Source: Lactobacillus sp. PV012 (lineage in GTDB: Bacteria; Bacillota; Bacilli; Lactobacillales; Lactobacillaceae). Taken from it: a stretch of 64,000 nucleotides of DNA. How positions within the stretch are numbered: position 1 is the stretch's first letter; every line of letters starts with the position of its first letter. The DNA is taken from contig NZ_CP041983.1 of assembly GCF_014522325.1 (NCBI RefSeq), positions 868,001 through 932,000 on the forward strand, written 5' to 3'. This document shows positions 1-64,000 of this stretch, in pieces. The notes beneath the pieces are model-generated. The model saw only the letters and a program-made list of their open reading frames with translations. It did not search any database and had not been told where the DNA came from. The position numbers and the translations under genes were made by a program.

Positions 1-2401
1 GACGCTCATTAGAGCCTGTAATTCCTTGGGCTAAAATTTCATAGTCTTTCAATTCTGGCGCATTATTTATTTTAGCAAAAACTTCTTTAATAGTTGAGAG
101 ATTAGTAAATAAGACTAACACATGATTTTGTTTTTTAATATCATTAATCAAAAAATCTGTAATAAAGTCTGTATATTCTTCTTCATTAGGATCTTGCGGA
201 GCCTTTTCATCATCCAAAGCTAAAACCTGAAGGTGCTTTTCTACTGGATATGACGGCTTTGCACTGTAAAGTAAAGTCTTACTTGGATCTAACTCTAATT
301 CTTTCAAAGAATAATTATAACTACCCTGTTGAGTTAAAGTAGCAGAAATAAATAATTTCTTTTTAAAATTTTGATATAGTTGCAATAATTCAGCTTGCGG
401 ATCTAAAGTTAACCATTGTAAATTCGTTGATAAAGGATCTTCAATATTTGTAATTTGTAAAACAAATCCCTTTTCGCCAAATTTACTTTGATCAGTTAAT
501 TGATCACTCAAGAGAAAGGTTTGCTGAGAATAATAATCTATCTTATCAATTTCCTCTTGTAACTCAATAATTAAACTATCAATAATTTGTTGGTTACTTG
601 CAGAATTGCGGTATAAGATCGACTCAACGTTATTTACATCCCGACGAACCAGTTCAATTTTTCCCTGCAAAAAATTAAGCTTTTCCTTGAAGTTAGCTAT
701 ATTTGGAAATAAAGCATAGCCTTGAATTCCTAAATTAACTCGTTCTTGATTCCCATATTCCTTTGTAAGAGCCTTGTCTTTTTGTGCATATAATTCTCTT
801 TGAATATTATTAATAGCATGAATCAAATCATCGATTTCTTTCTCAAGTTTCTCTAAGTAAAAAGTTACTTGTTTATTTTGAGAAAATTCGTTTTTAACAC
901 TCTTATCTGCAAATAAGAGTAAATTTTTTAAATGATTTGCTACACCCCAAAAACTTTCAAATTGAAGAGAATCATTACGAGAATTAGCTACATTATCAGC
1001 AAAACGATGCGCTTCATCTACAACTAAATATGGATTTTGTCCCCAAATTGAATCTAGATAGTGGTTGGCAAGATAAGCATGATTTGTAACTAAAATATCT
1101 GCTTTTTCTTGCTTATCCCGGGCTAAGTTCCAAAAATCATATTCAGAAAACGTAGTACCTATTCTTGCATCCCCTGGATGGCGAATCATTTCAAATAAAG
1201 GATCTTTAAAATTAGTTAATTGTAATTCGTCTAGGTCTCCTGTCTTTGTTTCTGTCAGCCAGATAATAATTTTCATTTGTAAAATTAAGGTTTGAAGAGG
1301 CCAGTTTTTTTGTAATAAAGAGGCGTAAAAATTATCTAAATCTATATAGTGTGAACTTGCTTTTACCTCTTGCGCCGAAAGATCCAAGCCCGTTATTTTT
1401 AATAATTGCGGGATTTCCTGATGCATTATTTGTTCTTGTAAAACTTTAGTAGGAGTCGCAATAACCAGCTTTCGTCCTGAATATAGTTCATAAGCATAGG
1501 CCATTAAAAAACTTAGTGTTTTTCCGCTCCCATTAGGAGCTTCAACAACCATGTTTTCTTCTTTAGAAGAACTTAAAAAGTTGTGGATTCTATTAATCAG
1601 GCTAACCTGTCCTCTTCGAAAACGTACAATATTTTTAAAAAGAGCTTTCTTTTCATCATCGCTTTCTGGAAATGTAGTCTGTTTTGTAGAAACTTCCTTA
1701 CCAACTTGTTCAGTTTGTCTTCTCAAAACAAGATTTTTTACTTGAACTAAATCTTTAGGGAGTTTTCTTTTCTGTAAACGCCTTTCTTTCGTAATTTCAG
1801 CGAAAACATCTGCAGTATTTTTTACCAATCCTTTGGATAAAGAAGTTAAAGTATTTAATGTGGATTGAGGAAGAGACTCAAGTTTTTCAATTATTTGAAG
1901 CAGCAGTTGTCCTGTAACGTAAGCATCTGAATCAGCCTGATGAGGATTTAAGTGTTCAATATGTAGCCGATCAGTTAAATCTTTCAGTTTATAAGATGGA
2001 AATGTAGGAAAAGCAATTTGTGCTAATTCTACAGTGTCGATTGCTTTGAGATTTAAAGGTTTTAAACCTGCATTCTCTAATTCGTAATTTAAAAAAGGAA
2101 GGTCAAAGTTAACGTTGTGTGCTACAAAAATGGTATCTTTTAAAATTTCTCGTATTTTACTTGCATAGTGAGAAAACTCTGGTGCGTGCTTAACTTCTTC
2201 ATTGCTGATTCCTGTCAAATTTTCCACTGACAAAGGAATTTCTTTGTTGGGATTTATTAAAAAAGAATATTTTTTTACAATTTTACGATTTTTGATAATC
2301 ACACAACCAAATTGGATAATTTTATCTCCCTGCTTTTTTTGTGTACCTGTTGTTTCCAAGTCAACTACTGCAAACGTATCTTTTGAAAATGCTTGGCTCA
2401 T
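1..2401 (-). CDS. dinG: DinG-family helicase with N-terminal exonuclease domain (3' part cut by window)
   Basis: The reading frame is open from 2401 to the window edge (about 800 codons; C-terminus missing). The ATG at 2401 has a good ribosome site (AGGGAGG). The N-terminal ~170 residues are a DEDDh exonuclease: DLETTG at 14-19, HNVNFD (ExoII) and HQADSDA (ExoIII). The rest is an XPD-like superfamily 2 helicase: Walker A APNGSGKT near residue 287 and DEAH near 460. Between them there is no cysteine, so the Fe-S cluster of Escherichia coli DinG is absent; this is the usual Gram-positive form with an attached 3'-5' exonuclease. Likely role is repair or replication-fork processing. It is separated by 25 bases from addA, another repair gene, and is probably downstream in the same transcript. 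Confidence 0.92.
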   Translation of the reverse strand, partial: MSQAFSKDTFAVVDLETTGTQKKQGDKIIQFGCVIIKNRKIVKKYSFLINPNKEIPLSVENLTGISNEEVKHAPEFSHYASKIREILKDTIFVAHNVNFDLPFLNYELENAGLKPLNLKAIDTVELAQIAFPTFPSYKLKDLTDRLHIEHLNPHQADSDAYVTGQLLLQIIEKLESLPQSTLNTLTSLSKGLVKNTADVFAEITKERRLQKRKLPKDLVQVKNLVLRRQTEQVGKEVSTKQTTFPESDDEKKALFKNIVRFRRGQVSLINRIHNFLSSSKEENMVVEAPNGSGKTLSFLMAYAYELYSGRKLVIATPTKVLQEQIMHQEIPQLLKITGLDLSAQEVKASSHYIDLDNFYASLLQKNWPLQTLILQMKIIIWLTETKTGDLDELQLTNFKDPLFEMIRHPGDARIGTTFSEYDFWNLARDKQEKADILVTNHAYLANHYLDSIWGQNPYLVVDEAHRFADNVANSRNDSLQFESFWGVANHLKNLLLFADKSVKNEFSQNKQVTFYLEKLEKEIDDLIHAINNIQRELYAQKDKALTKEYGNQERVNLGIQGYALFPNIANFKEKLNFLQGKIELVRRDVNNVESILYRNSASNQQIIDSLIIELQEEIDKIDYYSQQTFLLSDQLTDQSKFGEKGFVLQITNIEDPLSTNLQWLTLDPQAELLQLYQNFKKKLFISATLTQQGSYNYSLKELELDPSKTLLYSAKPSYPVEKHLQVLALDDEKAPQDPNEEEYTDFITDFLINDIKKQNHVLVLFTNLSTIKEVFAKINNAPELKDYEILAQGITGSNER

Positions 2402-2426
2402 AAAATATCCTCCCTTGTTTATACTC

Positions 2427-5400
2427 TTAGTCTAATTTTACTAACTTCTTTGCGTCAAGTAAAACAAGAAATTTTGACTTAACTTTAACATCCTCAATCT
2501 CATTTAAAGCAGCTTCATATAGACGGAGCTGACCACTATATTTTTGTTTTATCTTCTCAATTGCAGTTTCAAGATTATTTTTATCAATGTAGTCTGTCTT
2601 GTAGTCAAATAAGACAATACCATCCGTATCCTTATAATATCCATCAATAGTCCCATGAACTAAAATTTCTGCAGTAGGATCAGAAAAGTTATCAAAAATC
2701 TTCGTTCCTTTGACTAAGCTTGAAAAAGATTGTTCACGATATAACTTAGTTGGATTTTTCCAAAAGTTTGCAGAAAACTCACTAGTTACGAACCACTTAA
2801 TGGCCTCCTTATCGATGTGTGGTATCATATCAGGATTAAGCTTCCTCAAGTTAACTAGCATTTCAATTTCTTGATCTAAATTTTCTGCAGTAGGAGCATT
2901 TGTATAATCGTAATATTGCAAAATTAAGTGTGTTGCTGTTCCAATCTCTGCCCCACTAAATTTTTGGGTTTGTAAAAAGCTTGGTACTGGATCGATTGGT
3001 TGTAAATATCGATTTGAAGATTTAATGAGATGGGCATTTTTTAATTCTGGATCTATCTTATCATTAAAGGCATCCTTAATTTCCGAAACGGCTTGATAAG
3101 CGGTTGTTTGCGTAGCATCTTTGAATGGGTATTTAAAATTATATAGTTCTTCTACTTTTTTCTTAAGAGTTTCAGGAATTTTTTCTTGAATATCGTTTTT
3201 TGAAATTGAACTTATTTGTTTATTTTCCTGGTCTTTATAAGTTAAGTAAACTAGCTGATTACTGTATTCTATATCATGATTGATTTCAGAAATTTCTTGG
3301 GGAGTTCCAAGAGAGTCCCTGAGAACATCATCCATAAAATTTAGATAAGAACTATTATTCTTAGCATTTGTTTTTTGACCTACTAAGATTAGTTTTTGAC
3401 GTGCTCTTGTTAAGGCAACATATAGAATTCTGGCTTCTTCCTCTAAATCTAGTTTTTTCTTTTCTTCTTTAATTGCAGACATTAAGAGAGATTGCACATA
3501 AAAATCTTCTGTTTTAATTTTTAACCCTATCCCTAATTCTGGAGAAATCATATATTTCTTTTTGCTATCTTGAAGAGAAAAAGGCTGCTCTAGTCCTTCA
3601 ACAAATACAATCGGAAATTCTAATCCTTTAGATGCATGGATTGTCATTAATTGAATTGAATCGTTAGCACGATCACTTAGTAATGGCTGAGCGAGATCAC
3701 GGTCATTTTTACGCATTTTTTCAATAAAGTTTATAAATTGATATAGTCCTTTAAAACCTGCACTTTCATACGAACTTGCGCGTTCATATAAGGTTTGCAA
3801 ATTGACTCGTCTTTGCTGCCCGTTGGGAAGAGAAGTAACAATTTCTAATAAGTGCGTCTCTTCATAAATACTCCAGATAAGCTCTGAAATTCGATGATTA
3901 GTGGTGAAGTTTCTAAAAAATTCTAATTGTGCTAAAAACTTCTTAACTCTCTTGCCTAATTCATTATTAGTACTGGCATAATTGGCAACAGCTTCAAAGA
4001 AATCAGCCGAATTTTTTGATTTAATTCGAATTTGCGCAAGTTCTGGTTCAGTAAAGTTAAAAATTGGAGATCGTAGAACTGATACTAAAGGTATATCCTG
4101 ATGAGGGTTATCAATAATGCGCAAATAGTTCATGATCATTACTAATTCAAAAGTTTGAAAGTAATTTTCTGCGTCTGTGATAAACAAAGGTAAATTAGCT
4201 TTAGCAAATTCCTGCATAATTTCTAAATTGTGACTCTTTGTACGCGTCAAAATTGCAATGTCTGAATAACGTATTAAACGAGTTCTTTTTTCCTTCTCAT
4301 CCCAAACTTCAAATTTTTCTTCAATAAGATGATTAATTCGATTAATTATTCCTCTAAATTGATGACTTTTTTCTGTTTCACCATCTACATAAATATATTC
4401 ACTCGCACTTGGAATATCTTCATTTTCGTCAAAATCGGCTGCATGTTGCAATTGAGCTTCTTTTTTATAATTAATCCCACCAAATTCTTCAGTCATTATT
4501 GAATTAAAAAATTTATTAACTGTATTAACTACGTTTGAGCTAGAACGATAGTTTTTTGAGAGAATTATTCTTTTGTGATCTTTATTTTCTGATTTAAACT
4601 CATTATATTTTTCTAAAAAGAGTTTAGGTTGAGCCTGTCTAAAGCCATAAATGGATTGCTTAACATCTCCTACCATAAACACCGCATTTTTTCCTGGCTT
4701 CTTTAAGGCTTGAATGATACTTTCTTGTAAATAATTAATATCCTGATATTCGTCAACTAGAATTTCTTCAAATTTATTTTGGTAAAACTCTTGTGCTAAA
4801 TCGGAGTTGGAATCGTTGCTAGTCAAAATTTCATAAGCAAATTGTTCCATATCTTGATAATCAAGAAGTTTTTGTTCTCGCTTAAAACTAGCATATTTTT
4901 CAATAAATTCTTTTTCTACCTGCGCAATTATTCTATTAAGTTTGTAGTTAGCATTGAGATAACTAAGTTGCTTTTTTTCTTCTTCAATGAAATATGTAGC
5001 ATAAAATTGTTTTAATTGCTCTTCTGTTTCCTTTTTGTAAAGTTTAAAGTCTTCATAAGTTGGGCTGTCTTTAATTACTTTTGATTCAAGAGTTAAAGTG
5101 GAAAATTGAGAGCGTAAATCATCATAGGCTGAATTGTTATTCAGATTAGTTAAAAAAGTTTCTGTTGCTTGGATAAATTTATTTAAATTTGTAATGTTGA
5201 AGGCATATTTTTCAAGGATTTTTTTGTCGGTTTCGGTGGTTTGTTCTGTTTGCAAGCGATTTGTAAAATCGCTTGCTTTGTTTTTTATTTTATCTATTTT
5301 TTGTAAAAGTAACACTTTTATGCTTTTATTCCAAAAATTTAAATTTGTAATGCTTTTTGCTTCTTGGTCACCAACTTTTTGTAAAAAATTCAAATAATTT

Positions 5401-5960
5401 GGCTGCGTCATTACAATATTGTATAAATCATGGATTAAATTTTGTGCTTCCTCTGCATTACTATCACCCGCAAAATTATCATAAAACTTTAAAAACTCCT
5501 CATCTTCATTTTGAAAATGCTGCTCCTCTACTTCCTTTAAAGCCCGTTCTTTTAACAGCATCCCTTGCACCTCATCAGTCAAGATACTAAAACTTGGATC
5601 TAGCCCAATTACATAATAAAATCTCTTAATTACATCTAAACAAAATGAGTCAATAGTTGAAATGTTAGCTACATCAACTTTAAGCAATTGCTCTTTTAAA
5701 AAATAATTTTTGGGATCCTCATTTACTGCGCGAGAAAGGCGAGCCTTTATTTTCTCTTTCATTTCACTAGCTGCTGCCTTAGTGAAAGTAATAATTAATA
5801 AATCCGTAATTGGGACATGGTTAAAAATCTTTTGTATTACCCTTTCTACTAACACCGCCGTCTTCCCCGACCCAGCTGAAGCCGAAACTAAAATATCCTT
5901 ACCATTAGTTTTAATTGCTTCTTCTTGTTCTAAAGAAAAACTTATTTTTTTACTCGTCAT
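2427..5960 (-). CDS. addA: ATP-dependent helicase/nuclease subunit A (AddA/RexA)
   Basis: UvrD-type superfamily 1 helicase with a C-terminal RecB-family nuclease; the large subunit of the AddAB/RexAB double-strand-break resection enzyme. Walker A AGSGKT is at 29-34, the DEYQD box near 402, the GDVKQSIYGFR motif follows, the late helicase motifs are TIHASKGLEFP and YVALTRAR, and the nuclease core FDYKTDY lies near 1117. The length of 1177 aa is normal for lactobacilli. The start overlaps the end of addB by 11 bases, so the two subunits are translationally coupled and made in equal amounts. No odd features seen. Confidence 0.97.
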   Translation of the reverse strand: MTSKKISFSLEQEEAIKTNGKDILVSASAGSGKTAVLVERVIQKIFNHVPITDLLIITFTKAAASEMKEKIKARLSRAVNEDPKNYFLKEQLLKVDVANISTIDSFCLDVIKRFYYVIGLDPSFSILTDEVQGMLLKERALKEVEEQHFQNEDEEFLKFYDNFAGDSNAEEAQNLIHDLYNIVMTQPNYLNFLQKVGDQEAKSITNLNFWNKSIKVLLLQKIDKIKNKASDFTNRLQTEQTTETDKKILEKYAFNITNLNKFIQATETFLTNLNNNSAYDDLRSQFSTLTLESKVIKDSPTYEDFKLYKKETEEQLKQFYATYFIEEEKKQLSYLNANYKLNRIIAQVEKEFIEKYASFKREQKLLDYQDMEQFAYEILTSNDSNSDLAQEFYQNKFEEILVDEYQDINYLQESIIQALKKPGKNAVFMVGDVKQSIYGFRQAQPKLFLEKYNEFKSENKDHKRIILSKNYRSSSNVVNTVNKFFNSIMTEEFGGINYKKEAQLQHAADFDENEDIPSASEYIYVDGETEKSHQFRGIINRINHLIEEKFEVWDEKEKRTRLIRYSDIAILTRTKSHNLEIMQEFAKANLPLFITDAENYFQTFELVMIMNYLRIIDNPHQDIPLVSVLRSPIFNFTEPELAQIRIKSKNSADFFEAVANYASTNNELGKRVKKFLAQLEFFRNFTTNHRISELIWSIYEETHLLEIVTSLPNGQQRRVNLQTLYERASSYESAGFKGLYQFINFIEKMRKNDRDLAQPLLSDRANDSIQLMTIHASKGLEFPIVFVEGLEQPFSLQDSKKKYMISPELGIGLKIKTEDFYVQSLLMSAIKEEKKKLDLEEEARILYVALTRARQKLILVGQKTNAKNNSSYLNFMDDVLRDSLGTPQEISEINHDIEYSNQLVYLTYKDQENKQISSISKNDIQEKIPETLKKKVEELYNFKYPFKDATQTTAYQAVSEIKDAFNDKIDPELKNAHLIKSSNRYLQPIDPVPSFLQTQKFSGAEIGTATHLILQYYDYTNAPTAENLDQEIEMLVNLRKLNPDMIPHIDKEAIKWFVTSEFSANFWKNPTKLYREQSFSSLVKGTKIFDNFSDPTAEILVHGTIDGYYKDTDGIVLFDYKTDYIDKNNLETAIEKIKQKYSGQLRLYEAALNEIEDVKVKSKFLVLLDAKKLVKLD

Positions 5961-8900
5961 TATCTTTCTTCCCTAATTTTTTATCAATCTCATCTATTAA
6001 CTGTGAACTATCTTTTATCGTTGGCAAATCATGGTATTCATTTTCTGGTAACATTGGATCAAAGAAAAAGATATCTTTATAATCTGAATACTTAAGTGCC
6101 GTATTTTTCCCATCCCTGAATGGATTCAATGCGATTTTTCCGCTTAGTATTTTCTGAGCAGCTTGTTTAATCAAAAAGTCATTATACTCAAGCAGCTTAT
6201 CTAGCTGATTAGGGGAAAAGATTACTGTTTTCCCCTTTCTTTTACTAAAAGTTTGATCTTTGTTTAACTGAACACCATTGTAAAAATCAGATTTTCTACT
6301 TTCTGCCAAAGTTGGCTCAATTTCCTTTAACAAAGATAAATCTTTTACCAAAATTCCTCTATACTGAACTTGTTTGCGATTTTCGGCCTTTAAATCTTTT
6401 ACTTTAAATCCTTTTTGAATGTTAGTTTTCTTATTTATTAACTCTCTTTTATTCGCAATTGTTTGATAAAAAGCACCCATAATTTTTAAAGGCTTATCAC
6501 CATCAGCAAAGTAGCCGGCATTTTTATTTAAAACGTCTAGATATGACATCATTTGTAATGAAATTCCAGAAAAGAATTTGTTCATTTCAAAATTCTTTTC
6601 AGACGACTTATAATCAATCAATTGTGCTATCGTTTGGTCATCAATTTGAGCTAGATCTATGCGATCAATTTTTCCTCGGAGTCCTACCTGATGCATTTTC
6701 CCCTTAAAATCTGGTACTTCAAATTTTAATCCCTTAACTTTTTGTGAACTTCCGAAACTTAATTCTGAATACTGAGGCCTAAAAAGAGTTTGATTTAAAT
6801 GATTATGCCAAAAATTAGCTACATAGTTAGTAGTAGAGTCCAATCGTTTAAATAAATACTGATTAAATGGATCATTTAAAAGTTGACGATATTGGCCCTT
6901 TTTTTGTAACTCTAATTGAATTTCTCTTAGAATCTCATATAGTTGTTCTATGCTAATACCTGCTAAATCTAAATGATGAGCTTTTAAATATTTAACCAAA
7001 TTATCAAAAGTTTCATGATAGTAGTTTCCTGCTTGGATAACATCCAATTCATTCTCAACTCTTTTATGAAGTCTTAACCCATAATTCAAAAAATATTCAA
7101 ATGAGTTTTTGTAATAGGTTTCTAACTGAGAAATTGAGGTTTCAATTGTTTGACCATATAGCTCTTGTGCCAACTCTTCACTTAAATCTTCTGGAACATT
7201 CTTAAATTCACTGGACAAGATTAAATGTTGTGCTAACTCGGGTTCTTTCGGACTAGTCAATTCCACTAATGCCTGTGCATAGGAAAAATTATTATTCTTC
7301 ATATAAGTTAAATAACCCAAACTAGCTTTAGGATTTGTAACAAATGAAAGAACTTCTTCCTGATTTACAGGTAAGTCACGCTGTCTTTTTTCTGGCTGCT
7401 CTGTTAATCTACAAAGTTCCTTATAGTACAAAGACGGTTGCATTTTTTCATTTGAAGCATTCAAAATGGGGTAAGAAAAATATATCTTATCTGAAGCTAG
7501 ACTTAGTACATTACCAAATTGATAATTTTGATCTAAATTATTGACTTTATGAGAATCTTCTAACTGATTTTCACTTTCAGTAATTGTATTATTAATTTCT
7601 TCAATATTTTCACTACTTAAAAAACCAGGGGTAGTTTGTAACTGTGGCAAATTAGTACTAGTTGCTCCCAAAATAAAGACTTGTTTATATTTTGGAATCT
7701 GCACCATCCCTAATTCGGAAATATTCACAGCATCTAATGTTGAAGGAATTTGAGAAAAACTTGCCTCTCCAAACCCACTAATTAATAAATCAAAAAATGA
7801 GTCAAGATCGTATTCTTTTGCAATTAATAGGTAGTCCTTAATTAAAGTTTGTAATGTCGACCAAACTTGCTCAGGTTCCTGCGCTAATTGTAAATCACCA
7901 GTATCAATAGCTTGTTTACGCCACTGCTCAAATCTTTCCGGAACATGATTTTCAACTAAAAAGTTCCAAAATTTATTTATTCCTTCTTCTACCTCTGTTA
8001 CCTGCTTTAATTGCTCGATGATGGTTTTGATGGTTTTCAGTAAATAAGTTCTTAACTTATCTAAAGTTTGGACCTTCTCTTGAGCATTATCCAATTTAAT
8101 GACATTAGCATCTACAAAATCTGTCAGGGGTCTTTCCCAAAGAGAAAAGTTTATTCCATGAGCTAAGACAAAATTTTCTAGATTATCTAGGTCTTCTTGA
8201 TACTGTTGTTCAGTTTGATACCAATCTGGAAGAAATAACTTTGTTTTAGCAAAGGCTAAGATATTTGTAGTAGAAAAATTACCCTTGGCTATTTTTCTTA
8301 AACTTTCAATGACTACCACTAGTGGATGATATTTCATTTGTTTTTGTAAATCATTGAAGAATGGAATTTTATTTTGGCGCATAATTGGGGCTAAATAAGT
8401 TTCGTATTCACTAAGATTTGGTGCTAAAACTAAAAAATCACGATAACGATAATTATGTAAGGCAACTTGTTGATAAATTGTTCGTGCAACAAAATAAGCC
8501 TCTGCATATCGTGAATCCGCCTTTATAAAATAGGTAAAATCTTTAAATTCATTACTATCTTTAAACGGAGGAAGCTCTTGCACCCACAGACCATTTAACT
8601 TTTCAGCTTTTGAGATTTTATTCTTACTTAGGAAAGCTTCTTCTTTAACCTCTAATCCTTGCTGGAACCAACTTGCTTTTAATTGCTTAATAGTTTTTTG
8701 CACAATGTAATCGTAATCTCCTACTTGAGAAGTTTTCTTTATCGTGCCATCCTTTGTTTTAAAAGCAAAAGTTATATTATTAGCTTTAGTAGAAATTAAC
8801 TGGACATTTTTCAATTCTTGAGATGTAAAATGCGAAAAATCTACAAAGAAGAAATTCATTTCTTTTAAGTTCTTTGCCTTCATCAAAAACTTGTTTAATA

Positions 8901-9447
8901 AATTTTCTACTTCATCTTTTGTAGCAAATTTATCAGAGAGTCTAGCACTGAAAGCATGATAAATTAGTTTTAAATCATGAATTTTTCTTTTAGTTTCTTT
9001 ATCACCAAGCCCATCTTCATCAATTTCTTCCAAATCTAAATTTCCTTGTTTAATTGAAAGCATTGCTTCATAGACTTGTTTTAATGAGCCATTATTAACT
9101 TCTGAATCTTTAAAGATCAATAAATTATCTTTATTTTCCTCGACAATTTGTTTCAAAAGCATGACACTTCCAGCATCATCCAAAATCTCTGGAAAATTAA
9201 TTTTTTCATTTTTTAAAAAGAACCATGCCAAGCGGGAAAATGAGAGTACCTGCAAATTTTTTACGCTTGATTTTTTATACCTAGAATTTAGAGTGCTTAA
9301 AACATCTATTTCTGTGGTAAACTTTATATGATTTGGTACGATAATAAAAGTTAACTTATCTTCGTCATCTCTATAACATTCAATTGCACGTCGAATAATT
9401 TCTTCTTGTAAATTATCAGTTTGACGTCCAGTTAGTAAATTAATCAA
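5950..9447 (-). CDS. addB: ATP-dependent nuclease subunit B (RexB, AddB type 2)
   Basis: Partner of AddA in end resection and recombinational repair. The start is a TTG at 9447 with a strong site (GAGGAGG, 7-base spacer). The N-terminus has LLTGRQTDNL where AddB type 1 has a Walker A motif; no GKT/GKS is present, so nucleotide binding is probably lost. The RecB-type nuclease motif LIDYKSS is near residue 944 and is intact. The C-terminal block (NPFRDGK...YSDYKDIFFFD) has none of the cysteines that bind an Fe-S cluster in Bacillus AddB. Both losses match the RexB (type 2) lineage of Lactobacillales. It is first in the addB-addA operon. Confidence 0.95.
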   Translation of the reverse strand: MINLLTGRQTDNLQEEIIRRAIECYRDDEDKLTFIIVPNHIKFTTEIDVLSTLNSRYKKSSVKNLQVLSFSRLAWFFLKNEKINFPEILDDAGSVMLLKQIVEENKDNLLIFKDSEVNNGSLKQVYEAMLSIKQGNLDLEEIDEDGLGDKETKRKIHDLKLIYHAFSARLSDKFATKDEVENLLNKFLMKAKNLKEMNFFFVDFSHFTSQELKNVQLISTKANNITFAFKTKDGTIKKTSQVGDYDYIVQKTIKQLKASWFQQGLEVKEEAFLSKNKISKAEKLNGLWVQELPPFKDSNEFKDFTYFIKADSRYAEAYFVARTIYQQVALHNYRYRDFLVLAPNLSEYETYLAPIMRQNKIPFFNDLQKQMKYHPLVVVIESLRKIAKGNFSTTNILAFAKTKLFLPDWYQTEQQYQEDLDNLENFVLAHGINFSLWERPLTDFVDANVIKLDNAQEKVQTLDKLRTYLLKTIKTIIEQLKQVTEVEEGINKFWNFLVENHVPERFEQWRKQAIDTGDLQLAQEPEQVWSTLQTLIKDYLLIAKEYDLDSFFDLLISGFGEASFSQIPSTLDAVNISELGMVQIPKYKQVFILGATSTNLPQLQTTPGFLSSENIEEINNTITESENQLEDSHKVNNLDQNYQFGNVLSLASDKIYFSYPILNASNEKMQPSLYYKELCRLTEQPEKRQRDLPVNQEEVLSFVTNPKASLGYLTYMKNNNFSYAQALVELTSPKEPELAQHLILSSEFKNVPEDLSEELAQELYGQTIETSISQLETYYKNSFEYFLNYGLRLHKRVENELDVIQAGNYYHETFDNLVKYLKAHHLDLAGISIEQLYEILREIQLELQKKGQYRQLLNDPFNQYLFKRLDSTTNYVANFWHNHLNQTLFRPQYSELSFGSSQKVKGLKFEVPDFKGKMHQVGLRGKIDRIDLAQIDDQTIAQLIDYKSSEKNFEMNKFFSGISLQMMSYLDVLNKNAGYFADGDKPLKIMGAFYQTIANKRELINKKTNIQKGFKVKDLKAENRKQVQYRGILVKDLSLLKEIEPTLAESRKSDFYNGVQLNKDQTFSKRKGKTVIFSPNQLDKLLEYNDFLIKQAAQKILSGKIALNPFRDGKNTALKYSDYKDIFFFDPMLPENEYHDLPTIKDSSQLIDEIDKKLGKKDNDE

Positions 9448-9555
9448 TTTACGACCTCCTCAGAGCTAGTTAGTCAATTTCTTGCTTTATGCGAACACGT
9501 ATTCTAATTATACAAAAAAGATAATTCAGAGAAAAGAGGATAAAACGAGAAAATA
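9448..9555. promoter_or_regulatory. divergent promoter region between addB and mvk
   Basis: This 108-base gap separates two diverging operons. On the minus strand TATAAT (plus positions 9507-9512) is a -10 candidate for addB, without a convincing -35. On the plus strand TTGCTT near 9482 with AT-rich sequence about 17 bases downstream could serve mvk. The two would overlap back to back. Confidence 0.35.
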
Positions 9556-10473
9556 ATGAATAAAACTACTGTTACAAGTCATGGAAAAGTAATTCTCATT
9601 GGTGAACATTCTGTTGTTTACGGCAAAAATGCCTTTGCAATGCCAATTAAAGCTTTGCAGATCAAGACGACTATTGAACCTCTTGCTGTAGGTAATAGTC
9701 AAATGATCACAAAAAACTATCACGGCGATTTTCTTAGTGCACCAGCTACTTATGATGGTCTTAAATATATTTATAAAACTTTAACTTCTCGCTTATCTTC
9801 TCCTCCCACTTTAAAGATAACCTATGAAGGAGAAATTCCAATAGAACGTGGTTTAGGATCAAGTGCAGTAGTTGCGTTAGGCACTACGAAAGCTTTAAAT
9901 GAATTTTTAAACCTTAATCTTTCTAAAAAAGAAATTATGAAAATTGCCAATCATGCAGAAATGATTAATCACGGAAAAGCTTCAGGTTTAGACACAGCTA
10001 CGGTTAATTCTGATTATTTGGTAAGTTTTAGTAAAGCAACTGGTCCCACAGCTCTTAAAAGTCATCTAGGAGCAAGTCTATTAATTATGGATAGCGGTCA
10101 GCTTGGCAATACTCGTCAAGCTGTTGAATTAGTTCGAAAGCAACTTGAAACTACTCAAGATGGTAAAACGCGCATTGACCAACTTGGCTCATTAGCCAAT
10201 GATTTTAAAAAAGCATGGCTTAGCAAGGATATTTTTAAAATTGGTGATATCTTTAACCAAGCCCAAACAATTTTAGCTTCTTTCCATCTTTCCACTTCTA
10301 AAATTGATCAGATCATTGAAGTAGCTAATGCAAGTGGTGCTTTAGGAACAAAAATTTCAGGTGGTGGTTTAGGTGGTATTGTAATCGCCCTTTGCCCTAC
10401 GAAAGAAATAGCTCAGCAAATTATCGGAAAAGTAAAAAGTAACATCGTTAATTATTGGATAGAGGAAATTTAA
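9556..10473 (+). CDS. mvk: mevalonate kinase
   Basis: Phosphorylates mevalonate to 5-phosphomevalonate, first committed kinase of the mevalonate route to isopentenyl diphosphate. A GHMP-kinase fold is evident: N-terminal GKVILIGEHSVVYG, the phosphate loop ERGLGSSAVVALG near 97-109, and the C-terminal GGGLGGI motif near 270. The length (305 aa) is typical of Gram-positive cocci and lactobacilli. The start has only a distant AGAGGA (15-base spacer), so translation may be modest. It opens the operon mvk-mvaD-mvaK2-fni, with 2 bases to mvaD. Confidence 0.96.
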   Translation: MNKTTVTSHGKVILIGEHSVVYGKNAFAMPIKALQIKTTIEPLAVGNSQMITKNYHGDFLSAPATYDGLKYIYKTLTSRLSSPPTLKITYEGEIPIERGLGSSAVVALGTTKALNEFLNLNLSKKEIMKIANHAEMINHGKASGLDTATVNSDYLVSFSKATGPTALKSHLGASLLIMDSGQLGNTRQAVELVRKQLETTQDGKTRIDQLGSLANDFKKAWLSKDIFKIGDIFNQAQTILASFHLSTSKIDQIIEVANASGALGTKISGGGLGGIVIALCPTKEIAQQIIGKVKSNIVNYWIEEI

Positions 10474-10475
10474 TA

Positions 10476-11447
10476 ATGAATAAAAAAACAGCACGCGCCC
10501 ATACTAATATTGCGTTAATTAAATACTGGGGTAAAGCCAATCCTGATTTAAAGCTTCCTTTAATGTCCAGTCTATCTATGACACTAGATGCTTTTTATAC
10601 TGACACAACTTTTGAACATAGTCCTGAATTAACAGAGAATAGCTTCTATCTAAACGGCCAAAAACAAGATTTAAGCAGTAGTAAACGAGTCTTTGAATAT
10701 ATTAAACGCCTCCAGAAAATGTATGGTTTCAACGACCACTTTAAAATATCTTCGATTAATCATGTCCCCACTGCTGCTGGCCTTGCCTCTTCTGCCTCTG
10801 CATTTGCGGCCTTAGCTGCTAGTTTTGCAAGTAGTTATCAACTTGATTTAGATAAAAAAGATCTCTCTAAACTTGCCCGCTTAGGATCAGGTTCAGCAAC
10901 ACGTTCTGTTTATGGTGGTTTTGTCATTTGGGAAAAAGGAAATTCTCATGATACTTCTTTTGCTACTTCCCTTATTGAAAAACCAGCTTGGGATTTACAG
11001 ATGTTAGCAGTTGAAGTAAATACCCACCCTAAAGAAATTTCTTCTTCTACAGGGATGAAATTAGCTCAATCTTCTCCCTTTTACCAAAATTGGCTTGCTC
11101 GTAATCAAGAAGAGATTGATTTAATGAAAAAGGCTATTGATAACAAAGATTTCACTCAATTAGGAGAACTAAGTGAATTATCAGCTAACGAAATGCACTC
11201 CTTAAATTTAACTTCCCAGCCTAGTTTTACTTATTTTTCTCCTCAAACAATTGCTCTAATCAATTTAGTTCATAAATTACGTCAGCAGGGTATCGAATGT
11301 TATTATACGATTGATGCTGGCCCGAACGTTAAGATTCTTACAAAACATAATTATACTGAAAAGATTGTTAACTCTGTTCAGGAACTGTTTCCTAATGTTA
11401 AAATAGTTACTGCAGGTTTTGGTCCAGGAGTGACCATTTTAAACTAA
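10476..11447 (+). CDS. mvaD: diphosphomevalonate decarboxylase
   Basis: Converts 5-diphosphomevalonate to isopentenyl diphosphate with ATP. The start chosen is the ATG at 10476, not the TTG 21 bases upstream, because AGAGGAAA sits 9 bases before it and the family begins with A-x-A-x-x-N-I-A-L-I-K-Y-W-G-K, seen here at residues 5-19. The GHMP loop AAGLASSASAFAALA is near 100-113. 323 aa. It lies 2 bases after mvk, so the genes are translationally coupled. Confidence 0.96.
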   Translation: MNKKTARAHTNIALIKYWGKANPDLKLPLMSSLSMTLDAFYTDTTFEHSPELTENSFYLNGQKQDLSSSKRVFEYIKRLQKMYGFNDHFKISSINHVPTAAGLASSASAFAALAASFASSYQLDLDKKDLSKLARLGSGSATRSVYGGFVIWEKGNSHDTSFATSLIEKPAWDLQMLAVEVNTHPKEISSSTGMKLAQSSPFYQNWLARNQEEIDLMKKAIDNKDFTQLGELSELSANEMHSLNLTSQPSFTYFSPQTIALINLVHKLRQQGIECYYTIDAGPNVKILTKHNYTEKIVNSVQELFPNVKIVTAGFGPGVTILN

Positions 11448-11476
11448 TATGATTGAATAGATTAGAGGAAATTCTT

Positions 11477-12550
11477 TTGATAACTGAAAAAGCACCTGGA
11501 AAGTTATATATTGCTGGCGAATATGCAGTTTTAGAACAAAACTGTCCAGCTATTTTAGTAGCACTTAATGAATTTGTAACTGTTTCAATTGAAAAATCGA
11601 CTGGATCTTCAGGATTAATTCATTCCAAGCAATATTCTCAAGACTCCCTTCATTGGGTTCGCCAAGGTAATCAAATGGTTATTGATAATCGTGATAATCC
11701 TTTCGAATATATTTTATCGGCTATTAAATTTACGGAACAATTTTGCTTAGAGCAAAAAATTTCAATGTCACTATACGATTTACATGTTAATTCTGACCTA
11801 GATTCTCCAGATGGTAAAAAATTTGGTTTAGGTTCTTCAGCTGCAGTTACTGTTGCAACTGTCAAAGCTATTTTGAAATTTTATGGTTTAAATTGTAGCA
11901 AAGATCTTATTTTTAAACTTTCAGCTATTTCTCACTACAGCGTTCAAGGAAATGGTTCAGCAGGTGACATTGCAGCCAGTGTTTATGGTGGCTGGTTAGC
12001 ATACCAAACTTTTGACAAAAAATGGCTAAAAAAAGAACTCAAAGCTAAAAGTTTAAGTGCTGTTTTAAATGAAGCATGGCCTGGATTAAAAGTACAACTT
12101 TTAACTCCTCCAGATGATCTCGAATTAGTTATTGGCTGGAGTCAAAAGCCAGCATCTACTTCTCAACTTGTTGATAAGACAAATGCTAAAAAAGCCCACA
12201 TTCGTCATCAATATGAAGATTTTCTTCAAAATTCTCGCGAGTGTGTTCTAAAAATGATTGAAGGGTTTGAAAAGGGCGATATTTCAATTATTAAAGATCA
12301 AATTCGAATTAATCGCACCCTTTTAAAAGAATTTGCGGCTCTCAATCATATTGCAATTGAAATTCCACGCCTCAGCAACTTAATTGAAGTTGCTGAACAG
12401 TTTGGTGGTGCCGCTAAAACCTCTGGTGCTGGAAATGGTGATTGTGGTATCGTAATCGCTGACACCAATACAAATATTGAACAAATGAAAGTCCTATGGA
12501 AAGAAAATGGTATTTTACCATTAAATTTTTTAGTTCATTCCATTAATTAA
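11477..12550 (+). CDS. mvaK2: phosphomevalonate kinase
   Basis: Phosphorylates 5-phosphomevalonate, the step between Mvk and MvaD. GHMP kinase: KAPGKLYIAGEYAVLE at the N-terminus, FGLGSSAAVTVATV near 116-129 and KTSGAGNGDCG near 315. The start is taken as TTG at 11477 because GAGG lies 8 bases before it; an upstream in-frame TTG at 11453 has no site and adds eight residues before the family's usual N-terminus. 357 aa. It follows mvaD by 29 bases in the mevalonate operon. Confidence 0.94.
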   Translation: MITEKAPGKLYIAGEYAVLEQNCPAILVALNEFVTVSIEKSTGSSGLIHSKQYSQDSLHWVRQGNQMVIDNRDNPFEYILSAIKFTEQFCLEQKISMSLYDLHVNSDLDSPDGKKFGLGSSAAVTVATVKAILKFYGLNCSKDLIFKLSAISHYSVQGNGSAGDIAASVYGGWLAYQTFDKKWLKKELKAKSLSAVLNEAWPGLKVQLLTPPDDLELVIGWSQKPASTSQLVDKTNAKKAHIRHQYEDFLQNSRECVLKMIEGFEKGDISIIKDQIRINRTLLKEFAALNHIAIEIPRLSNLIEVAEQFGGAAKTSGAGNGDCGIVIADTNTNIEQMKVLWKENGILPLNFLVHSIN

Positions 12551-12560
12551 AGAGGTTCTT

Positions 12561-13589
12561 ATGTCGCAACACTCCCAACGAAAAGATGATCACTTAAAAT
12601 TAGCAAAAAAGCTCTTTTCTTCTTCTCATAACGAACTTAATCAAGTCCACCTTATGCGACCTGTTTTACCAGAAATAGCCCTTTCCGAAATTTCACTTAC
12701 TACTAAACTTTTTAACAAAATAGTTAGTGCTCCTTTTTTTATTAATGCAATGACTGGTGGATCAGCTAACGCAGAAGTTATCAATCGGCGTTTAGCTCAA
12801 GCAGCTGCTAAAGAAAACATTGCTATGTCATTAGGATCAGCTAGTATATTAGAAAAAGAACCTAAACAACTAAATAGTTTTTTAGTTGCTCGACAAGAAA
12901 ATCCTCATGGTTTTTTATTTGCTAATGTCAACCCTAATACTTCTCCAAAAACAGCCGCTAAGATTGTCAAAATACTCTCTGCCGACGCTCTTCAAATCCA
13001 TTTAAATGTCTTACAGGAAATTGTAATGCCCGAAGGAGATCGAAACTTTCACTGGTTAGATAACCTGAAGAGAATTCAAGATAGCGTAGAAGTTCCTGTC
13101 ATCTTAAAAGAAGTTGGCAATGGAATAAGCAAAAAGAGTTTAGCTTTTTTGAAAAGTAACGGCTTTGAATATATTGATATTGGTGGAAGTGGTGGAACTG
13201 ATTTTGCCACTATTGAAAATAATCGTCGTGAAAAAAATAAGCTAAATTTTATCGATGATTTAAATCTATCTACTGCCAAATGTCTGCTTGGAGCTCAAGA
13301 AAATCCACCTGAAATTTTAATTTCTTCAGGAGGAATCACTACTTCAATGGATATTTTTAAGTCCTTGATTCTAGGAGCAGACTTTGTTGGAGTTGCTAAC
13401 TTATTTCTACAACATGCTGATTCTACAACTAATCTTATTCAGTTAATTCAACAATTAAAATCAGAATTAACTACTTTATGTGCTATTTTTGGCATAAGTG
13501 ATTTTTCGTCTATCTCTAACATTGACTACTACTTAGATTCAGATTTATTTAATTATTTTAAACAAATTAATACCAAAAAAGTTGACTAA
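12561..13589 (+). CDS. fni: type 2 isopentenyl-diphosphate delta-isomerase
   Basis: FMN-dependent isomerase interconverting isopentenyl and dimethylallyl diphosphate, the last gene of the operon and the source of precursors for undecaprenyl phosphate and menaquinone-type side chains. TIM-barrel features: MTGGS near 62-66, ALQIHLNVLQE...PEGDRNF, ILKEVGNG and the phosphate-binding GGSGGTDF and SSGGI loops. 342 aa, normal length. It starts at ATG with AGAGG seven bases upstream and lies 10 bases after mvaK2. The stop codon is inside the stem of the operon terminator. Confidence 0.95.
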   Translation: MSQHSQRKDDHLKLAKKLFSSSHNELNQVHLMRPVLPEIALSEISLTTKLFNKIVSAPFFINAMTGGSANAEVINRRLAQAAAKENIAMSLGSASILEKEPKQLNSFLVARQENPHGFLFANVNPNTSPKTAAKIVKILSADALQIHLNVLQEIVMPEGDRNFHWLDNLKRIQDSVEVPVILKEVGNGISKKSLAFLKSNGFEYIDIGGSGGTDFATIENNRREKNKLNFIDDLNLSTAKCLLGAQENPPEILISSGGITTSMDIFKSLILGADFVGVANLFLQHADSTTNLIQLIQQLKSELTTLCAIFGISDFSSISNIDYYLDSDLFNYFKQINTKKVD

Positions 13590-13617
13590 CTCTTTTAGAG
13601 TTAATCAACTTTTTTAA
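13580..13617. terminator. shared bidirectional terminator of fni and rsmF
   Basis: AGTTGACTAACTC and GAGTTAATCAACT form a 13-base stem with one mismatch around a TTTTA loop, followed by T6 on the plus strand and A-rich sequence on the other side. It serves both convergent transcription units and includes or touches both stop codons. Confidence 0.85.
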
Positions 13618-15008
13618 TTACGAAGTCCTTTAGGATAAAAGTTTTTTAGAATATTGTCCCCACCTACTTTACCAAAACTAAAAATATTTCCTTGGTAGCT
13701 TACTAAGACAAATCCTCTTAATTGATTATCAGTTAACTTAATACTTTCACCATGAACAAACTTTTTAAATTCTTCTTCACTTAATTTTATTTCTTCCGTT
13801 TGTGGCTTTTGGCCCAATACTTCAGCTAATGCATGTGAAGGTTCAAAACGATTCTTTTTTAATAAGCCTAACTCAACCCCATTATTTAAAACATGTAATC
13901 CTTTTAATAAAACTGGATTTAAGGCTGGAAAAACCACATGATCATTTCTCTTAATAGTCTTCTTCTCCCAGTTTTCCATTTCTGTGGGTAAGTTAAATTT
14001 ATCAAGAACTTTTTTAATTAGTTCAACTTCTTTTTTATCAATTTTTTCAAAGCTACTCTTTGTTTTTTCCTTTTTTCGCTTCTTTTTCTTTTCCTTCTCT
14101 TCTTTGGGTAATTCTCCTGGTTTTTGCAATAAACTCACAAACTGGCCTTCTCCAATTCCATTTTGAAACCACATTCTAACGGTATTTTTTAAATTTTCTT
14201 GCTCATCTCCCCATTCGGGCTGACCTGCACTCATCCCTGGATAGTGTTTAAGTGGTAAGATCTTAAAATCATAATTTTCTACTAGCCAACTTACTATCTC
14301 TTCATCTTCTTCTGGCGCATAAGTACAAGTTGAATATACCAACATCCCACCTGGCTTTAGCATTTCTACAGCAGAGTTTAAAATTTCTTTTTGCCGACTT
14401 TGACAAGTTAAAACATATTCTTGTGACCAATATTTAATTGCATCTGGCTCTTTACGAAACATCCCTTCCCCAGAACAAGGAGCATCAACAACAATTTTAT
14501 CAAAGAAATTTTTAAAATTATCTACCAAGCGAGCTGGATTTTCATTAGTTATCACACTATTTACAGCTCCCCATCTTTCTAAATTTTCCCGTAAAATTTT
14601 AGCTCTAGCAGGAGATATTTCATTGGCTACTAATGTTCCTTTACCTTGAAGCTTTTCTACTAGCGCTGTTGACTTTCCTCCAGGAGCTGCACATAAATCT
14701 AATACAACTTCTCCTGGTTTGATTTGTGCTGCTTCTGCTGGATACATGGCAGAAGGGTCTTGCGAATATACTTTTCCTGCTAACCACTCACTATCTTTTC
14801 CTGAAGCTGTCCCATAATATCCATTCTCAGTAAAAGATACTCGACTATCTAGCGGATAACCTACATCTTTAAAGCCATTCTTTAAACTGTTTAATCTAAA
14901 TCCCTTTGTCTTATCTTCAGCTTCAATTGCTTTAAAAAACTTAGCTGCTTCTTTTTCTCCCAGCAACTTATTATATTTTTCTTTAAACTCGGTCGGTATT
15001 TTTTGCAT
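13614..15008 (-). CDS. rsmF: 16S rRNA m5C methyltransferase, RsmB/RsmF (NOL1/NOP2/Sun) family
   Basis: SAM-dependent cytosine-C5 RNA methyltransferase, most likely acting on 16S rRNA. SAM motif DLCAAPGGKST is near 102-112, the first catalytic-region cysteine is in DAPCSGEGMF near 173 and the second in YSTCTYAPEEDEE near 225. The N-terminal ~90 residues match the family's RNA-binding lead, and the C-terminal third (after ~370) resembles the RsmF accessory domain. A very lysine-rich stretch (residues ~300-320) links the two halves. 464 aa. The first 26 bases overlap the end of the upstream membrane-protein gene. The exact target base is not deducible here. Confidence 0.9.
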   Translation of the reverse strand: MQKIPTEFKEKYNKLLGEKEAAKFFKAIEAEDKTKGFRLNSLKNGFKDVGYPLDSRVSFTENGYYGTASGKDSEWLAGKVYSQDPSAMYPAEAAQIKPGEVVLDLCAAPGGKSTALVEKLQGKGTLVANEISPARAKILRENLERWGAVNSVITNENPARLVDNFKNFFDKIVVDAPCSGEGMFRKEPDAIKYWSQEYVLTCQSRQKEILNSAVEMLKPGGMLVYSTCTYAPEEDEEIVSWLVENYDFKILPLKHYPGMSAGQPEWGDEQENLKNTVRMWFQNGIGEGQFVSLLQKPGELPKEEKEKKKKRKKEKTKSSFEKIDKKEVELIKKVLDKFNLPTEMENWEKKTIKRNDHVVFPALNPVLLKGLHVLNNGVELGLLKKNRFEPSHALAEVLGQKPQTEEIKLSEEEFKKFVHGESIKLTDNQLRGFVLVSYQGNIFSFGKVGGDNILKNFYPKGLRN

Positions 15009-15972
15009 GATTTTTATCCTTTCGCTGGTTAAAAAGTAAACTTAAACCATAAGTAGCACATTCTAATAAGTAAATAATGAAATATAAGCCCAGTAAAGAT
15101 TGCTTATTTAAGAAGAAGCATAAAGCTTGAATTGCTAAATAAGTAAAACCGATTAAAACTAAGTTTTCCATTACAAATCTAAAAATATTATTTTTAACTA
15201 AGAACTGAATAATATCTCTTTTAACCAGTAATCTTCTATTTTGGTTACTGTCAATCATTCCCCAAATCCAAGAACTACATAAAATAACTACTACACATAA
15301 TAAAGTGAAGATGAATTTTTTAGTTGGATTAATTCCGTGCTGACGGTTATAAGTTGTTGCATAGTCTACCACTTTGTGGGAGGCCTTTAACTGTTTAGCT
15401 AAAGTAGTAGCTTGTTTATTACTTAAACCATCTACAGATATGATATAATTTTTTAGTTTCTCATTGGCAGTTGGTAAATTAACTCCAGTGATTAGGTAGT
15501 ATCCCTTTGCTTTTGCTGAATTTTTAAATTGGCCAATTACACTAATATACTGATTATCTAGTTTTAAATAGGGATGATTTTGATAAGTAATAACATTATT
15601 TTTTGCAGCCTCTCCCACTACTGCTAAGGGTACTTGATTGGTAAAATCACTCTTTGAAAAATAACGATCACTACTTTTTTCTAGAGGTAAACTTGAAGGA
15701 GTATAATTAGCCCAAATTAAAACTCTATCAGTATCATATTTCGACTTTAGATGAACCTGTATTTGATTATTAGGATACTTATTTAAATCCGTAATTAATT
15801 CTTTAATAGTTTTATTATTACTTACCTTATAAACATTATACTTGGGTGACAAACCATTATTATTTAAAATACGGTCTGCTTGCTGGGACTGTTGGAGTGA
15901 TAAACTCAACCCAATTCCAACTAAAGCCAGCAAATTTATCACCAAGAGAAAAACTTTTTTTATATTTATCAT
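14983..15972 (-). CDS. membrane protein with large extracellular domain, function unknown
   Basis: Not recognised as a named family. Residues ~7-27 form an N-terminal membrane segment, residues ~28-215 are a hydrophilic, presumably extracellular region with short beta-rich stretches (AVVGEAAKNN, YYLITGVNLP), and there are three further membrane segments near 220-240, 268-288 and 292-312. The arrangement, one helix, an outside domain, then a helix bundle, recalls half of a MacB/FtsX-type permease, but no ATPase is nearby. 329 aa, starting 2 bases after the preceding gene and overlapping rsmF by 26 bases: a three-gene operon. Confidence 0.7.
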   Translation of the reverse strand: MINIKKVFLLVINLLALVGIGLSLSLQQSQQADRILNNNGLSPKYNVYKVSNNKTIKELITDLNKYPNNQIQVHLKSKYDTDRVLIWANYTPSSLPLEKSSDRYFSKSDFTNQVPLAVVGEAAKNNVITYQNHPYLKLDNQYISVIGQFKNSAKAKGYYLITGVNLPTANEKLKNYIISVDGLSNKQATTLAKQLKASHKVVDYATTYNRQHGINPTKKFIFTLLCVVVILCSSWIWGMIDSNQNRRLLVKRDIIQFLVKNNIFRFVMENLVLIGFTYLAIQALCFFLNKQSLLGLYFIIYLLECATYGLSLLFNQRKDKNHAKNTDRV

Positions 15973-15974
15973 TT

Positions 15975-16721
15975 TTACCTTATTCCATAAAACCTTTCAT
16001 CTATAAAATCAAAACTTTGAAATACTTGATTGATCTTCTTTATTTTCTTTTTATCAATTAATTTTGCTTCTTGCCAAAATAGCGGCGTATTTGTTGCGCC
16101 ATCCTTTTCACCAATAAAAAGTAATTTTGTGCTCAAATCGTAATATTTACGATAACTTTGAAGTAATTTATAATCTTCACTACCAAAATTAGGCGCCCAA
16201 GCACATAAAATTATATCTACATCGGGATACTTTTTTACTGCTTGCTCAGCGGTTAGTTTTTCTACTGGATAAAATCGATTACTACCAGTTTGAGAGGTTT
16301 TCGCCCATTCTAGTGAATCAGTTGCTTTTGTCTTAATACCCACCTTATTTAAAGCTAAGGACCAATAACCGTTACCAGCCATTACCTCTAAAGCGGTTTT
16401 AGCATTAAACTCTTCTTTTACCATTTCTGCAGCTGCTAAATTAGGTAACGACCAGATACCATACTTTCTTGATAAATAGCTTCTAAAGTTAGTTAATAAT
16501 TTATTTAAGACATTTAAGTCTTGAACTTCACTTAAAGTTAATCCTTCACTGATTTCCTCAAACTCATCTGGGAAAATTTCTAATCTTGCAGGCATTGTGG
16601 ATATTACATCTTTTTTACTAATTTTATCGATAATTTTTTCTACTTCTACTACTCGTTTATGAACAAGCTCTGAATTAATTGTTCTATCTAGTGTAATTAA
16701 TTTATTTACTAAATTTTCCAT
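15975..16721 (-). CDS. putative SAM-dependent methyltransferase-like protein
   Basis: 248 aa. The middle of the protein has a Rossmann SAM-binding signature: ALEVMAGNGYWSLAL near 110-124, an acidic residue at the end of the next strand (ATDSLEW), and DVDIILCAWAP where motif IV would be. The N-terminal ~90 residues are helical and charged, without a match I recognise. The substrate is unknown. It is the first gene of the operon leading into the membrane protein and rsmF, and diverges from lepB. An extended -10 (TGTTAAAAT) is readable upstream on the minus strand. Confidence 0.6.
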   Translation of the reverse strand: MENLVNKLITLDRTINSELVHKRVVEVEKIIDKISKKDVISTMPARLEIFPDEFEEISEGLTLSEVQDLNVLNKLLTNFRSYLSRKYGIWSLPNLAAAEMVKEEFNAKTALEVMAGNGYWSLALNKVGIKTKATDSLEWAKTSQTGSNRFYPVEKLTAEQAVKKYPDVDIILCAWAPNFGSEDYKLLQSYRKYYDLSTKLLFIGEKDGATNTPLFWQEAKLIDKKKIKKINQVFQSFDFIDERFYGIR

Positions 16722-16772
16722 TTTATTTATCCTTTACAATAGATTTTAACATTCAAAAACATAAAAAACAGT

Positions 16773-16799
16773 TATAATAGAATAGTAAAGATAAAGGAG
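16773..16799 (+). promoter_or_regulatory. lepB -10 element and ribosome binding site
   Basis: TATAAT at 16773-16778 is a perfect -10; no good -35 is visible at 16-18 bases. AAGGAG at 16794-16799 is the ribosome site for the ATG at 16808. Confidence 0.55.
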
Positions 16800-16807
16800 T
16801 TAGATTT

Positions 16808-17392
16808 ATGGCAAAGGATAATAAAAAAACCTCTCAAAAAGAAGAATCTTGGGGGAAATCACTACTTGAAATTGTAGTAATGGTTTTAATTTTCATGGGA
16901 ATCTACTTTATTATTTTTAGATTCTTTCTTTCCAATGAAACTGTCTCAGGGCCGTCAATGCAGCCGACATTTGAAAGTGGCGACCGAATTATTGCAGTTC
17001 GACATACTAAGTTGCAAAGAGGAGATATTGTAATCTTAAAGGCCCCTGATGAGCCAGGTGCTCTTTATATTAAGAGAATTATCGGCTTACCTGGTGATAC
17101 AGTGGAATCAAAAAATGATGTCATGTATATCAACGGGAAACCAATCAAGCAACCTTATTTAACCCAATATGAAAAGAAATTACCTAAGGGACAACTTTAC
17201 ACTAATAATTTTTCTTTACAACAACTTTTTGGAGTTAAGCGAGTTCCTAAAAACTCCTACTTTGTAATGGGTGATCATCGGAATGTCTCAAAAGATTCCC
17301 GACTGATTGGTTTTATTAAAAAGAGTGCAATTATTGGAGAAGTTAAGTTAAGATATTACCCACTTAACCAAATCAAGTACTTTAGTAATTAG
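16808..17392 (+). CDS. lepB: signal peptidase I
   Basis: Membrane-bound serine protease that removes signal peptides from secreted proteins, of which this window encodes several. One membrane segment spans ~19-41. The nucleophile Ser50 is in SGPSMQPT and the general base Lys89 in YIKRIIGLPGD; the later box MGDHRNVSKDSR is intact. 194 aa, the compact single-anchor Gram-positive form. The start is supported by AAGGAG. It is followed 18 bases later by a 60-aa gene that probably shares its transcript. Confidence 0.95.
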   Translation: MAKDNKKTSQKEESWGKSLLEIVVMVLIFMGIYFIIFRFFLSNETVSGPSMQPTFESGDRIIAVRHTKLQRGDIVILKAPDEPGALYIKRIIGLPGDTVESKNDVMYINGKPIKQPYLTQYEKKLPKGQLYTNNFSLQQLFGVKRVPKNSYFVMGDHRNVSKDSRLIGFIKKSAIIGEVKLRYYPLNQIKYFSN

Positions 17393-17410
17393 TTTAGAAA
17401 GGACTTTACA

Positions 17411-17593
17411 ATGAATACAAATGATTTAATGGACGCAATTATTGATTACGAAGTTAAAAATGGAATTAATGATACCGCATTAGCATTTGGAAGTCACTTA
17501 TCTGTTGAAAAAATCCACGCAATGAAATCTGGTCAAGATAATTTTACTAATGAAGAAGTGGAGCAAGTTTTGAGTTACATTCAAACTCACTAA
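17411..17593 (+). CDS. small conserved protein, possibly LBP_cg2779 family
   Basis: 60 aa, hydrophilic and mostly helical, with no signal peptide or membrane segment. AGAAAGGA lies just upstream of the ATG. The text LAFGSHLSVEKIHAMKSG reads like a helix-turn-helix-sized element and reminds me of the small lactobacillar family NCBI calls LBP_cg2779; this assignment is from memory and tentative. It is downstream of lepB and before a strong terminator, so it is probably a real gene in the lepB transcript. Confidence 0.65.
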   Translation: MNTNDLMDAIIDYEVKNGINDTALAFGSHLSVEKIHAMKSGQDNFTNEEVEQVLSYIQTH

Positions 17594-17663
17594 TATCAAC
17601 ATTTTTCGATGAATTACTAGATAATTTCTTGTATGCCAAATGTGTACCAAATAATTATAAAAT

Positions 17664-17727
17664 AACTGCTTAATATTTTCATCCCCTGTTAATTTAGAGG
17701 GTGAAAAGATATTAAGCAGTTTTTTTG
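17664..17727 (+). terminator. terminator of the lepB transcript
   Basis: A long stem (AACTGCTTAATAT...CCC pairing with GGG...ATATTAAGCAGTT, one bulge) ends in seven T at 17721-17727. Confidence 0.9.
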
Positions 17728-17799
17728 CCTTAATTAACTAACAAGCTGGTTTCATCTTAGCAACAAATTATCCAGTTTTTATCAGCTTATCCCATTATA

Positions 17800-17850
17800 A
17801 AACTCCCAGTTTGGATTCTGATTCTTTATCCAATCTGGGAGTTATTTTTT
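17800..17850. terminator. bidirectional terminator, ends the udg operon
   Basis: AACTCCCAGTTTGGAT pairs with ATCCAATCTGGGAGTT, with a T6 run on the plus side and T-rich sequence on the minus side. It sits directly after the stop of the minus-strand glycosylase gene. Confidence 0.85.
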
Positions 17851-18496
17851 ATTTACTATCTTTTAAATAATGTCCAATTTTTAACCAATCTTGTTCAATC
17901 GTCTCTTGTAGTTTACGTCGATATAAAACGGCTGCAGGATGGTACTCAAGAAAAATCGTGTACTTATCTTTTGACCATTCATATCCATCTTCATTTTGAT
18001 TTAATTGTAAGATTGCTTGATTTTCTAAAACTTTGCCATGATCTGTCGAAATTTTGTATTCTGAGCCTAATAATCGTTCACCTGCAGTTGAGCCCATTAC
18101 TACGATGATCTTTGGCTTTACTTGCTCTACCTCATAATCAAATAAGGGCGCATGAGCTAAAATCTCTTTCTTCGTCGGCTTACGATTAGGATACTTAACT
18201 ATTTTTGTATTAAGCTTTTTATCAAATACTTTCTTTTTACTATAAGGTCTACTTCTTACAACCGAAGTTATGTAAACATCTTCCCTTTTTAATTTTAACA
18301 AAGCAAGTGACTTCATCAATTCTTTCCCTGAGCTGCCATTAAAAGGAATATTGGTTTTAATCTCATTACATCCTGGTGCTTCCCCAACTAACATTAATAC
18401 AGGGTTCACAGGACCAGCACCTTCATTTATACCTTCTAGCTGCATCCCTTGACTTCGTTGCCTTACCTTTTCTAATAATTTTTCTGGATATTTCAT
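17849..18496 (-). CDS. uracil-DNA glycosylase family protein (family-4-like, no Fe-S cysteines)
   Basis: Removes uracil from DNA in base-excision repair, if active. The family motifs are readable: GEAPGCNE at 38-45 (motif 1), FNGSSGKEL, VMGSTAGERLLG, and the C-terminal EYHPAAVLYRR (motif 3). Family 4 enzymes normally carry four cysteines for a 4Fe-4S cluster; this 215-aa protein has only Cys43, so the cluster is absent. It lies 9 bases after the ABC permease gene and so is last in the GntR-ABC operon, an unexpected partner that may reflect simple read-through. Confidence 0.82.
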   Translation of the reverse strand: MKYPEKLLEKVRQRSQGMQLEGINEGAGPVNPVLMLVGEAPGCNEIKTNIPFNGSSGKELMKSLALLKLKREDVYITSVVRSRPYSKKKVFDKKLNTKIVKYPNRKPTKKEILAHAPLFDYEVEQVKPKIIVVMGSTAGERLLGSEYKISTDHGKVLENQAILQLNQNEDGYEWSKDKYTIFLEYHPAAVLYRRKLQETIEQDWLKIGHYLKDSK

Positions 18497-18505
18497 ATTA
18501 TTAGA

Positions 18506-19339
18506 CTATTTTCCTTCGTAATAATTTTTTAAAAGCCAAATATTGATTAAACTAAATATTACCACAAAAATTCCCACAGATACATTAAATACGCCAAAGC
18601 TTTCTAAACTACCACTCATTAGTGAGAGAGCAATAGATAGATTATTATAAAGTTTTTCAATAAAGTTGAGTGAGATAATTAATAAAACAATAAATAAAAC
18701 AGTTAATACGATAAAACGGTACAAACGATTAAATTTTTCTGGTAAAAAATCTACAATTACTCTGGAACTGAGATTAAGAAGTGTTACCCCAGTGTAAAAA
18801 ATTAGGATAATTAGTAGTAAAGCTATCAAAAAAGATAACGCAAGTAAAATAAACTCTGGGCCTCCATCTTTAAACTCATTTCCGATTTCCCTTAAAGTCG
18901 CAGGATTAAATAGCCCATCTTTTTTATTACTAAATAGAATTCCTAATCCTCTTCTTACATATTTATTAAAAAGTAAAGGTAAAGATGTGAGAATTACACC
19001 TACAATCTGCAAAAGCCCTAAGTAAATCCCACCAATAATATCACTTAATAAGTTTCCTAAATATAATTTGGTTGAACTTACCGGTACTAATCTCCAAGTA
19101 TTTGACCCATAAACTTGCTCATTTTTCCAAGCTGAAATTACTAAGTACAACATATCAACTATCGGTGCTAATATACTAAAAATTTGTACCAAGACGGTTA
19201 AATTATGAAAGGCTGCTGTTTTTAAATATCCAAAAATGCTCAAAAGTACAGTTGCAACTACTTGGAGCAAAATTAATGTTTTTACACTTCGCCAACGTAT
19301 TGACAGAAGTTCTCTAAATAAAGCACTAAATTTTGTCAT
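18506..19339 (-). CDS. ABC transporter permease
   Basis: A 277-aa integral membrane protein with about six hydrophobic segments (near 18-40, 50-70, 100-125, 165-190, 205-225, 245-270). The start used is the ATG one base after the ATPase stop; an in-frame ATG at 19357 inside the ATPase gene is possible but lacks a better site. It is the membrane half of the two-component exporter or antibiotic-sensing transporter encoded with the ATPase and YtrA-type regulator. The substrate cannot be read from sequence; YtrA-linked systems are often induced by cell-wall antibiotics or stress. Confidence 0.85.
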   Translation of the reverse strand: MTKFSALFRELLSIRWRSVKTLILLQVVATVLLSIFGYLKTAAFHNLTVLVQIFSILAPIVDMLYLVISAWKNEQVYGSNTWRLVPVSSTKLYLGNLLSDIIGGIYLGLLQIVGVILTSLPLLFNKYVRRGLGILFSNKKDGLFNPATLREIGNEFKDGGPEFILLALSFLIALLLIILIFYTGVTLLNLSSRVIVDFLPEKFNRLYRFIVLTVLFIVLLIISLNFIEKLYNNLSIALSLMSGSLESFGVFNVSVGIFVVIFSLINIWLLKNYYEGK

Positions 19340-19340
19340 T

Positions 19341-20051
19341 TTATTCTTCATCCTCATAAAAACTAGTATAGTATTCCTCGATCGTTTTACCCTGCTGCCT
19401 AATATCCTCTGCTGAAATTTGTGCTGCTATTTGATGATCCTTGATAATGACCACTTCATCCAATAGATTTCTAATTTCATTTACAAAATGATCAGAAATA
19501 ATTAAGGTACTATCTTCATCTTTCCACAATAAAATCGAATTAATTATTTTCTTTCTCGTCATTGGATCAATTCCCGAAAATGGCTCATCTAATAGATAAA
19601 GTTTTGCATGGCGACTTAAAGTTAGAGCAATATTCAGCTTTTCTTGCATCCCTTTTGAAAGTTGCCCTAATTTCATTTCATCATTTAACTTCATGAACTT
19701 CTTTAATTCTTCAAATTGTTCTTGATCAAAATCTGAAAATAATCTTTCATAAAATTCTTTTATCCACTTAATACTCGTGCCATTTCCAAGTCCCTTCAAA
19801 GAATCTGACATTGATACAAGGGCTTTTCTATTTTCTGACTTTGTCTCACCTTCTACTTGAATTTGGCCTTTGTAATTATTAGCTAAACCAGCTATTAGAC
19901 GCATCAAGGTCGTTTTACCTGCACCATTTTCTCCCAAGAGTGCAACAATCTTTCCACTGGTAATATTTAAATCTATCTTACTCAAAATTGTTTTTAGATT
20001 TTTATGGTAAGTTAAGTTTTCAATTTGTAGCATTTCTTTATTTTTCATCAT
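19341..20051 (-). CDS. ABC transporter ATP-binding protein
   Basis: 236 aa. Walker A GENGAGKTT at 40-48, an ABC signature variant LSKGMQEKL near 138-146, Walker B LYLLDEPFSGID near 158-169, and a switch His in SDHF near 193. The ATG at 20051 overlaps the regulator's end by 14 bases, so translation is coupled. Its short single-domain form and partner permease suggest an export or resistance-type transporter controlled by the upstream regulator. Confidence 0.93.
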   Translation of the reverse strand: MMKNKEMLQIENLTYHKNLKTILSKIDLNITSGKIVALLGENGAGKTTLMRLIAGLANNYKGQIQVEGETKSENRKALVSMSDSLKGLGNGTSIKWIKEFYERLFSDFDQEQFEELKKFMKLNDEMKLGQLSKGMQEKLNIALTLSRHAKLYLLDEPFSGIDPMTRKKIINSILLWKDEDSTLIISDHFVNEIRNLLDEVVIIKDHQIAAQISAEDIRQQGKTIEEYYTSFYEDEE

Positions 20052-20403
20052 TTTTAATGTAATTTCTCAAAACTTCTTCTGCTTCTTGCTTATCTAAGCC
20101 TAACTGGCGACAGCTTTCCAAAAATTCTTTTATTGTATCTTTCACTAGCTCCATACACTTTTTTTCAATTAACCTCTTATCGGTTGTCACAAAAGACCCG
20201 AGTCCTCTTTTAACTTCTAAAATACCTTCACGATTCATTTCAGCCAAAGCACGCTGCACTGTATTTACATTTACGGTCAATTCAACTGCTAACTGCCGTA
20301 CTGAAGGAATCTTCTCACCTGCCTTGATATTTCCCAAGGCTATTTGACGGTACAAGTATTTTTCAATTTGTAAATAAATTGGTACATTATCTTGGAATTC
20401 CAT
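20038..20403 (-). CDS. GntR-family transcriptional regulator, YtrA subfamily
   Basis: The start is taken as ATG 20403, preceded by AAGGAGAG; the longer open frame (to 20454) would run through the promoter and operator. 121 aa: a winged helix-turn-helix (PIYLQIEKYLYRQIALG, then SVRQLAVELTVNVNTVQRAL, then REGILEVKRGLGSFV) and a short helical tail of ~45 residues, the length that defines the YtrA type, which lacks a large ligand domain. Likely represses its own operon through the palindrome overlapping its promoter. Confidence 0.93.
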   Translation of the reverse strand: MEFQDNVPIYLQIEKYLYRQIALGNIKAGEKIPSVRQLAVELTVNVNTVQRALAEMNREGILEVKRGLGSFVTTDKRLIEKKCMELVKDTIKEFLESCRQLGLDKQEAEEVLRNYIKNDEK

Positions 20404-20417
20404 TATCTCTCCTTTTA

Positions 20418-20461
20418 AGTGTAATATTAAACTATTACACTGATATATTACCAAAAGTCAA
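20418..20461 (-). promoter_or_regulatory. promoter and palindromic operator of the gntR-ABC operon
   Basis: A perfect inverted repeat AGTGTAATA-6-TATTACACT spans 20418-20441. On the minus strand TTGACT (20456-20461) and TGTAAT (20434-20439), 16 bases apart, make a promoter whose -10 lies inside the operator. The GTGTA/TACAC half-sites are the type bound by YtrA-like regulators. Binding would block RNA polymerase: negative autoregulation. Confidence 0.8.
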
Positions 20462-20736
20462 AATATTAAACAACCCACTAAATTAATTGTTTCACAGTAC
20501 ACTAACTCCTCATTACCAATTTTTAGTTATTGGTTATTATTCCTGTTGTAGCAGTACTTTACTGGGAATGGCAAAAAATTAATACTATCGGTGTAAAACT
20601 CAATTTGTTATCTTATTCTAAAATATTTACCCAATTTTCTTAAAAATATACTATTATATTAAATAAAAAAATAGCCTATTTTTTTGATTTTTAGCAAAAA
20701 AGTTTCACAGCTCTTTACTAAGCAGCGATGTAGTAA
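20462..20736. other. AT-rich intergenic stretch, possible gene remnant
   Basis: No intact gene is visible. A 37-codon plus-strand frame at 20530-20643 reads VIIPVVAVLYWEWQKINT near its start, like a membrane-protein fragment, but begins with TTG and has no ribosome site. I treat it as possible decay debris, not a gene. The region separates the ABC operon from the accessory cluster. Confidence 0.3.
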
Positions 20737-20774
20737 GATAAAAAGACCTAAAAGTATTAAACTTCTAGGTCTTA
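20737..20774 (-). terminator. terminator of the zinc-ribbon/TcaA-like gene
   Basis: On the minus strand AAGACCTAGAAGT-ttaat-ACTTTTAGGTCTT is followed by TTTATC. It lies about 70 bases after the stop at 20845 and fits the end of that transcript. Confidence 0.75.
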
Positions 20775-20844
20775 AATGATTATTTTAGGAAATGTTTACC
20801 GTATTTCATTAATTAGGACTTCTTCTTTACGCCAAAATTCTATC

Positions 20845-21912
20845 TTATTTTACATCTACATCTGTATCCCACTTAGGAGTTACGATGTAATCAAAATCAT
20901 CATCGTCAGAGCTCCATTTAATTACTCTGGAATCTGAATTTGCACCATAAGTATTAAAATCTGCTAGTTGGTCAATTAACCCTTTGATAGGTTTAGATTT
21001 TACTGTCTTACCATCAACCACAGTGGTTAAATAGAATTCTCCATCTTCATCTGGATCATATTTCTTATGAGAAGAAGAGGAGCTTTCATCATTACCCCCA
21101 CGAAAATATGTTCTAATGGTTTCACCATTCTTATCCAATGTACCTTCTTTTTCATGGATACCATTAAAATAAATCTTACTATAAGCTGGTCCTTTTATTT
21201 TTACACTATATGTTTTTACATCCAGGAATACTGGATCGTTATTAACTATATCGACAGTCTTGTTAGTTTCTTGTTTCTGTTTATTATAGACAGTTATATC
21301 ATACATTCCTGCTAAAAGATTTACCTGTTTCTTGCCATTAGATTTTATTTTTCCCATATTAGTCCCATTGATATAAAGTAAATCATTGTCATCATCTGTA
21401 TTAATTACAGGACTATAGGTTCTAACTTTTAATGAATATTTAGGGAAAATCATAAAATAATTTCCATTTCTCACTAATTGAAGAGTTTCTTTAGAATTTG
21501 GTTGTTTTAAAGAATTAACTAGGTAATCTTTTAAACTCTTTTTATCACTTTTGTTAAGATATTCATAAGATGTTTGCAAAGGCTTTAAAGTTTCTGGAGT
21601 AATTTTAACAGTCGAATTATCAGTAATAACATAGTTTTTTAATTTAGGAGAATTAGTAGTAAGAGCATTTACAATTCTAGAAGCCTGACTATCCTGACTA
21701 TAATATTTGGTGCCAGCAAATCCTAGAGCTGCCACAATTACTAATATTCCAATGTAAATTAAATATTTTATTTTTTTCTTTTTTGATTTTAAGGGTTTAG
21801 GATTGGGAGCTGTTGGGGAATTTTGAGAATTGTTGGTAACTTGACCACAATTTCCACAAACTTTATCAGTAGGTTTTAGGGGATGGCCACAATTTGTACA
21901 AAATTTTTTCAT
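20845..21912 (-). CDS. zinc-ribbon membrane protein, TcaA-like
   Basis: 355 aa. The N-terminus is a CxxC-x10-CxxC zinc ribbon (Cys5, 8, 19, 22), then a Pro/Lys linker and one membrane helix at ~48-68; the remaining ~285 residues face outward. The outer part has a helical domain (~75-150) and PEGA-like beta segments (LLYINGTNMGKI, KIYFNGIHEKEGTLD), the architecture of TcaA/YvbJ proteins linked to envelope stress and glycopeptide response in Staphylococcus and Bacillus. A cytosolic sensor ribbon joined to an outside domain suggests envelope sensing; the function here is inferred. It follows the 253-aa membrane protein by 20 bases. Confidence 0.8.
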   Translation of the reverse strand: MKKFCTNCGHPLKPTDKVCGNCGQVTNNSQNSPTAPNPKPLKSKKKKIKYLIYIGILVIVAALGFAGTKYYSQDSQASRIVNALTTNSPKLKNYVITDNSTVKITPETLKPLQTSYEYLNKSDKKSLKDYLVNSLKQPNSKETLQLVRNGNYFMIFPKYSLKVRTYSPVINTDDDNDLLYINGTNMGKIKSNGKKQVNLLAGMYDITVYNKQKQETNKTVDIVNNDPVFLDVKTYSVKIKGPAYSKIYFNGIHEKEGTLDKNGETIRTYFRGGNDESSSSSHKKYDPDEDGEFYLTTVVDGKTVKSKPIKGLIDQLADFNTYGANSDSRVIKWSSDDDDFDYIVTPKWDTDVDVK

Positions 21913-21932
21913 TTTTATTTTTATAATCCTCT

Positions 21933-22694
21933 CTAATCATCAACTTCTTCAGGTGTTGTAGGGAAGCCACTAACTTTAACTTTTATTGGAGTTAGATCCA
22001 CATTATATTTAGATAATAATTTTGTATCTCCATCTAACATTACCTCTACTTTTTCACCATTAATTAATTCTTGGGTAGTTGGAGAATAGGTCACATAATA
22101 TTTTGAACCAGTAAAAATATTTTCCGTTGCGTAATTATAATTTTTCTCTGGGATACAACTATCCATCCAAGCTTGCCAATCTTTCCAAACTTGGGCTGCC
22201 TTTTTATCTTTTTCTACTAGTCCTAACCAATCCTGATATTCATAGACTACTTCCTCTGAAACATCTCTATATCTTTTTCCTAAGTTAACATGGTTAAAAA
22301 ATCCACTAGTAGCTGCTACATTTTGGAGTAGTTTGGGATGACTTTTAAAATACTTATAACTCTCCGACTTTCCATCTCCATTTTTATACATAATTGAAAA
22401 TATATTATTCACTATAGACACTGTTGACTCAATTGAAACTCTTTTTACTGGAGCTTTTGTAAACGTTCCATCCTCAGTGTTATAGGTTACACGCTTATAT
22501 TTATAATATCCAAAGGTTATATTCTCTTTATAAAAGGGACTATTAGGGTTATATTTGGGAGAATTATGCAGATGAATCCCAATTATTACAAGAATTGCTA
22601 CAATAATACCACCAGTAATTAAGATTATTTTATTATGATTTGTTCTTCTTCCTTTAGAAAAAGAAGAAGGAGCTTTTAAATTGTTATCTTCCAT
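21933..22694 (-). CDS. single-pass membrane protein, unknown function
   Basis: 253 aa. A short basic cytosolic start (~22 residues), one helix at ~23-42 (IILITGGIIVAILVIIGI), then a ~210-residue outside domain with no cysteine and no family I recognise. It shares no obvious motif with the adjacent TcaA-like protein but has the same inside-helix-outside plan. Its ATG follows a terminator hairpin by about 10 bases, so expression may depend on read-through from the SLAP-protein promoter. Probably co-transcribed with the TcaA-like gene. Confidence 0.7.
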   Translation of the reverse strand: MEDNNLKAPSSFSKGRRTNHNKIILITGGIIVAILVIIGIHLHNSPKYNPNSPFYKENITFGYYKYKRVTYNTEDGTFTKAPVKRVSIESTVSIVNNIFSIMYKNGDGKSESYKYFKSHPKLLQNVAATSGFFNHVNLGKRYRDVSEEVVYEYQDWLGLVEKDKKAAQVWKDWQAWMDSCIPEKNYNYATENIFTGSKYYVTYSPTTQELINGEKVEVMLDGDTKLLSKYNVDLTPIKVKVSGFPTTPEEVDD

Positions 22695-22703
22695 TTTTCA
22701 CCA

Positions 22704-22739
22704 AACAAAAGACGGCTGAGTTGTTGACTCATCCGTCTT
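22704..22739 (-). terminator. terminator after the SLAP-protein gene
   Basis: On the minus strand AAGACGGATGAGT-caaca-ACTCAGCCGTCTT is followed by TTG-rich sequence. It has only a short T run and ends just before the next gene's start, so it may be leaky and set a ratio between the upstream and downstream genes. Confidence 0.75.
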
Positions 22740-22762
22740 TATTACTTTCTAAACCAGATATA

Positions 22763-23563
22763 CTACTTAATTACGAGACTTGTCGCACGAATCCAGTAGC
22801 TTTTACCGTAGACTTTGTAATAAGTTTTACCCTTAATTGTTTTCTTTTGATTTAATTTATAAGTATGGTGTCCGTAAACCTTAGTTCGAGTAGTCTTTCC
22901 AGTTGAAGTGTAAGTGGTAACCTTGGCATTCTTTCTGCCTCTAACGTAGCCTTTTAAGTTAACCTTCTTTACTGAAGAAGCTGAGGTATTGTTTTCAACT
23001 TTAATTGGGACGACAATTGAGGCGGCGTTCTCATTACCACGCCCTTCATATCCTAAATCCATTTTATCTCCACTAACAATATGTGGTTCTGGTGCCCCAT
23101 TATCACCTGTATCCCATACATATAATGACCATTCTTTGCCTACATAATTTCCCCAATTCCCTTGTTGTAATAATCTGCTATAGTGAGAGCCATTTTTCAC
23201 ATTAAAAGTTAGCACAGCACTATAACTTTTTCCTTTTCTTAAGGGAGTATTTACACTTAGAGCTTCTGTGTAGTCTGGATCACCATTATCCATATTCGCA
23301 TAAACTGACATTCCCAACATTTTTGTTACTTTACTTACATTAGAAGTAACATCGCTAACTGGACGTAGAGCAAGAGAACCAACTGTTTCCCCATTTTTAG
23401 CAACAAGATATGGAGTCTTTTTCTTAAGCCATAAGGTTGCAGTTTGATCATCATCGTCTGCGGCTTGAACAATGTTTGGATGAATGCTGTTTGCCACAAC
23501 ACCAGTTAAAGGAGTTACTCCTAATAATGCAGCTACAACCAATCCTAAGTATTTCTTCTTCAT
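22763..23563 (-). CDS. secreted SLAP-domain protein
   Basis: 266 aa. A signal peptide (basic KKK, hydrophobic ~6-25, cleavage near VQAA at 33-36) is followed by ~155 residues of unrecognised, Gly/Asn-rich beta-type sequence. Residues ~198-266 are an S-layer-associated (SLAP) domain: VRGRKNAKVTTYTSTGKTT, then KVYGHHTYKLNQKKTIKGK and YYKVYGKSYWIRATSLV. This domain anchors proteins to the lactobacillar wall without a covalent bond. One of the genes with the shared dyad-box promoter. The start has GGAGAG nine bases upstream. Confidence 0.85.
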   Translation of the reverse strand: MKKKYLGLVVAALLGVTPLTGVVANSIHPNIVQAADDDDQTATLWLKKKTPYLVAKNGETVGSLALRPVSDVTSNVSKVTKMLGMSVYANMDNGDPDYTEALSVNTPLRKGKSYSAVLTFNVKNGSHYSRLLQQGNWGNYVGKEWSLYVWDTGDNGAPEPHIVSGDKMDLGYEGRGNENAASIVVPIKVENNTSASSVKKVNLKGYVRGRKNAKVTTYTSTGKTTRTKVYGHHTYKLNQKKTIKGKTYYKVYGKSYWIRATSLVIK

Positions 23564-23605
23564 GTCTTTTGTCTCTCCTATATTAATATAATTTTTTCAA
23601 ATTCT

Positions 23606-23652
23606 ACTTTACTATTAAAAATCACATCTGTCTTGAAATCTTCCATATTGAT
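23606..23652 (-). promoter_or_regulatory. shared-box promoter A (SLAP-protein gene)
   Basis: Minus strand: box ATCAATATGGAA (23641-23652), 6 bases, -35 AAGACA (23629-23634), 17 bases, -10 TAAAGT (23606-23611). Both core elements are poor, which fits an activator-dependent promoter. The whole ~105-base region up to the start codon is nearly identical to promoters B and D. Confidence 0.7.
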
Positions 23653-23705
23653 ATAATACAAGCGTTATTTAAAATTACTTCTACTTATCATTAATTTTTT
23701 AAACA

Positions 23706-23743
23706 AAAAGGTTGATTCCAACTAATAATTGCAATCAACCTAA
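23706..23743 (-). terminator. terminator of the 146-aa secreted-protein gene
   Basis: Minus strand AGGTTGATT...AATCAACCT with a 15-base loop, followed by five T. Confidence 0.8.
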
Positions 23744-23761
23744 TAAACTAGAGACACTAAC

Positions 23762-24202
23762 TTATCTTCTATAATGCTTCAAAGCAGCTGACTTACTTTT
23801 ATAATAAGTCTGCATAGCACTCGCATCCCTTAAACTTTGGTGATTAGATGAAAGGTTTAGAGGATAAATTCGTCCACCAATGTAGTAAAAAGTCAAAGTA
23901 TTTCCTTTACTACTAATTAAAACTTTACTTGGAATTGAAAGTGAGGTAGCTCTATATGCCTTAGAAGAATACTTGTATACTCGAGCATTTACTCCATCTA
24001 ATTTAATTCTAGTACTATTAATCTTATAGGCATGAACTTTCTTTCTAGATGTTGCTAAATACCAAGTACCTCTAAATCTTTTGGGAACAGTTGTTGTTTT
24101 TAAGACACTAGCTTGAGCAGATTTCACATTAACTTTATCTGAAACTCCGACTACGCCAATAAAAACTAATAATGCAATCCCTAATAACTTTAAGCGTTTC
24201 AT
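23762..24202 (-). CDS. small secreted protein, unknown function
   Basis: 146 aa with a signal peptide (basic start, hydrophobic core ~6-20, likely cleavage after AQA near 31). The mature part is basic and Tyr/Ser-rich, beginning KRFRGTWYLATSRKKVHAY, a pattern common in small lactobacillar secreted proteins with a lipocalin- or DUF-like beta fold; I do not recognise a named family. Monocistronic: its own shared-box promoter upstream and a terminator downstream. Confidence 0.7.
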   Translation of the reverse strand: MKRLKLLGIALLVFIGVVGVSDKVNVKSAQASVLKTTTVPKRFRGTWYLATSRKKVHAYKINSTRIKLDGVNARVYKYSSKAYRATSLSIPSKVLISSKGNTLTFYYIGGRIYPLNLSSNHQSLRDASAMQTYYKSKSAALKHYRR

Positions 24203-24241
24203 TTTGTATCTCCTATATTAATATAATTTTTTTCAAATTCT

Positions 24242-24288
24242 ACTTTACTCCCAAAAATTACATCTGTCTTGAAATCTTCTATATTGAA
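24242..24288 (-). promoter_or_regulatory. shared-box promoter B (146-aa secreted protein)
   Basis: Minus strand: box TTCAATATAGAA (24277-24288), a full dyad TTC-n-ATAT-n-GAA, 6 bases, -35 AAGACA (24265-24270), 17 bases, -10 TAAAGT (24242-24247). Spacing is identical to promoter A. Confidence 0.72.
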
Positions 24289-24401
24289 ATAATACATTTG
24301 TTATAAAATTAAAACTCGATAAATTTTACTTCAACTTAAATAATTCTTTTGCTTCGTTAATTTAAGCCATAAATCAATTTTATTTAACGTGTTACCTCTA
24401 A

Positions 24402-25880
24402 TTATTTACGTGATAATTTTCTAGACAATTGTCTATTAGTAGTATTAAGGGCTTCATTCATACCATCTAATTTTCTATTCGTATTTCCCAGTTGTCTATT
24501 TGTTTCATCTACCTTAGAAGTAAGCGATGTATTTACTGCTACATTTGCTGCTATGCCACTTTGAATAGTTCTCTTAATTCTTTTAGCATTCGCATTAATA
24601 GACGAAGTGATATTATCAGCACTATTTTTCATATCGGTATCTATAACATTAACACCCTGCTTAATATCCTTTAGTTCTTCCTTAATATTTTCAATCCCAT
24701 TACGAATTTCTTGATGTTGCTCAATAATTATCTCTAATTTATCTGATACGTTTCGAAAACCTTTTTCAACAGTATTTCTCATTAAAGTACTATTACGTTC
24801 AATATCTTGACGTAATGCTAAATTTTCTTCTGCTCGTCCCCAACGATCCTCAGCAAGCCGAACAGCATCCCCCGCAGTTAGTGCTTGCTCAGTACGAACA
24901 AGTTCATATAACTCTGCATAATATTTTAAATTACCAAACCGCTTTGCTGGAACATCAATAAACAAATCTTCTTTCGATTTAAGTAACTTTCTGAATTTTT
25001 TTGCTTGCTTTAAGTAATAAGTACATTGATCTTTCAGATACTCATAATTTTTAATTTTAATCTTATTTTGCCCAATTATAGCCGGAAGTTCTTTTACTGC
25101 TCTCTCTGCCCCAGCTCTACGCCTTTTATTTTCCTCTATTCTCTCATTTCGGCTAGTAACTTGTATCTGATACTCTTCATATTTTTTCTGTGCAGCAATC
25201 TTTTCTCTATACTCAGATATAGCTAGTTCATAGTTTTTTATCTTTTGATTGTATTCAGCCATCTTTTGATTATACTCACGCTTAGGCACCGTTTTTCTAA
25301 ATATAATAATAATACCAATAATAACGATCAATCCTACAATACATCCAATATTCTCTGCTTTACCAGAAGCCAAGAAATTAAACAAAGTTTGATCATTTTT
25401 AGAAGGATTTTTCATTATTGATAATGCTATAATTTTGCTTTGAATTATCTTAGATAGTCCATAAGCCCATAAAACTAAAGGTATAAAGATTAATAGAGCA
25501 TACTCCCACCACTTCCACTTGTGCATAGGTTTATAATCAGGTTTCTTCAATTTACGAAGCTCATCTTGTTTTTTCTTTAATTGTTGTCTATATTCCAGGA
25601 TTTTTATAGTAGTATTATTCGGTGTTTCGTCGCTTAGAACTGGCTGAGTTTTTTCTATTTTGGGAACAGATACTGCTTTAAATTTTCCTGAATTGTTTTT
25701 AGCGTTTGTTAGGTCTATTTTATTACCACTCATAACTTTTTGAAAAAAATTAATTTCAGAATTTATATCCCTGATTTTATTATGTAAATCTATAATATTC
25801 TGGTTATTTTTCTCTGTTTCTTTAATTACAAGATATGTTTGCTTAATTTTATAGAGTAACGCTTGCTTTTTGTCATTCAT
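24402..25880 (-). CDS. coiled-coil membrane protein, unknown function
   Basis: 492 aa from the ATG at 25880 (GGTGG eight bases upstream; an ATG at 25895 is the alternative). Residues ~1-50 and ~85-115 are charged coiled coil, two membrane segments lie near 125-147 and 178-195, a long coiled coil runs ~205-330, and the C-terminal ~130 residues are heptad-like and Asn/Arg-rich with repeats of the type NxxLxxxN. No enzyme motif is seen. It is 45 bases downstream of the zinc-ribbon gene and probably in the same operon. The tail resembles helical hairpins of toxin/adhesin-associated proteins, but I cannot assign it. Confidence 0.7.
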   Translation of the reverse strand: MNDKKQALLYKIKQTYLVIKETEKNNQNIIDLHNKIRDINSEINFFQKVMSGNKIDLTNAKNNSGKFKAVSVPKIEKTQPVLSDETPNNTTIKILEYRQQLKKKQDELRKLKKPDYKPMHKWKWWEYALLIFIPLVLWAYGLSKIIQSKIIALSIMKNPSKNDQTLFNFLASGKAENIGCIVGLIVIIGIIIIFRKTVPKREYNQKMAEYNQKIKNYELAISEYREKIAAQKKYEEYQIQVTSRNERIEENKRRRAGAERAVKELPAIIGQNKIKIKNYEYLKDQCTYYLKQAKKFRKLLKSKEDLFIDVPAKRFGNLKYYAELYELVRTEQALTAGDAVRLAEDRWGRAEENLALRQDIERNSTLMRNTVEKGFRNVSDKLEIIIEQHQEIRNGIENIKEELKDIKQGVNVIDTDMKNSADNITSSINANAKRIKRTIQSGIAANVAVNTSLTSKVDETNRQLGNTNRKLDGMNEALNTTNRQLSRKLSRK

Positions 25881-25940
25881 TTTTCTATCCACCATTTTAC
25901 TAAAAGTAATCCAATTAATTATTAAACTTAAATAATACTT

Positions 25941-26711
25941 TTAACTCTTAACTTCCATTTTATCTACTAAATTCTTCACTTCATCGCTATCTTTAACTTG
26001 CTGAATTTCTTTAGCACTTAAGGTTGCAAAGGGAGTTACATGGCGCGTTGCAGAATCTTTTGAAGATTGCTCGTAACAATAAACAGTTGATCCATCTGAA
26101 CTTATCCGATATTCAAGAATTTCTCCACCATTTTGCCCGTCACTGGTAAACATATAACTTACTCCCGTTCCAGGCTCAGAATAATTTTCATTTTCTGCGC
26201 TTGCTTGAATTACATTGACTTCAAGACTATCTTGAGTTGCAAAACTCTTCCAGCCTTCACTTTTTTTTCCACCTAGTAATAAAACAGAAGAAGCTAATGT
26301 TTTAGGACCAATGTTTGCTACAGTTGCTCCATCACCGTCATCTTCATTATTATCAGATGCCGCATCTTCTTGATTACTACTGCTACCAGCATTAATACTT
26401 TGTGCACTATCAGAACTTGTTACTGAAGAAGAGTTTTTTGTTTCCATCACTGCCGAGTTATTTGAATTATCCATATTTTGATAAACTAGATATCCACCTT
26501 CGGCTAAAAGTGCTACCACACCAATTCCAATAAACCATTTATAAGCAGAATGATTTTTCTTACTAGCTTGCTTAGCTGGTTGCCTCATAGATCCCCTATT
26601 TTTAGTAGATTGATTAATTTGCTCTACTGGAGTAAGGGGTGTCCCACAATTTCCACACACCTTATCAGTATTCTTAACTGGATGACCACAATTTGAACAA
26701 AATTTATTCAT
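25941..26711 (-). CDS. zinc-ribbon membrane protein with outside domain
   Basis: 256 aa. Zinc ribbon Cys5, 8, 19, 22, nearly identical in sequence to that of the TcaA-like protein 4.8 kb away (FCxNCGHPxKxTDKVCGNCG), then a basic linker, one helix at ~59-78, a Ser/Asn/Asp-rich linker (~85-130) and a ~120-residue outside domain with no family I recognise. It is preceded by shared-box promoter C and followed by the coiled-coil gene. The matching ribbon hints that the two proteins see the same cytosolic partner. Confidence 0.75.
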   Translation of the reverse strand: MNKFCSNCGHPVKNTDKVCGNCGTPLTPVEQINQSTKNRGSMRQPAKQASKKNHSAYKWFIGIGVVALLAEGGYLVYQNMDNSNNSAVMETKNSSSVTSSDSAQSINAGSSSNQEDAASDNNEDDGDGATVANIGPKTLASSVLLLGGKKSEGWKSFATQDSLEVNVIQASAENENYSEPGTGVSYMFTSDGQNGGEILEYRISSDGSTVYCYEQSSKDSATRHVTPFATLSAKEIQQVKDSDEVKNLVDKMEVKS

Positions 26712-26744
26712 TAATATCCCTCATTTTTACATTCAATAATCCTT

Positions 26745-26791
26745 ACTTTATCATTAAAGTTTATTTTCGTCTTAAAATCTTCCACATTGAA
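26745..26791 (-). promoter_or_regulatory. shared-box promoter C (zinc-ribbon/coiled-coil operon)
   Basis: Minus strand: box TTCAATGTGGAA (26780-26791), 6 bases, -35 AAGACG (26768-26773), 17 bases, -10 TAAAGT (26745-26750). The region downstream of the -10 has diverged from A, B and D, while box and spacing are kept, which argues for function. Confidence 0.7.
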
Positions 26792-26820
26792 ATAATCCGC
26801 CTGTTATATCTACTACCTAC

Positions 26821-26862
26821 AAATAAAGGATAAGCCGATTTTATTACTAGCTTATCCTTTAT
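26821..26862 (-). terminator. terminator after the pseudo-matrixin gene
   Basis: Minus strand AAAGGATAAGC...GCTTATCCTTT, an 11-base perfect stem with a 14-base loop, then ATTTG. It lies 77 bases past the stop at 26939. Confidence 0.75.
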
Positions 26863-26938
26863 TATCCTTATTTATTTGTAACTAATTTTCGCCGGTCAGT
26901 TCTCTCTTTGATTTTTTAACAATCATAATTCTACTAGT

Positions 26939-27949
26939 TTAGTAGATGGAGTAGCCATCATAGGGGTGCGCATAAATCCAATTTATATGTTCTACATCCA
27001 TTTGCGTTACAACAAATTGTGAATTTAACATTTTTTCAGACACGTAATTTTCATCTTCATCTTCTCCATATTCCTCTAATCCATGGAACGCAGAGATATC
27101 ATTTGTGCCATAAGTTTTATAAATATCCTCGAAAAAGGCATCATTATAACCAATACCGATAATTTGTCCTAATTGACTCGCTATTTCATTAATTTTTCTT
27201 TGCTTGGACATATTTTTAGTAAGTACACAAATATTTGCAACATCATCATTTAAACGAGCTTGACCTTTTTTCTTCTTGTGAACTTGACCGTTACCATCCC
27301 AATACTTAATATGTCTTGATTTTATTAGTTTTTTATCTGTAACTTCAATTAATTCCGATCCAGTCCAAGATTTATTTCCATCATATTCTTCAGAATAAGG
27401 ATCATCACAAATCACAATATTAGCATACTTTTTTGAAGTTGAACGAAACTTGGCATGTTTCATTGAATTAACAAGATTAAATTTAAAACCTGGCTTCCAC
27501 ATTTTAATTGCCGCCTTTACTTCTGGCAACAAAGACTTATCCTTTACGTAGATATTTGCTGAACGTTTTTTTAAATTACGATGCGCCATTCCTTCATAGG
27601 GATATAAATATTTCTTACTAATATAATTAATATACATATTCCAATTATCTGGATTCTCTCCACGTTGCCAATCTTCATATCCCGGAACTTTACTTTTATT
27701 ATACACATCATTGTATAAATCAACCTTTGCTTTTATATGTTTTGGAGTATCATCTTCCCAAGGATGGAAATTAGTAAAATAAAGAGACTGAATAGAATGG
27801 ACTTGGTGATCCCATGCTCGATCCCATGGCAGAGTTGTACCTACATTATTAGCTGCTTGTACCTTTTGAAGTACCCCGATTGGATGCACAATTGATATAC
27901 CACCTAAAAGTAACCCCATTCCTACTAAAGTTGATAAAAATTTCTTCAT
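26939..27949 (-). CDS. secreted matrixin-like protein with degenerate zinc site
   Basis: 336 aa from ATG 27949 (GGAGAG nine bases upstream); the open frame continues upstream only because the promoter happens to be open. A signal peptide covers ~1-33 (cleavage near VQAA). The C-terminal half has the layout of a small secreted metalloprotease (ANIYVKDKSL, ANIVICDDPY), but the segment expected to be HExxHxxGxxH reads SQLGQIIGIGYN. All three histidines and the glutamate are replaced while the surrounding Leu, Gly, Ile and Asn are kept. I infer a non-catalytic relative. Shared-box promoter D drives it. Confidence 0.7.
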   Translation of the reverse strand: MKKFLSTLVGMGLLLGGISIVHPIGVLQKVQAANNVGTTLPWDRAWDHQVHSIQSLYFTNFHPWEDDTPKHIKAKVDLYNDVYNKSKVPGYEDWQRGENPDNWNMYINYISKKYLYPYEGMAHRNLKKRSANIYVKDKSLLPEVKAAIKMWKPGFKFNLVNSMKHAKFRSTSKKYANIVICDDPYSEEYDGNKSWTGSELIEVTDKKLIKSRHIKYWDGNGQVHKKKKGQARLNDDVANICVLTKNMSKQRKINEIASQLGQIIGIGYNDAFFEDIYKTYGTNDISAFHGLEEYGEDEDENYVSEKMLNSQFVVTQMDVEHINWIYAHPYDGYSIY

Positions 27950-27992
27950 GTCTTTTGTCTCTCCTACTATTAATATAATTTTTTCATGTTCT

Positions 27993-28039
27993 ACTTTACG
28001 CCCAAAAATTACATCTGTCTCAAAATCTTCTACATCGAA
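27993..28039 (-). promoter_or_regulatory. shared-box promoter D (pseudo-matrixin gene)
   Basis: Minus strand: box TTCGATGTAGAA (28028-28039), 6 bases, -35 GAGACA (28016-28021), 17 bases, -10 TAAAGT (27993-27998). It starts about a dozen bases after the regulator's stop codon. Confidence 0.7.
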
Positions 28040-28051
28040 ATAATACAAGCG

Positions 28052-28828
28052 TTATCTAATCAATTGTAAAAATTCTTTCTTTAAACCAGCTATCGATACT
28101 TGATTCTCAATCCACTTTACTGTCTTAAAATCCCTTTTTCTTTTAGCTACTAGATATTGAACGGCTAATTTTTGAAGAAAAATATTTGGGGTAGTTTTCA
28201 ATGAATCCAAAACCTCTATTCCATATTCCTTTAAAGAAGACCTTTTATTCGCTTTACTTAACAAAAAAGCTACTACGATATCAGCAATCAGCCTTACAGT
28301 AGAATTTGCTACATCTTTTTCATCATATTTATAGAATATTTTTTCAACTATTACTGCGAAATTATCATTTGGATACAATTTTAAGCTGACTAGTAAACAC
28401 CACAAAAAGTTATCATCGTAGTCTTTTAACTTAAAAAGTAATTTTTTAACGTTTTCATTTTCTGTAAGTTTCTCACCTTTTAATGATCGAATCATTTCTT
28501 TTATTAATAAATTAAGTAACCTGCTTTTCACTTCTAAATTATTAAAAAGAATACTTAAGCTTGCGACATCTTTATTTAAGAAGTAATAGAGTGCTTGATC
28601 TTGATAATAACGAACGGTTTTTTCAACAGTAGAATATTCTCCTAGAAATTTCATCTTTGTAATATGATTATTATCTAAAATATTTATTAAATCTTCCGCA
28701 AATATTGTCGTATCTTCACGCTCAATTCTTGAGAGAGCCGATACACTAATTGTATTCTTCCCCACTAGGTTGCTTTGAGTAAGTCCTAAAGTTCGTCTAA
28801 GTAATAATAGTTTTCTTGAAATTAACAT
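28052..28828 (-). CDS. Rgg-like transcriptional regulator (second of tandem pair)
   Basis: 258 aa. N-terminal helix-turn-helix of XRE type (LLLRRTLGLTQSNLVGKNTISVSALSRIERE at about 6-37) and a ~190-residue all-helical C-terminal region with the look of the Rgg/MutR peptide-binding repeat domain, ending KTVKWIENQVSIAGLKKEF. Slightly shorter than classical Rgg (~285). It begins 2 bases after the first regulator, so they are co-transcribed. Likely an activator for the boxes in this cluster; ligand unknown. No adjacent short hydrophobic-peptide gene was found. Confidence 0.75.
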   Translation of the reverse strand: MLISRKLLLLRRTLGLTQSNLVGKNTISVSALSRIEREDTTIFAEDLINILDNNHITKMKFLGEYSTVEKTVRYYQDQALYYFLNKDVASLSILFNNLEVKSRLLNLLIKEMIRSLKGEKLTENENVKKLLFKLKDYDDNFLWCLLVSLKLYPNDNFAVIVEKIFYKYDEKDVANSTVRLIADIVVAFLLSKANKRSSLKEYGIEVLDSLKTTPNIFLQKLAVQYLVAKRKRDFKTVKWIENQVSIAGLKKEFLQLIR

Positions 28829-28830
28829 TC

Positions 28831-29421
28831 TTATCTTTGTCTATCCTCATTATTTAACTCAGGTAACTCTTTACTGATTTTTTCATAGCCATTGAAAGTT
28901 AAAAGTTCTTTAATCGTACTAATTTTCTTAGTATTTTTCTCAAAGAGTGCATGATAATATTGCGCACACAACTTTTCAATAGCTAAAATTGGATATGGGG
29001 GCAATCTTTCAATAAATTTAATCACTTTTTTACCCTCAGCTACCCAACTATTAACATAGCAATGATGTAAATACCTAATAGCTAAATCTGCTACTTCAGC
29101 TTTTTTATCAATCTTATTTTCTTCAGCTTCTTTAAATAAAAGCTCCATTAAATCCCAACTATCTTTTTGGGGTAAGGTAAGCAGACTAGTTTCTAAAACA
29201 TCAAGAGTTGTTTTATCAATTTCTGGATTATTAATTTCAAAAAAGTCTTCTAAAGAAATTCCATTTCTATTCAGCATTGTTAATAAAGCATCTATTTTAA
29301 CTTTACTAATATCCCGCTCAACTTTAGAATAATAAGATTCAGTCATCACTCCTTCTGACATCTCTGTTTGTGTTAATCCTAAAAAAAGTCGAACCGTTTT
29401 TAAACGTTCTCCAATTCTCAT
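28831..29421 (-). CDS. Rgg-like/XRE transcriptional regulator (first of tandem pair)
   Basis: 196 aa. XRE helix-turn-helix at 5-60 (ERLKTVRLFLGLTQTEMS, ESYYSKVERD) and a helical C-terminal region of ~135 residues, about half the size of a full Rgg ligand domain. The start is set at ATG 29421 (AAGGG eight bases upstream) because the likely transcription start lies near 29439, downstream of the longest open frame's start at 29463. It is first in a two-regulator operon, and its promoter also carries the shared box, so it is probably autoregulated. Confidence 0.75.
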   Translation of the reverse strand: MRIGERLKTVRLFLGLTQTEMSEGVMTESYYSKVERDISKVKIDALLTMLNRNGISLEDFFEINNPEIDKTTLDVLETSLLTLPQKDSWDLMELLFKEAEENKIDKKAEVADLAIRYLHHCYVNSWVAEGKKVIKFIERLPPYPILAIEKLCAQYYHALFEKNTKKISTIKELLTFNGYEKISKELPELNNEDRQR

Positions 29422-29445
29422 TTCTCTCATCCCTTCTACACTTCT

Positions 29446-29491
29446 ATAATAGTGATTTACCAATAAAAGTCAGAAAATCTTCTATATCGAA
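29446..29491 (-). promoter_or_regulatory. shared-box promoter E (regulator operon)
   Basis: Minus strand: box TTCGATATAGAA (29480-29491), 5 bases, -35 TCTGAC (29469-29474), 17 bases, -10 TATTAT (29446-29451). The core elements are better than in A-D, fitting a basal level of regulator with feedback. Confidence 0.72.
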
Positions 29492-29581
29492 AATTATTTG
29501 AGGGAAAATAACGTTTTATTAAATTAAATTATCTATAATTTAATAAACTACTTTATTTCTTGAATACTAGCATCTAAATTT

Positions 29582-29590
29582 TGCTATAAT
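29582..29590 (+). promoter_or_regulatory. extended -10 promoter of the LysR gene, probably leaderless
   Basis: TGCTATAAT at 29582-29590 is a textbook extended -10; TTGAAT at 29560-29565 is a distant -35. The ATG begins only 9 bases after the -10, so transcripts would start at or within 2-3 bases of the start codon. No purine-rich ribosome site exists upstream. Confidence 0.6.
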
Positions 29591-29598
29591 AATCAATT

Positions 29599-30465
29599 AT
29601 GGAAATTCGAGTATTAAGATATTTTTTGGCAGTTTGTGAAGAAAAAAATTTTTCCCGTGCAGCAAAGAAATTATTAATTTCACAGCCTGCTCTTTCAAAA
29701 CAAATTAAAGATTTAGAAACAGAATTAGGAGTTAAGTTATTTATTAGAGATCATCAGTTAAAACTGACTCCTGAAGCTTATTTTTTACGTCAAAAGGCTC
29801 AAGATATCGTCAATTTAAGTGATCTTACTGCACAAACTCTCAAAAAAGATAAAATAATTAGTGGAGTTTTACGTATTGGTGCAGGAGAAAGTCCTGAATT
29901 GGGAAATTTAATGAAAATTTTAGGCGAACTAGGTAAAAATAAAAATGTTCAAATTATGATGGAAGATGGAAATGCCGATCAAATCGAAGCTAAAATAGAA
30001 AATGGGCTCCTTGATTTTGGGGTAGTGATGGGTAATCGCCAATTAAGTAATTTTAATACTATTGTTTTACCTCAAAAAAATGAATTTGTTGCTTATTTTA
30101 AAGATAATTTACCTCTTGCAAAAAAGGTTGCTCTCACTTCAGAGGATTTGATTAACTATCCTTTAGGAATAATCAGTCAACGAATGGTTAATGATAAATT
30201 TAAAGTCTGGGCACAAGAAAACTTCGATAAATTAGATTTTTATGCGTTATCTAACTTAGCTTACAATTCTATTTTAATGGCTTATGAAACAAATACGGTC
30301 GTTATTACTTACAAAGGTTTACCCGCTATTAAAGATCCTCACTTTATTTATCGTCCACTCTCACCAAGAGTTTTTGATTTAAATACTCTAATTTGGAAGA
30401 AAAATATTCAATTAACTTCTTTAAACAGCAAATTTTTGGAAAAGCTTAAAGACTCTTTGCACTAA
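29599..30465 (+). CDS. LysR-family transcriptional regulator
   Basis: 288 aa. Winged helix-turn-helix in the first 60 residues (FSRAAKKLLISQPALSKQIKDLE), a linker helix, then a two-lobed effector domain from ~90. Its start matches the family norm, so the absence of a ribosome site is real. It is divergent from the Rgg-like operon and convergent with the alpha/beta hydrolase gene, which could be its target although LysR targets are more often divergent. Effector unknown. Confidence 0.9.
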   Translation: MEIRVLRYFLAVCEEKNFSRAAKKLLISQPALSKQIKDLETELGVKLFIRDHQLKLTPEAYFLRQKAQDIVNLSDLTAQTLKKDKIISGVLRIGAGESPELGNLMKILGELGKNKNVQIMMEDGNADQIEAKIENGLLDFGVVMGNRQLSNFNTIVLPQKNEFVAYFKDNLPLAKKVALTSEDLINYPLGIISQRMVNDKFKVWAQENFDKLDFYALSNLAYNSILMAYETNTVVITYKGLPAIKDPHFIYRPLSPRVFDLNTLIWKKNIQLTSLNSKFLEKLKDSLH

Positions 30466-30478
30466 ATTTAATCAAAAA

Positions 30479-30504
30479 CAGACTATCCGTTTTAGAATAG
30501 TCTG
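30479..30504. terminator. bidirectional terminator between LysR and hydrolase genes
   Basis: CAGACTAT...ATAGTCTG with a 10-base loop; T-rich on both flanks (TTTTTG on the minus strand). Confidence 0.75.
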
Positions 30505-30548
30505 CCTTTATTACAAATCTGAATTTTTATCTTTCAAGATGACTCAAC

Positions 30549-31553
30549 CTATAGATTCTTTTTAAAGAATGACTCTAATTTATCAAAAGGAATTTTGTCC
30601 ATTTGGTCATATAAATCTACATGTGTTGCATCAGGAACCACTATTAATTCCTTCTGAGTTCTTAAACGATCATATGCTTCTTGTGCCATATAACGTGAAT
30701 GCGCCTTTTCTCCAGTAACAATCAAAGCTGGAGCAGTAATTTTCTCAATTTTTTGTTGCAAAGGAAAGTTGTAATAACTCACAGGAGTAGTTGCATCCCA
30801 GGCTGAATTAGAATTAATTGAACGTGGATGAAAAGCTCTTACTTTGTAATACTCAAAAAATTGAGTAGTTACTGGATCTGCTCCATTCGGTAAGGTACTC
30901 CCAAATAATTTAGGTGCATAAATTGGATTATTATCTTCATCAAATGGTAATTCATGTAGACCAGTAATTTGCTCTCCTTGATCTACTTCTTTCCATCTCA
31001 TTTCTGCCAAATATTCTTTTTCTTTTTTCTGTTGTTCAGCTGTTTTTGTATTATTAAGACCTTTCCACATTGAATCAGCCATATCATACATTACACTTGT
31101 GGCAACTGCTTTAAGGCGTATATCAATTGAAGCGGCTGTTAAAACATGTGAACCCAACCCACAAATACCAATGGCACCAATCCGCTCTCTGTCAACAAAA
31201 TTTTGTTTTCCGAGAAAATCTACTGCTGCACTAAAATCTTCTACGAAAATATCACTACTTGCGACATCCCGTCTTTTACCAGAACTTTCCCCAGTCATTG
31301 ATTGATCAAAAGCTACTGTTACAAAGCCTCTTTCTGCTAAAGTTTGAGCGTAAAGACCACTGGCCTGTTCTTTAACTGCTCCAAAGGGACCAGAGATAGC
31401 AATTGCGGCATGTTTTTTACTATCATCAAAATTTGAAGGTATATATAAGTGACCCGCTAAGGTAAAGCCATATCTATTTTCAAAGTGAACATTTTGAACA
31501 TCAATTTTAGGATTTATTTTGAAAACTCGCGTATCATTAGCTAATTTACTCAT
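30549..31553 (-). CDS. alpha/beta hydrolase, YcjY-like, atypical nucleophile motif
   Basis: 334 aa, no signal peptide. The alpha/beta-hydrolase core is evident: SGPFGAVKEQ (oxyanion region), DQSMTGESSG, the strand before the nucleophile elbow IGAIGICGLGSH, the acid region ALIVTGEKAHSR and the late histidine DATHVDLYD. Where most relatives have a Ser (CxSxG) this protein has C-G-L-G-S, so the nucleophile may be the Cys or may be missing. Substrate unknown. Monocistronic; it may be controlled by the convergent LysR gene. Confidence 0.8.
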   Translation of the reverse strand: MSKLANDTRVFKINPKIDVQNVHFENRYGFTLAGHLYIPSNFDDSKKHAAIAISGPFGAVKEQASGLYAQTLAERGFVTVAFDQSMTGESSGKRRDVASSDIFVEDFSAAVDFLGKQNFVDRERIGAIGICGLGSHVLTAASIDIRLKAVATSVMYDMADSMWKGLNNTKTAEQQKKEKEYLAEMRWKEVDQGEQITGLHELPFDEDNNPIYAPKLFGSTLPNGADPVTTQFFEYYKVRAFHPRSINSNSAWDATTPVSYYNFPLQQKIEKITAPALIVTGEKAHSRYMAQEAYDRLRTQKELIVVPDATHVDLYDQMDKIPFDKLESFFKKNL

Positions 31554-31646
31554 AAATTTCCACCCTTTCTTTTAATAAAATTATAAACTAAATTATTAAT
31601 CAAAGATAATACTTATTAGTTAGTAACTCCAATAACTTTTTGCTAT

Positions 31647-31677
31647 GAAAAAACATCCCTCTCACAAGGGATGTTTT
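31647..31677 (-). terminator. terminator of the DUF915 lipoprotein gene
   Basis: AAAACATCCCT and AGGGATGTTTT form a perfect 11-base stem with a 6-base loop; six T follow on the minus strand. Confidence 0.9.
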
Positions 31678-31680
31678 ATC

Positions 31681-32526
31681 TTACTTCCATAAAAAATTAA
31701 TTAAATATTTATCTACTTCTTTATTCTCATGCAATTTACTATGTTGAGCATTTTTTCCAGTTATTTCAATTTCTTTATATGATTTAGCTCGCCCATTAAT
31801 TAAATATTTATATGATTGCGCCGAGGCTACTGAAACAGAGCCATCTGATTTCGAACCATCTTTTTTATCACCGTAAATATTTAAAACCTGGCTATTTTTA
31901 GGATAAGTCTTTCTCAAAGAAAGTAAATTTTTAAAACTTTCTGCGTACTCATCCGGCTCACCTGTTTGCTTATTTTTTATTTTTGCTTTCCGGCCTACTT
32001 CTTCACCTAAATAACCATTATAATGGCCGGCAATTGAAACTACTTTATTAATTTGTGGGAGGTTCTTGTTATTGTAATTATCTTTAATATAATTAGCAAT
32101 CATCAAATTTCCCATTGAATGTCCTACTAAATTAATCTTTTGGTAGTGATATTTTTGCTCAAAAGCTACAATTACATCCTTAACATAGCTAACATTACCA
32201 CTCCTATTATCTTCTAAATTTACTTCTACGATTGGATTTTTGGTACTTTTTGCCATTGTCTTGTTAAAACTCACTTTACCGTCAGCACTAACATTAGCTC
32301 GAATTACCGTATGAGTTACATCAGCTTTTAAAGCTGCATTAGTCATTTGGTGTTCAGCATTTGCACTAGAACCATAGCCATGAAAAAAGAAGGTAGGAAT
32401 ACTACTAGTATTTGTTAAGGTTAACTTTTGCTTAACATTCGGCTTAGCTCCAGTATTTTTACCGCATCCTGTAATTACTAATAGGAGGATTGCCAAGGAT
32501 AAAATTAAACTAAATTTCTTCTTCAT
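31681..32526 (-). CDS. DUF915-type alpha/beta hydrolase, lipoprotein
   Basis: 281 aa from ATG 32526 (AAAGGAG upstream). A lipoprotein signal peptide ends in VITGC, so the enzyme is tethered outside the membrane. The alpha/beta-hydrolase motifs are intact: FFHGYGSSANAE (oxyanion side), GHSMGNLMI (nucleophile elbow GHSMG) and a late His in NAQHSKLHEN, with Asp in IYGDKKDGSKSDG. This matches the DUF915 cell-surface hydrolases of lactobacilli. Substrate unknown. It lies 19 bases downstream of the 257-aa gene and is probably in its transcript. Confidence 0.88.
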   Translation of the reverse strand: MKKKFSLILSLAILLLVITGCGKNTGAKPNVKQKLTLTNTSSIPTFFFHGYGSSANAEHQMTNAALKADVTHTVIRANVSADGKVSFNKTMAKSTKNPIVEVNLEDNRSGNVSYVKDVIVAFEQKYHYQKINLVGHSMGNLMIANYIKDNYNNKNLPQINKVVSIAGHYNGYLGEEVGRKAKIKNKQTGEPDEYAESFKNLLSLRKTYPKNSQVLNIYGDKKDGSKSDGSVSVASAQSYKYLINGRAKSYKEIEITGKNAQHSKLHENKEVDKYLINFLWK

Positions 32527-32545
32527 AATTACTCCTTTTCTCTCC

Positions 32546-33319
32546 CTAAAATGGAAGGTCATCATGATTAGAATGATCATACTTTTCTACAATTGCTTCT
32601 CGAATTAAAGGTACACAAGTGAATACGTCTTTTTGGGTTTCTGGATAAAGTTCCAATAAAGTTAATAAATAATCAAAAAATAGTTGAGCAAAATTCTGTG
32701 CACTTTCATCTTGAAGCAAATGGGAACCGCCAAAGATTTTAAAGTCAAGCTCAGCTATCAGCGGAAACTGGGTAGCAGCTAATACTCCTTCAATTCCATC
32801 ACTTCTTTTATAAGTTAAAGGATCTTTCTCCTCTTCTCTAATAAACTTATTAAGAGCTATTACTTTTTTGGGAGCATCCTCAAAAGTAATCCATTTTTCT
32901 GGATTAAATTCTTTAGTCGGTTTAAAACTTTTCATTAAACCCTCTAAATAGTCTAAACTCCGATTCGCAAAATCTAAAGGAAAATAGAAACGATCTATTT
33001 GATCAGCACTTACTACTAAAGCCTCAAACATATCAAAAAGTTTTGCTACTAATTGACCTTTTTGATAGGTCGTTGCTAAATAATTTGTTCCTGGTGTTTG
33101 CACAAATAAAGTAATCCATGTTCTCTCAAAGTCGGCTGCTTGTTTTTGCGCAGTTTGCAAAAATAATTCTTGCCGCTTCAGCTCTTGAAAAGTTTGTTGA
33201 AAGCCACTATCACCTCGAGGTACTTTATAAGCAATAATATTTTCACCTTTAGGCGTAGTAAAGATATTTAATAATTTAGCTTTAGAAAATTTATTATTAA
33301 AATTATTGACGTTAGCCAC
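32546..33319 (-). CDS. conserved cytosolic protein of unknown function
   Basis: 257 aa with a GTG start at 33319 and AAAGGA nine bases upstream. No signal peptide, no membrane helix, no motif I recognise. The sequence is rich in aromatic and acidic residues (KLFDMFEALVVSADQIDRFYFP; FFDYLLTLLELYPETQ) and looks like a helical globular protein. The promoter TTGCTC-17-TATACT is about 60 bases upstream. It is the first gene of a two-gene unit with the surface hydrolase. Confidence 0.65.
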   Translation of the reverse strand: MANVNNFNNKFSKAKLLNIFTTPKGENIIAYKVPRGDSGFQQTFQELKRQELFLQTAQKQAADFERTWITLFVQTPGTNYLATTYQKGQLVAKLFDMFEALVVSADQIDRFYFPLDFANRSLDYLEGLMKSFKPTKEFNPEKWITFEDAPKKVIALNKFIREEEKDPLTYKRSDGIEGVLAATQFPLIAELDFKIFGGSHLLQDESAQNFAQLFFDYLLTLLELYPETQKDVFTCVPLIREAIVEKYDHSNHDDLPF

Positions 33320-33356
33320 TGAAATTCCTTTCTAAACTCTGAAATACATGCGAATA

Positions 33357-33385
33357 AGTATAACCTAATTTATAAACTTGAGCAA
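33357..33385 (-). promoter_or_regulatory. promoter of the 257-aa gene
   Basis: Minus strand TTGCTC (33380-33385), 17-base spacer, TATACT (33357-33362). Confidence 0.65.
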
Positions 33386-33465
33386 TTGAAAAATATTTTT
33401 AAATGAATTTAAATATTTTTCAAAAAATTCTTCCATTAAAAAATTCTCGTGTTATAATCATTATT

Positions 33466-33687
33466 GATATGTATCATCATTCTTAGATACATATCATCTC
33501 CTAATCTTGCATTAGTAAGATATTTGGAAGTTTAATATTTTAACTTTTTTTATAAAATTAGCTACTATCTCTAATTTTATAATATCATCTCTTTTCTTTA
33601 AATGTTAATTTAATTAACATTCAACATTATACTTTGTTTTAATTAAATGCACCTTCTCTAATTCTTCAACTGAAGGTGTATTTTTTT
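33466..33687 (+). ncRNA. candidate structured small RNA, orphan
   Basis: No protein is encoded in the 420-base gap 33320-33740. An extended -10 TGTTATAAT at 33450-33458 (weak -35) would start a plus-strand RNA near 33465. It contains a perfect 10-base stem GATATGTATC/GATACATATC (33466-33495), a perfect 12-base stem TTATAAAATTAG/CTAATTTTATAA (33550-33582), a 9-base stem AATGTTAAT/ATTAACATT (33601-33621) and an intrinsic terminator, GCACCTTC/GAAGGTGT with seven T, at 33649-33687. About 222 nt. It does not match an RNA family I can recognise by eye (not tmRNA, 6S or a T-box). The stems also form on the minus strand, but the T run favours plus. Confidence 0.5.
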
Positions 33688-33691
33688 GTAC

Positions 33692-33736
33692 AAAAAAGGT
33701 GAAATTCATTTTATTTAGCAGAATTTCACCTTTTAT
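33692..33736 (-). terminator. oppA terminator
   Basis: AAAAGGTGAAATTC...GAATTTCACCTTTT, a near-perfect long stem ending just past the oppA stop, followed by T-rich sequence on the minus strand. Confidence 0.85.
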
Positions 33737-33740
33737 TTCA

Positions 33741-35354
33741 TTATTTAACTTTTACATTCCAATAGTAAACGACATTACCATATGGAGATAATTGGAAGTT
33801 CTTAACGTTAGACTTTAATAAGTAAGAAGTTGCAGATTGATATAATGGAACTGCAAAAGCATCCTTCTTAATTAATTGATTTTCAGCCTTAATTAGAGAT
33901 TGAAGTCTCATCTTCGGATTAGTGGCATATTTTGAGCGTGCATTATCAATTTCATTCCAGAAATTATCATTGTGATAATCAGGAGCTAAGTTAAACAGAC
34001 CACCAACAGTTAAGAAATCAATTGGATCTTCATAACTTGGTTGCCAAGTACCATAAACCATATCATAATTATGATTTGTAGTATTAGCCAGACGTGACTT
34101 AAGTGGCATTGAGCGTACTTTTACAGTCAAGCCTGGGAGATTTTCCATTAAATTACTTTGTAAAAATTCTCCAACTGCCTTAGAATCTGTAATATCTGAA
34201 GTTAGCAATTCAATTGTAATCTTTTTACCAAGATCTTTTTGGGCTAACTTCCATTCTTTACGTGCTGCTGCAACATTATAAGTTACTACATCCCCAGCAT
34301 CTTTTCGGTAATCATTACCAGTTGCTTGGTCTGTAATAAAGTCTGAAGCAACAATACCATTAGAAACTTTGCCGGCAAATAATACATCATTTACTAATTG
34401 CTTCTTATTAATTGCTTGACTGATGGCACGACGTACATGCACATTACCTGATACTTTACGCTTTAAGTTAAAACTCATATACCCATTAGTTGGAGTAATC
34501 TTTGAATGATACTCATCATTATTACGATATTGTTTTACATAAGCAGAAGAAAGTGGAGTATAAGAAATTTCATTAGATTTAAACATATTAATTCCAGTTG
34601 ACGTTTCCTTAACAACTTGGTAATTTACCTTACTTAAATTAACAATCTTTTTATTCCAGTAAGTTTTATTTTTATTTAAAGACCACTTCAAGTTAGATCC
34701 GGTCCATCCCTTAACTACAAATGGACCATTGTAAGCCATTTTGTCACTACTTGTACCATACTTTGAGCCATATTTTTTTACTAAATTGGTATCTTGTGGG
34801 TAAAATTGTGCTCCTTCCAAAATTTGAGGAAGATAAGGAATTGGATTTTCTAAAGTAACTTGTAATTTATATTTTCCAATCGCCTTAACACCCAGTTTAC
34901 TTGGAGATTGCTTTCCTTGTGCAATTGCATCACCATTTTTAATAATCGCATAACTATCTGCATCCAAAGATTGACTCTTCGGATCAACAGTTCTTTGCCA
35001 ACCTGTTACATAGTCTTGAGCAACAACAGGATCACCATTTGACCATTTTGCATTTTTTCTTAAAGAAAATGTGTAAACTTTTTGATCTTTTGAACGACTA
35101 ACAGCAGTCGCTCCAGCTAGCTGAGGTTTATTATTTTTATCAAAGCGATAAAGTCCTTCAACAGTATTTTGTAAAATTTCTGAACTTGTAGTATCACCAT
35201 ACTTACTTGAATCCAAGGTCGAGATTTCATTCGGAGTTGAAGTATTCAAACTCGCAGTATCCGAACTAGTCGCATTTTTATTTCCACATGCTGCTAAGAG
35301 TGCTCCAGTAGTTAGTGTAACTAATCCAGCAGCAAAAACTTTTAATTTAGACAT
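33741..35354 (-). CDS. oppA: oligopeptide-binding lipoprotein (OppA, SBP family 5)
   Basis: 537 aa. The lipoprotein signal ends LLAACGN (lipid on Cys23). The family-5 solute-binding fold is clear from YTFSLRKNAKWSNGDPV, VTLENPIPYLPQIL, VRRAISQAINKK and the C-terminal AFAVPLYQSATSYLL region. It captures peptides for an Opp-type importer, whose permease and ATPase genes are not nearby, so it is an orphan binding protein using a transporter encoded elsewhere. Preceded by a leader ORF with three Cys codons and a strong hairpin, suggesting attenuation. Confidence 0.93.
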   Translation of the reverse strand: MSKLKVFAAGLVTLTTGALLAACGNKNATSSDTASLNTSTPNEISTLDSSKYGDTTSSEILQNTVEGLYRFDKNNKPQLAGATAVSRSKDQKVYTFSLRKNAKWSNGDPVVAQDYVTGWQRTVDPKSQSLDADSYAIIKNGDAIAQGKQSPSKLGVKAIGKYKLQVTLENPIPYLPQILEGAQFYPQDTNLVKKYGSKYGTSSDKMAYNGPFVVKGWTGSNLKWSLNKNKTYWNKKIVNLSKVNYQVVKETSTGINMFKSNEISYTPLSSAYVKQYRNNDEYHSKITPTNGYMSFNLKRKVSGNVHVRRAISQAINKKQLVNDVLFAGKVSNGIVASDFITDQATGNDYRKDAGDVVTYNVAAARKEWKLAQKDLGKKITIELLTSDITDSKAVGEFLQSNLMENLPGLTVKVRSMPLKSRLANTTNHNYDMVYGTWQPSYEDPIDFLTVGGLFNLAPDYHNDNFWNEIDNARSKYATNPKMRLQSLIKAENQLIKKDAFAVPLYQSATSYLLKSNVKNFQLSPYGNVVYYWNVKVK

Positions 35355-35377
35355 TTTACTATCCCTTTCCTACACAA

Positions 35378-35418
35378 AAGGCGAGTTAAATTCCAACATC
35401 CAGAATCTAACTCGCCTT
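35378..35418 (-). promoter_or_regulatory. hairpin in the oppA leader, possible attenuator
   Basis: On the minus strand AAGGCGAGTTAGATTC pairs with GAATTTAACTCGCCTT (16 bases, one G-U) and is followed by TTTTG. The 5' arm's GAGTTAG (35413-35407) can instead pair with TTAACTC (35456-35450) just after the leader ORF stop, giving a mutually exclusive structure. Confidence 0.6.
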
Positions 35419-35457
35419 ATTAATATCCTAATTAAAAATAAATTTTAAAGAGTTAAG

Positions 35458-35541
35458 TTAAAATGGATGCACGTCAAATAAGTTACTATTTTCACAGCAA
35501 CACATATCCATATTAACTTGGTTCAACTTAAAATAAACCAT
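35458..35541 (-). CDS. 27-aa leader peptide with three consecutive cysteines, upstream of oppA
   Basis: ATG 35541 is preceded by a perfect AAGGAG with a 6-base spacer and a consensus promoter 28 bases further up; the ORF ends TAA at 35458. The peptide contains NMDMCCCENS at residues 10-19 (codons TGT TGC TGT), no signal sequence and no hydrophobic core. The following hairpins can form two exclusive structures, one of which a ribosome at the stop codon would block. This is the layout of a transcription-attenuation leader that senses charged tRNA-Cys. Inferred, not known to me for oppA. Confidence 0.65.
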   Translation of the reverse strand: MVYFKLNQVNMDMCCCENSNLFDVHPF

Positions 35542-35575
35542 TGTTTTCTCCTTAAATACTTATTATTTATAAGCA

Positions 35576-35604
35576 ATAATACCTATCTTTAATATAAATG
35601 TCAA
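35576..35604 (-). promoter_or_regulatory. strong sigma-A promoter of the oppA leader
   Basis: Minus strand TTGACA (35599-35604), 17-base spacer, TATTAT (35576-35581): the best housekeeping promoter in the window. Predicted start near 35569. Confidence 0.85.
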
Positions 35605-35634
35605 TAATTCTTTTAAATAAATTATTTCTTTTTA

Positions 35635-36339
35635 TCAACTAAAATTAATCTTCTGGGTTCTTTTTAACATTGCCAAATAAAGAATGTTAATTATTGCAAT
35701 CACAACTGCTCCAAACCAAATTGTTTTCAAATAGAAAAAATTTTGTAGATAAGAAGAGACAATTGCACCAAGGGCAAATGCAATAACTAACCATAAATAG
35801 TTTTTTGCAGCACTATATTTTCCTTTATCTGCACCAAAAAAGTAAGCTGACCAAGCAACTGCAGAATTACTTAAATTTCCTGTGGTGAAGGCATTACTAT
35901 AATTCATTCCTTCAATTTTACTAAAAGAAGCATTTTGAAGCGCCATACAGAAAGAAGTAGCCGGTACAATATAATAATTAGGAAAACTAGCCGGTAAAAA
36001 GCCTACAATAATACAAATCAATAAAATTGGAAATAGGCAAAAAACTCGCCAATAATTGCTTTTTACATATTTATGAAATAACCCTACCATTAATAATCCA
36101 ATACTAAAAGCTACAAAAGTACTTCCTCTCGTCAGCATCCCTTTAACATTTTCTGTTACTACAGATTCACCAAAAAAAATTACATTTGCAGTTTGCTCAG
36201 CTGAAAGGGTATGACCTCTTTGAATATATGTATAAGCATCTACAAATCCTCCTGAAAAGGTCAGAGCAGTTGCTAAAATACGGGATTGAGATGGAACTTT
36301 TTCCGTGAAAAGTCCTTTTATTTTTTTGATTACTTTCAC
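35635..36339 (-). CDS. YoaK/DUF1275-type membrane protein (copy 2)
   Basis: 234 aa with GTG start at 36339. About six membrane helices; the conserved opening TALTFSGGFVDAYTYIQRGHTLSAEQTANVIFF and the KIEGMNYSNAFTTGN segment are family marks. Very close paralogue of the gene just upstream; only the first ~15 residues and the loops differ strongly. Probable transporter-like or membrane-sensing protein; no substrate known. Residues Gly-to-Ala and Gly-to-Glu changes (SAEQTAN versus SAGQTGN) fall in the motif the other copy keeps, so function may have drifted. Confidence 0.85.
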   Translation of the reverse strand: MKVIKKIKGLFTEKVPSQSRILATALTFSGGFVDAYTYIQRGHTLSAEQTANVIFFGESVVTENVKGMLTRGSTFVAFSIGLLMVGLFHKYVKSNYWRVFCLFPILLICIIVGFLPASFPNYYIVPATSFCMALQNASFSKIEGMNYSNAFTTGNLSNSAVAWSAYFFGADKGKYSAAKNYLWLVIAFALGAIVSSYLQNFFYLKTIWFGAVVIAIINILYLAMLKRTQKINFS

Positions 36340-36357
36340 CCTTTATTCCCGCTTTCT

Positions 36358-37047
36358 TTACAAGTTTAATTTCTTTTTTCTTTTTAGCAAGAGAAAGTAT
36401 CCCATATTAATTAAGGCTAATAAAATCGCCCCATACCAAATTGTCTTTAGTCCATAGCTTTTTTGTAAAAAAGCTGACACCATTGCCCCAATTGCAAAAG
36501 AAATTACTAACCACATATAATTTTGCGCAGCCGTGTATTGACTTTTATCTTCTCCAAAAAAATATGCAGACCAAGCTACCATTGATTTCTTTAGGTTTCC
36601 TGTTGTAAAAACGTTATTATAACCCATTCCTTCAATTTTACTAAAAGAAGCATTTTGAATTGCCATACAAAAAGCAATTGCCGGCACAATAATATAATTA
36701 GGAAAACTAGCTGGCAAAAAACCCACAATGATACAAATCAATAAAATTGGAAACAGACAAAAAACTCGCCAATAATTACTTTTTACATATTTATGGAATA
36801 ATCCTACAATCATCAAGCCAATTGTAAAAGCAATAAATGTGCTCGCTCTTGTAACCATTCCACTAACATTTCCTCGGGCTAATGAATGGGCAAAAAAGAT
36901 AACATTACCTGTTTGGCCAGCTGACAGAGTATGACCTCTTTGAATATAAGTATAAGCGTCTACAAATCCTCCTGAAAAAGTAAGCGCACTGGCTAGTAAA
37001 CGCGATTCAGAAGGAATATGATCATTAATTAATCTTTTAAAACTCAC
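36358..37047 (-). CDS. YoaK/DUF1275-type membrane protein (copy 1)
   Basis: 229 aa, GTG start at 37047 with AAAGGTG upstream. About six membrane helices with SGGFVDAYTYIQRGHT and SAGQTGNVIFF, the second being the canonical family form (SxGQTGN). 18 bases separate it from its paralogue. The DNA between 36100 and 36330 and the matching stretch here differ at few positions, so the duplication is recent or kept similar by gene conversion. Downstream of the cyclophilin terminator. Confidence 0.87.
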   Translation of the reverse strand: MSFKRLINDHIPSESRLLASALTFSGGFVDAYTYIQRGHTLSAGQTGNVIFFAHSLARGNVSGMVTRASTFIAFTIGLMIVGLFHKYVKSNYWRVFCLFPILLICIIVGFLPASFPNYIIVPAIAFCMAIQNASFSKIEGMGYNNVFTTGNLKKSMVAWSAYFFGEDKSQYTAAQNYMWLVISFAIGAMVSAFLQKSYGLKTIWYGAILLALINMGYFLLLKRKKKLNL

Positions 37048-37063
37048 TTGTACACCTTTTCAT

Positions 37064-37087
37064 ATAAAAAGGCGGTCTCCCGCCTTA
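37064..37087 (-). terminator. cyclophilin terminator
   Basis: AAGGCGG-GAGA-CCGCCTT followed by TTTAT on the minus strand; the stem includes the cyclophilin stop codon. Confidence 0.85.
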
Positions 37088-37669
37088 ATCTTCGATAGAA
37101 ATTGTCTCAATAATTACATCTTCTACTGGCTTATCAGTACTGTCTTTTTTAACTTTAGCAATTTTATCAACAACCTCCATCCCTTCAATTACCTGGCCAA
37201 AGACTGTGTGTCGCCCATCAAGCCAAGGAGTTCCACCTTGCTTATACGCCTTGATAATTTCCTTAGGATAGCCCGCTCCATCTAATTCTCTGATGAAACG
37301 CTTAGGCATATTCTTATTTTGAACAATGAAAAATTGACTACCATTTGTGTTAGGACCTGAGTTTGCCATTGAAAGTGCACCACGCAAATTGAACACTTCT
37401 TTAGAAAATTCATCCTCGAAGGGATGACCCCAGATACTTTCTCCTCCAGTACCATCCCCTTCAGGATCTCCACCTTGAATCATAAAATCATTTATTACCC
37501 GATGAAAAGTAGTACCATCGTAATAACCCTTTTTAGATAAACGAACAAAATTTTCAACTGTCATTGGAGCTTGTTTTTCAAATAGCTTAATTTTAATTTG
37601 TCCTTGATTAGTATCAAGAGTTGCTACTGGACCACTTACTTTTTCTAAATTTAATTGTGGATAGCTCAT
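37085..37669 (-). CDS. cyclophilin-type peptidyl-prolyl isomerase
   Basis: Cytosolic isomerase that catalyses cis-trans turns at Pro bonds during folding. FHRVINDFMIQGGDPEGDGTGG (active-site Arg and Gln) near 55-76 and MANSGPNTNGSQFFIV near 100-115 are diagnostic, with GRHTVFGQVIEGMEVV near the C-terminus. 194 aa from ATG 37669 (AAGGGAAG upstream); a GTG at 37678 would add three residues. No signal peptide, so cytosolic. Monocistronic with its own terminator. Confidence 0.94.
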   Translation of the reverse strand: MSYPQLNLEKVSGPVATLDTNQGQIKIKLFEKQAPMTVENFVRLSKKGYYDGTTFHRVINDFMIQGGDPEGDGTGGESIWGHPFEDEFSKEVFNLRGALSMANSGPNTNGSQFFIVQNKNMPKRFIRELDGAGYPKEIIKAYKQGGTPWLDGRHTVFGQVIEGMEVVDKIAKVKKDSTDKPVEDVIIETISIED

Positions 37670-37741
37670 ATTAAACACTTCCCTTTTCTTTATCTTCTCT
37701 AATCATTATACAATTTTTAGAGAAATCATGTGAAAAAGAAT

Positions 37742-38935
37742 CTATGCTGCACTTAAATTTGTTACTCTAACCACATCTCGTTCAATCATTAACTCTTCAT
37801 TAGTTGGAATAATTAGTGCTTTAATTTTAGATTCTGGTTTACTAATTATTCCTTCTTTATTTAGCTCATTTGCTTTAAGGTCTGGTACAAGTCCAAAAAT
37901 TTTCAGTCCCTCCATTACACTCTGCCGGACTCCACTGTCATGTTCACCAATCCCTGCTGTGAAGATTATCGCATCTGCACCAGCCATTTCAGTTATATAA
38001 GCTCCTACATAGCGCAAAATTCTATTTTTAAATATATTTCGCGCTAAAAGTGCTTGTCGGTTATTTAGATTATGTTTTATATCTCTCATATCCTTAGATA
38101 ACTCTGAAATACCTAACAAACCAGATTTGGTTTCCAAAATATCAATCATTTTCTTCATTGGTATCTTTTCTTTTTCCATTACATATTCTAGCAAAGAAGG
38201 ATCTACATCTCCTGAACGTGAACTCATTGTAATACCAGCAACAGGACTAAAACCCATTGAAGTATCATATGACTTTCCATTTTTAACTGCAGTAATAGAT
38301 GCTCCAGAACCTAGATGGCAAACAATTAACTTTAAATCTGCTAAATTTTTATGCATTAATTGAGCGGCTCGCTGAGAAACATAACGAATTGAAGTACCAT
38401 GAGCTCCATACTTACGAACTCCATATTTTTTATACCATTTATAGGGAACTGAATATAAATAGTGAATTGGATCAAGTGTTTGATGAAATGAAGTATCAAA
38501 TACTCCTACTTCTGGAACACCTGGTAAAAGATCCATGAATTTTTTTACAACCTGACCTTCAATCCTATTATGAAGAGGAGCATACTCACCTAAATCAAAA
38601 ATTTCTTGTAGATTATCTTGAGTAATTAAAGTTGAATCTTGAAAAGACTCTCCTCCTGCTACAATACGGTGGCCAATTCCTATAATTTCATTTAAATTAT
38701 TAATAATTTTATATTTTTTTAGAGCACTAATTAATAATTCAACTGCAGCTTCTTGGGTGGGGATTTCTACGTTTTGAACATATTTTTGCTTATTTCTTCC
38801 TGTAAGCGTAAAAGATGCATCAGTCATTCCAATTCTATCTGCCATCCCCTCTGCTAATACTTCTTCATCTTTTAAAGCAAATAATTTAAACTTAAAAGAC
38901 GAACTTCCAGTATTAATTGCTAAAACACTTTTCAT
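37742..38935 (-). CDS. ackA: acetate kinase
   Basis: Converts acetyl phosphate and ADP to acetate and ATP. Motifs: NTGSSSFKFKLF at 8-19, VFDTSFHQT, HLGSGASIT, SRSGDVDPSLLEY and IIFTAGIGEH. 397 aa, normal length. The start has AGGAGG. It lies 84 bases downstream of pyruvate oxidase, whose product acetyl phosphate is its substrate; a terminator separates them, but the pairing is functional: together they recover one extra ATP per pyruvate under oxygen. Confidence 0.97.
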   Translation of the reverse strand: MKSVLAINTGSSSFKFKLFALKDEEVLAEGMADRIGMTDASFTLTGRNKQKYVQNVEIPTQEAAVELLISALKKYKIINNLNEIIGIGHRIVAGGESFQDSTLITQDNLQEIFDLGEYAPLHNRIEGQVVKKFMDLLPGVPEVGVFDTSFHQTLDPIHYLYSVPYKWYKKYGVRKYGAHGTSIRYVSQRAAQLMHKNLADLKLIVCHLGSGASITAVKNGKSYDTSMGFSPVAGITMSSRSGDVDPSLLEYVMEKEKIPMKKMIDILETKSGLLGISELSKDMRDIKHNLNNRQALLARNIFKNRILRYVGAYITEMAGADAIIFTAGIGEHDSGVRQSVMEGLKIFGLVPDLKANELNKEGIISKPESKIKALIIPTNEELMIERDVVRVTNLSAA

Positions 38936-38961
38936 AAACTTCCTCCTAACCTATGTAAATT

Positions 38962-39000
38962 AAAAATCAGAAACCATTTAATAATCTAGTTTCTGATTTT
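38962..39000 (-). terminator. terminator between pyruvate oxidase and acetate kinase genes
   Basis: AAAATCAGAAAC...GTTTCTGATTTT, a 12-base perfect stem, then T-rich on the minus strand. Read-through into ackA is possible. Confidence 0.85.
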
Positions 39001-39019
39001 AATGAATTTTCTTTATTGA

Positions 39020-40750
39020 TTACTCACCTACTTTTTTCACATGATACTTTTCAGCAAAATAACTAAATGGTTTCAAATCTTGAGCTTGGTATTTCTGAAC
39101 AAACTCTGGATCATCTAAAGTATTCAATTCAGTTGAATATGGCATCTTATGAGTATATTTAACATCGATCAGCATAGGACCTGACATCTTTTTCCATTCT
39201 TTTACTGCTTGTTCAAATTCTTCCTTTGTTCTTACAGTCACACCTTTTACATTCATCCCTTCAGCAACTTTGGCCCAATCATTATCCGGAAGAATAACTC
39301 CAGACAAAGGTTGATGAGATTCATCAGTTTGTTCTGCTTCAATAAATCCTAATGTTTCATTTGTGAAAACAACGTTTAAGATATGGAGATTGTACCGTGC
39401 CATAGTTAAAAGCTCTTGATTCATCATTGCAAATCCACCATCACCAGCCAACTGCCATACTTCACGCTCAGGATAAGTTAAAGCTCCTGCTATCGCAGCT
39501 GGGGCAGCATAGCCCATAGTTCCATGGAGACCTGAAGTAGTCCATTTTTGGTCACCATGCATTTTTAAGTTACGAAGATGATCAATGTTTACATTCCCTA
39601 CATCAATTGCAAAGACAGCATCATCAGCAGCTTGCTTACTAATCACATCCCAAATTGGTTCACGACGAACTGGCCTTTCCTTAGAATCTTTAAAGCTATC
39701 AACCCATTCATCCCAATTGTTACGATCAGCTAAAGCTGCTTTAAATAGCGGAGACTCACTACGCTCTTCTCCATTATCAATCAAAGCTCTCAAAGACTTT
39801 TTTGAATCAGCTAGTAAAGATACATCGACTGAGTGTCTTTTACCAAATCTAGCTGGATTAGTATCGATTTGAATAACTTTAGCTTTCTTATCAAACCAAG
39901 CAGCTGAGAACGGAGAATTATTTCCAACCCAAATTACTAAATCAGCATATTTTTGAACTTCATTAGGTGCTTTTGTACCTGCACGTCCAATAGTACCAAT
40001 ATAAGTTGGATAGTCATCCTCAATGATTCCTTTGCCAAGGTAAGAGGAAAGAAGAGGCATTTTAAACTTTTCAGCAAACTCCTTTAATTCTTTTCCTGCT
40101 TTCTTTGCTCCATTCCCAAAATAAACAACAGGATTTTTAGCTTCTTTAATAAGTTTAAGAGCTTGAGTGACTGATTCAGAAGTAGGTTCCGGATAATTTG
40201 CTTGAGGATAAGCTTCTTTATTCACCCTAAAATTATCCTCTATCTTCTCCCATCCTAAATCTTTTGAAACAATTAATACAGCCGGTCCTTTTTTAGCATA
40301 AGCTTGACGAATTGCTTCATCCATCAAAATTGGTAGTTGTTGTGCCGTTTTTGGTTGAGCTGACCAAACTGCTGCATTAGTAAACCATTTGTCTTCATCA
40401 AATGCTTGGAAAAAATCTACATCTTGATGATCTGTTGCTACATTAGCAATGATTGTTACCATTGGAGATTTATCATATTTTGCATCATACAACCCATTAA
40501 ACATATGGGCTGCTCCTGGACCAGCGGAAGCAAATGCTACCCCTAGCTTACCAGTTAATTTATATTCTGCTGAAGCAGCTAAACTACCTGCCTCTTCATG
40601 ACGAACTTCAATAAATTTGATTTTATCCTTCCAATTATGAATTGCATTCATCGTCGAGTCAAACGAGCCACCTGGCAAACCATAAATATGATCAATATCC
40701 CAATCATACAATACTTTTAACATTGCATCTGAACCACTAATTTTACTCAT
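39020..40750 (-). CDS. spxB: pyruvate oxidase (H2O2- and acetyl-phosphate-forming)
   Basis: ThDP- and FAD-dependent enzyme: pyruvate + phosphate + O2 to acetyl phosphate + CO2 + H2O2. Catalytic Glu in IEVRHEEAG near 52, a central FAD domain around 190-350, and the ThDP motif GDGGFAMMNQELL near 437 with the closing Asn in VFTN. 576 aa, normal. It supplies the H2O2 typical of these lactobacilli and feeds AckA downstream. A catabolite-response element lies over its transcription start, so glucose should repress it through CcpA. Related ThDP enzymes (acetolactate synthase) are less likely because of the full POX-type sequence. Confidence 0.93.
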   Translation of the reverse strand: MSKISGSDAMLKVLYDWDIDHIYGLPGGSFDSTMNAIHNWKDKIKFIEVRHEEAGSLAASAEYKLTGKLGVAFASAGPGAAHMFNGLYDAKYDKSPMVTIIANVATDHQDVDFFQAFDEDKWFTNAAVWSAQPKTAQQLPILMDEAIRQAYAKKGPAVLIVSKDLGWEKIEDNFRVNKEAYPQANYPEPTSESVTQALKLIKEAKNPVVYFGNGAKKAGKELKEFAEKFKMPLLSSYLGKGIIEDDYPTYIGTIGRAGTKAPNEVQKYADLVIWVGNNSPFSAAWFDKKAKVIQIDTNPARFGKRHSVDVSLLADSKKSLRALIDNGEERSESPLFKAALADRNNWDEWVDSFKDSKERPVRREPIWDVISKQAADDAVFAIDVGNVNIDHLRNLKMHGDQKWTTSGLHGTMGYAAPAAIAGALTYPEREVWQLAGDGGFAMMNQELLTMARYNLHILNVVFTNETLGFIEAEQTDESHQPLSGVILPDNDWAKVAEGMNVKGVTVRTKEEFEQAVKEWKKMSGPMLIDVKYTHKMPYSTELNTLDDPEFVQKYQAQDLKPFSYFAEKYHVKKVGE

Positions 40751-40809
40751 AATAAAATCTTCTTTCTTATAATCTTTTTTAACCTTGTTTATTCCTTTTT
40801 TATCGCTAA

Positions 40810-40864
40810 TGATAGCGCTTTCTTTTTACATCTTTAATATAGCATCTACTTTTTAAATTATCAA
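40810..40864 (-). promoter_or_regulatory. spxB: spxB promoter with cre site
   Basis: Minus strand TTGATA (40859-40864), 17 bases, TATATT (40836-40841). Just downstream, TGATAGCGCTTTCT (40810-40823) matches the CcpA site consensus TGAAAGCGCTTTCA at 12 of 14 positions and sits at the first ~20 transcribed bases, where binding blocks transcription. Confidence 0.85.
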
Positions 40865-40887
40865 ACAATTGATTTCCTCCACAACTC

Positions 40888-40920
40888 AAAAAGGCACACC
40901 CTTATAAACGGATGTGTCTT
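40888..40920 (-). terminator. terminator of the giant adhesin gene
   Basis: Minus strand GACACATCC...GGGTGTGCC stem with T5 after it; 16 bases beyond the stop at 40936. Confidence 0.8.
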
Positions 40921-40935
40921 TCTTAAGTTATTTAG

Positions 40936-43900
40936 TTAATCCTTTTTCTTTTTACTACCTCTCAATCCTAAAATTGCTGACATACTTGCAATTGCTAAAC
41001 CTAAAATTCCTAAAGTATTGGTATCTTTAACCCCAGTTTGTGGCAAAGTAGATTGATTCTTATTGCTACTTACTGATGCATCAAAGTTTCCATTTTCAGA
41101 AACTGTATTATGATTTGGTTTAGTACTCATACCTGTTTGTGTTGGCTTACTTGTCGAAACAGTATTAACAGGTTTATTTGAAGTAGTAGGCTTGCTTGCA
41201 GTATCTGGTTTATTAGGTGTACTTGGAACTGATGGTTTTGATGGTTTGTTTGGAGTGTCGGGAACCGATGGCTCGTCAGGCGTAGTTGGTGTATCAGGAA
41301 TTGATGGTTCATCTGGGGTAGTAGGCTCATCTGGGGTACTTGGAACTGAGGGTTCATCTGGCACAACTGGTGTAGATGGTTCAGTGTCCTTAGTATAAGT
41401 TACTGTTACAGTGCTATCAGTGCTATCCTTAGTAATTCCATCTTTTGCAGCTACTACTGAATGATCAGGCGTATAGCCTTCAATAGTTGGTGAAACCACA
41501 CTTTCAAAACTACCTGTAGCTGGAGTCCAAGTAATCTCACCAATCAACTTTCCAGTTACCTTATCAATAATCCCTGTTCCCTTAAAAGTAATGGTTTGTA
41601 CTTTATCGGGTGCAGCTGATACATTAGTATCTTTGTAAACATACTTAATAGTTCTAGTTACAGTCTTGCTCAAGCTCTTAGCATCAAATGGATATTTTGG
41701 ACTATCTGGATCATCCGGATTAATTGGAGTATCTGGAGTAAAGTCATCATCTGGTCCGACTGGGATAGTTGCGTGCGTGAAGTAAACTTTGAATAAGTTC
41801 TTATAGTTATCTTCTTGGAATGTTGCACCTTTATTATAAGTACTATTTTCTAACTTGTAGCCGCGAGCCTCATAGTAAGCAATCATTTGGTCAGGTGAAG
41901 TTGGGAAACTAATCACAGTACCAAACTTACCTGCGGCGTTTTCGCTATTTAAGACAACATTATCAGTTTTATCAATATATTCAATTTGAGCTGTTTGTTC
42001 ATTAGCCAAATATTTTACAATCTCAACAATATCTTTTGAATCCTGATTAATATTGCCCTCTTCTACCACTTCAATCGGTTCAGGACTATAATTTGCTACT
42101 TCTGGAGAAGTTACTGCAGCAAAATGTGTGCCATTTATTGCAGTCCAATTAATTGTACCAGCTACTGGTTTACCTTGAGCGTCCACCTCAATTTCTCCAT
42201 TTGAATCAAGATTTACTAATTGCCCAGTTACTTTATCAATAATTCCCTTACCAGTAAACTTCAACTCTTGAACTTTATCACTAAGTCCTTCTACAGGTTG
42301 GTTATTTGATGCATATACATACTTGATAGTTCTAGTTACGGTCTTGCTCAAGCTCTTAGCATCAAATGGATACTTCGGACTATCTGGATCCTCTGGGTTA
42401 ATTGGTGTATCTGGAGTAAAGTCATCATCTGGTCCAACTGGGATAGTTGCGTGAGCTAGGTAAACAGTAAAGTTGTTAACATTTGGATTTTCTTGAGAAT
42501 CCCCATATGTTGTTACGCCATTAATAAACTTAAATTGATCCTTAGCTACTTGTTCATAACCACGTTTTTCATAGTCTGCGATTATATCTTGAGGATCATT
42601 TTCAAAGAAAATTGACTCATTATATTTTCCGTCAACACTTTGTTTTTCCAAAACTTTATTAGTTGTAGTATCAATATAAGTAATTGTAGCCTGTTCTGGA
42701 TTAGCATCGTATACAACAGTTTCATAAATATCAGGTGTATAACCATTAACTTCATCAACTGTTGGAACTTCCAATCGATCAGCACTATATCCTGTAATCT
42801 TAGGAGAGGTTACAGCTGCAAAACTCGTTCCCTCACTACTCCAGTTAATTGTACCAGCTACTGGATTACCATCACTGTCTACTTCAATTTGACCATTTGA
42901 ATCAAGATTTACTAATTGACCAGTTACCTTATCAATAGTACCAGTACCGGTAAAAGTAAGAGTTTGTACTTTAGTTGGAGCTGCAGTTGCTCCGGTAATA
43001 TTGTAAATATAGTTAATAGTTCTAGTTACAGTATTCTTTAAACTAGCTGCATCTAAAGGATATTTAGGGCTATCTGGATCCTCTGGGTTAATTGGTGTAT
43101 CTGGAGTAAAGTCATCATCTGGACCTACAGGAATAGTTGCATGCGTTAAGTAAACGATGAAGTTGTTAACATTTGGATCCGTTTGAGAATCTCCATATGT
43201 TGTTACACCATTAACAAACTTAAATTGATCTTTATCTACTTGTTCATAACCACGTTTTTCATAATCTGCAATTACATCTTGAGGATCATTTTCAAAAGTA
43301 ATACCTTCTTGATACTTTCCATAAACAGAATCTGAAAGTAAGGTCTTTCCAGTTACCTTATCAATGTAAGTAATATTGGCTCTTTCATTATTTTCATAGT
43401 AAGTTACTAAGAATTCTGTATCAGCATTATTTTGAGTCACTCCACTGATTTGGTTAATAACTGTTTGATCTGCAGTATAACCCGGAATGCGTGGCGAAAC
43501 TACTTCACTAAAGCTATCACCTGATCCAGTCCACATTAATTGACCAGTAACTAGGGAACCGTCTTCATTTACCATGATGTTACCATCATTATCTAAAACT
43601 ACATAATCACCAGTAACTTTATCAATTACTCCCATAGCTTGGAAATGAAGCGTGTCACTTACTGGTAAAGCAGCTTGACGCCCATCAACGTATTGGTAGT
43701 TTACAGTTCTAGTAACATCTTTTTCTAGCTTATCAGAATCAAGAGGATATTTTGGTCCATTTGGATCATCTGGATTAATTGGTTCTCCTGGCTTACCTGG
43801 ATTTTCGGGATCAACAGGTACGGTACCATGCTTTAGTAAAACGTAAAATGTATTATCCTTTTCATTATTAGCAAACTTGCTTCCTACTTTAAAGCCATCC

Positions 43901-46900
43901 TCTACTAATTCGTAGCCCTGATTCTCAAGAGCTGTAATCATATCAGCAGTAGAATAATCAATAACTTCATTATATTTACCTGTGACCGTTGCTGTCTTTA
44001 AATCTTTATTTGTAGTAATGTCACGATAAATAATTTGAGCTGTTTGGTCCTGAGCTCCATAAAAAACAATTTCAGTAAGATCGGGTTGGTCGGGAGTAAC
44101 AGTTACTTGACCTACTTTTTCTTGATCAGGTACATAGTTAGCAATTACTGGTGAAGTTACTTCTGCAAAATCGCTTGTTTCAGGGGTCCAACTGTAACTT
44201 CCTTCTTTGATAATCCCATCCTCAGTAACAATCTCGTTATTGCTATCAAGTTCTACTAAATTACCAGTTACCTTATCTTTGTAACCATTTCCTTTAAACT
44301 GTACTGTTTGGGTTACACTAGGAGCAGCTTGGCTACCATCTTCTGCATATTTATAGTCAATGGTTCTAGTAACTTGTTTTTCAGTGCTTACAGGTTCAAT
44401 ACCGTGGGTAAAGTAAAGATTATAAATATTTTTATCATTATCTTGTTGATAAGTATAAGTTGCTTTAGGGTCAAAATTCCCCTTACCTGGAATTAAGACA
44501 TAACCTTGGCTTTCAAAAAGTGCAATCGTCTTTTCTGGATCAAATGGGAAAGAAATTGTATCTCCATACTTACCTAAAGCATAGTCAGTACCAATTGCTG
44601 CCCCAGTTACATCATCCCAATAGTTAAGTTGAGCAGATTGTAAGTTTTTCTTATAAACAACAATTTCATCAATGTCATTACTTGTAGGTACAACATACTT
44701 AGCTGGAACTTCAAGCTGATCCGGACTATAACCAGTGATTGCTGGCGAAACCACAGTATCAAATTTTTCATATTCTGGCTCCCAATCAAGGTTTGATACT
44801 GTTTCCCCAATTTCACCGTTATCATCAAGCTTTACATAGTTTCCAGTTACCTTATCTTTGTAACCAGTCCCAGTAAATTTAACTGTTTCCACTTTAGTTG
44901 GTACTGCAACACTACCATCTTCATAGACATATCTAATATTTCTAGTAACACTTCTCTCTTCATTGACAGGTTCTACCCCATGTTTAAGAGTAATCACATA
45001 AGTGTTAGCATCTGGTTCATCAATTGAATCCTTATATTTAGTACCAGCTTTAAATGGATTATTAACTAAAACATATCCTCCAGTAATATAGCGGTTAATT
45101 GCATTTGTAGGACTGTAGGAAATAGTTGTATTGTAAATACCTTCAGCAATTCTAGTTTCTAAGATTTTATTATCAGTAATATCTTGATAAATGAACTTAG
45201 CTGTCTCACCATGAGAATATTTAACTGTTTCAACTAAATTACCGGTAGTTGGAGTCACTACTACTGGTGAAACTTCAGTTGGATCTGCATAGTAATCTTC
45301 CACCTCGGGTGATTCTACACTATCTAGAACAACGGAAGATTGAGTCCAACTTGGACCTTCAGCCGTACCAGTAATATCATTATTTTCATCAACAGTTACC
45401 CATTGACCAGTTACTTTATCAAGATAACCTGTAGCAGTAAATTGGGCGGTTTGAACCTTGTTCTCTAAACCATCAACTGGTTCATTATTACGAGCGTAAA
45501 CATACTTAATCGTCCGAGTTGCAGTTGCAGTCAGATGACTGGCGCTACTATTTTGAGGAAAAGTAGGACCATCTGGATCATCTGGGTTAATTGGATCACC
45601 TGGCTGACCTGGGTTATCAGGATTTACAGGTAATACACCGTGCTTTAAGTGAACAACATAGTCAATTTGGTCTGTCCCTAACTGTTGTCCTGGAACATAA
45701 TTGCTACTTACTAGGACATAACCTTGCTTTTCATAACTTTTAATTTGAGTATTCGGATCGACCCCAAAATCTATCTCATCCTCATATTCTCCATTAAAAC
45801 TATCTGCATATAATACTCTATTCGTCGTATCATCAATATAAGTTATTGTGGCTAATGATTTGACCTTAACATATTTAATTGGATGATCTTGACCCGGATT
45901 GGTAGGATTATAATTTTTTTCATTAAGATTTGCTAAGGTCCAGCCCGGGATATCAGGGGCACTAGTCGTAGTGGCTTTAGAGGCATCTGCAAGGTTATTA
46001 TTATATTGAGTATTATATTGTCCATCATCAATTCGATTTCCATCTTCATCAACTGGGATAATCTTTCCAAGTGGACTGTAGTATAAGTTAGCGACACTGA
46101 CATCATTAGGAATATAGGGACTTCTGGCATAAATTCCATTAGTAAATTGCTTATATTGACCGGGTTCAACGGTTAGCGTTTCAATAGCATCGCCATCTTT
46201 ACCCGCATATAAAGAAGCATTCATAGTACCTGTATACAACCCATCTGCATTAGGAATTTCATAATATACAATTGTATTTGTAATTTGTCCCTCACTATCA
46301 AATAAAACTTTTTTATAATACCTATTAGGTTGGAATAAGGAAATAGTCCCTGTATAGTTAGCCCCATCGTTGGCAATATTATCACCATTAGTTAAATATT
46401 CACCAGTAATAACTTTTTTATATTGGTTAATATTAGGAATAGTAAAAGTTTGCCCACTTAATCCTTCTACATTAATTCCCTCAATATCATGATCTGGATC
46501 TTCATATTCATGATATTTTTTATCGTCTCCTAAAACATAATATTTTACTGCTGCTTGATTAGATCTAACTGGGTCAATATCTACCTTTTGAAAAAAATCA
46601 GTATCATTTTGTGCCCCTAAACCATAAATATTTTTTATGGAGGTATCGGTTGTCATTCTTTGAATTCCAGTAGCACCTTGGGTAGGTCTTGATACACCAT
46701 CAATATTTAAATTATAGACACCCGTATTGTGAACCCAATATTTAGCGTTCCCTACAGCAATGTCAACATAATTAGTCGCCTTATTGGGGTCATTATCCAC
46801 TTTAACAATCTTATTAGTATTATTAGGATCTAAACTAGCAAAATCAGAGTTAGTAATGAAAACGTGAACCTCTTGACCCGGATTCATTCTATCAGTTGCA

Positions 46901-47622
46901 ATAATCATTCTGGCACTTTTGCCACCATATAATGCATTATTTAATTGTAAAATTGAATAAATATATAAATTATTATTTTTAATTAAATTTTTAGCTTGGT
47001 TAAGAACAGTATTATTAGGATCTTTACCAATAAGGGTATTTACTCTAGCCTGTTTATCACTAGTAGTAGCAACTACCTTTGAATCTTTAAGATTTTGAAG
47101 ATTAGTTTCTTTGTTAGTAGTTATATCTTTTACATCAATTGATGTGGCAGTGGGAGAAGTGTTATCTTCCTTAGAAAGGTTTATAGAAGGCCGTTCTCCC
47201 CCCCCTATTTTTACTTTATTGGTTGCATCCCCGTTAGCACTAGCATCTTTACTTGAAGCACTAGCTTGAGGAGCTGCTTTTTTATCTAGAGTTTGTTCTT
47301 TACTACCTTCTTTTGAATTTTCTGAATTAGTAGTTACTCTAGCTTCACTATTCTTTTGATTTTGAGTATCTCCAGTTTGCTTGGCAACATTATCATCTAC
47401 TTCAGTCTTATTATCTTTAGTTGCGTCTTGTGAAGACTGAGTAGTCACCGTAGTAGATTGAGCTGGGCTAACTTCAGCTGCTTTTGCAACTCTACCAGAA
47501 CCCATAAAAGCTAGTCCAATTAAAACTGAACTAACTCCTACCTTTAAAGTACGGATAGAAAAGATTTGCTTTTTCGGCTCCATCTTTCTCAATTTTTCTC
47601 TAAAATTATTTTTTGATAACAT
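40936..47622 (-). CDS. giant MucBP-repeat, LPXTG-anchored mucus-binding adhesin
   Basis: 2228 aa. Signal peptide with a YSIRK-like motif (FSIRTLKVGVSS at 21-32, cleavage near VAKAA 48), a Ser/Thr/Asp-rich low-complexity stretch (~50-170), a unique N-terminal domain (~170-585), then seven repeated modules (~588-2080). Each module has a MucBP-type domain (TYIDxTTNKxL..GKY) and a Mub-B2-type domain (VTRTIxYxY..DKVTGxxVxLD). A Pro-rich wall-spanning tail (PDEPSVPSTPDEP, ~2080-2160) leads to LPQTG at 2193-2197, a helix and KKKK. Sortase A would attach it to the wall. AAGGAG precedes the ATG. A poly-G run at codons 140-142 may switch it off. Likely role: binding mucus or host glycans. Confidence 0.92.
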   Translation of the reverse strand: MLSKNNFREKLRKMEPKKQIFSIRTLKVGVSSVLIGLAFMGSGRVAKAAEVSPAQSTTVTTQSSQDATKDNKTEVDDNVAKQTGDTQNQKNSEARVTTNSENSKEGSKEQTLDKKAAPQASASSKDASANGDATNKVKIGGGERPSINLSKEDNTSPTATSIDVKDITTNKETNLQNLKDSKVVATTSDKQARVNTLIGKDPNNTVLNQAKNLIKNNNLYIYSILQLNNALYGGKSARMIIATDRMNPGQEVHVFITNSDFASLDPNNTNKIVKVDNDPNKATNYVDIAVGNAKYWVHNTGVYNLNIDGVSRPTQGATGIQRMTTDTSIKNIYGLGAQNDTDFFQKVDIDPVRSNQAAVKYYVLGDDKKYHEYEDPDHDIEGINVEGLSGQTFTIPNINQYKKVITGEYLTNGDNIANDGANYTGTISLFQPNRYYKKVLFDSEGQITNTIVYYEIPNADGLYTGTMNASLYAGKDGDAIETLTVEPGQYKQFTNGIYARSPYIPNDVSVANLYYSPLGKIIPVDEDGNRIDDGQYNTQYNNNLADASKATTTSAPDIPGWTLANLNEKNYNPTNPGQDHPIKYVKVKSLATITYIDDTTNRVLYADSFNGEYEDEIDFGVDPNTQIKSYEKQGYVLVSSNYVPGQQLGTDQIDYVVHLKHGVLPVNPDNPGQPGDPINPDDPDGPTFPQNSSASHLTATATRTIKYVYARNNEPVDGLENKVQTAQFTATGYLDKVTGQWVTVDENNDITGTAEGPSWTQSSVVLDSVESPEVEDYYADPTEVSPVVVTPTTGNLVETVKYSHGETAKFIYQDITDNKILETRIAEGIYNTTISYSPTNAINRYITGGYVLVNNPFKAGTKYKDSIDEPDANTYVITLKHGVEPVNEERSVTRNIRYVYEDGSVAVPTKVETVKFTGTGYKDKVTGNYVKLDDNGEIGETVSNLDWEPEYEKFDTVVSPAITGYSPDQLEVPAKYVVPTSNDIDEIVVYKKNLQSAQLNYWDDVTGAAIGTDYALGKYGDTISFPFDPEKTIALFESQGYVLIPGKGNFDPKATYTYQQDNDKNIYNLYFTHGIEPVSTEKQVTRTIDYKYAEDGSQAAPSVTQTVQFKGNGYKDKVTGNLVELDSNNEIVTEDGIIKEGSYSWTPETSDFAEVTSPVIANYVPDQEKVGQVTVTPDQPDLTEIVFYGAQDQTAQIIYRDITTNKDLKTATVTGKYNEVIDYSTADMITALENQGYELVEDGFKVGSKFANNEKDNTFYVLLKHGTVPVDPENPGKPGEPINPDDPNGPKYPLDSDKLEKDVTRTVNYQYVDGRQAALPVSDTLHFQAMGVIDKVTGDYVVLDNDGNIMVNEDGSLVTGQLMWTGSGDSFSEVVSPRIPGYTADQTVINQISGVTQNNADTEFLVTYYENNERANITYIDKVTGKTLLSDSVYGKYQEGITFENDPQDVIADYEKRGYEQVDKDQFKFVNGVTTYGDSQTDPNVNNFIVYLTHATIPVGPDDDFTPDTPINPEDPDSPKYPLDAASLKNTVTRTINYIYNITGATAAPTKVQTLTFTGTGTIDKVTGQLVNLDSNGQIEVDSDGNPVAGTINWSSEGTSFAAVTSPKITGYSADRLEVPTVDEVNGYTPDIYETVVYDANPEQATITYIDTTTNKVLEKQSVDGKYNESIFFENDPQDIIADYEKRGYEQVAKDQFKFINGVTTYGDSQENPNVNNFTVYLAHATIPVGPDDDFTPDTPINPEDPDSPKYPFDAKSLSKTVTRTIKYVYASNNQPVEGLSDKVQELKFTGKGIIDKVTGQLVNLDSNGEIEVDAQGKPVAGTINWTAINGTHFAAVTSPEVANYSPEPIEVVEEGNINQDSKDIVEIVKYLANEQTAQIEYIDKTDNVVLNSENAAGKFGTVISFPTSPDQMIAYYEARGYKLENSTYNKGATFQEDNYKNLFKVYFTHATIPVGPDDDFTPDTPINPDDPDSPKYPFDAKSLSKTVTRTIKYVYKDTNVSAAPDKVQTITFKGTGIIDKVTGKLIGEITWTPATGSFESVVSPTIEGYTPDHSVVAAKDGITKDSTDSTVTVTYTKDTEPSTPVVPDEPSVPSTPDEPTTPDEPSIPDTPTTPDEPSVPDTPNKPSKPSVPSTPNKPDTASKPTTSNKPVNTVSTSKPTQTGMSTKPNHNTVSENGNFDASVSSNKNQSTLPQTGVKDTNTLGILGLAIASMSAILGLRGSKKKKD
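41400..45860 (-). repeat. seven tandem MucBP/Mub-B2 modules in the adhesin
   Basis: Unit spacing is 678 and 690 bases in the three most similar copies, measured from the linker P-x-PVGPDDDFTPDTPINP to the next. Linkers near 41717, 42395 and 43085 are almost identical at DNA level, older copies (43730, 45570) keep only GEPINPDDP-type text. Similarity rises toward the wall-anchored end, as expected from unequal recombination. Confidence 0.85.
47198..47205 (-). repeat. eight-base G tract in the adhesin coding sequence
   Basis: The coding strand has eight G in a row over codons 140-142 (encodes Gly-Gly-Gly with GGA last). In an AT-rich gene such a run is unexpected; a one-base slip shifts the frame for the remaining ~2085 codons. 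Confidence 0.8.
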
Positions 47623-47766
47623 TTTTTCTCCTTCAACAGTTAAACTACTACCATATTGTTATTAATCACAGGTTTATTATACTTCTTATTTTTATTAAAA
47701 GCATTAAAAACAGCAGTTTTTTAATTATAATATTTCTTATATTTAACATATTAAGTAATTTAGACA

Positions 47767-47791
47767 CAAAAAAAAGGCCGGTTTTCCGACC
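47767..47791 (-). terminator. ppaC terminator
   Basis: GGTCGG-AAAA-CCGGCC on the minus strand followed by eight T. Confidence 0.9.
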
Positions 47792-47798
47792 TAGTTTA

Positions 47799-48734
47799 TT
47801 AATCTTCGAAAGCTGCTGTTAAAGGAGGAACAATTTGCTTTTTACGAGAAACTACTCCTGGTAAAGCAACACTTGAATCATTTAATTTTGTATCAAAAGC
47901 CTTTTCAAAAATTGCTTTATTCTCATCACTACCAACTACAATAGCTTCTGAATTTGAATTTAATACATCAGTTAAAGCCAACATAAACATATCATAATTA
48001 TTATCAGCACTTGCCTTTTCCATTGCTTTAATGAAATCAGCTTTTCTTTCCATTGCTTCTGGTAAGTCAACTGTGTTAACTTGAGCAATACGCACAGTGT
48101 TGCCGTTTAATTCAAAGCTTTTGGCATCTAAATCAATGAGTTCCTCTTCAGATTTATCAGCAATATTGGTACCAGCTTTAAGAAGTGCTAAACCATATTC
48201 CTTGTAATCTACACCAGCAATTTTGGCTAAAGCTTCTACAGCTTTTTTATCTTCTTCAGTAGTTGTAGGTGATTTTAATAATAAGGTATCAGAAATAATA
48301 GCTGAAAGCATTAAACCAGCTATGTTCTTTGGAATTTCAACTCCATTTTCCTTAAACATTTTGTAAACAATAGTACTGGTACAGCCAACTGGTTCTGCAC
48401 GGTAAAATAGTGGACTAGCAGTATTGAAGTTCATAATTCTGTGGTGATCAACAACATGAGTAACTGTTACCTTATCAATATCAGCAACACTTTGTTGAGG
48501 TTCATTATGATCGACAAGCATTACAGCATCTACTTTATCTGCAGCGGTTTCAATAACCTTAGGTGCTTCAAAGCCGAACTTTTCTAATGCATACTTAGTT
48601 TCATCATTTGCTTCACCTAAAGCAACTGGCTCAGTATCGTAGCCTAATTTATTTTGTAAATATGAGTATGCAATTGCAGTACCAATTGCATCAGTATCTG
48701 GATTTTGATGTCCAAAAACAAATTCTTTTGCCAT
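47799..48734 (-). CDS. ppaC: manganese-dependent inorganic pyrophosphatase (DHH family)
   Basis: Hydrolyses pyrophosphate from biosynthesis, pulling those reactions forward. Metal ligands in [10 protein letters not shown] at 9-18, the DHNEP and DHHR motifs at about 75 and 97, and the C-terminal [10 protein letters not shown] substrate loop are all present. 311 aa, normal for family II. The start at 48734 has AAAGGAG upstream. Monocistronic. Confidence 0.96.
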
Positions 48735-48869
48735 GATTAAAAACTCCTTTAAATCTATCTACAATAATTATCACAGTATATCTTCATTTGGTCAATTCCT
48801 AAATTAGGGTTTCCACATCATCTAAACGGCTGTCGTAACTAGTGTGAGCTAGATAATCTTCCCATTCTT

Positions 48870-49517
48870 TCAAAAAGAATCTAAAAGTGAAAACTTAGAA
48901 TTTAGCTTTTTAATTATAAAATAACTTTGAAAATAAATTTTTGGCTGAAGTTCTACTGGATAGAGTGAAATCTTACTACGATGAGCTTGATAAAAACTCT
49001 GTGTTACATAAGTATTATACGGACGAGCTTGAGCAAATTGTAAGAGCTGGTAAGTCGCAGAAAAACGAGCCACTACTTCAGGTGGATTAGGTAAAAAGTT
49101 TAGCTGATAAGTGGATCTAATTAAATCCGGTAAGTAGGTATCTGCAGCATAAGAAACCCATTTTGTTTTAGTTAATCCCTCATAAGTAGCAGGAGTATTT
49201 TTATCATGAGTTAAAAATACTATTGAATCTTCAAAGACTTTTTTGACAATGATACTCTTTAGTTCTTCACTCGTTAGACTACTTTCTGGCAAATAGGTAA
49301 AAGCTAAATCAATTTCCCCATTACGTAATTTATTCCAAATACTACTTCTTCCAAAAAATTCAACTACAAATTCTACATTTGGCTTAAGTGAATTATAGTG
49401 GATTAAAAACTCTTCTAAAATTCGTGCTTCCATAATATTTAAAACACCAATTTTTATTACTTTATTATCTAACTCACTATTTGCAGGTCTAGAAGGACCT
49501 GTTACCTTCTCCATCAT
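48870..49517 (-). CDS. orphan LysR-type effector-binding domain protein, no DNA-binding domain
   Basis: 215 aa from ATG 49517 (AAAGGA upstream; a TTG at 49538 overlapping parC is the alternative). The whole protein aligns with the C-terminal ligand domain of LysR regulators: VIKIGVLNIMEARILEEFL, then GEIDLAFTYLP and VFEDSIVFLTHDKNTP. There is no N-terminal helix-turn-helix, and no upstream frame could supply one, since parC ends there. It could be a remnant or a stand-alone ligand sensor. It is translated immediately after parC. Confidence 0.6.
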   Translation of the reverse strand: MMEKVTGPSRPANSELDNKVIKIGVLNIMEARILEEFLIHYNSLKPNVEFVVEFFGRSSIWNKLRNGEIDLAFTYLPESSLTSEELKSIIVKKVFEDSIVFLTHDKNTPATYEGLTKTKWVSYAADTYLPDLIRSTYQLNFLPNPPEVVARFSATYQLLQFAQARPYNTYVTQSFYQAHRSKISLYPVELQPKIYFQSYFIIKKLNSKFSLLDSF

Positions 49518-49530
49518 TTTATTTTCCTTT

Positions 49531-52014
49531 TTAATCAAATAAGTTGCTTATGTCTTTATGGTTAGGAGCAAGTGGCTTAGAAAGGTTAAGAGATATGGGT
49601 TGTCCATCAGTTGTAGGATCCAAAACAAACGAGCCATTAGTGTAGCGATCTCCTAATGGAAATTCATTGGTATTAAGAGTTAACTGGCGATCACTGCTAG
49701 TTGTCACAATCAAATCATGATCCTGACCATACCAAGTAATTGCATTAATACGATGAGGTTTAGTCTTTAACTCTCTTAGAATTAATACGCCTCGTTTTGC
49801 ACGTGTAACTACATTCACTAAATTCAAAGCAAACTGCTTGAAAGCTCCTCTTTGGGTAATTAGACCTACTTTCACTTGATCCACTTGCTCTGGCTTAACT
49901 AAAATATAGCCTACAACATAGTCCTCTTCTTTTAAGTTGACTGACTTAACACCAACAGCACGCGCTCCACTACTTGGAACTTCATCAGTCTTGTAGCGCA
50001 CTGCATAAGCTTGATTAGTAATCAACGTAAGATCATAATCTTGTTTTTCATCTAAAAGATCAACACCAACTACTAAACTATCATTTTCTTTTAGCTTAAT
50101 TGCCATCATTGCACGTGATTTATATGTTCGAGTTGGTTGTAAGTCACCTAATTTAACTTGCTTAATGTAACCATCATTAGTTGCTAGTAAGAAGTTTCTT
50201 TCTGCACTTAAATCTGGTACTTCAAATACTCTTAAAATCTTTTCATCGGGATCTAGTCCAATTTCTTGAGATAAGTGTTGCCCAGTTTCCTTCCACTTGG
50301 TGTCGACTAACTCATGAACTGGTCTGAAAATAATGTTTCCCTTAGTAGTAAAAATATAAAGATTACTTAGAGTAGATATTGTCTTTTCAAAAATTATTTT
50401 ATCTCCATCTGGCAATCCATTTTCACTTGCAGCAGTTGATTGGAAAGAACGTAGTGATGAGCGCTTTAAATAACCTTCTTGACTAACCAATACTCTAACA
50501 TCTTCATCTGCCATCAAAGCTTTTTCATTAATTTCAATTTTTTCAGCTTTATCAGTAATTTCAGTTCGACGTTCACTGCCAAATTCCTTTTTGACAGCTC
50601 TTAATTCCTTAATAACTACTTTCTTCAAAACCTTTGGGTCGTTAAGAATTTCTTGATAAGTAGTAATTTTTTCTTTCAAATCAGCTTCTTCTTTTTGAAG
50701 TTGAGTAACATCAGTATTACTTAAACGATAAAGTTGAAGAGAAACAATGGCTTCTGCTTGATTAACAGTAAAATCAAACTTATCTACTAAATTTTTCTTG
50801 GCTGTCTTTTTATCTTCTGAAGCTCTAATAGTCTTAATTACTTGATCTAAAATATCAAGCGCATGAATCAAGCCTTCAACAATTTCTAACCGTTGCTGAG
50901 CTTTATTTAAATCAAATTCTGTTCGTTTAGTAACAATTTCTTTTTTATGGTCTAAGTATGAACTTAAAATTTGTTTTAGTCCAACTTGTACAGGAGCCAT
51001 ATGATCAATTGCTACCATATTAAAATTATAAGATACCTGTAAATCAGTATTTTTAAATAAATAATTTAAAATATTCTGACTGTCAGCATCTTTTTTTAAT
51101 TCAATAACAATCGATAATCCATGACGATCAGTTTCATCTCGAACTTCCGCAATTCCATCAATTTCTTTATTTAATCGGATTTCGTCAATTTTTTTGACCA
51201 TTAAAGCTTTATTGACCCCAAACGGTACTTCACTAACTACAATTTGCTGACGATGGCCCTTAATATCTTCAATTCTAGTTTTAGAACGAACTTGAATTCG
51301 ACCACGACCAGTTTCATAAGCTTCTTTAATTCCCTTTTTGCCGAGAATAATTCCGCCGGTAGGAAAGTCAGGTCCTTGAACATACTTCATTAATTCATCA
51401 GTTGTAGCTTCGGGATGATTTAATAAATAAATTGAAGCATCTAGCACTTCACTCAAATTATGTGGAGGAATTTCTGTAGCGTAACCTGCTGAAATTCCTG
51501 TTGAGCCATTCACCAATAAGTTGGGGAAATGAGCTGGAAGAACTGTGGGTTCATATTCAGTATCGTCAAAGTTCAAAATCATTTGAACAGTGTCTTTATC
51601 AATATCTTCCAACAAGAGATTAGAAATTTTGTTTAGACGAGACTCTGTATATCTCATTGCAGCTGGTCCATCACCATCCATTGATCCATTATTACCATGC
51701 ATTTCAATCAATGGTTCACGCATTTTCCAATCTTGAGATAAGTGAACTAAGGCACCATATATAGAAGAATCACCATGAGGGTGAAAATTACCCATAACAT
51801 TTCCGACAGCTTTAGCTGCTTTTTTGTAAGGTTTATCGTATGTATTATTATCTTTATACATTGCATAAAGAATACGTCTTTGAACAGGTTTTAGGCCGTC
51901 TCGAATATCTGGTAAAGCACGTTCTTGAATAATATATTTTGAATAACGTCCGAAACGTTCACCCATTACCTCTTCTAAAGGTAAATCTTTAATTCGTTCT
52001 GTTGTTTCTACCAT
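49531..52014 (-). CDS. parC: DNA topoisomerase IV subunit A
   Basis: ATP-dependent decatenation of daughter chromosomes; the A subunit cuts and rejoins DNA. The opening VMGERFGRYSKYIIQERALPDIRDGLKPVQRRIL is typical of ParC, the catalytic Tyr is in AAMRYTESRL near 121, and the C-terminal beta-pinwheel (repeats of the GxxxRxxxxxL type) occupies ~500-815. 827 aa. It follows parE by 25 bases. Quinolone-resistance positions (HPHGDSSIYGALV, Ser and Glu region) look unaltered: Ser is present. Confidence 0.96.
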   Translation of the reverse strand: MVETTERIKDLPLEEVMGERFGRYSKYIIQERALPDIRDGLKPVQRRILYAMYKDNNTYDKPYKKAAKAVGNVMGNFHPHGDSSIYGALVHLSQDWKMREPLIEMHGNNGSMDGDGPAAMRYTESRLNKISNLLLEDIDKDTVQMILNFDDTEYEPTVLPAHFPNLLVNGSTGISAGYATEIPPHNLSEVLDASIYLLNHPEATTDELMKYVQGPDFPTGGIILGKKGIKEAYETGRGRIQVRSKTRIEDIKGHRQQIVVSEVPFGVNKALMVKKIDEIRLNKEIDGIAEVRDETDRHGLSIVIELKKDADSQNILNYLFKNTDLQVSYNFNMVAIDHMAPVQVGLKQILSSYLDHKKEIVTKRTEFDLNKAQQRLEIVEGLIHALDILDQVIKTIRASEDKKTAKKNLVDKFDFTVNQAEAIVSLQLYRLSNTDVTQLQKEEADLKEKITTYQEILNDPKVLKKVVIKELRAVKKEFGSERRTEITDKAEKIEINEKALMADEDVRVLVSQEGYLKRSSLRSFQSTAASENGLPDGDKIIFEKTISTLSNLYIFTTKGNIIFRPVHELVDTKWKETGQHLSQEIGLDPDEKILRVFEVPDLSAERNFLLATNDGYIKQVKLGDLQPTRTYKSRAMMAIKLKENDSLVVGVDLLDEKQDYDLTLITNQAYAVRYKTDEVPSSGARAVGVKSVNLKEEDYVVGYILVKPEQVDQVKVGLITQRGAFKQFALNLVNVVTRAKRGVLILRELKTKPHRINAITWYGQDHDLIVTTSSDRQLTLNTNEFPLGDRYTNGSFVLDPTTDGQPISLNLSKPLAPNHKDISNLFD

Positions 52015-52038
52015 CTACAAATTAGTTCCTTTCTTAAA

Positions 52039-53991
52039 TTATTGACGACTCGTTTCTAAAATGGAACCTTCTTCACCCATTCTAAACTTCACATTTTCAT
52101 CAATCCATTTACGTCTAGGTGCTACTTTGTCGCCCATTAAAGTAGTAACACGTTTTTCTGCTAGTTGTGCATCATCAATCTTGACACGAATTAGAGTTCT
52201 TGTTTCTGGATTCATTGTTGTTTCCCAGAGCTGATCCGCATTCATTTCACCCAAACCTTTAAATCTTTGGAGCGAAAAGCCTTTCCCCATTTTTTTAGAG
52301 ACTTCAGCTAACTCTTCATCTGTCCAAGCATATTCGATTTTAGCTTTTTTATTGTTGCCTTTTTGCAATTTATATAATGGAGGAAGTGCAATATAAACCT
52401 TCCCCGCTTCGATCATTGGACGCATATATCTATAGAAGAACGTTAAAAGTAAAATTTGGATATGAGCTCCGTCTGTATCCGCATCCGTCATAATAATAAC
52501 TTTATCATAATTTGAATCTTTTACTTCAAAATCTGGACCTACTCCTGCCCCAATTGTATGAATCATAGTATTAATTTCTTCATTTTTGAAGATGTCTTGT
52601 AATTTTGCTTTTTGCGTATTTAATACTTTTCCTCTCAAAGGTAAAATTGCTTGGAATTTTCGATCTCTTCCTTGCTTTGCTGAACCCCCAGCAGAATCAC
52701 CTTCGACTAAGAAAAGTTCATTTTTCTTAGGATTACGAGATTGAGCTGGTGTCAATTTACCAGAAAGAATTTCTTTCTTTCGTCTCTTTTTACCATTTCG
52801 ACTTTCATCGCGTGCCTTTTTAGCTGCTTCACGAGCATCACGTGCTTTTTGAGCTTTTTGCACTAAACTCTGGGCAAATTCACCGTTTTCCATTAAGTAG
52901 TAAGATAATTGTTCATAAACAATATTATCAACTACACTTCTTGCTTGTGGTGTTCCCAACTTACCTTTTGTTTGACCTTCAAACTCAAGTAATTCTTCCG
53001 GAATCTTGACTGATAAAACTGCACTCAAGCCTTCACGATAATCAGATCCTTCAAGACCTTTTTCTTTATTTTTAAGTAAGCCTTGCTTCTTAGCAAAATC
53101 ATTAAAAGCACGTGTAAATCCACTTCTCGCTCCTGCTTCATGACTACCACCATCAGGAGTACGGACATTATTTACAAAAGAGACAAAATTCTCTGAATAT
53201 CCATCATTATATTGACCAGAAAATTCAACTTCAATTCCATGTTGTTTTCCTTCAAAGTAGAAAACATTTCCCATGGTATCTTTACCCTCGTTTAAATATG
53301 AAACAAAAGATTGAATTCCCTTATCGAATAAAAATTCATCATGGTGATTAGGATCTCTTTCATCAGTTAAAGTAAATTTAACTCCCTTTAAAAGAAAAGC
53401 TGATTCTCTGATTCTTTCTTGAATGGTTTCATAATTATATGTAGTAGTAGAAAAAATGGTTGGATCTGGCTTAAAAGTAATTGTTGTTCCTGTTTTGTCA
53501 GTAGTTTTACCTAAATTTTTTAAAGTACCTACTGGATGACCACCATTTTTGAATTCTTCTTCGTAGGCAATTCCATCCCTCACAACACGAACTTTAAGCC
53601 AAGAAGAAAGAGCATTAACTACTGAAGACCCCACTCCGTGAAGTCCTCCAGAAGTTTGATAATTCTGTTCGGTAAACTTACCTCCAGCATGTAGTACCGT
53701 CAAAATAACTTCAATCGTTGGTTTACCTGAGGGATGCATCCCCGTTGGCATTCCCCGCCCAAAGTCTTGCACAGTAATTGAATTATCTTCATGAATAGTT
53801 ACATTAATTTCTTTCCCATATCCTGCCATTGCTTCATCAACAGCATTGTCTACTATTTCATAAACTAAATGGTTAAGTCCATAACGGTCAGTTGAGCCAA
53901 TATACATTCCGGGACGTTTTCTAACTGCCTCTAAACCTTGTAAGATTTGAATCGATGAATCATCATAAGTATTTGTATTAGTTTTAGTCAA
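52039..53991 (-). CDS. parE: DNA topoisomerase IV subunit B
   Basis: ATPase subunit of topoisomerase IV. GHKL motifs DNAVDEAMAGYG (Bergerat) near 46-57 and GGLHGVGSSVVNAL, and the Toprim acid EGDSAGG near 430 and DADTDGAHI near 500. 650 aa. The start is a TTG at 53991 with TGGAGG upstream. Operon parE-parC; diverges from plsY. Confidence 0.96.
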   Translation of the reverse strand: MTKTNTNTYDDSSIQILQGLEAVRKRPGMYIGSTDRYGLNHLVYEIVDNAVDEAMAGYGKEINVTIHEDNSITVQDFGRGMPTGMHPSGKPTIEVILTVLHAGGKFTEQNYQTSGGLHGVGSSVVNALSSWLKVRVVRDGIAYEEEFKNGGHPVGTLKNLGKTTDKTGTTITFKPDPTIFSTTTYNYETIQERIRESAFLLKGVKFTLTDERDPNHHDEFLFDKGIQSFVSYLNEGKDTMGNVFYFEGKQHGIEVEFSGQYNDGYSENFVSFVNNVRTPDGGSHEAGARSGFTRAFNDFAKKQGLLKNKEKGLEGSDYREGLSAVLSVKIPEELLEFEGQTKGKLGTPQARSVVDNIVYEQLSYYLMENGEFAQSLVQKAQKARDAREAAKKARDESRNGKKRRKKEILSGKLTPAQSRNPKKNELFLVEGDSAGGSAKQGRDRKFQAILPLRGKVLNTQKAKLQDIFKNEEINTMIHTIGAGVGPDFEVKDSNYDKVIIMTDADTDGAHIQILLLTFFYRYMRPMIEAGKVYIALPPLYKLQKGNNKKAKIEYAWTDEELAEVSKKMGKGFSLQRFKGLGEMNADQLWETTMNPETRTLIRVKIDDAQLAEKRVTTLMGDKVAPRRKWIDENVKFRMGEEGSILETSRQ

Positions 53992-54088
53992 AAAAATTCC
54001 TCCATTTTTACAACAATTACCTTCAAATTCCCATAACCTAGTAATAATTTGCTACAATAACTTTATAATAAGATGAGGTTGAAAAATA

Positions 54089-54730
54089 ATGTCTATATTA
54101 AAATATATATTTGTGTTTATTTTAGCATACTTGATCGGTTCCTTTCCGACCGGTGTACTAATTGGAAAATTTATTTGTCACAAAGATTTACGTCAATACG
54201 GTTCTGGAAATATTGGAACAACTAATGCCTTTAGAGTCTTAGGTCCACTTGCAGGAAGTGTAGTTTTAATCATTGATGTCTTAAAAGGGACATTAGCTGC
54301 AAGTTTGCCATATTTTATCTTGTCAACTTCGCCACATTACTTTGTCCTTCTAGCAGGATTAGCTGCTATTTTAGGACATACCTTCTCAATTTTCTTAAAG
54401 TTCCATGGTGGAAAAGCTGTTGCAACAACAGCTGGGGTATTATTAGCCTATAATCTTAAATTCTTTGGCTTAGCTGCCATTGTATTCTTACCAATGGTAT
54501 TTATTACAAGTTATGTAAGTTTATCGAGTTTAATTTCAATTGTAATTTTATTTATCTGTTCTTTCTTTTTTCATGATGTTTTTTTAACAGTAATTATCGG
54601 ATTTATGACTATCGTTTTATTTGTTCGTCATCGTTCTAATATCAAGCGTTTACTCCATCATCAGGAAAATATTATTCCCTTTGGACTATGGTATTGGTAT
54701 AAAAAGGCACATCATGAATTAAAGAAATAA
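54089..54730 (+). CDS. plsY: glycerol-3-phosphate acyltransferase PlsY
   Basis: Transfers an acyl group from acyl-phosphate to glycerol-3-phosphate, the first step of phospholipid synthesis in Gram-positives. Five to six membrane helices, with the cytosolic motifs SGNIGTTNAFRVLG (35-50) and KFHGGKAVATTAG (~107-119). 213 aa. TATAAT at 54064-54069 and GAGG before the ATG support expression; it diverges from parE, the common arrangement in Lactobacillales. Confidence 0.95.
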   Translation: MSILKYIFVFILAYLIGSFPTGVLIGKFICHKDLRQYGSGNIGTTNAFRVLGPLAGSVVLIIDVLKGTLAASLPYFILSTSPHYFVLLAGLAAILGHTFSIFLKFHGGKAVATTAGVLLAYNLKFFGLAAIVFLPMVFITSYVSLSSLISIVILFICSFFFHDVFLTVIIGFMTIVLFVRHRSNIKRLLHHQENIIPFGLWYWYKKAHHELKK

Positions 54731-54800
54731 ATTAATTTAAACTCTGATTTTTTCCTTTAAATATTATATATTTCAAAACATTTGTTCGCAAGTGCTTTTA

Positions 54801-54857
54801 AAAAAAGATAAGTCCTTTTGAAAAGAAATAACTTTTTCTTAAAGACTTATCTTTTTT
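54801..54857. terminator. terminator between plsY and aldo/keto reductase
   Basis: AAAAAAGATAAGTC...GACTTATCTTTTTT, a 14-base stem with T-runs on both strands; serves the two convergent genes. Confidence 0.88.
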
Positions 54858-54858
54858 A

Positions 54859-55731
54859 TTATGAATGACGTAATTGATTTAAACTTTCTCCAAAAATATC
54901 GTCAATAACAGCTGGATCACGGTGATCAAAGAATTGACTTACACCCTTGTCTAAACCACGAATATTCTCCATTTCGTCTTTAGTTAATTCAAAATCAAAG
55001 ATGTCCATATTTTCTTTTTGGCGATTTGAATGAACAGACTTAGGAATAACCACAATCTCACGTTGAATAAGCCAGCGTAAGATAACTTGAGCAGGTGTCT
55101 TACCATATTTTTCGCCAATTTCTTTCAATAAGTGATTATTAAAAATATCATTTTTACCTTCTGCGAATGGTGCCCAAGCCTCTACAGCCACATCACGTCC
55201 TTGGAAAAACTTCACATCATTAGTTTGTTGGAAAAATGGGTTAATTTCAATTTGGTTAATAGCTGGTTTTTCTTCATGAGCTAATTCTAAGTTCATGTAT
55301 TGATCTGGATAAAAATTAGACAACCCAATTGATTTTATTTTACCTGCCCGCTTTGCAGCAGCCATTGCATTCCAGGCACCAAAGATATCTCCATATGGTT
55401 GGTGGATTAACATTAAATCAATATAATCTGTATCTAGTTCTTTCAAGTCATCATCAATTGCTTTTTGAGCTTTTTCAAAAGTAAGATGATTTACCCAAAT
55501 TTTACTAGTTAAAAAGATCTCTTCTCTCTTAATGCCACTTTCTTTAATCGCTTCACCAACTGCTCTTTGATTTCCATACATTTCTGCAGTATCAATTAAA
55601 CGATAGCCATTGCGTAGTGCTTCTGCAACTGCCTTTTTAGCTTCATCATGATCTGGAACTTGGTATACTCCAAACCCTAATTGGGGCATTTCATTACCGT
55701 CATTTAAAAAAATTGTTGGAATCTTAGTCAC
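54859..55731 (-). CDS. aldo/keto reductase
   Basis: NADPH-dependent carbonyl reductase of the 2,5-diketo-D-gluconate reductase-like group. The catalytic tetrad is complete: Asp47 and Tyr52 (DTAEMYG), Lys77 (LTSKIW) and His110 (LIHQPYG). The cofactor-binding tail PKSVHSNRQKENMDIFDFEL is present. 290 aa. A conserved AINQIEINPFFQ block marks the barrel. The real substrate is unknown. Close to the sugar epimerase but with its own promoter region. Confidence 0.93.
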   Translation of the reverse strand: MTKIPTIFLNDGNEMPQLGFGVYQVPDHDEAKKAVAEALRNGYRLIDTAEMYGNQRAVGEAIKESGIKREEIFLTSKIWVNHLTFEKAQKAIDDDLKELDTDYIDLMLIHQPYGDIFGAWNAMAAAKRAGKIKSIGLSNFYPDQYMNLELAHEEKPAINQIEINPFFQQTNDVKFFQGRDVAVEAWAPFAEGKNDIFNNHLLKEIGEKYGKTPAQVILRWLIQREIVVIPKSVHSNRQKENMDIFDFELTKDEMENIRGLDKGVSQFFDHRDPAVIDDIFGESLNQLRHS

Positions 55732-55804
55732 AATTTAAACCTCCTATTTCTATCCCCTTCATTATACTTCTAATTCTTAGATAAAGTCTTCGAAAAGAAC
55801 TCAA

Positions 55805-56689
55805 TTACTTATTTTTATCTTGGAAGGTCATCACAAAACCAGCTTTCCACGTTTTGCCAGCAGCTAGATGATTCATTCCCTTTTTATCTTCTAAATGCCC
55901 TTTAGTCTCTAAAATATCTGCTATTCCCCACCATGGCTCAATGCAAACGTAATCTGCTGTTTGAGGGTATTGCGACCATAATCCAACATAAGGTGCATCC
56001 ATTTTAATACTTACTTGATAATTATTTTTATCTGTCGCTACGCTCACTTCATTTTTACCACGTAATTCTAAAACCCAAGCATCTTCTTTAAATAGTAGGT
56101 CACTGATTTTAATTAAGGAATCTGTCGCAGCTTGCGATCGCTTACTCCAATCTAGGAGCGGTGCCTTTAAGGGAATCCGCATATGCTCTACTGAGGGGGC
56201 AAATTTGAAGTAATAATCATCTTTCTTAATTTCTTGATTAGTTGGTAAATTAAATGCCGGATGACCACCAATTCCAAAAATCATTTCCTTAGTATCTTGA
56301 TTTATAACTTCAAAATTTTCTTCAACTGAATTATTACTCAAGGTATAGGTTACTCTAAGTTCAAATTTAAAAGGATAATTTTTTAAAGTTTCTGGGGTAT
56401 CCTGCAACAAAAAGGTAATACTTGTTTCACTAGCATTTTCCACCCTAAAATTCATATCTCGAGCAAAACCATGCTGAGACATATTATAAATCTTGTCCTT
56501 ATAAAAGTACTGATTATCTTTCAAAGCTCCGACAATTGGGAATAAAATTGGCGCATGTCGTTTCCAAACTTTTGGATTTGCTTGCCAAATATATTCTGTT
56601 TGAGTTTCATTATCAACGATACTTTGAATCTCAGCACCATGATCAGAAATAGTAACTGTCAAAAAATCATTTTTTAATCTATATTCCAT
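55805..56689 (-). CDS. aldose 1-epimerase family protein (LacX-like)
   Basis: Beta-sandwich sugar mutarotase family (galactose mutarotase-like). Diagnostic text: GIGGHPAFNLP near 142 (the His of the active site) and the acid near the C-terminus (VCIEPWWGI). 294 aa, the LacX size. Likely handles aldoses in sugar uptake, but no sugar genes adjoin it. Monocistronic between two terminators or their remnants. Confidence 0.88.
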   Translation of the reverse strand: MEYRLKNDFLTVTISDHGAEIQSIVDNETQTEYIWQANPKVWKRHAPILFPIVGALKDNQYFYKDKIYNMSQHGFARDMNFRVENASETSITFLLQDTPETLKNYPFKFELRVTYTLSNNSVEENFEVINQDTKEMIFGIGGHPAFNLPTNQEIKKDDYYFKFAPSVEHMRIPLKAPLLDWSKRSQAATDSLIKISDLLFKEDAWVLELRGKNEVSVATDKNNYQVSIKMDAPYVGLWSQYPQTADYVCIEPWWGIADILETKGHLEDKKGMNHLAAGKTWKAGFVMTFQDKNK

Positions 56690-56725
56690 CGTTTCTTTTC
56701 CTTACCACTAGCTAACCTTACTTAC

Positions 56726-56760
56726 AAAAAAGCTGCTTCATCACAGGGATGTAGCAGCTT
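56726..56760 (-). terminator. terminator of the xerC-hslV-hslU operon
   Basis: AAGCTGCTTCATC-acagg-GATGTAGCAGCTT with one mismatch, followed by six T on the minus strand. Confidence 0.88.
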
Positions 56761-56765
56761 AGTAA

Positions 56766-58157
56766 CTAAAGAATAAACTTAGTTAAATCTTTATTAGTAA
56801 CAATATCTTGAAGCTTATCATCCACATATTTTTGAGTAATAGTAATTTCTCCCATGGTCATATCTGGACCTTCATATAGTACATCTTCCAGTAATTTTTC
56901 TAAAATCGTAGCTAAACGACGAGCTCCAATATTATCTGTACCTTGATTTACTTGATAAGCAATTTGAGCAATTCGATCAATTGCTTCTTGTGTAAAGACT
57001 AATTCAATTCCATCAGCTTTTAAAAGCGCAATGTACTGTTTTAAAAGAGAATTTTGTGGATCTTTTAAGATCTTTACAAAATCTTCTTCAGTTAAAGCAT
57101 TCAATTCTACACGAATTGGGAAACGTCCTTGAAGTTCAGGAATTAAGTCACTTGGCTTACTTTCTGCAAAGGCACCTGCTGCAATAAAAAGAATGTGGTC
57201 TGTAGAAACTGGACCATATTTAGTAGTTACAGTTGATCCTTCTACAATTGGTAAAATATCTCTTTGCACACCTTCACGAGAAACTTGTGCTCGACTATTT
57301 TTATCGCCACCAGTTGTTTTGTCAATTTCGTCGATAAAAATAATTCCATTTTGTTGGGTACGTTCTATGGCACGTTGATATAAAGAATCATAATCAATTA
57401 ACTTTTTGGATTCTTCTTGAACTAACACATTACGGGCATCTTTAACCTTCAAAGTACGCTTTACTTTCTTCTTAGGTAAGATATCACCCATCATGCTAGA
57501 CATATCCATTCCCATTTGTCCCATCATGTCACCCATTGGATTTACACGGGGAGCTTGTTCAACTTCAATTGTTACTTCATGATCTTCTAATAATCCCTGA
57601 TTTAACTTTTGAGCAGTACTCATTCTTTTATTTTTAATATCTTCAGGAATTTCTTCCTTAACTTCTTCTTTATTTCCGAAGTTTCCTGAGAGCATCTTCA
57701 TCATTTGATCAAAAGACTGCTCACGATTTTCTTGACGTACTACAGGAACTAAAACTTTAACTAACTGTTCATTAGCTTTTTTAATTGCCTCTGTATTTAC
57801 ACGTTCAAATTCCTCTTTTTCTTCCATGCGGACTGCTTCTTTTACTAAGTCACGCACCATTGATTCGACGTCTCGACCAACATATCCAACTTCAGTAAAC
57901 TTAGTTGCTTCTACTTTTACAAAAGGAGCATCTACAATTTTAGCAAGTCGACGGGCAATCTCTGTTTTACCTACTCCAGTTGGTCCGGCCATCAAAATAT
58001 TCTTAGGAGTAATTTCTTGTTGAAGAGTTTTTGGCAATTGTAAGCGACGATAGCGATTGTACAAAGCAATAGCTACTGCCCTTTTAGCTTCATCTTGACC
58101 AATAATATATTCATTCAAAATATCTACAATTTTCTTGGGAGTTTTTTGTGTTGTCAA
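56766..58157 (-). CDS. hslU: HslU (ClpY) ATPase
   Basis: AAA+ unfoldase of the HslUV protease. Walker [10 protein letters not shown] near 58-66, Walker [10 protein letters not shown] near 275, and the C-terminal tail ...DLTKFIL that docks on HslV. 463 aa. The start is taken as TTG 58157: AGGTGAT, a seven-base match to the 16S anti-site, lies just before it, overlapping the hslV stop; a GTG at 58166 would place the site inside the ORF. It is next to hslV, as in all lactobacilli. Confidence 0.95.
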
Positions 58158-58166
58158 ATTAATCAC

Positions 58167-58691
58167 CTAAATTTCATCTGTTGTAATATGATCATCAGTA
58201 AAAATGTCAATTCCAGAAGCAATTTTTACAGCTTCTTGAGCAATCTCTTTTGCACTCATTCCATTGCTATGACGTGTCATTGCAATTGCAGCCGCTTGGG
58301 CAAAATTACCACCTGATCCAATTGCTACTACATCTTCATCGGGCTCTAAGACTTCACCATTTCCTGAAATTAATAATAAGTCCTTGCCATCAAAAGCAAT
58401 TACCATAGCTTCTAATTTAGCTAAAGTTGGATCCTTACGCCAACTTTGTGCCATTTCAACTGCTGCACGTCGTAAATCACCTGAATAAGTTTCAAGTTTT
58501 CCTTCTAACATGTCTTGTAAGCTGACTGCATCAGCCACTCCACCTGCAAAGCCTATTACTACTTTATTATGATAAATACGGCGAATCTTCTTAGCAGTTG
58601 CTTTAGCAATAACTTTTTCACCTAAAGTGACTTGTCCGTCACCTGCAATTGCAGTTTGTCCATTGTATCTTACAGAACAGATTGTTGTCAT
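58167..58691 (-). CDS. hslV: HslV (ClpQ) protease
   Basis: Threonine protease ring. After Met removal Thr2 (MTTICSVRYNGQTAIAGDGQVTLG) would be the nucleophile; GDGQVTLG and the NGEVL and GSGGNFAQAAAIAM blocks are family marks. 174 aa. Starts at the base after the xerC stop. Confidence 0.96.
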   Translation of the reverse strand: MTTICSVRYNGQTAIAGDGQVTLGEKVIAKATAKKIRRIYHNKVVIGFAGGVADAVSLQDMLEGKLETYSGDLRRAAVEMAQSWRKDPTLAKLEAMVIAFDGKDLLLISGNGEVLEPDEDVVAIGSGGNFAQAAAIAMTRHSNGMSAKEIAQEAVKIASGIDIFTDDHITTDEI

Positions 58692-59621
58692 TTACTTTGC
58701 CTCGTTTTCTTTATTATTTCTGGGGAAAAACTTTTGATAGTCGCTTTGTAATTTCTTGGTACTGATGTGAGTATAAATTTGGGTAGTAGATAAAGATTCA
58801 TGTCCTAACAATTCTTGTACACTACGCATATCAGCACCATTATCAAGCATTTGGGTAGCAAAAGAGTGTCGTAACATATGGGGATGCGCTTTAGCACTCA
58901 CCCCTGCTTTTAAAAATACATCTCTCATTACCTGTGCAATTCCACGTTCCGTGATTTTTTTACCTCGATTATTCAAAAAAACATCCCCTGCATCAAAGTT
59001 TGTTTTTAACAAAACAGGACGTGAATTTTCTAAATAATTTTTTAGAGTCACACAGCTTTCCTCAGTGAAAGGAACATAACGATCCTTCCTACCTTTACCA
59101 TGCACTAAAATGACGCGCATGTCAAAATCTATTTGCTCTAACTTTAAATTCGCTAGTTCACTTCTTCGCATTCCGGTTACATAAAACAACTCAATAATTG
59201 CTTTATTACGCATTGTCAGCGGCTTAGAATCATTTAAAGAATCAATTACTTTTTTTACTTCATTTTGGTAAAAAAATTCTGGTAATTTTTTCTCTCCTGC
59301 TCTAATCGAAATTGCAATGGTAGGATCAATTTTTAATAAATCCCTTTTTACTAAAAATTGATAAAAAGAGCGTAAAGAAGACATCTTTCTTTGTAGTGTT
59401 CTTCGACTCGCTTCTTTACCTAATTTTTCTAAAAATCTCTCAATATCTCTAGTTTTAACTTGATCCCAGCCTATAAATTCACCATTTTTTCTTAAAAAAT
59501 TTTGAAATTGTGTTAAGTCTTCAAGATAGCTATTCAAAGTGTACTCACTATAAGCGCGTTCATACATCAAATACTCTTTGAATTTTTTTAAATAGTCATC
59601 AAGTTTAATTGAGTTGGTCAT
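58692..59621 (-). CDS. xerC: tyrosine recombinase XerC
   Basis: Resolves chromosome dimers at dif with XerD. N-terminal SAM-like core-binding domain (~1-95) and a catalytic domain with Arg in TGMRRSEL near 150, [10 protein letters not shown] near 245, and the final Tyr in LSTTQIYTH near 277. 309 aa. The first 17 bases overlap the end of trmFO. Together with hslVU this is the codV-clpQ-clpY arrangement of Firmicutes, without a codY. Confidence 0.95.
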
Positions 59622-60936
59622 AAGATTTTAAAACATCTTCTTTAAATTTATCTAAACTAGCTAGAGCGTTCTTTGAAATCTCTAAGTGACGCTCTTGTTT
59701 ATTACGTACCTTGTGATCCAAGCTAGGAAGTAATGCATAAGATGCATTCATTGGTTGAAAATGCTTAGCACTAGTAGTAGTGATATAGTTTGCCATTGAA
59801 CCCAAGGCTGTATTTTTAGGAAAGGCTACTGTATCTTGACCAGCAGCTTTTAATGCTGCATTAATACCGGCTACTAGGCCACTTCCTGCACTTTCAACAT
59901 AGCCCTCTACCCCTGTCATTTGTCCTGCAAAAAATAACCCTGATTGAGTTTTTGCTTCATAAGTCGCATTTAAAACTTCAGGACTAGCAATATAGGTATT
60001 ACGGTGCATCTTCCCATAGCGAACAAATTTAGCATTTTCTAACCCAGGGATTTTAGAAAATACACGTTTTTGTTCACCATATTTCAAGTGGGTTTGAAAG
60101 CCGACAATATTATACATACTTCCAATTGCATTGTCTTGACGTAGCTGAATAACGGCATAAGGAGTTTTTCCAGTTCTTGGATCTTCTAACCCAACAGGCT
60201 TCAAAGGTCCAAATAGCATAGTTTTTTCACCTCGGTGTGCCATCACCTCAATTGGCATGCATCCCTCAAACACATTACTATTTTCAAATCCATGTAGTTC
60301 AGCCGTTTCTGCACTAATTAAAGCCTTGTAAAACTCAAAAAATTCTTCTTTTGTCATTGGGCAATTAAGATAAGCAGCTTCACCTTTATCATAACGTGAT
60401 TTTTTATAAACAATATCATAATTAATGGAATCAGCTGCTACAATTGGAGCCGCCGCATCAAAAAAGTGCAGACTATCTGTTCCACAAAATTCCTGAATTT
60501 TTTCAGCTAAGTCATCACTTGTTAAAGGACCAGTTGCAATTATTGTAATGCCATCTTTAGGAATACTAGTGATTTCTTCTTCATGGATTGTAACATTTGG
60601 TAAAGATCTTAACTGGTCAGTAATTTCCTGTGAAAACTTGTCTCGATCAACTGCTAAGGCACCTCCAGCAGGAACAGCAGTCTTATCAGCAGCTCTTAAT
60701 ACTAAAGAGTCAAGCTGGCGCATTTCTTCTTTCAAGAGCCCAACAGCATTAGAAAGTTGATTTGAACGCATTGAATTAGTACAAACTAATTCTGCAAAAC
60801 CACTCGTATGATGGGCGGGAGTTTGTTTTTTAGGACGCATTTCATAAAGATCTACATTAATTCCTCTTTTTGCCAATTGCCAGGTAGCTTCACTCCCAGC
60901 AAGTCCTGCACCGATTACTGTTACTTTTTTTGTCAT
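59605..60936 (-). CDS. trmFO: tRNA m5U54 methyltransferase, folate-dependent (TrmFO)
   Basis: Methylates uridine-54 in the T-loop of tRNAs with methylene-tetrahydrofolate. N-terminal FAD site [16 protein letters not shown] at 6-21 and the GidA-related blocks [13 protein letters not shown] and [18 protein letters not shown]. 443 aa. Upstream of xerC and likely in the same transcript. Confidence 0.96.
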
Positions 60937-60970
60937 ATAATTCTCTTTCTACTTTATATTTTGTTTTTCT

Positions 60971-61006
60971 ACAAAAATAATACCATTGCTTTAAAAACAA
61001 TGATAT
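60971..61006 (-). terminator. topA terminator
   Basis: ATATCATTG...CAATGGTAT (nine-base stem with one G-T) and T-rich tail ATTTTTG on the minus strand; between topA and trmFO. Confidence 0.7.
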
Positions 61007-61032
61007 CATTTTTAAGTTTAAATTTTGTTAAA

Positions 61033-63111
61033 TTATTCTTCTTTTGGTTCTTCTTTGTAATCACCATTAGGACACAAAATAGTTAGACCTTTTTTGGATT
61101 TCTTTTGCACTAAGAAATGGCCATCATTAGGACAGTTACGTCCAATTGGTTGATCCCAAGAAACAAAATCACATTCAGGATACAGAGAACAGCCATAGAA
61201 TTTTCGATTACGCTTCGACTTTTTCTCAATAACTTCTCCCTTACCACACTTAGGACAAGTTACACCAATTTTCTTAACAATTGGCTTAGTATTGCGACAC
61301 TCTGGGAAACGAGAACAAGCATAGAACTTTCCATATCTTCCCATTTTAATAACCATTGGGGCACCACAGATATCACAATTAAAGCCCGCAGGTTCATCTT
61401 TAATTTGGACTTTCTCAATTTCACTATCTGCTTTTTCTAATTCTTTAGAAAATGGTTTGTAGTAGTTGTCAACAACCTTTACCCAATTTTTCTCTCCTTC
61501 TTCAACATGATCAAGATCATCTTCGAGTTGAGCAGTAAAGTCGACATTTACGATATCTGGGAAAAATTCTTCAATTAATCCATCGACAATTTCACCAAGT
61601 TCTGTTGGTACAATTGAACGGCCTTCAAGTTTTACATAATATCTCCGTTGAATTGTATCAATTGTTGGGGCGTAAGTTGACGGACGACCAACACCGTTGG
61701 CTTCCAAAGCATGGACTAAACTAGCTTCTGTATATCTTGCTGGTGGTTGGGTAAAGTGCTGACGATCATCAGTACTATTTAGTTTTACCTTATCGCCCTC
61801 TTGTAAATCAGGTAAAGCATTATTCTTTTCTTTACCAATATCATAGACTTTAGTAAAGCCTGCAAATTTCATCTTTGAACCCGTAGTTCTGAAAATTACA
61901 CCATTTTGTTCTAAATCAGCTCTCACAGTATCATACACTGCACTAGTCATCTGACTTGCAATGAAACGGGCCCAAATCAAACTATAAAGACGATATTCTT
62001 CACTAGTTAAATATTGCTTAATAGAGTCTGGGGTGCGAAAAGCAGAAGTTGGACGTATGGCTTCGTGAGCATCTTGAGCTTCAGAATCATTTTTGAAATT
62101 CTTTGGCTTAATTGAAGCAAACTGTTCTCCATATTCCTCATGAATAAATTTCGAAGCTTCTTGTTTAGCAACATTAGCTATTCTCTTAGAATCTGTACGC
62201 ATATAAGTTATCAATCCTACAGAACCTTTACCAAGGTTAACCCCTTCATAAAGTGATTGAGCTATTCTCATTGTTCTACGCGTACGATAACCTAAACGTT
62301 TGTTAGCTTCTTGTTGCAAAGTGGAAGTAGTGAAAGGAGCTGCTGGTGCACGCCGACGCTCTTTTTTCACTACTTTAGTTACTTCAAACTTTTTACGCTT
62401 ATCAATTCTGCTTAAAACATCTTTTACAGCTTCTTGATTTGGAAGATCACTCTTCTTCCCATCTAAGCCATAGAAGCTACCCTTAAACTTTTCTTTGTCC
62501 TTTTGGAATTCACCATCAATTGTCCAATATTCTTCTGGTTTAAATTCCTTAATTTCTTTTTCACGATCAATGACTAATTTTAAAGCTACTGACTGCACAC
62601 GACCAGCAGAAAGTCCTTTTTTAACTTTTGCCCATAAAATCGGACTTAAAGAATATCCCACAAGCCGATCTAAGACACGGCGAGCTTGCTGAGCATCAAC
62701 AATATCCATATCAATTGTACGTGGATTTTTGAAGGCATTTTTTACTGCATCTTTAGTGATTTCGTTAAAAGCTACTCGATTAGGTTCTTGAGGATTTAAA
62801 TCTAAAGCATGGGCTACGTGCCAAGCAATTGCTTCTCCTTCACGATCGGGGTCAGATGCCAAATAAACATATTTTGCTTTTTTAGCTTCACGCTTTAATT
62901 CTTTAATTGTTTCCCCTTTACCACGAATTGAGATGTACTTTGGTTGATATTCATTTTCTAAATCTACACCCATTTGGGATTTAGGTAAATCTCTAATGTG
63001 ACCTTTTGAGGCAATTACATGATAATTACTTCCAAGATATTTCTCAATTGTCTTAGCTTTATGAGGCGATTCGACAATAACTAAATTTTTCTTTTTCTTT
63101 TTAGTAGGCAT
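61033..63111 (-). CDS. topA: DNA topoisomerase I
   Basis: Relaxes negative supercoils. Toprim start [15 protein letters not shown] at 14-28 and [11 protein letters not shown]; active-site Tyr in GLITYMRTD near 303. The C-terminus has two Cys4 zinc fingers (CDIC...CSRFPEC and CPKCGKG...CSLYPEC) and a third, incomplete one (CPNDG...CPNGDY), usual for Firmicutes. 692 aa. 64 bases downstream of dprA. Confidence 0.96.
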
Positions 63112-63175
63112 TCAGATGCCCCTTCCTTGTTCTATAATTCTAATTATAACTTACCAGAAAAAGTCACCTTGTCAA

Positions 63176-64000
63176 CTACCACATATCTTTAAAATCAAAA
63201 TTTACAATTGGCTGAGCGCCTGCGGCAATTAAATAATTAGGCCCTTCTGCTAGTTTACTGCCTAAGGGACCAGGAATTGCAAAGATATTTCGATTTTCTT
63301 GCAGCGCAATATTTGCAGTAATTAATGATCCAGACTTTTTCCGAGCTTCACCCACAATCACATTTTCACTTAAGCCTGCTAAAATTCGATTTCTTTGCGG
63401 AAAATAAGGTGGAATAGGCTCGGTATCTGGTAAGTATTCACTTAAAACAAGACCTACTTTTTCGATTTGCTTTTGTAGATCTCGATTTTTTGCTGGGTAA
63501 AAATAATTTAATCCATTTCCTACAACTGCTATTGTTTGCCCTTTACTTGCCAAAGCTTGCTCATGAGCAATTGTATCAACCCCTTTGGCTAATCCACTAG
63601 CAATTACAAAATTTTGTTTAACTAAATTTGGAATTAATCGCTTTAAAGTAGAGGTACTATAAGAAGTTGGATTTCGAGAACCTACAATAACAGTAATTCG
63701 TCTAGAAAGCAAATTTAAATTTCCCCGTGCAAATAAAATTAACGGGGGATGATACATTTGTTTTAATTGAATAGGATAAATGTCATCAAAAAATGTTAGT
63801 ACTTCACATTGTAATAAAATCCGCTCAACTAGCTGACCTAATTTAGGACTCTTGTAAGCCATCAAAACAAGCTCTTTTAACTTATCAGGTAAATCTGCTT
63901 CTTGAATGATTGAAGCTGTGATTTCAGGGCAATCTCCTAATGTATCCATTACCTCACTTATTCCCTTATATCCAATTCCCTTTTTCAATTTCAAGCGAAT
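63176..64000 (-). CDS. dprA: DNA processing protein DprA (5' end beyond window)
   Basis: Loads RecA on incoming single-stranded DNA; also made outside natural transformation. The Rossmann core is clear: VVGSRNPTSYS, SGLAKGVDTIAHEQAL and VVGNGLNYFYPAKNR, then SEYLPDTEPIPPYFPQRNRI, VVGEARKKSGSLITA. The reading frame remains open to the window's last base and starts IRLKLKKGIGYKG, which resembles the family's interior, so the true start lies just outside. At least 274 codons are here. Confidence 0.93.
   Translation of the reverse strand: MRLKLKKGIGYKGISEVMDTLGDCPEITASIIQEADLPDKLKELVLMAYKSPKLGQLVERILLQCEVLTFFDDIYPIQLKQMYHPPLILFARGNLNLLSRRITVIVGSRNPTSYSTSTLKRLIPNLVKQNFVIASGLAKGVDTIAHEQALASKGQTIAVVGNGLNYFYPAKNRDLQKQIEKVGLVLSEYLPDTEPIPPYFPQRNRILAGLSENVIVGEARKKSGSLITANIALQENRNIFAIPGPLGSKLAEGPNYLIAAGAQPIVNFDFKDMW

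Follow-up and report, generated by a model that had tools for sequence, protein, structure and literature searches.

Does a short dyad that recurs in front of secreted-protein genes and of a pair of regulator genes mark a genuine transcriptional switch, or merely the debris of duplication and chance? The question is raised by a stretch of 64 kb (positions 868001-932000 of contig NZ_CP041983.1; hereinafter the window) from a genome of 1.54 Mb, whose nearest relatives among the genomes searched are Lactobacillus species. The original prediction held that five promoters, A to E, share the box TTCnATRTnGAA at a fixed spacing and constitute a local circuit, in which an Rgg-like activator controls surface-protein genes and, by feedback, its own operon. 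Our analysis favors, with a probability of roughly three in four, an autoregulated Rgg-type regulon of Lactobacillus that would activate genes for surface and secreted proteins via the operator AAATCTTC-N6-GAAGATTT.

All five boxes are present at the predicted positions on the minus strand of the window, although the 12-base box proved to be only the core of this longer operator. Operator E (29475..29496, core 29480-29491), which precedes the regulator operon, displays a near-full dyad, TAATTTTCGATATAGAAGATTT. The other four combine the right half GAAGATTT with a degenerate left half: these are operator D (28023..28044, core 28028-28039), with the left half ATTATTTC; operator C (26775..26796, core 26780-26791), 5' of a zinc-ribbon operon; operator B (24272..24293, core 24277-24288), 5' of the target B gene; and operator A (23636..23657), whose core ATCAATATGGAA at 23641-23652 has, as had been noted, a single odd base, its first half-site being ATC instead of TTC. 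Operators A, B and D additionally share their leader and upstream sequence; hence, they look like duplicates and should be counted as one witness rather than three. Operator C, also in keeping with the original prediction, retains the box, the spacing and the -10 without the leader.

The putative targets are likewise encoded on the minus strand. Targets A (22763..23563, 266 aa), B (23762..24202, 146 aa) and D (26939..27949, 336 aa) each have an apparent signal peptide, as judged by eye. The C-terminus of A contains a GW-like stretch (E=0.0049) scoring 18 bits, under the cut-off of 21, and B has a PKxxRGTWY stretch common to its homologues. Target D matched no Pfam family at E up to 1; it has paralogues elsewhere in the genome, two intact ones of which carry a variant of the box upstream. 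The C operon codes for a 256-aa zinc-ribbon protein with an apparent membrane helix (C1, 25941..26711), followed by a protein of 497 aa in which membrane and coiled-coil stretches are apparent (C2, 24402..25895), both again identified by eye.

The arrangement of the promoter elements relative to the dyad is nearly invariant. Promoters A (23606..23634), B (24242..24270), C (26745..26773) and D (27993..28021), all on the minus strand, combine the -10 TAAAGT with a spacer of 17 bp and a -35 that reads AAGACA in A and B, AAGACG in C and GAGACA in D, situated 6 bp from the box. Promoter E (29446..29473, minus strand) has CTGACT as its -35, a spacer of 16 bp and, as anticipated, a better -10, TATTAT. 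The predicted spacing of 17 in all five thus stands for A-D but holds in E only if TCTGAC, one base earlier, is taken as the -35. Measured from the GAA half-site, the -10 begins 30 bases downstream (29 in E). The dyad hence lies immediately 5' of a weak -35 at a fixed spacing to the -10, which is the configuration of an activator-type Rgg operator. A scan for consensus promoters found 54 where 49.1 were expected and listed E among the five; it does not inform on these promoters.

The bare 12-mer, allowing up to one mismatch, occurs 15 times in the window against 18.0 expected, i.e., it is not enriched and no commoner than in shuffled sequence. To this extent, the random frequency that was to count against the original prediction is indeed what we observe. 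The extended box behaves differently, with four exact 17-mers, six close target-form sites and a fixed -10. The box together with GATTT, the 17-mer TTCNATRTNGAAGATTT, has exactly four copies in the whole genome, namely B, C, D and E. The target form TATTATTTCNATNTNGAAGATT with 0-1 mismatch has six, comprising A-D and two sites at 739776 and 740738; there are no sites with two mismatches and six with three. As the reversed control pattern gives 12 matches at up to three mismatches, only the close matches to TATTATTTCNATNTNGAAGATT stand out. The promoters at 739776 and 740738 are near-identical and precede the gene for a 233-aa protein, whose C-terminal end is zinc-ribbon-like, and a zinc-ribbon operon. 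This second cluster, at 739.8 kb, possesses its own pair of Rgg-like genes, so that the idea of a purely local regulon had to be given up.

Independent support comes from other genomes. We collected 70 distinct regulator genes related to the two regulators of the window, reg1 and reg2. The motif search was confined to upstream regions from other genomes, with no sequence of the genome at hand; dropping those in which more than 65 of the last 100 bases were identical to an upstream already kept reduced 67 regions to 60. A de novo search of these recovered the palindromic motif AAAtnTTCnAatTnGAAnaTTT with a log-likelihood of 168.2, the same with each of two seeds. With equal starts (80 per set), ten shuffles reached 45.0-58.5, and four sets of 60 upstreams of other genes, drawn from a cleaned list minus three motif-bearing upstreams, reached 59.3-67.8. 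A run with fewer starts gave 89.7 for the real set, 40.2-52.8 for 19 shuffles and 59.0-68.5 for four other-gene sets drawn from a control list that still held regulators. When applied to the window, the motif ranks E first (21.3 bits), D second, B third, C sixth and A seventh, with unrelated places in ranks four and five. It scores at least 14 bits in 19 of the 60 regulator upstreams, as expected of its own training set; for 14 of the 19, the distance from the end of the site to the (script-chosen) start codon is 49-65 bp. Only three of 181 upstreams that belong to other genes in the neighborhood of the regulators reach at least 14 bits, and all three precede secreted- or membrane-type proteins.

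A 54-bp sequence-only profile, built from 23 foreign sites without the genome at hand, likewise returned the five operators as its best matches in the window: E at 25.1 bits (E=1.4e-6), D at 20.1, A at 17.9, C at 16.8 and B at 11.8, the last barely ahead of sixth place at 11.3. In a search of 75 genomes, matches at E <= 1 occurred in 74, a figure that says nothing, and matches at E <= 1e-4 in 18. Fourteen of these 18 genomes had supplied training sites; the other four are the genome at hand (G000), G005, G064 and G088, and the G005 region had been among the regulator upstreams of the de novo search. In the genome at hand, the best 10 of 18 matches begin with E, D, A, 739781 and C; B and 740738 lie outside these ten. 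Among the matches listed are the three promoter regions of D paralogues (15.8, 15.7 and 15.6 bits), a site at 958151 inside a coding gene (15.7 bits) and one at 1229372 (14.5 bits).

The foreign sites also reproduce the promoter geometry. With the sequences aligned on the dyad only, all 23 foreign sites have TAnnnT starting at offset 25 after the 22-mer (mean for the other offsets, 0.67), as do 8 of 10 sites of the genome at hand. The GAC of the -35 (offset 4) is found in 14 of the 33 foreign and own sites; hence, the -35 is weakly kept. The 23 sites were drawn from the motif list; the downstream sequence of some had been eyed earlier, whereas counting of the -10 offset came later. Sites left out despite a score of at least 8 were those inside genes, L111 and L113:5701 (near-copies), L122 and L136; L104:2017 (the genome at hand, unrelated gene) was omitted too, as was L117:6053 (15.9 bits), with L117:6018 (9.3 bits), before the same gene, being kept. 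The small loci L036, L044 and L040 (16.7, 15.7 and 26.2 bits) fall outside the set.

Directly upstream of an Rgg-type gene is where 18 of the 23 foreign sites lie, and the motif precedes such genes in L. kitasatonis, L. gallinarum, L. hamsteri, L. ultunensis, L. rodentium, L. kefiranofaciens, L. hominis, Candidatus L. pullistercoris and Lactobacillus sp. LL6. The last of these is particularly instructive: it has six boxes within 16 kb, in flanks different from those of the genome at hand, at one promoter of a regulator and five of surface-type genes. Behind these five lie genes for a secreted-type protein of 1135 aa and a membrane-type protein of 572 aa, one operon encoding three secreted-type proteins, a set of three secreted-type proteins related to one another, and a zinc-ribbon protein of 225 aa. 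The genes include homologues of target A (E=1.4e-41), target B (6.1e-7) and the 739.8-kb target (5.3e-75). Elsewhere, the box stands before glycosyltransferase-type genes of an exopolysaccharide-like cluster (G088) and, in G002, close to where a secreted-type protein of 470 aa begins, the gene types being assigned by eye. We regard the target types common to several species as the strongest sign of a working regulon. Because several further species of Lactobacillus likewise have the shared site ahead of surface-protein genes and of related regulators, it is probably a genuine switch governing cell-surface proteins, and in this respect the comparison supports the proposed circuit on surface genes.

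We then consider which protein might read the operator. The operon behind E begins with reg1 (28831..29421, minus strand, 196 aa), followed by reg2 (28052..28828, minus strand, 258 aa). The prediction of XRE/Rgg-like regulators agrees with our results, in that both proteins belong to the Rgg/PrgX/PlcR fold family, with structural matches including PrgX, Rgg3, ComR and PlcR. The models were computed from shallow alignments of 21 rows for reg1 and 18 for reg2 (pLDDT 83.9 and 87.2). Searched against PDB sequences, the family profiles matched Rgg2 at E=2e-13 (reg1 family) and 3.7e-19 (reg2 family). The N-terminal XRE helix-turn-helix (HTH) of reg1 is recognized by Pfam HTH_3 at 26 bits (cut-off 23); that of reg2 is supported by the family profile and the fold, its Pfam HTH match being below the cut-off. 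The C-terminal part is a TPR-like helical domain related to that of Rgg/PrgX/PlcR. Compared with 12 aligned homologues, reg1 is short by about 70 aa, as its HTH is fused straight onto a portion that corresponds to Rgg/PrgX from about residue 136-147 on. It groups with five regulators, all motif-bearing (95/77), and the reg2 clade carries the motif too. Relatives of the family, most of them distant, occur in 63 of the 75 Lactobacillus genomes searched; reg2 alone as a query against the genome contigs found no relative. The genome at hand has further Rgg pairs at about 745 and 975 kb, and in its third cluster the reg1 equivalent is little more than an HTH beside a reg2-like gene.

A search for short ORFs (5-45 aa) with a GGAG, GAGG or AGGAG ribosome-binding site found none between 27400 and 30100 of the window. 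With no pheromone gene found beside the window regulators, we file this system with the Rgg/RRNPP fold family rather than with the SHP/Rgg quorum-sensing systems, although such a gene may lie at another locus or have a weak ribosome site. An earlier listing of 10-60-aa ORFs with ribosome sites in 12 regions had given several chance-like ones. Under the 5-45-aa definition with a strong site, five of 14 regulator regions have one each: 13 aa in G008, 18 aa in L. gallinarum, 5 aa in L. ultunensis, 9 aa in LL6 and 8 aa in G094. The L. gallinarum ORF is the start of a broken regulator. The ORFs of G008 and LL6 (MENSSSTM.. and METSASTMY) resemble each other, and both lie upstream of the box on the same strand as the regulator; among the 75 genomes the sequence recurs without mismatch only in these two, and with three mismatches in G061 and G014. 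This shared ORF is a lead, not a family-wide partner.

Taken together, we propose that the Rgg-like regulator encoded in the operon, most likely reg1 and perhaps with reg2, would bind AAATCTTC-N6-GAAGATTT as a dimer; placed just 5' of the weak -35, it would recruit RNA polymerase to the -10, thereby activating its own operon along with the genes whose products are secreted, lie at the cell surface or are zinc-ribbon membrane proteins. The fuller dyad and better -10 of E would fit feedback, and the intact right and degenerate left halves of A-D a weaker response. Thus, fold, de novo motif and the LL6 loci lend support to the original idea of a circuit with feedback on surface genes, whereas activation itself is read by analogy with RopB-type promoters (PMC10518010, in part).

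The same operator and regulators might instead exert negative control, with the Rgg-type protein repressing beside the -35 until relieved by a signal. The structural matches include PrgX and Rgg3, each of which represses in its native system, and promoter E, near consensus at 9 of 12 positions, might need no help; against this, the aligned sites place the dyad 5' of the -35, and the A-D hexamers are weak, as in the RopB-type activator promoters (PMC10518010, in part), and we therefore consider repression unlikely. It is also conceivable, but more improbable still, that another factor binds the box, such as the LysR-type protein encoded divergently at 29599-30465 on the far side of E, or one of the distant Rgg pairs at about 745 and 975 kb. 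The boxes of this and the 739.8-kb cluster are near-identical, making cross-control plausible; the location of most foreign sites directly before an Rgg-type gene, as given above, speaks against another factor.

Two further explanations dispense with an operator altogether. If the boxes were duplicated DNA alone, with A-D copied and E similar by chance or descent, the common leader and upstream sequence of A, B and D and the lack of enrichment of the bare 12-mer would be accounted for; recovery of the motif without the genome at hand, the fixed distance to the -10 and the differing flanks in LL6 would not, leaving this explanation very improbable. The conserved stretch might otherwise be a short coding cassette made as a peptide (frame FNIEDFKT...): the frame is open in A-D, for more than 25 codons in B, C and D, and in B an ATG stands just before it. 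This candidate peptide gene was rejected because the frame closes within 25 codons in 22 of the 33 sites (after 6 codons in own2b and 2 in G007); moreover, the conservation is palindromic, and we give the cassette hardly any credence.

The regulon favored here, in which an Rgg-type regulator would activate surface genes, has several partial parallels. A search of titles and abstract openings found no Lactobacillus Rgg operator of this form, and the available text of PMC3616900 has a single mention of Rgg, in a table that lists regulons per lineage. RopB-type promoters have a palindrome upstream of and around the -35, and it is at defective promoters that the receptor is assumed to act, as would be the case here; however, the RopB half-site is GTTACGTNT in a 9-7-9 layout, in contrast to AAATCTTC-N6-GAAGATTT (PMC10518010, in part), and no leaderless-peptide gene of the LCP class of RopB-like receptors was found in the window. 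ElrR of Enterococcus faecalis, a positive regulator of the elr surface-protein operon, is a functional parallel with one target operon as against several promoters here, the comparison leaving operators aside (PMC4522977, in part). The streptococcal SHP receptors Rgg2/Rgg3 resemble reg1 and reg2 in the HTH and TPR-like fold and by profile match, again with operators left out of the comparison; they differ in that here no pheromone gene was found beside the regulators, two different regulators share one operon and several putative targets are surface-type. ComR, PlcR and PrgX of the RRNPP family, to which both regulators have fold matches, act with dedicated peptides. A survey of RRNPP systems took a nearby propeptide gene as their mark and removed Rgg hits without one; hence, systems like this would have been missed there (PMC9765709, in part).

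As a tentative and rather doubtful extension, these regulators may represent a Lactobacillus Rgg-type lineage, mostly without a recognizable pheromone gene, in which the tandem pair acts as one unit: the repeatedly shortened reg1 would bind DNA and reg2 would sense, a mixed dimer would read the asymmetric half-sites of the targets, and the cue would be surface- or host-derived rather than a dedicated peptide. For the regulon itself, the results provide a testable operator and target list for a regulator family with relatives in the great majority of the genomes searched. As the putative targets comprise surface-type proteins, together with glycan or exopolysaccharide genes in individual cases, this regulon would bear on how these bacteria meet their hosts.

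A second cluster elsewhere in the PV012 genome carries the same promoter type: two sites near-identical to the window promoters A-D lie at 739,776 and 740,738 on contig C1 (L103:7778-7799 and 8740-8761), before zinc-ribbon genes. Downstream of its zinc-ribbon genes, this 739.8-kb cluster encodes two Rgg-like proteins (285 and 278 aa) as well as a protein judged OppA-like by eye. In all six promoters, i.e. A-D and these two, the box is directly preceded by a conserved element, ATAAC and ATTAT separated by about 6 bases, which is a candidate second binding site; the site alignment shows it to be absent from promoter E of the regulator operon and from the sites of Lactobacillus sp. LL6.

The same genome encodes a third regulator pair (L106, about 11007-11870), in which a 73-codon reg1-like frame lies immediately 5' of a reg2-like gene (213 aa). 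Other short reg1-like frames are seen in the searched genomes G005 (120) and G007 (131) and at locus L109 (117).

Box variants with a GATGG end precede two paralogues of protein D (26939-27949), at L104:5510-5531 and L105:6685-6706, and a broken copy at L105:10074-10095. A Pfam search with protein D gave no family match at E up to 1. Alignment of its family revealed an LGxxIGxG stretch, which we take to resemble a metallopeptidase zinc motif lacking the histidines.

Downstream of the window cluster lies a TcaA-like zinc-ribbon protein gene (20845-21912), which scores below the NCBIfam TcaA cut-off (E=1.3e-8; 34 bits against 550); no box precedes it among the matches listed in the profile scan of the window. 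In several species (L110, L116, L117 and L184), Rgg-like gene groups adjoin genes that we named thiI-, nifS-, rsuA- and gtrA-like by eye from their translations, as if these groups occupied an insertion hotspot.

Finally, two species share a similar short ORF that has a strong ribosome site and lies on the same strand as the regulator, upstream of its box: METSASTMY (L135:1388-1417, plus strand) and MENSSSTMFGVLF (L109:14843-14884, minus strand). Among the 75 genomes searched, exact matches to these sequences occur only in the two source genomes. The products of these ORFs are candidates for a peptide partner.
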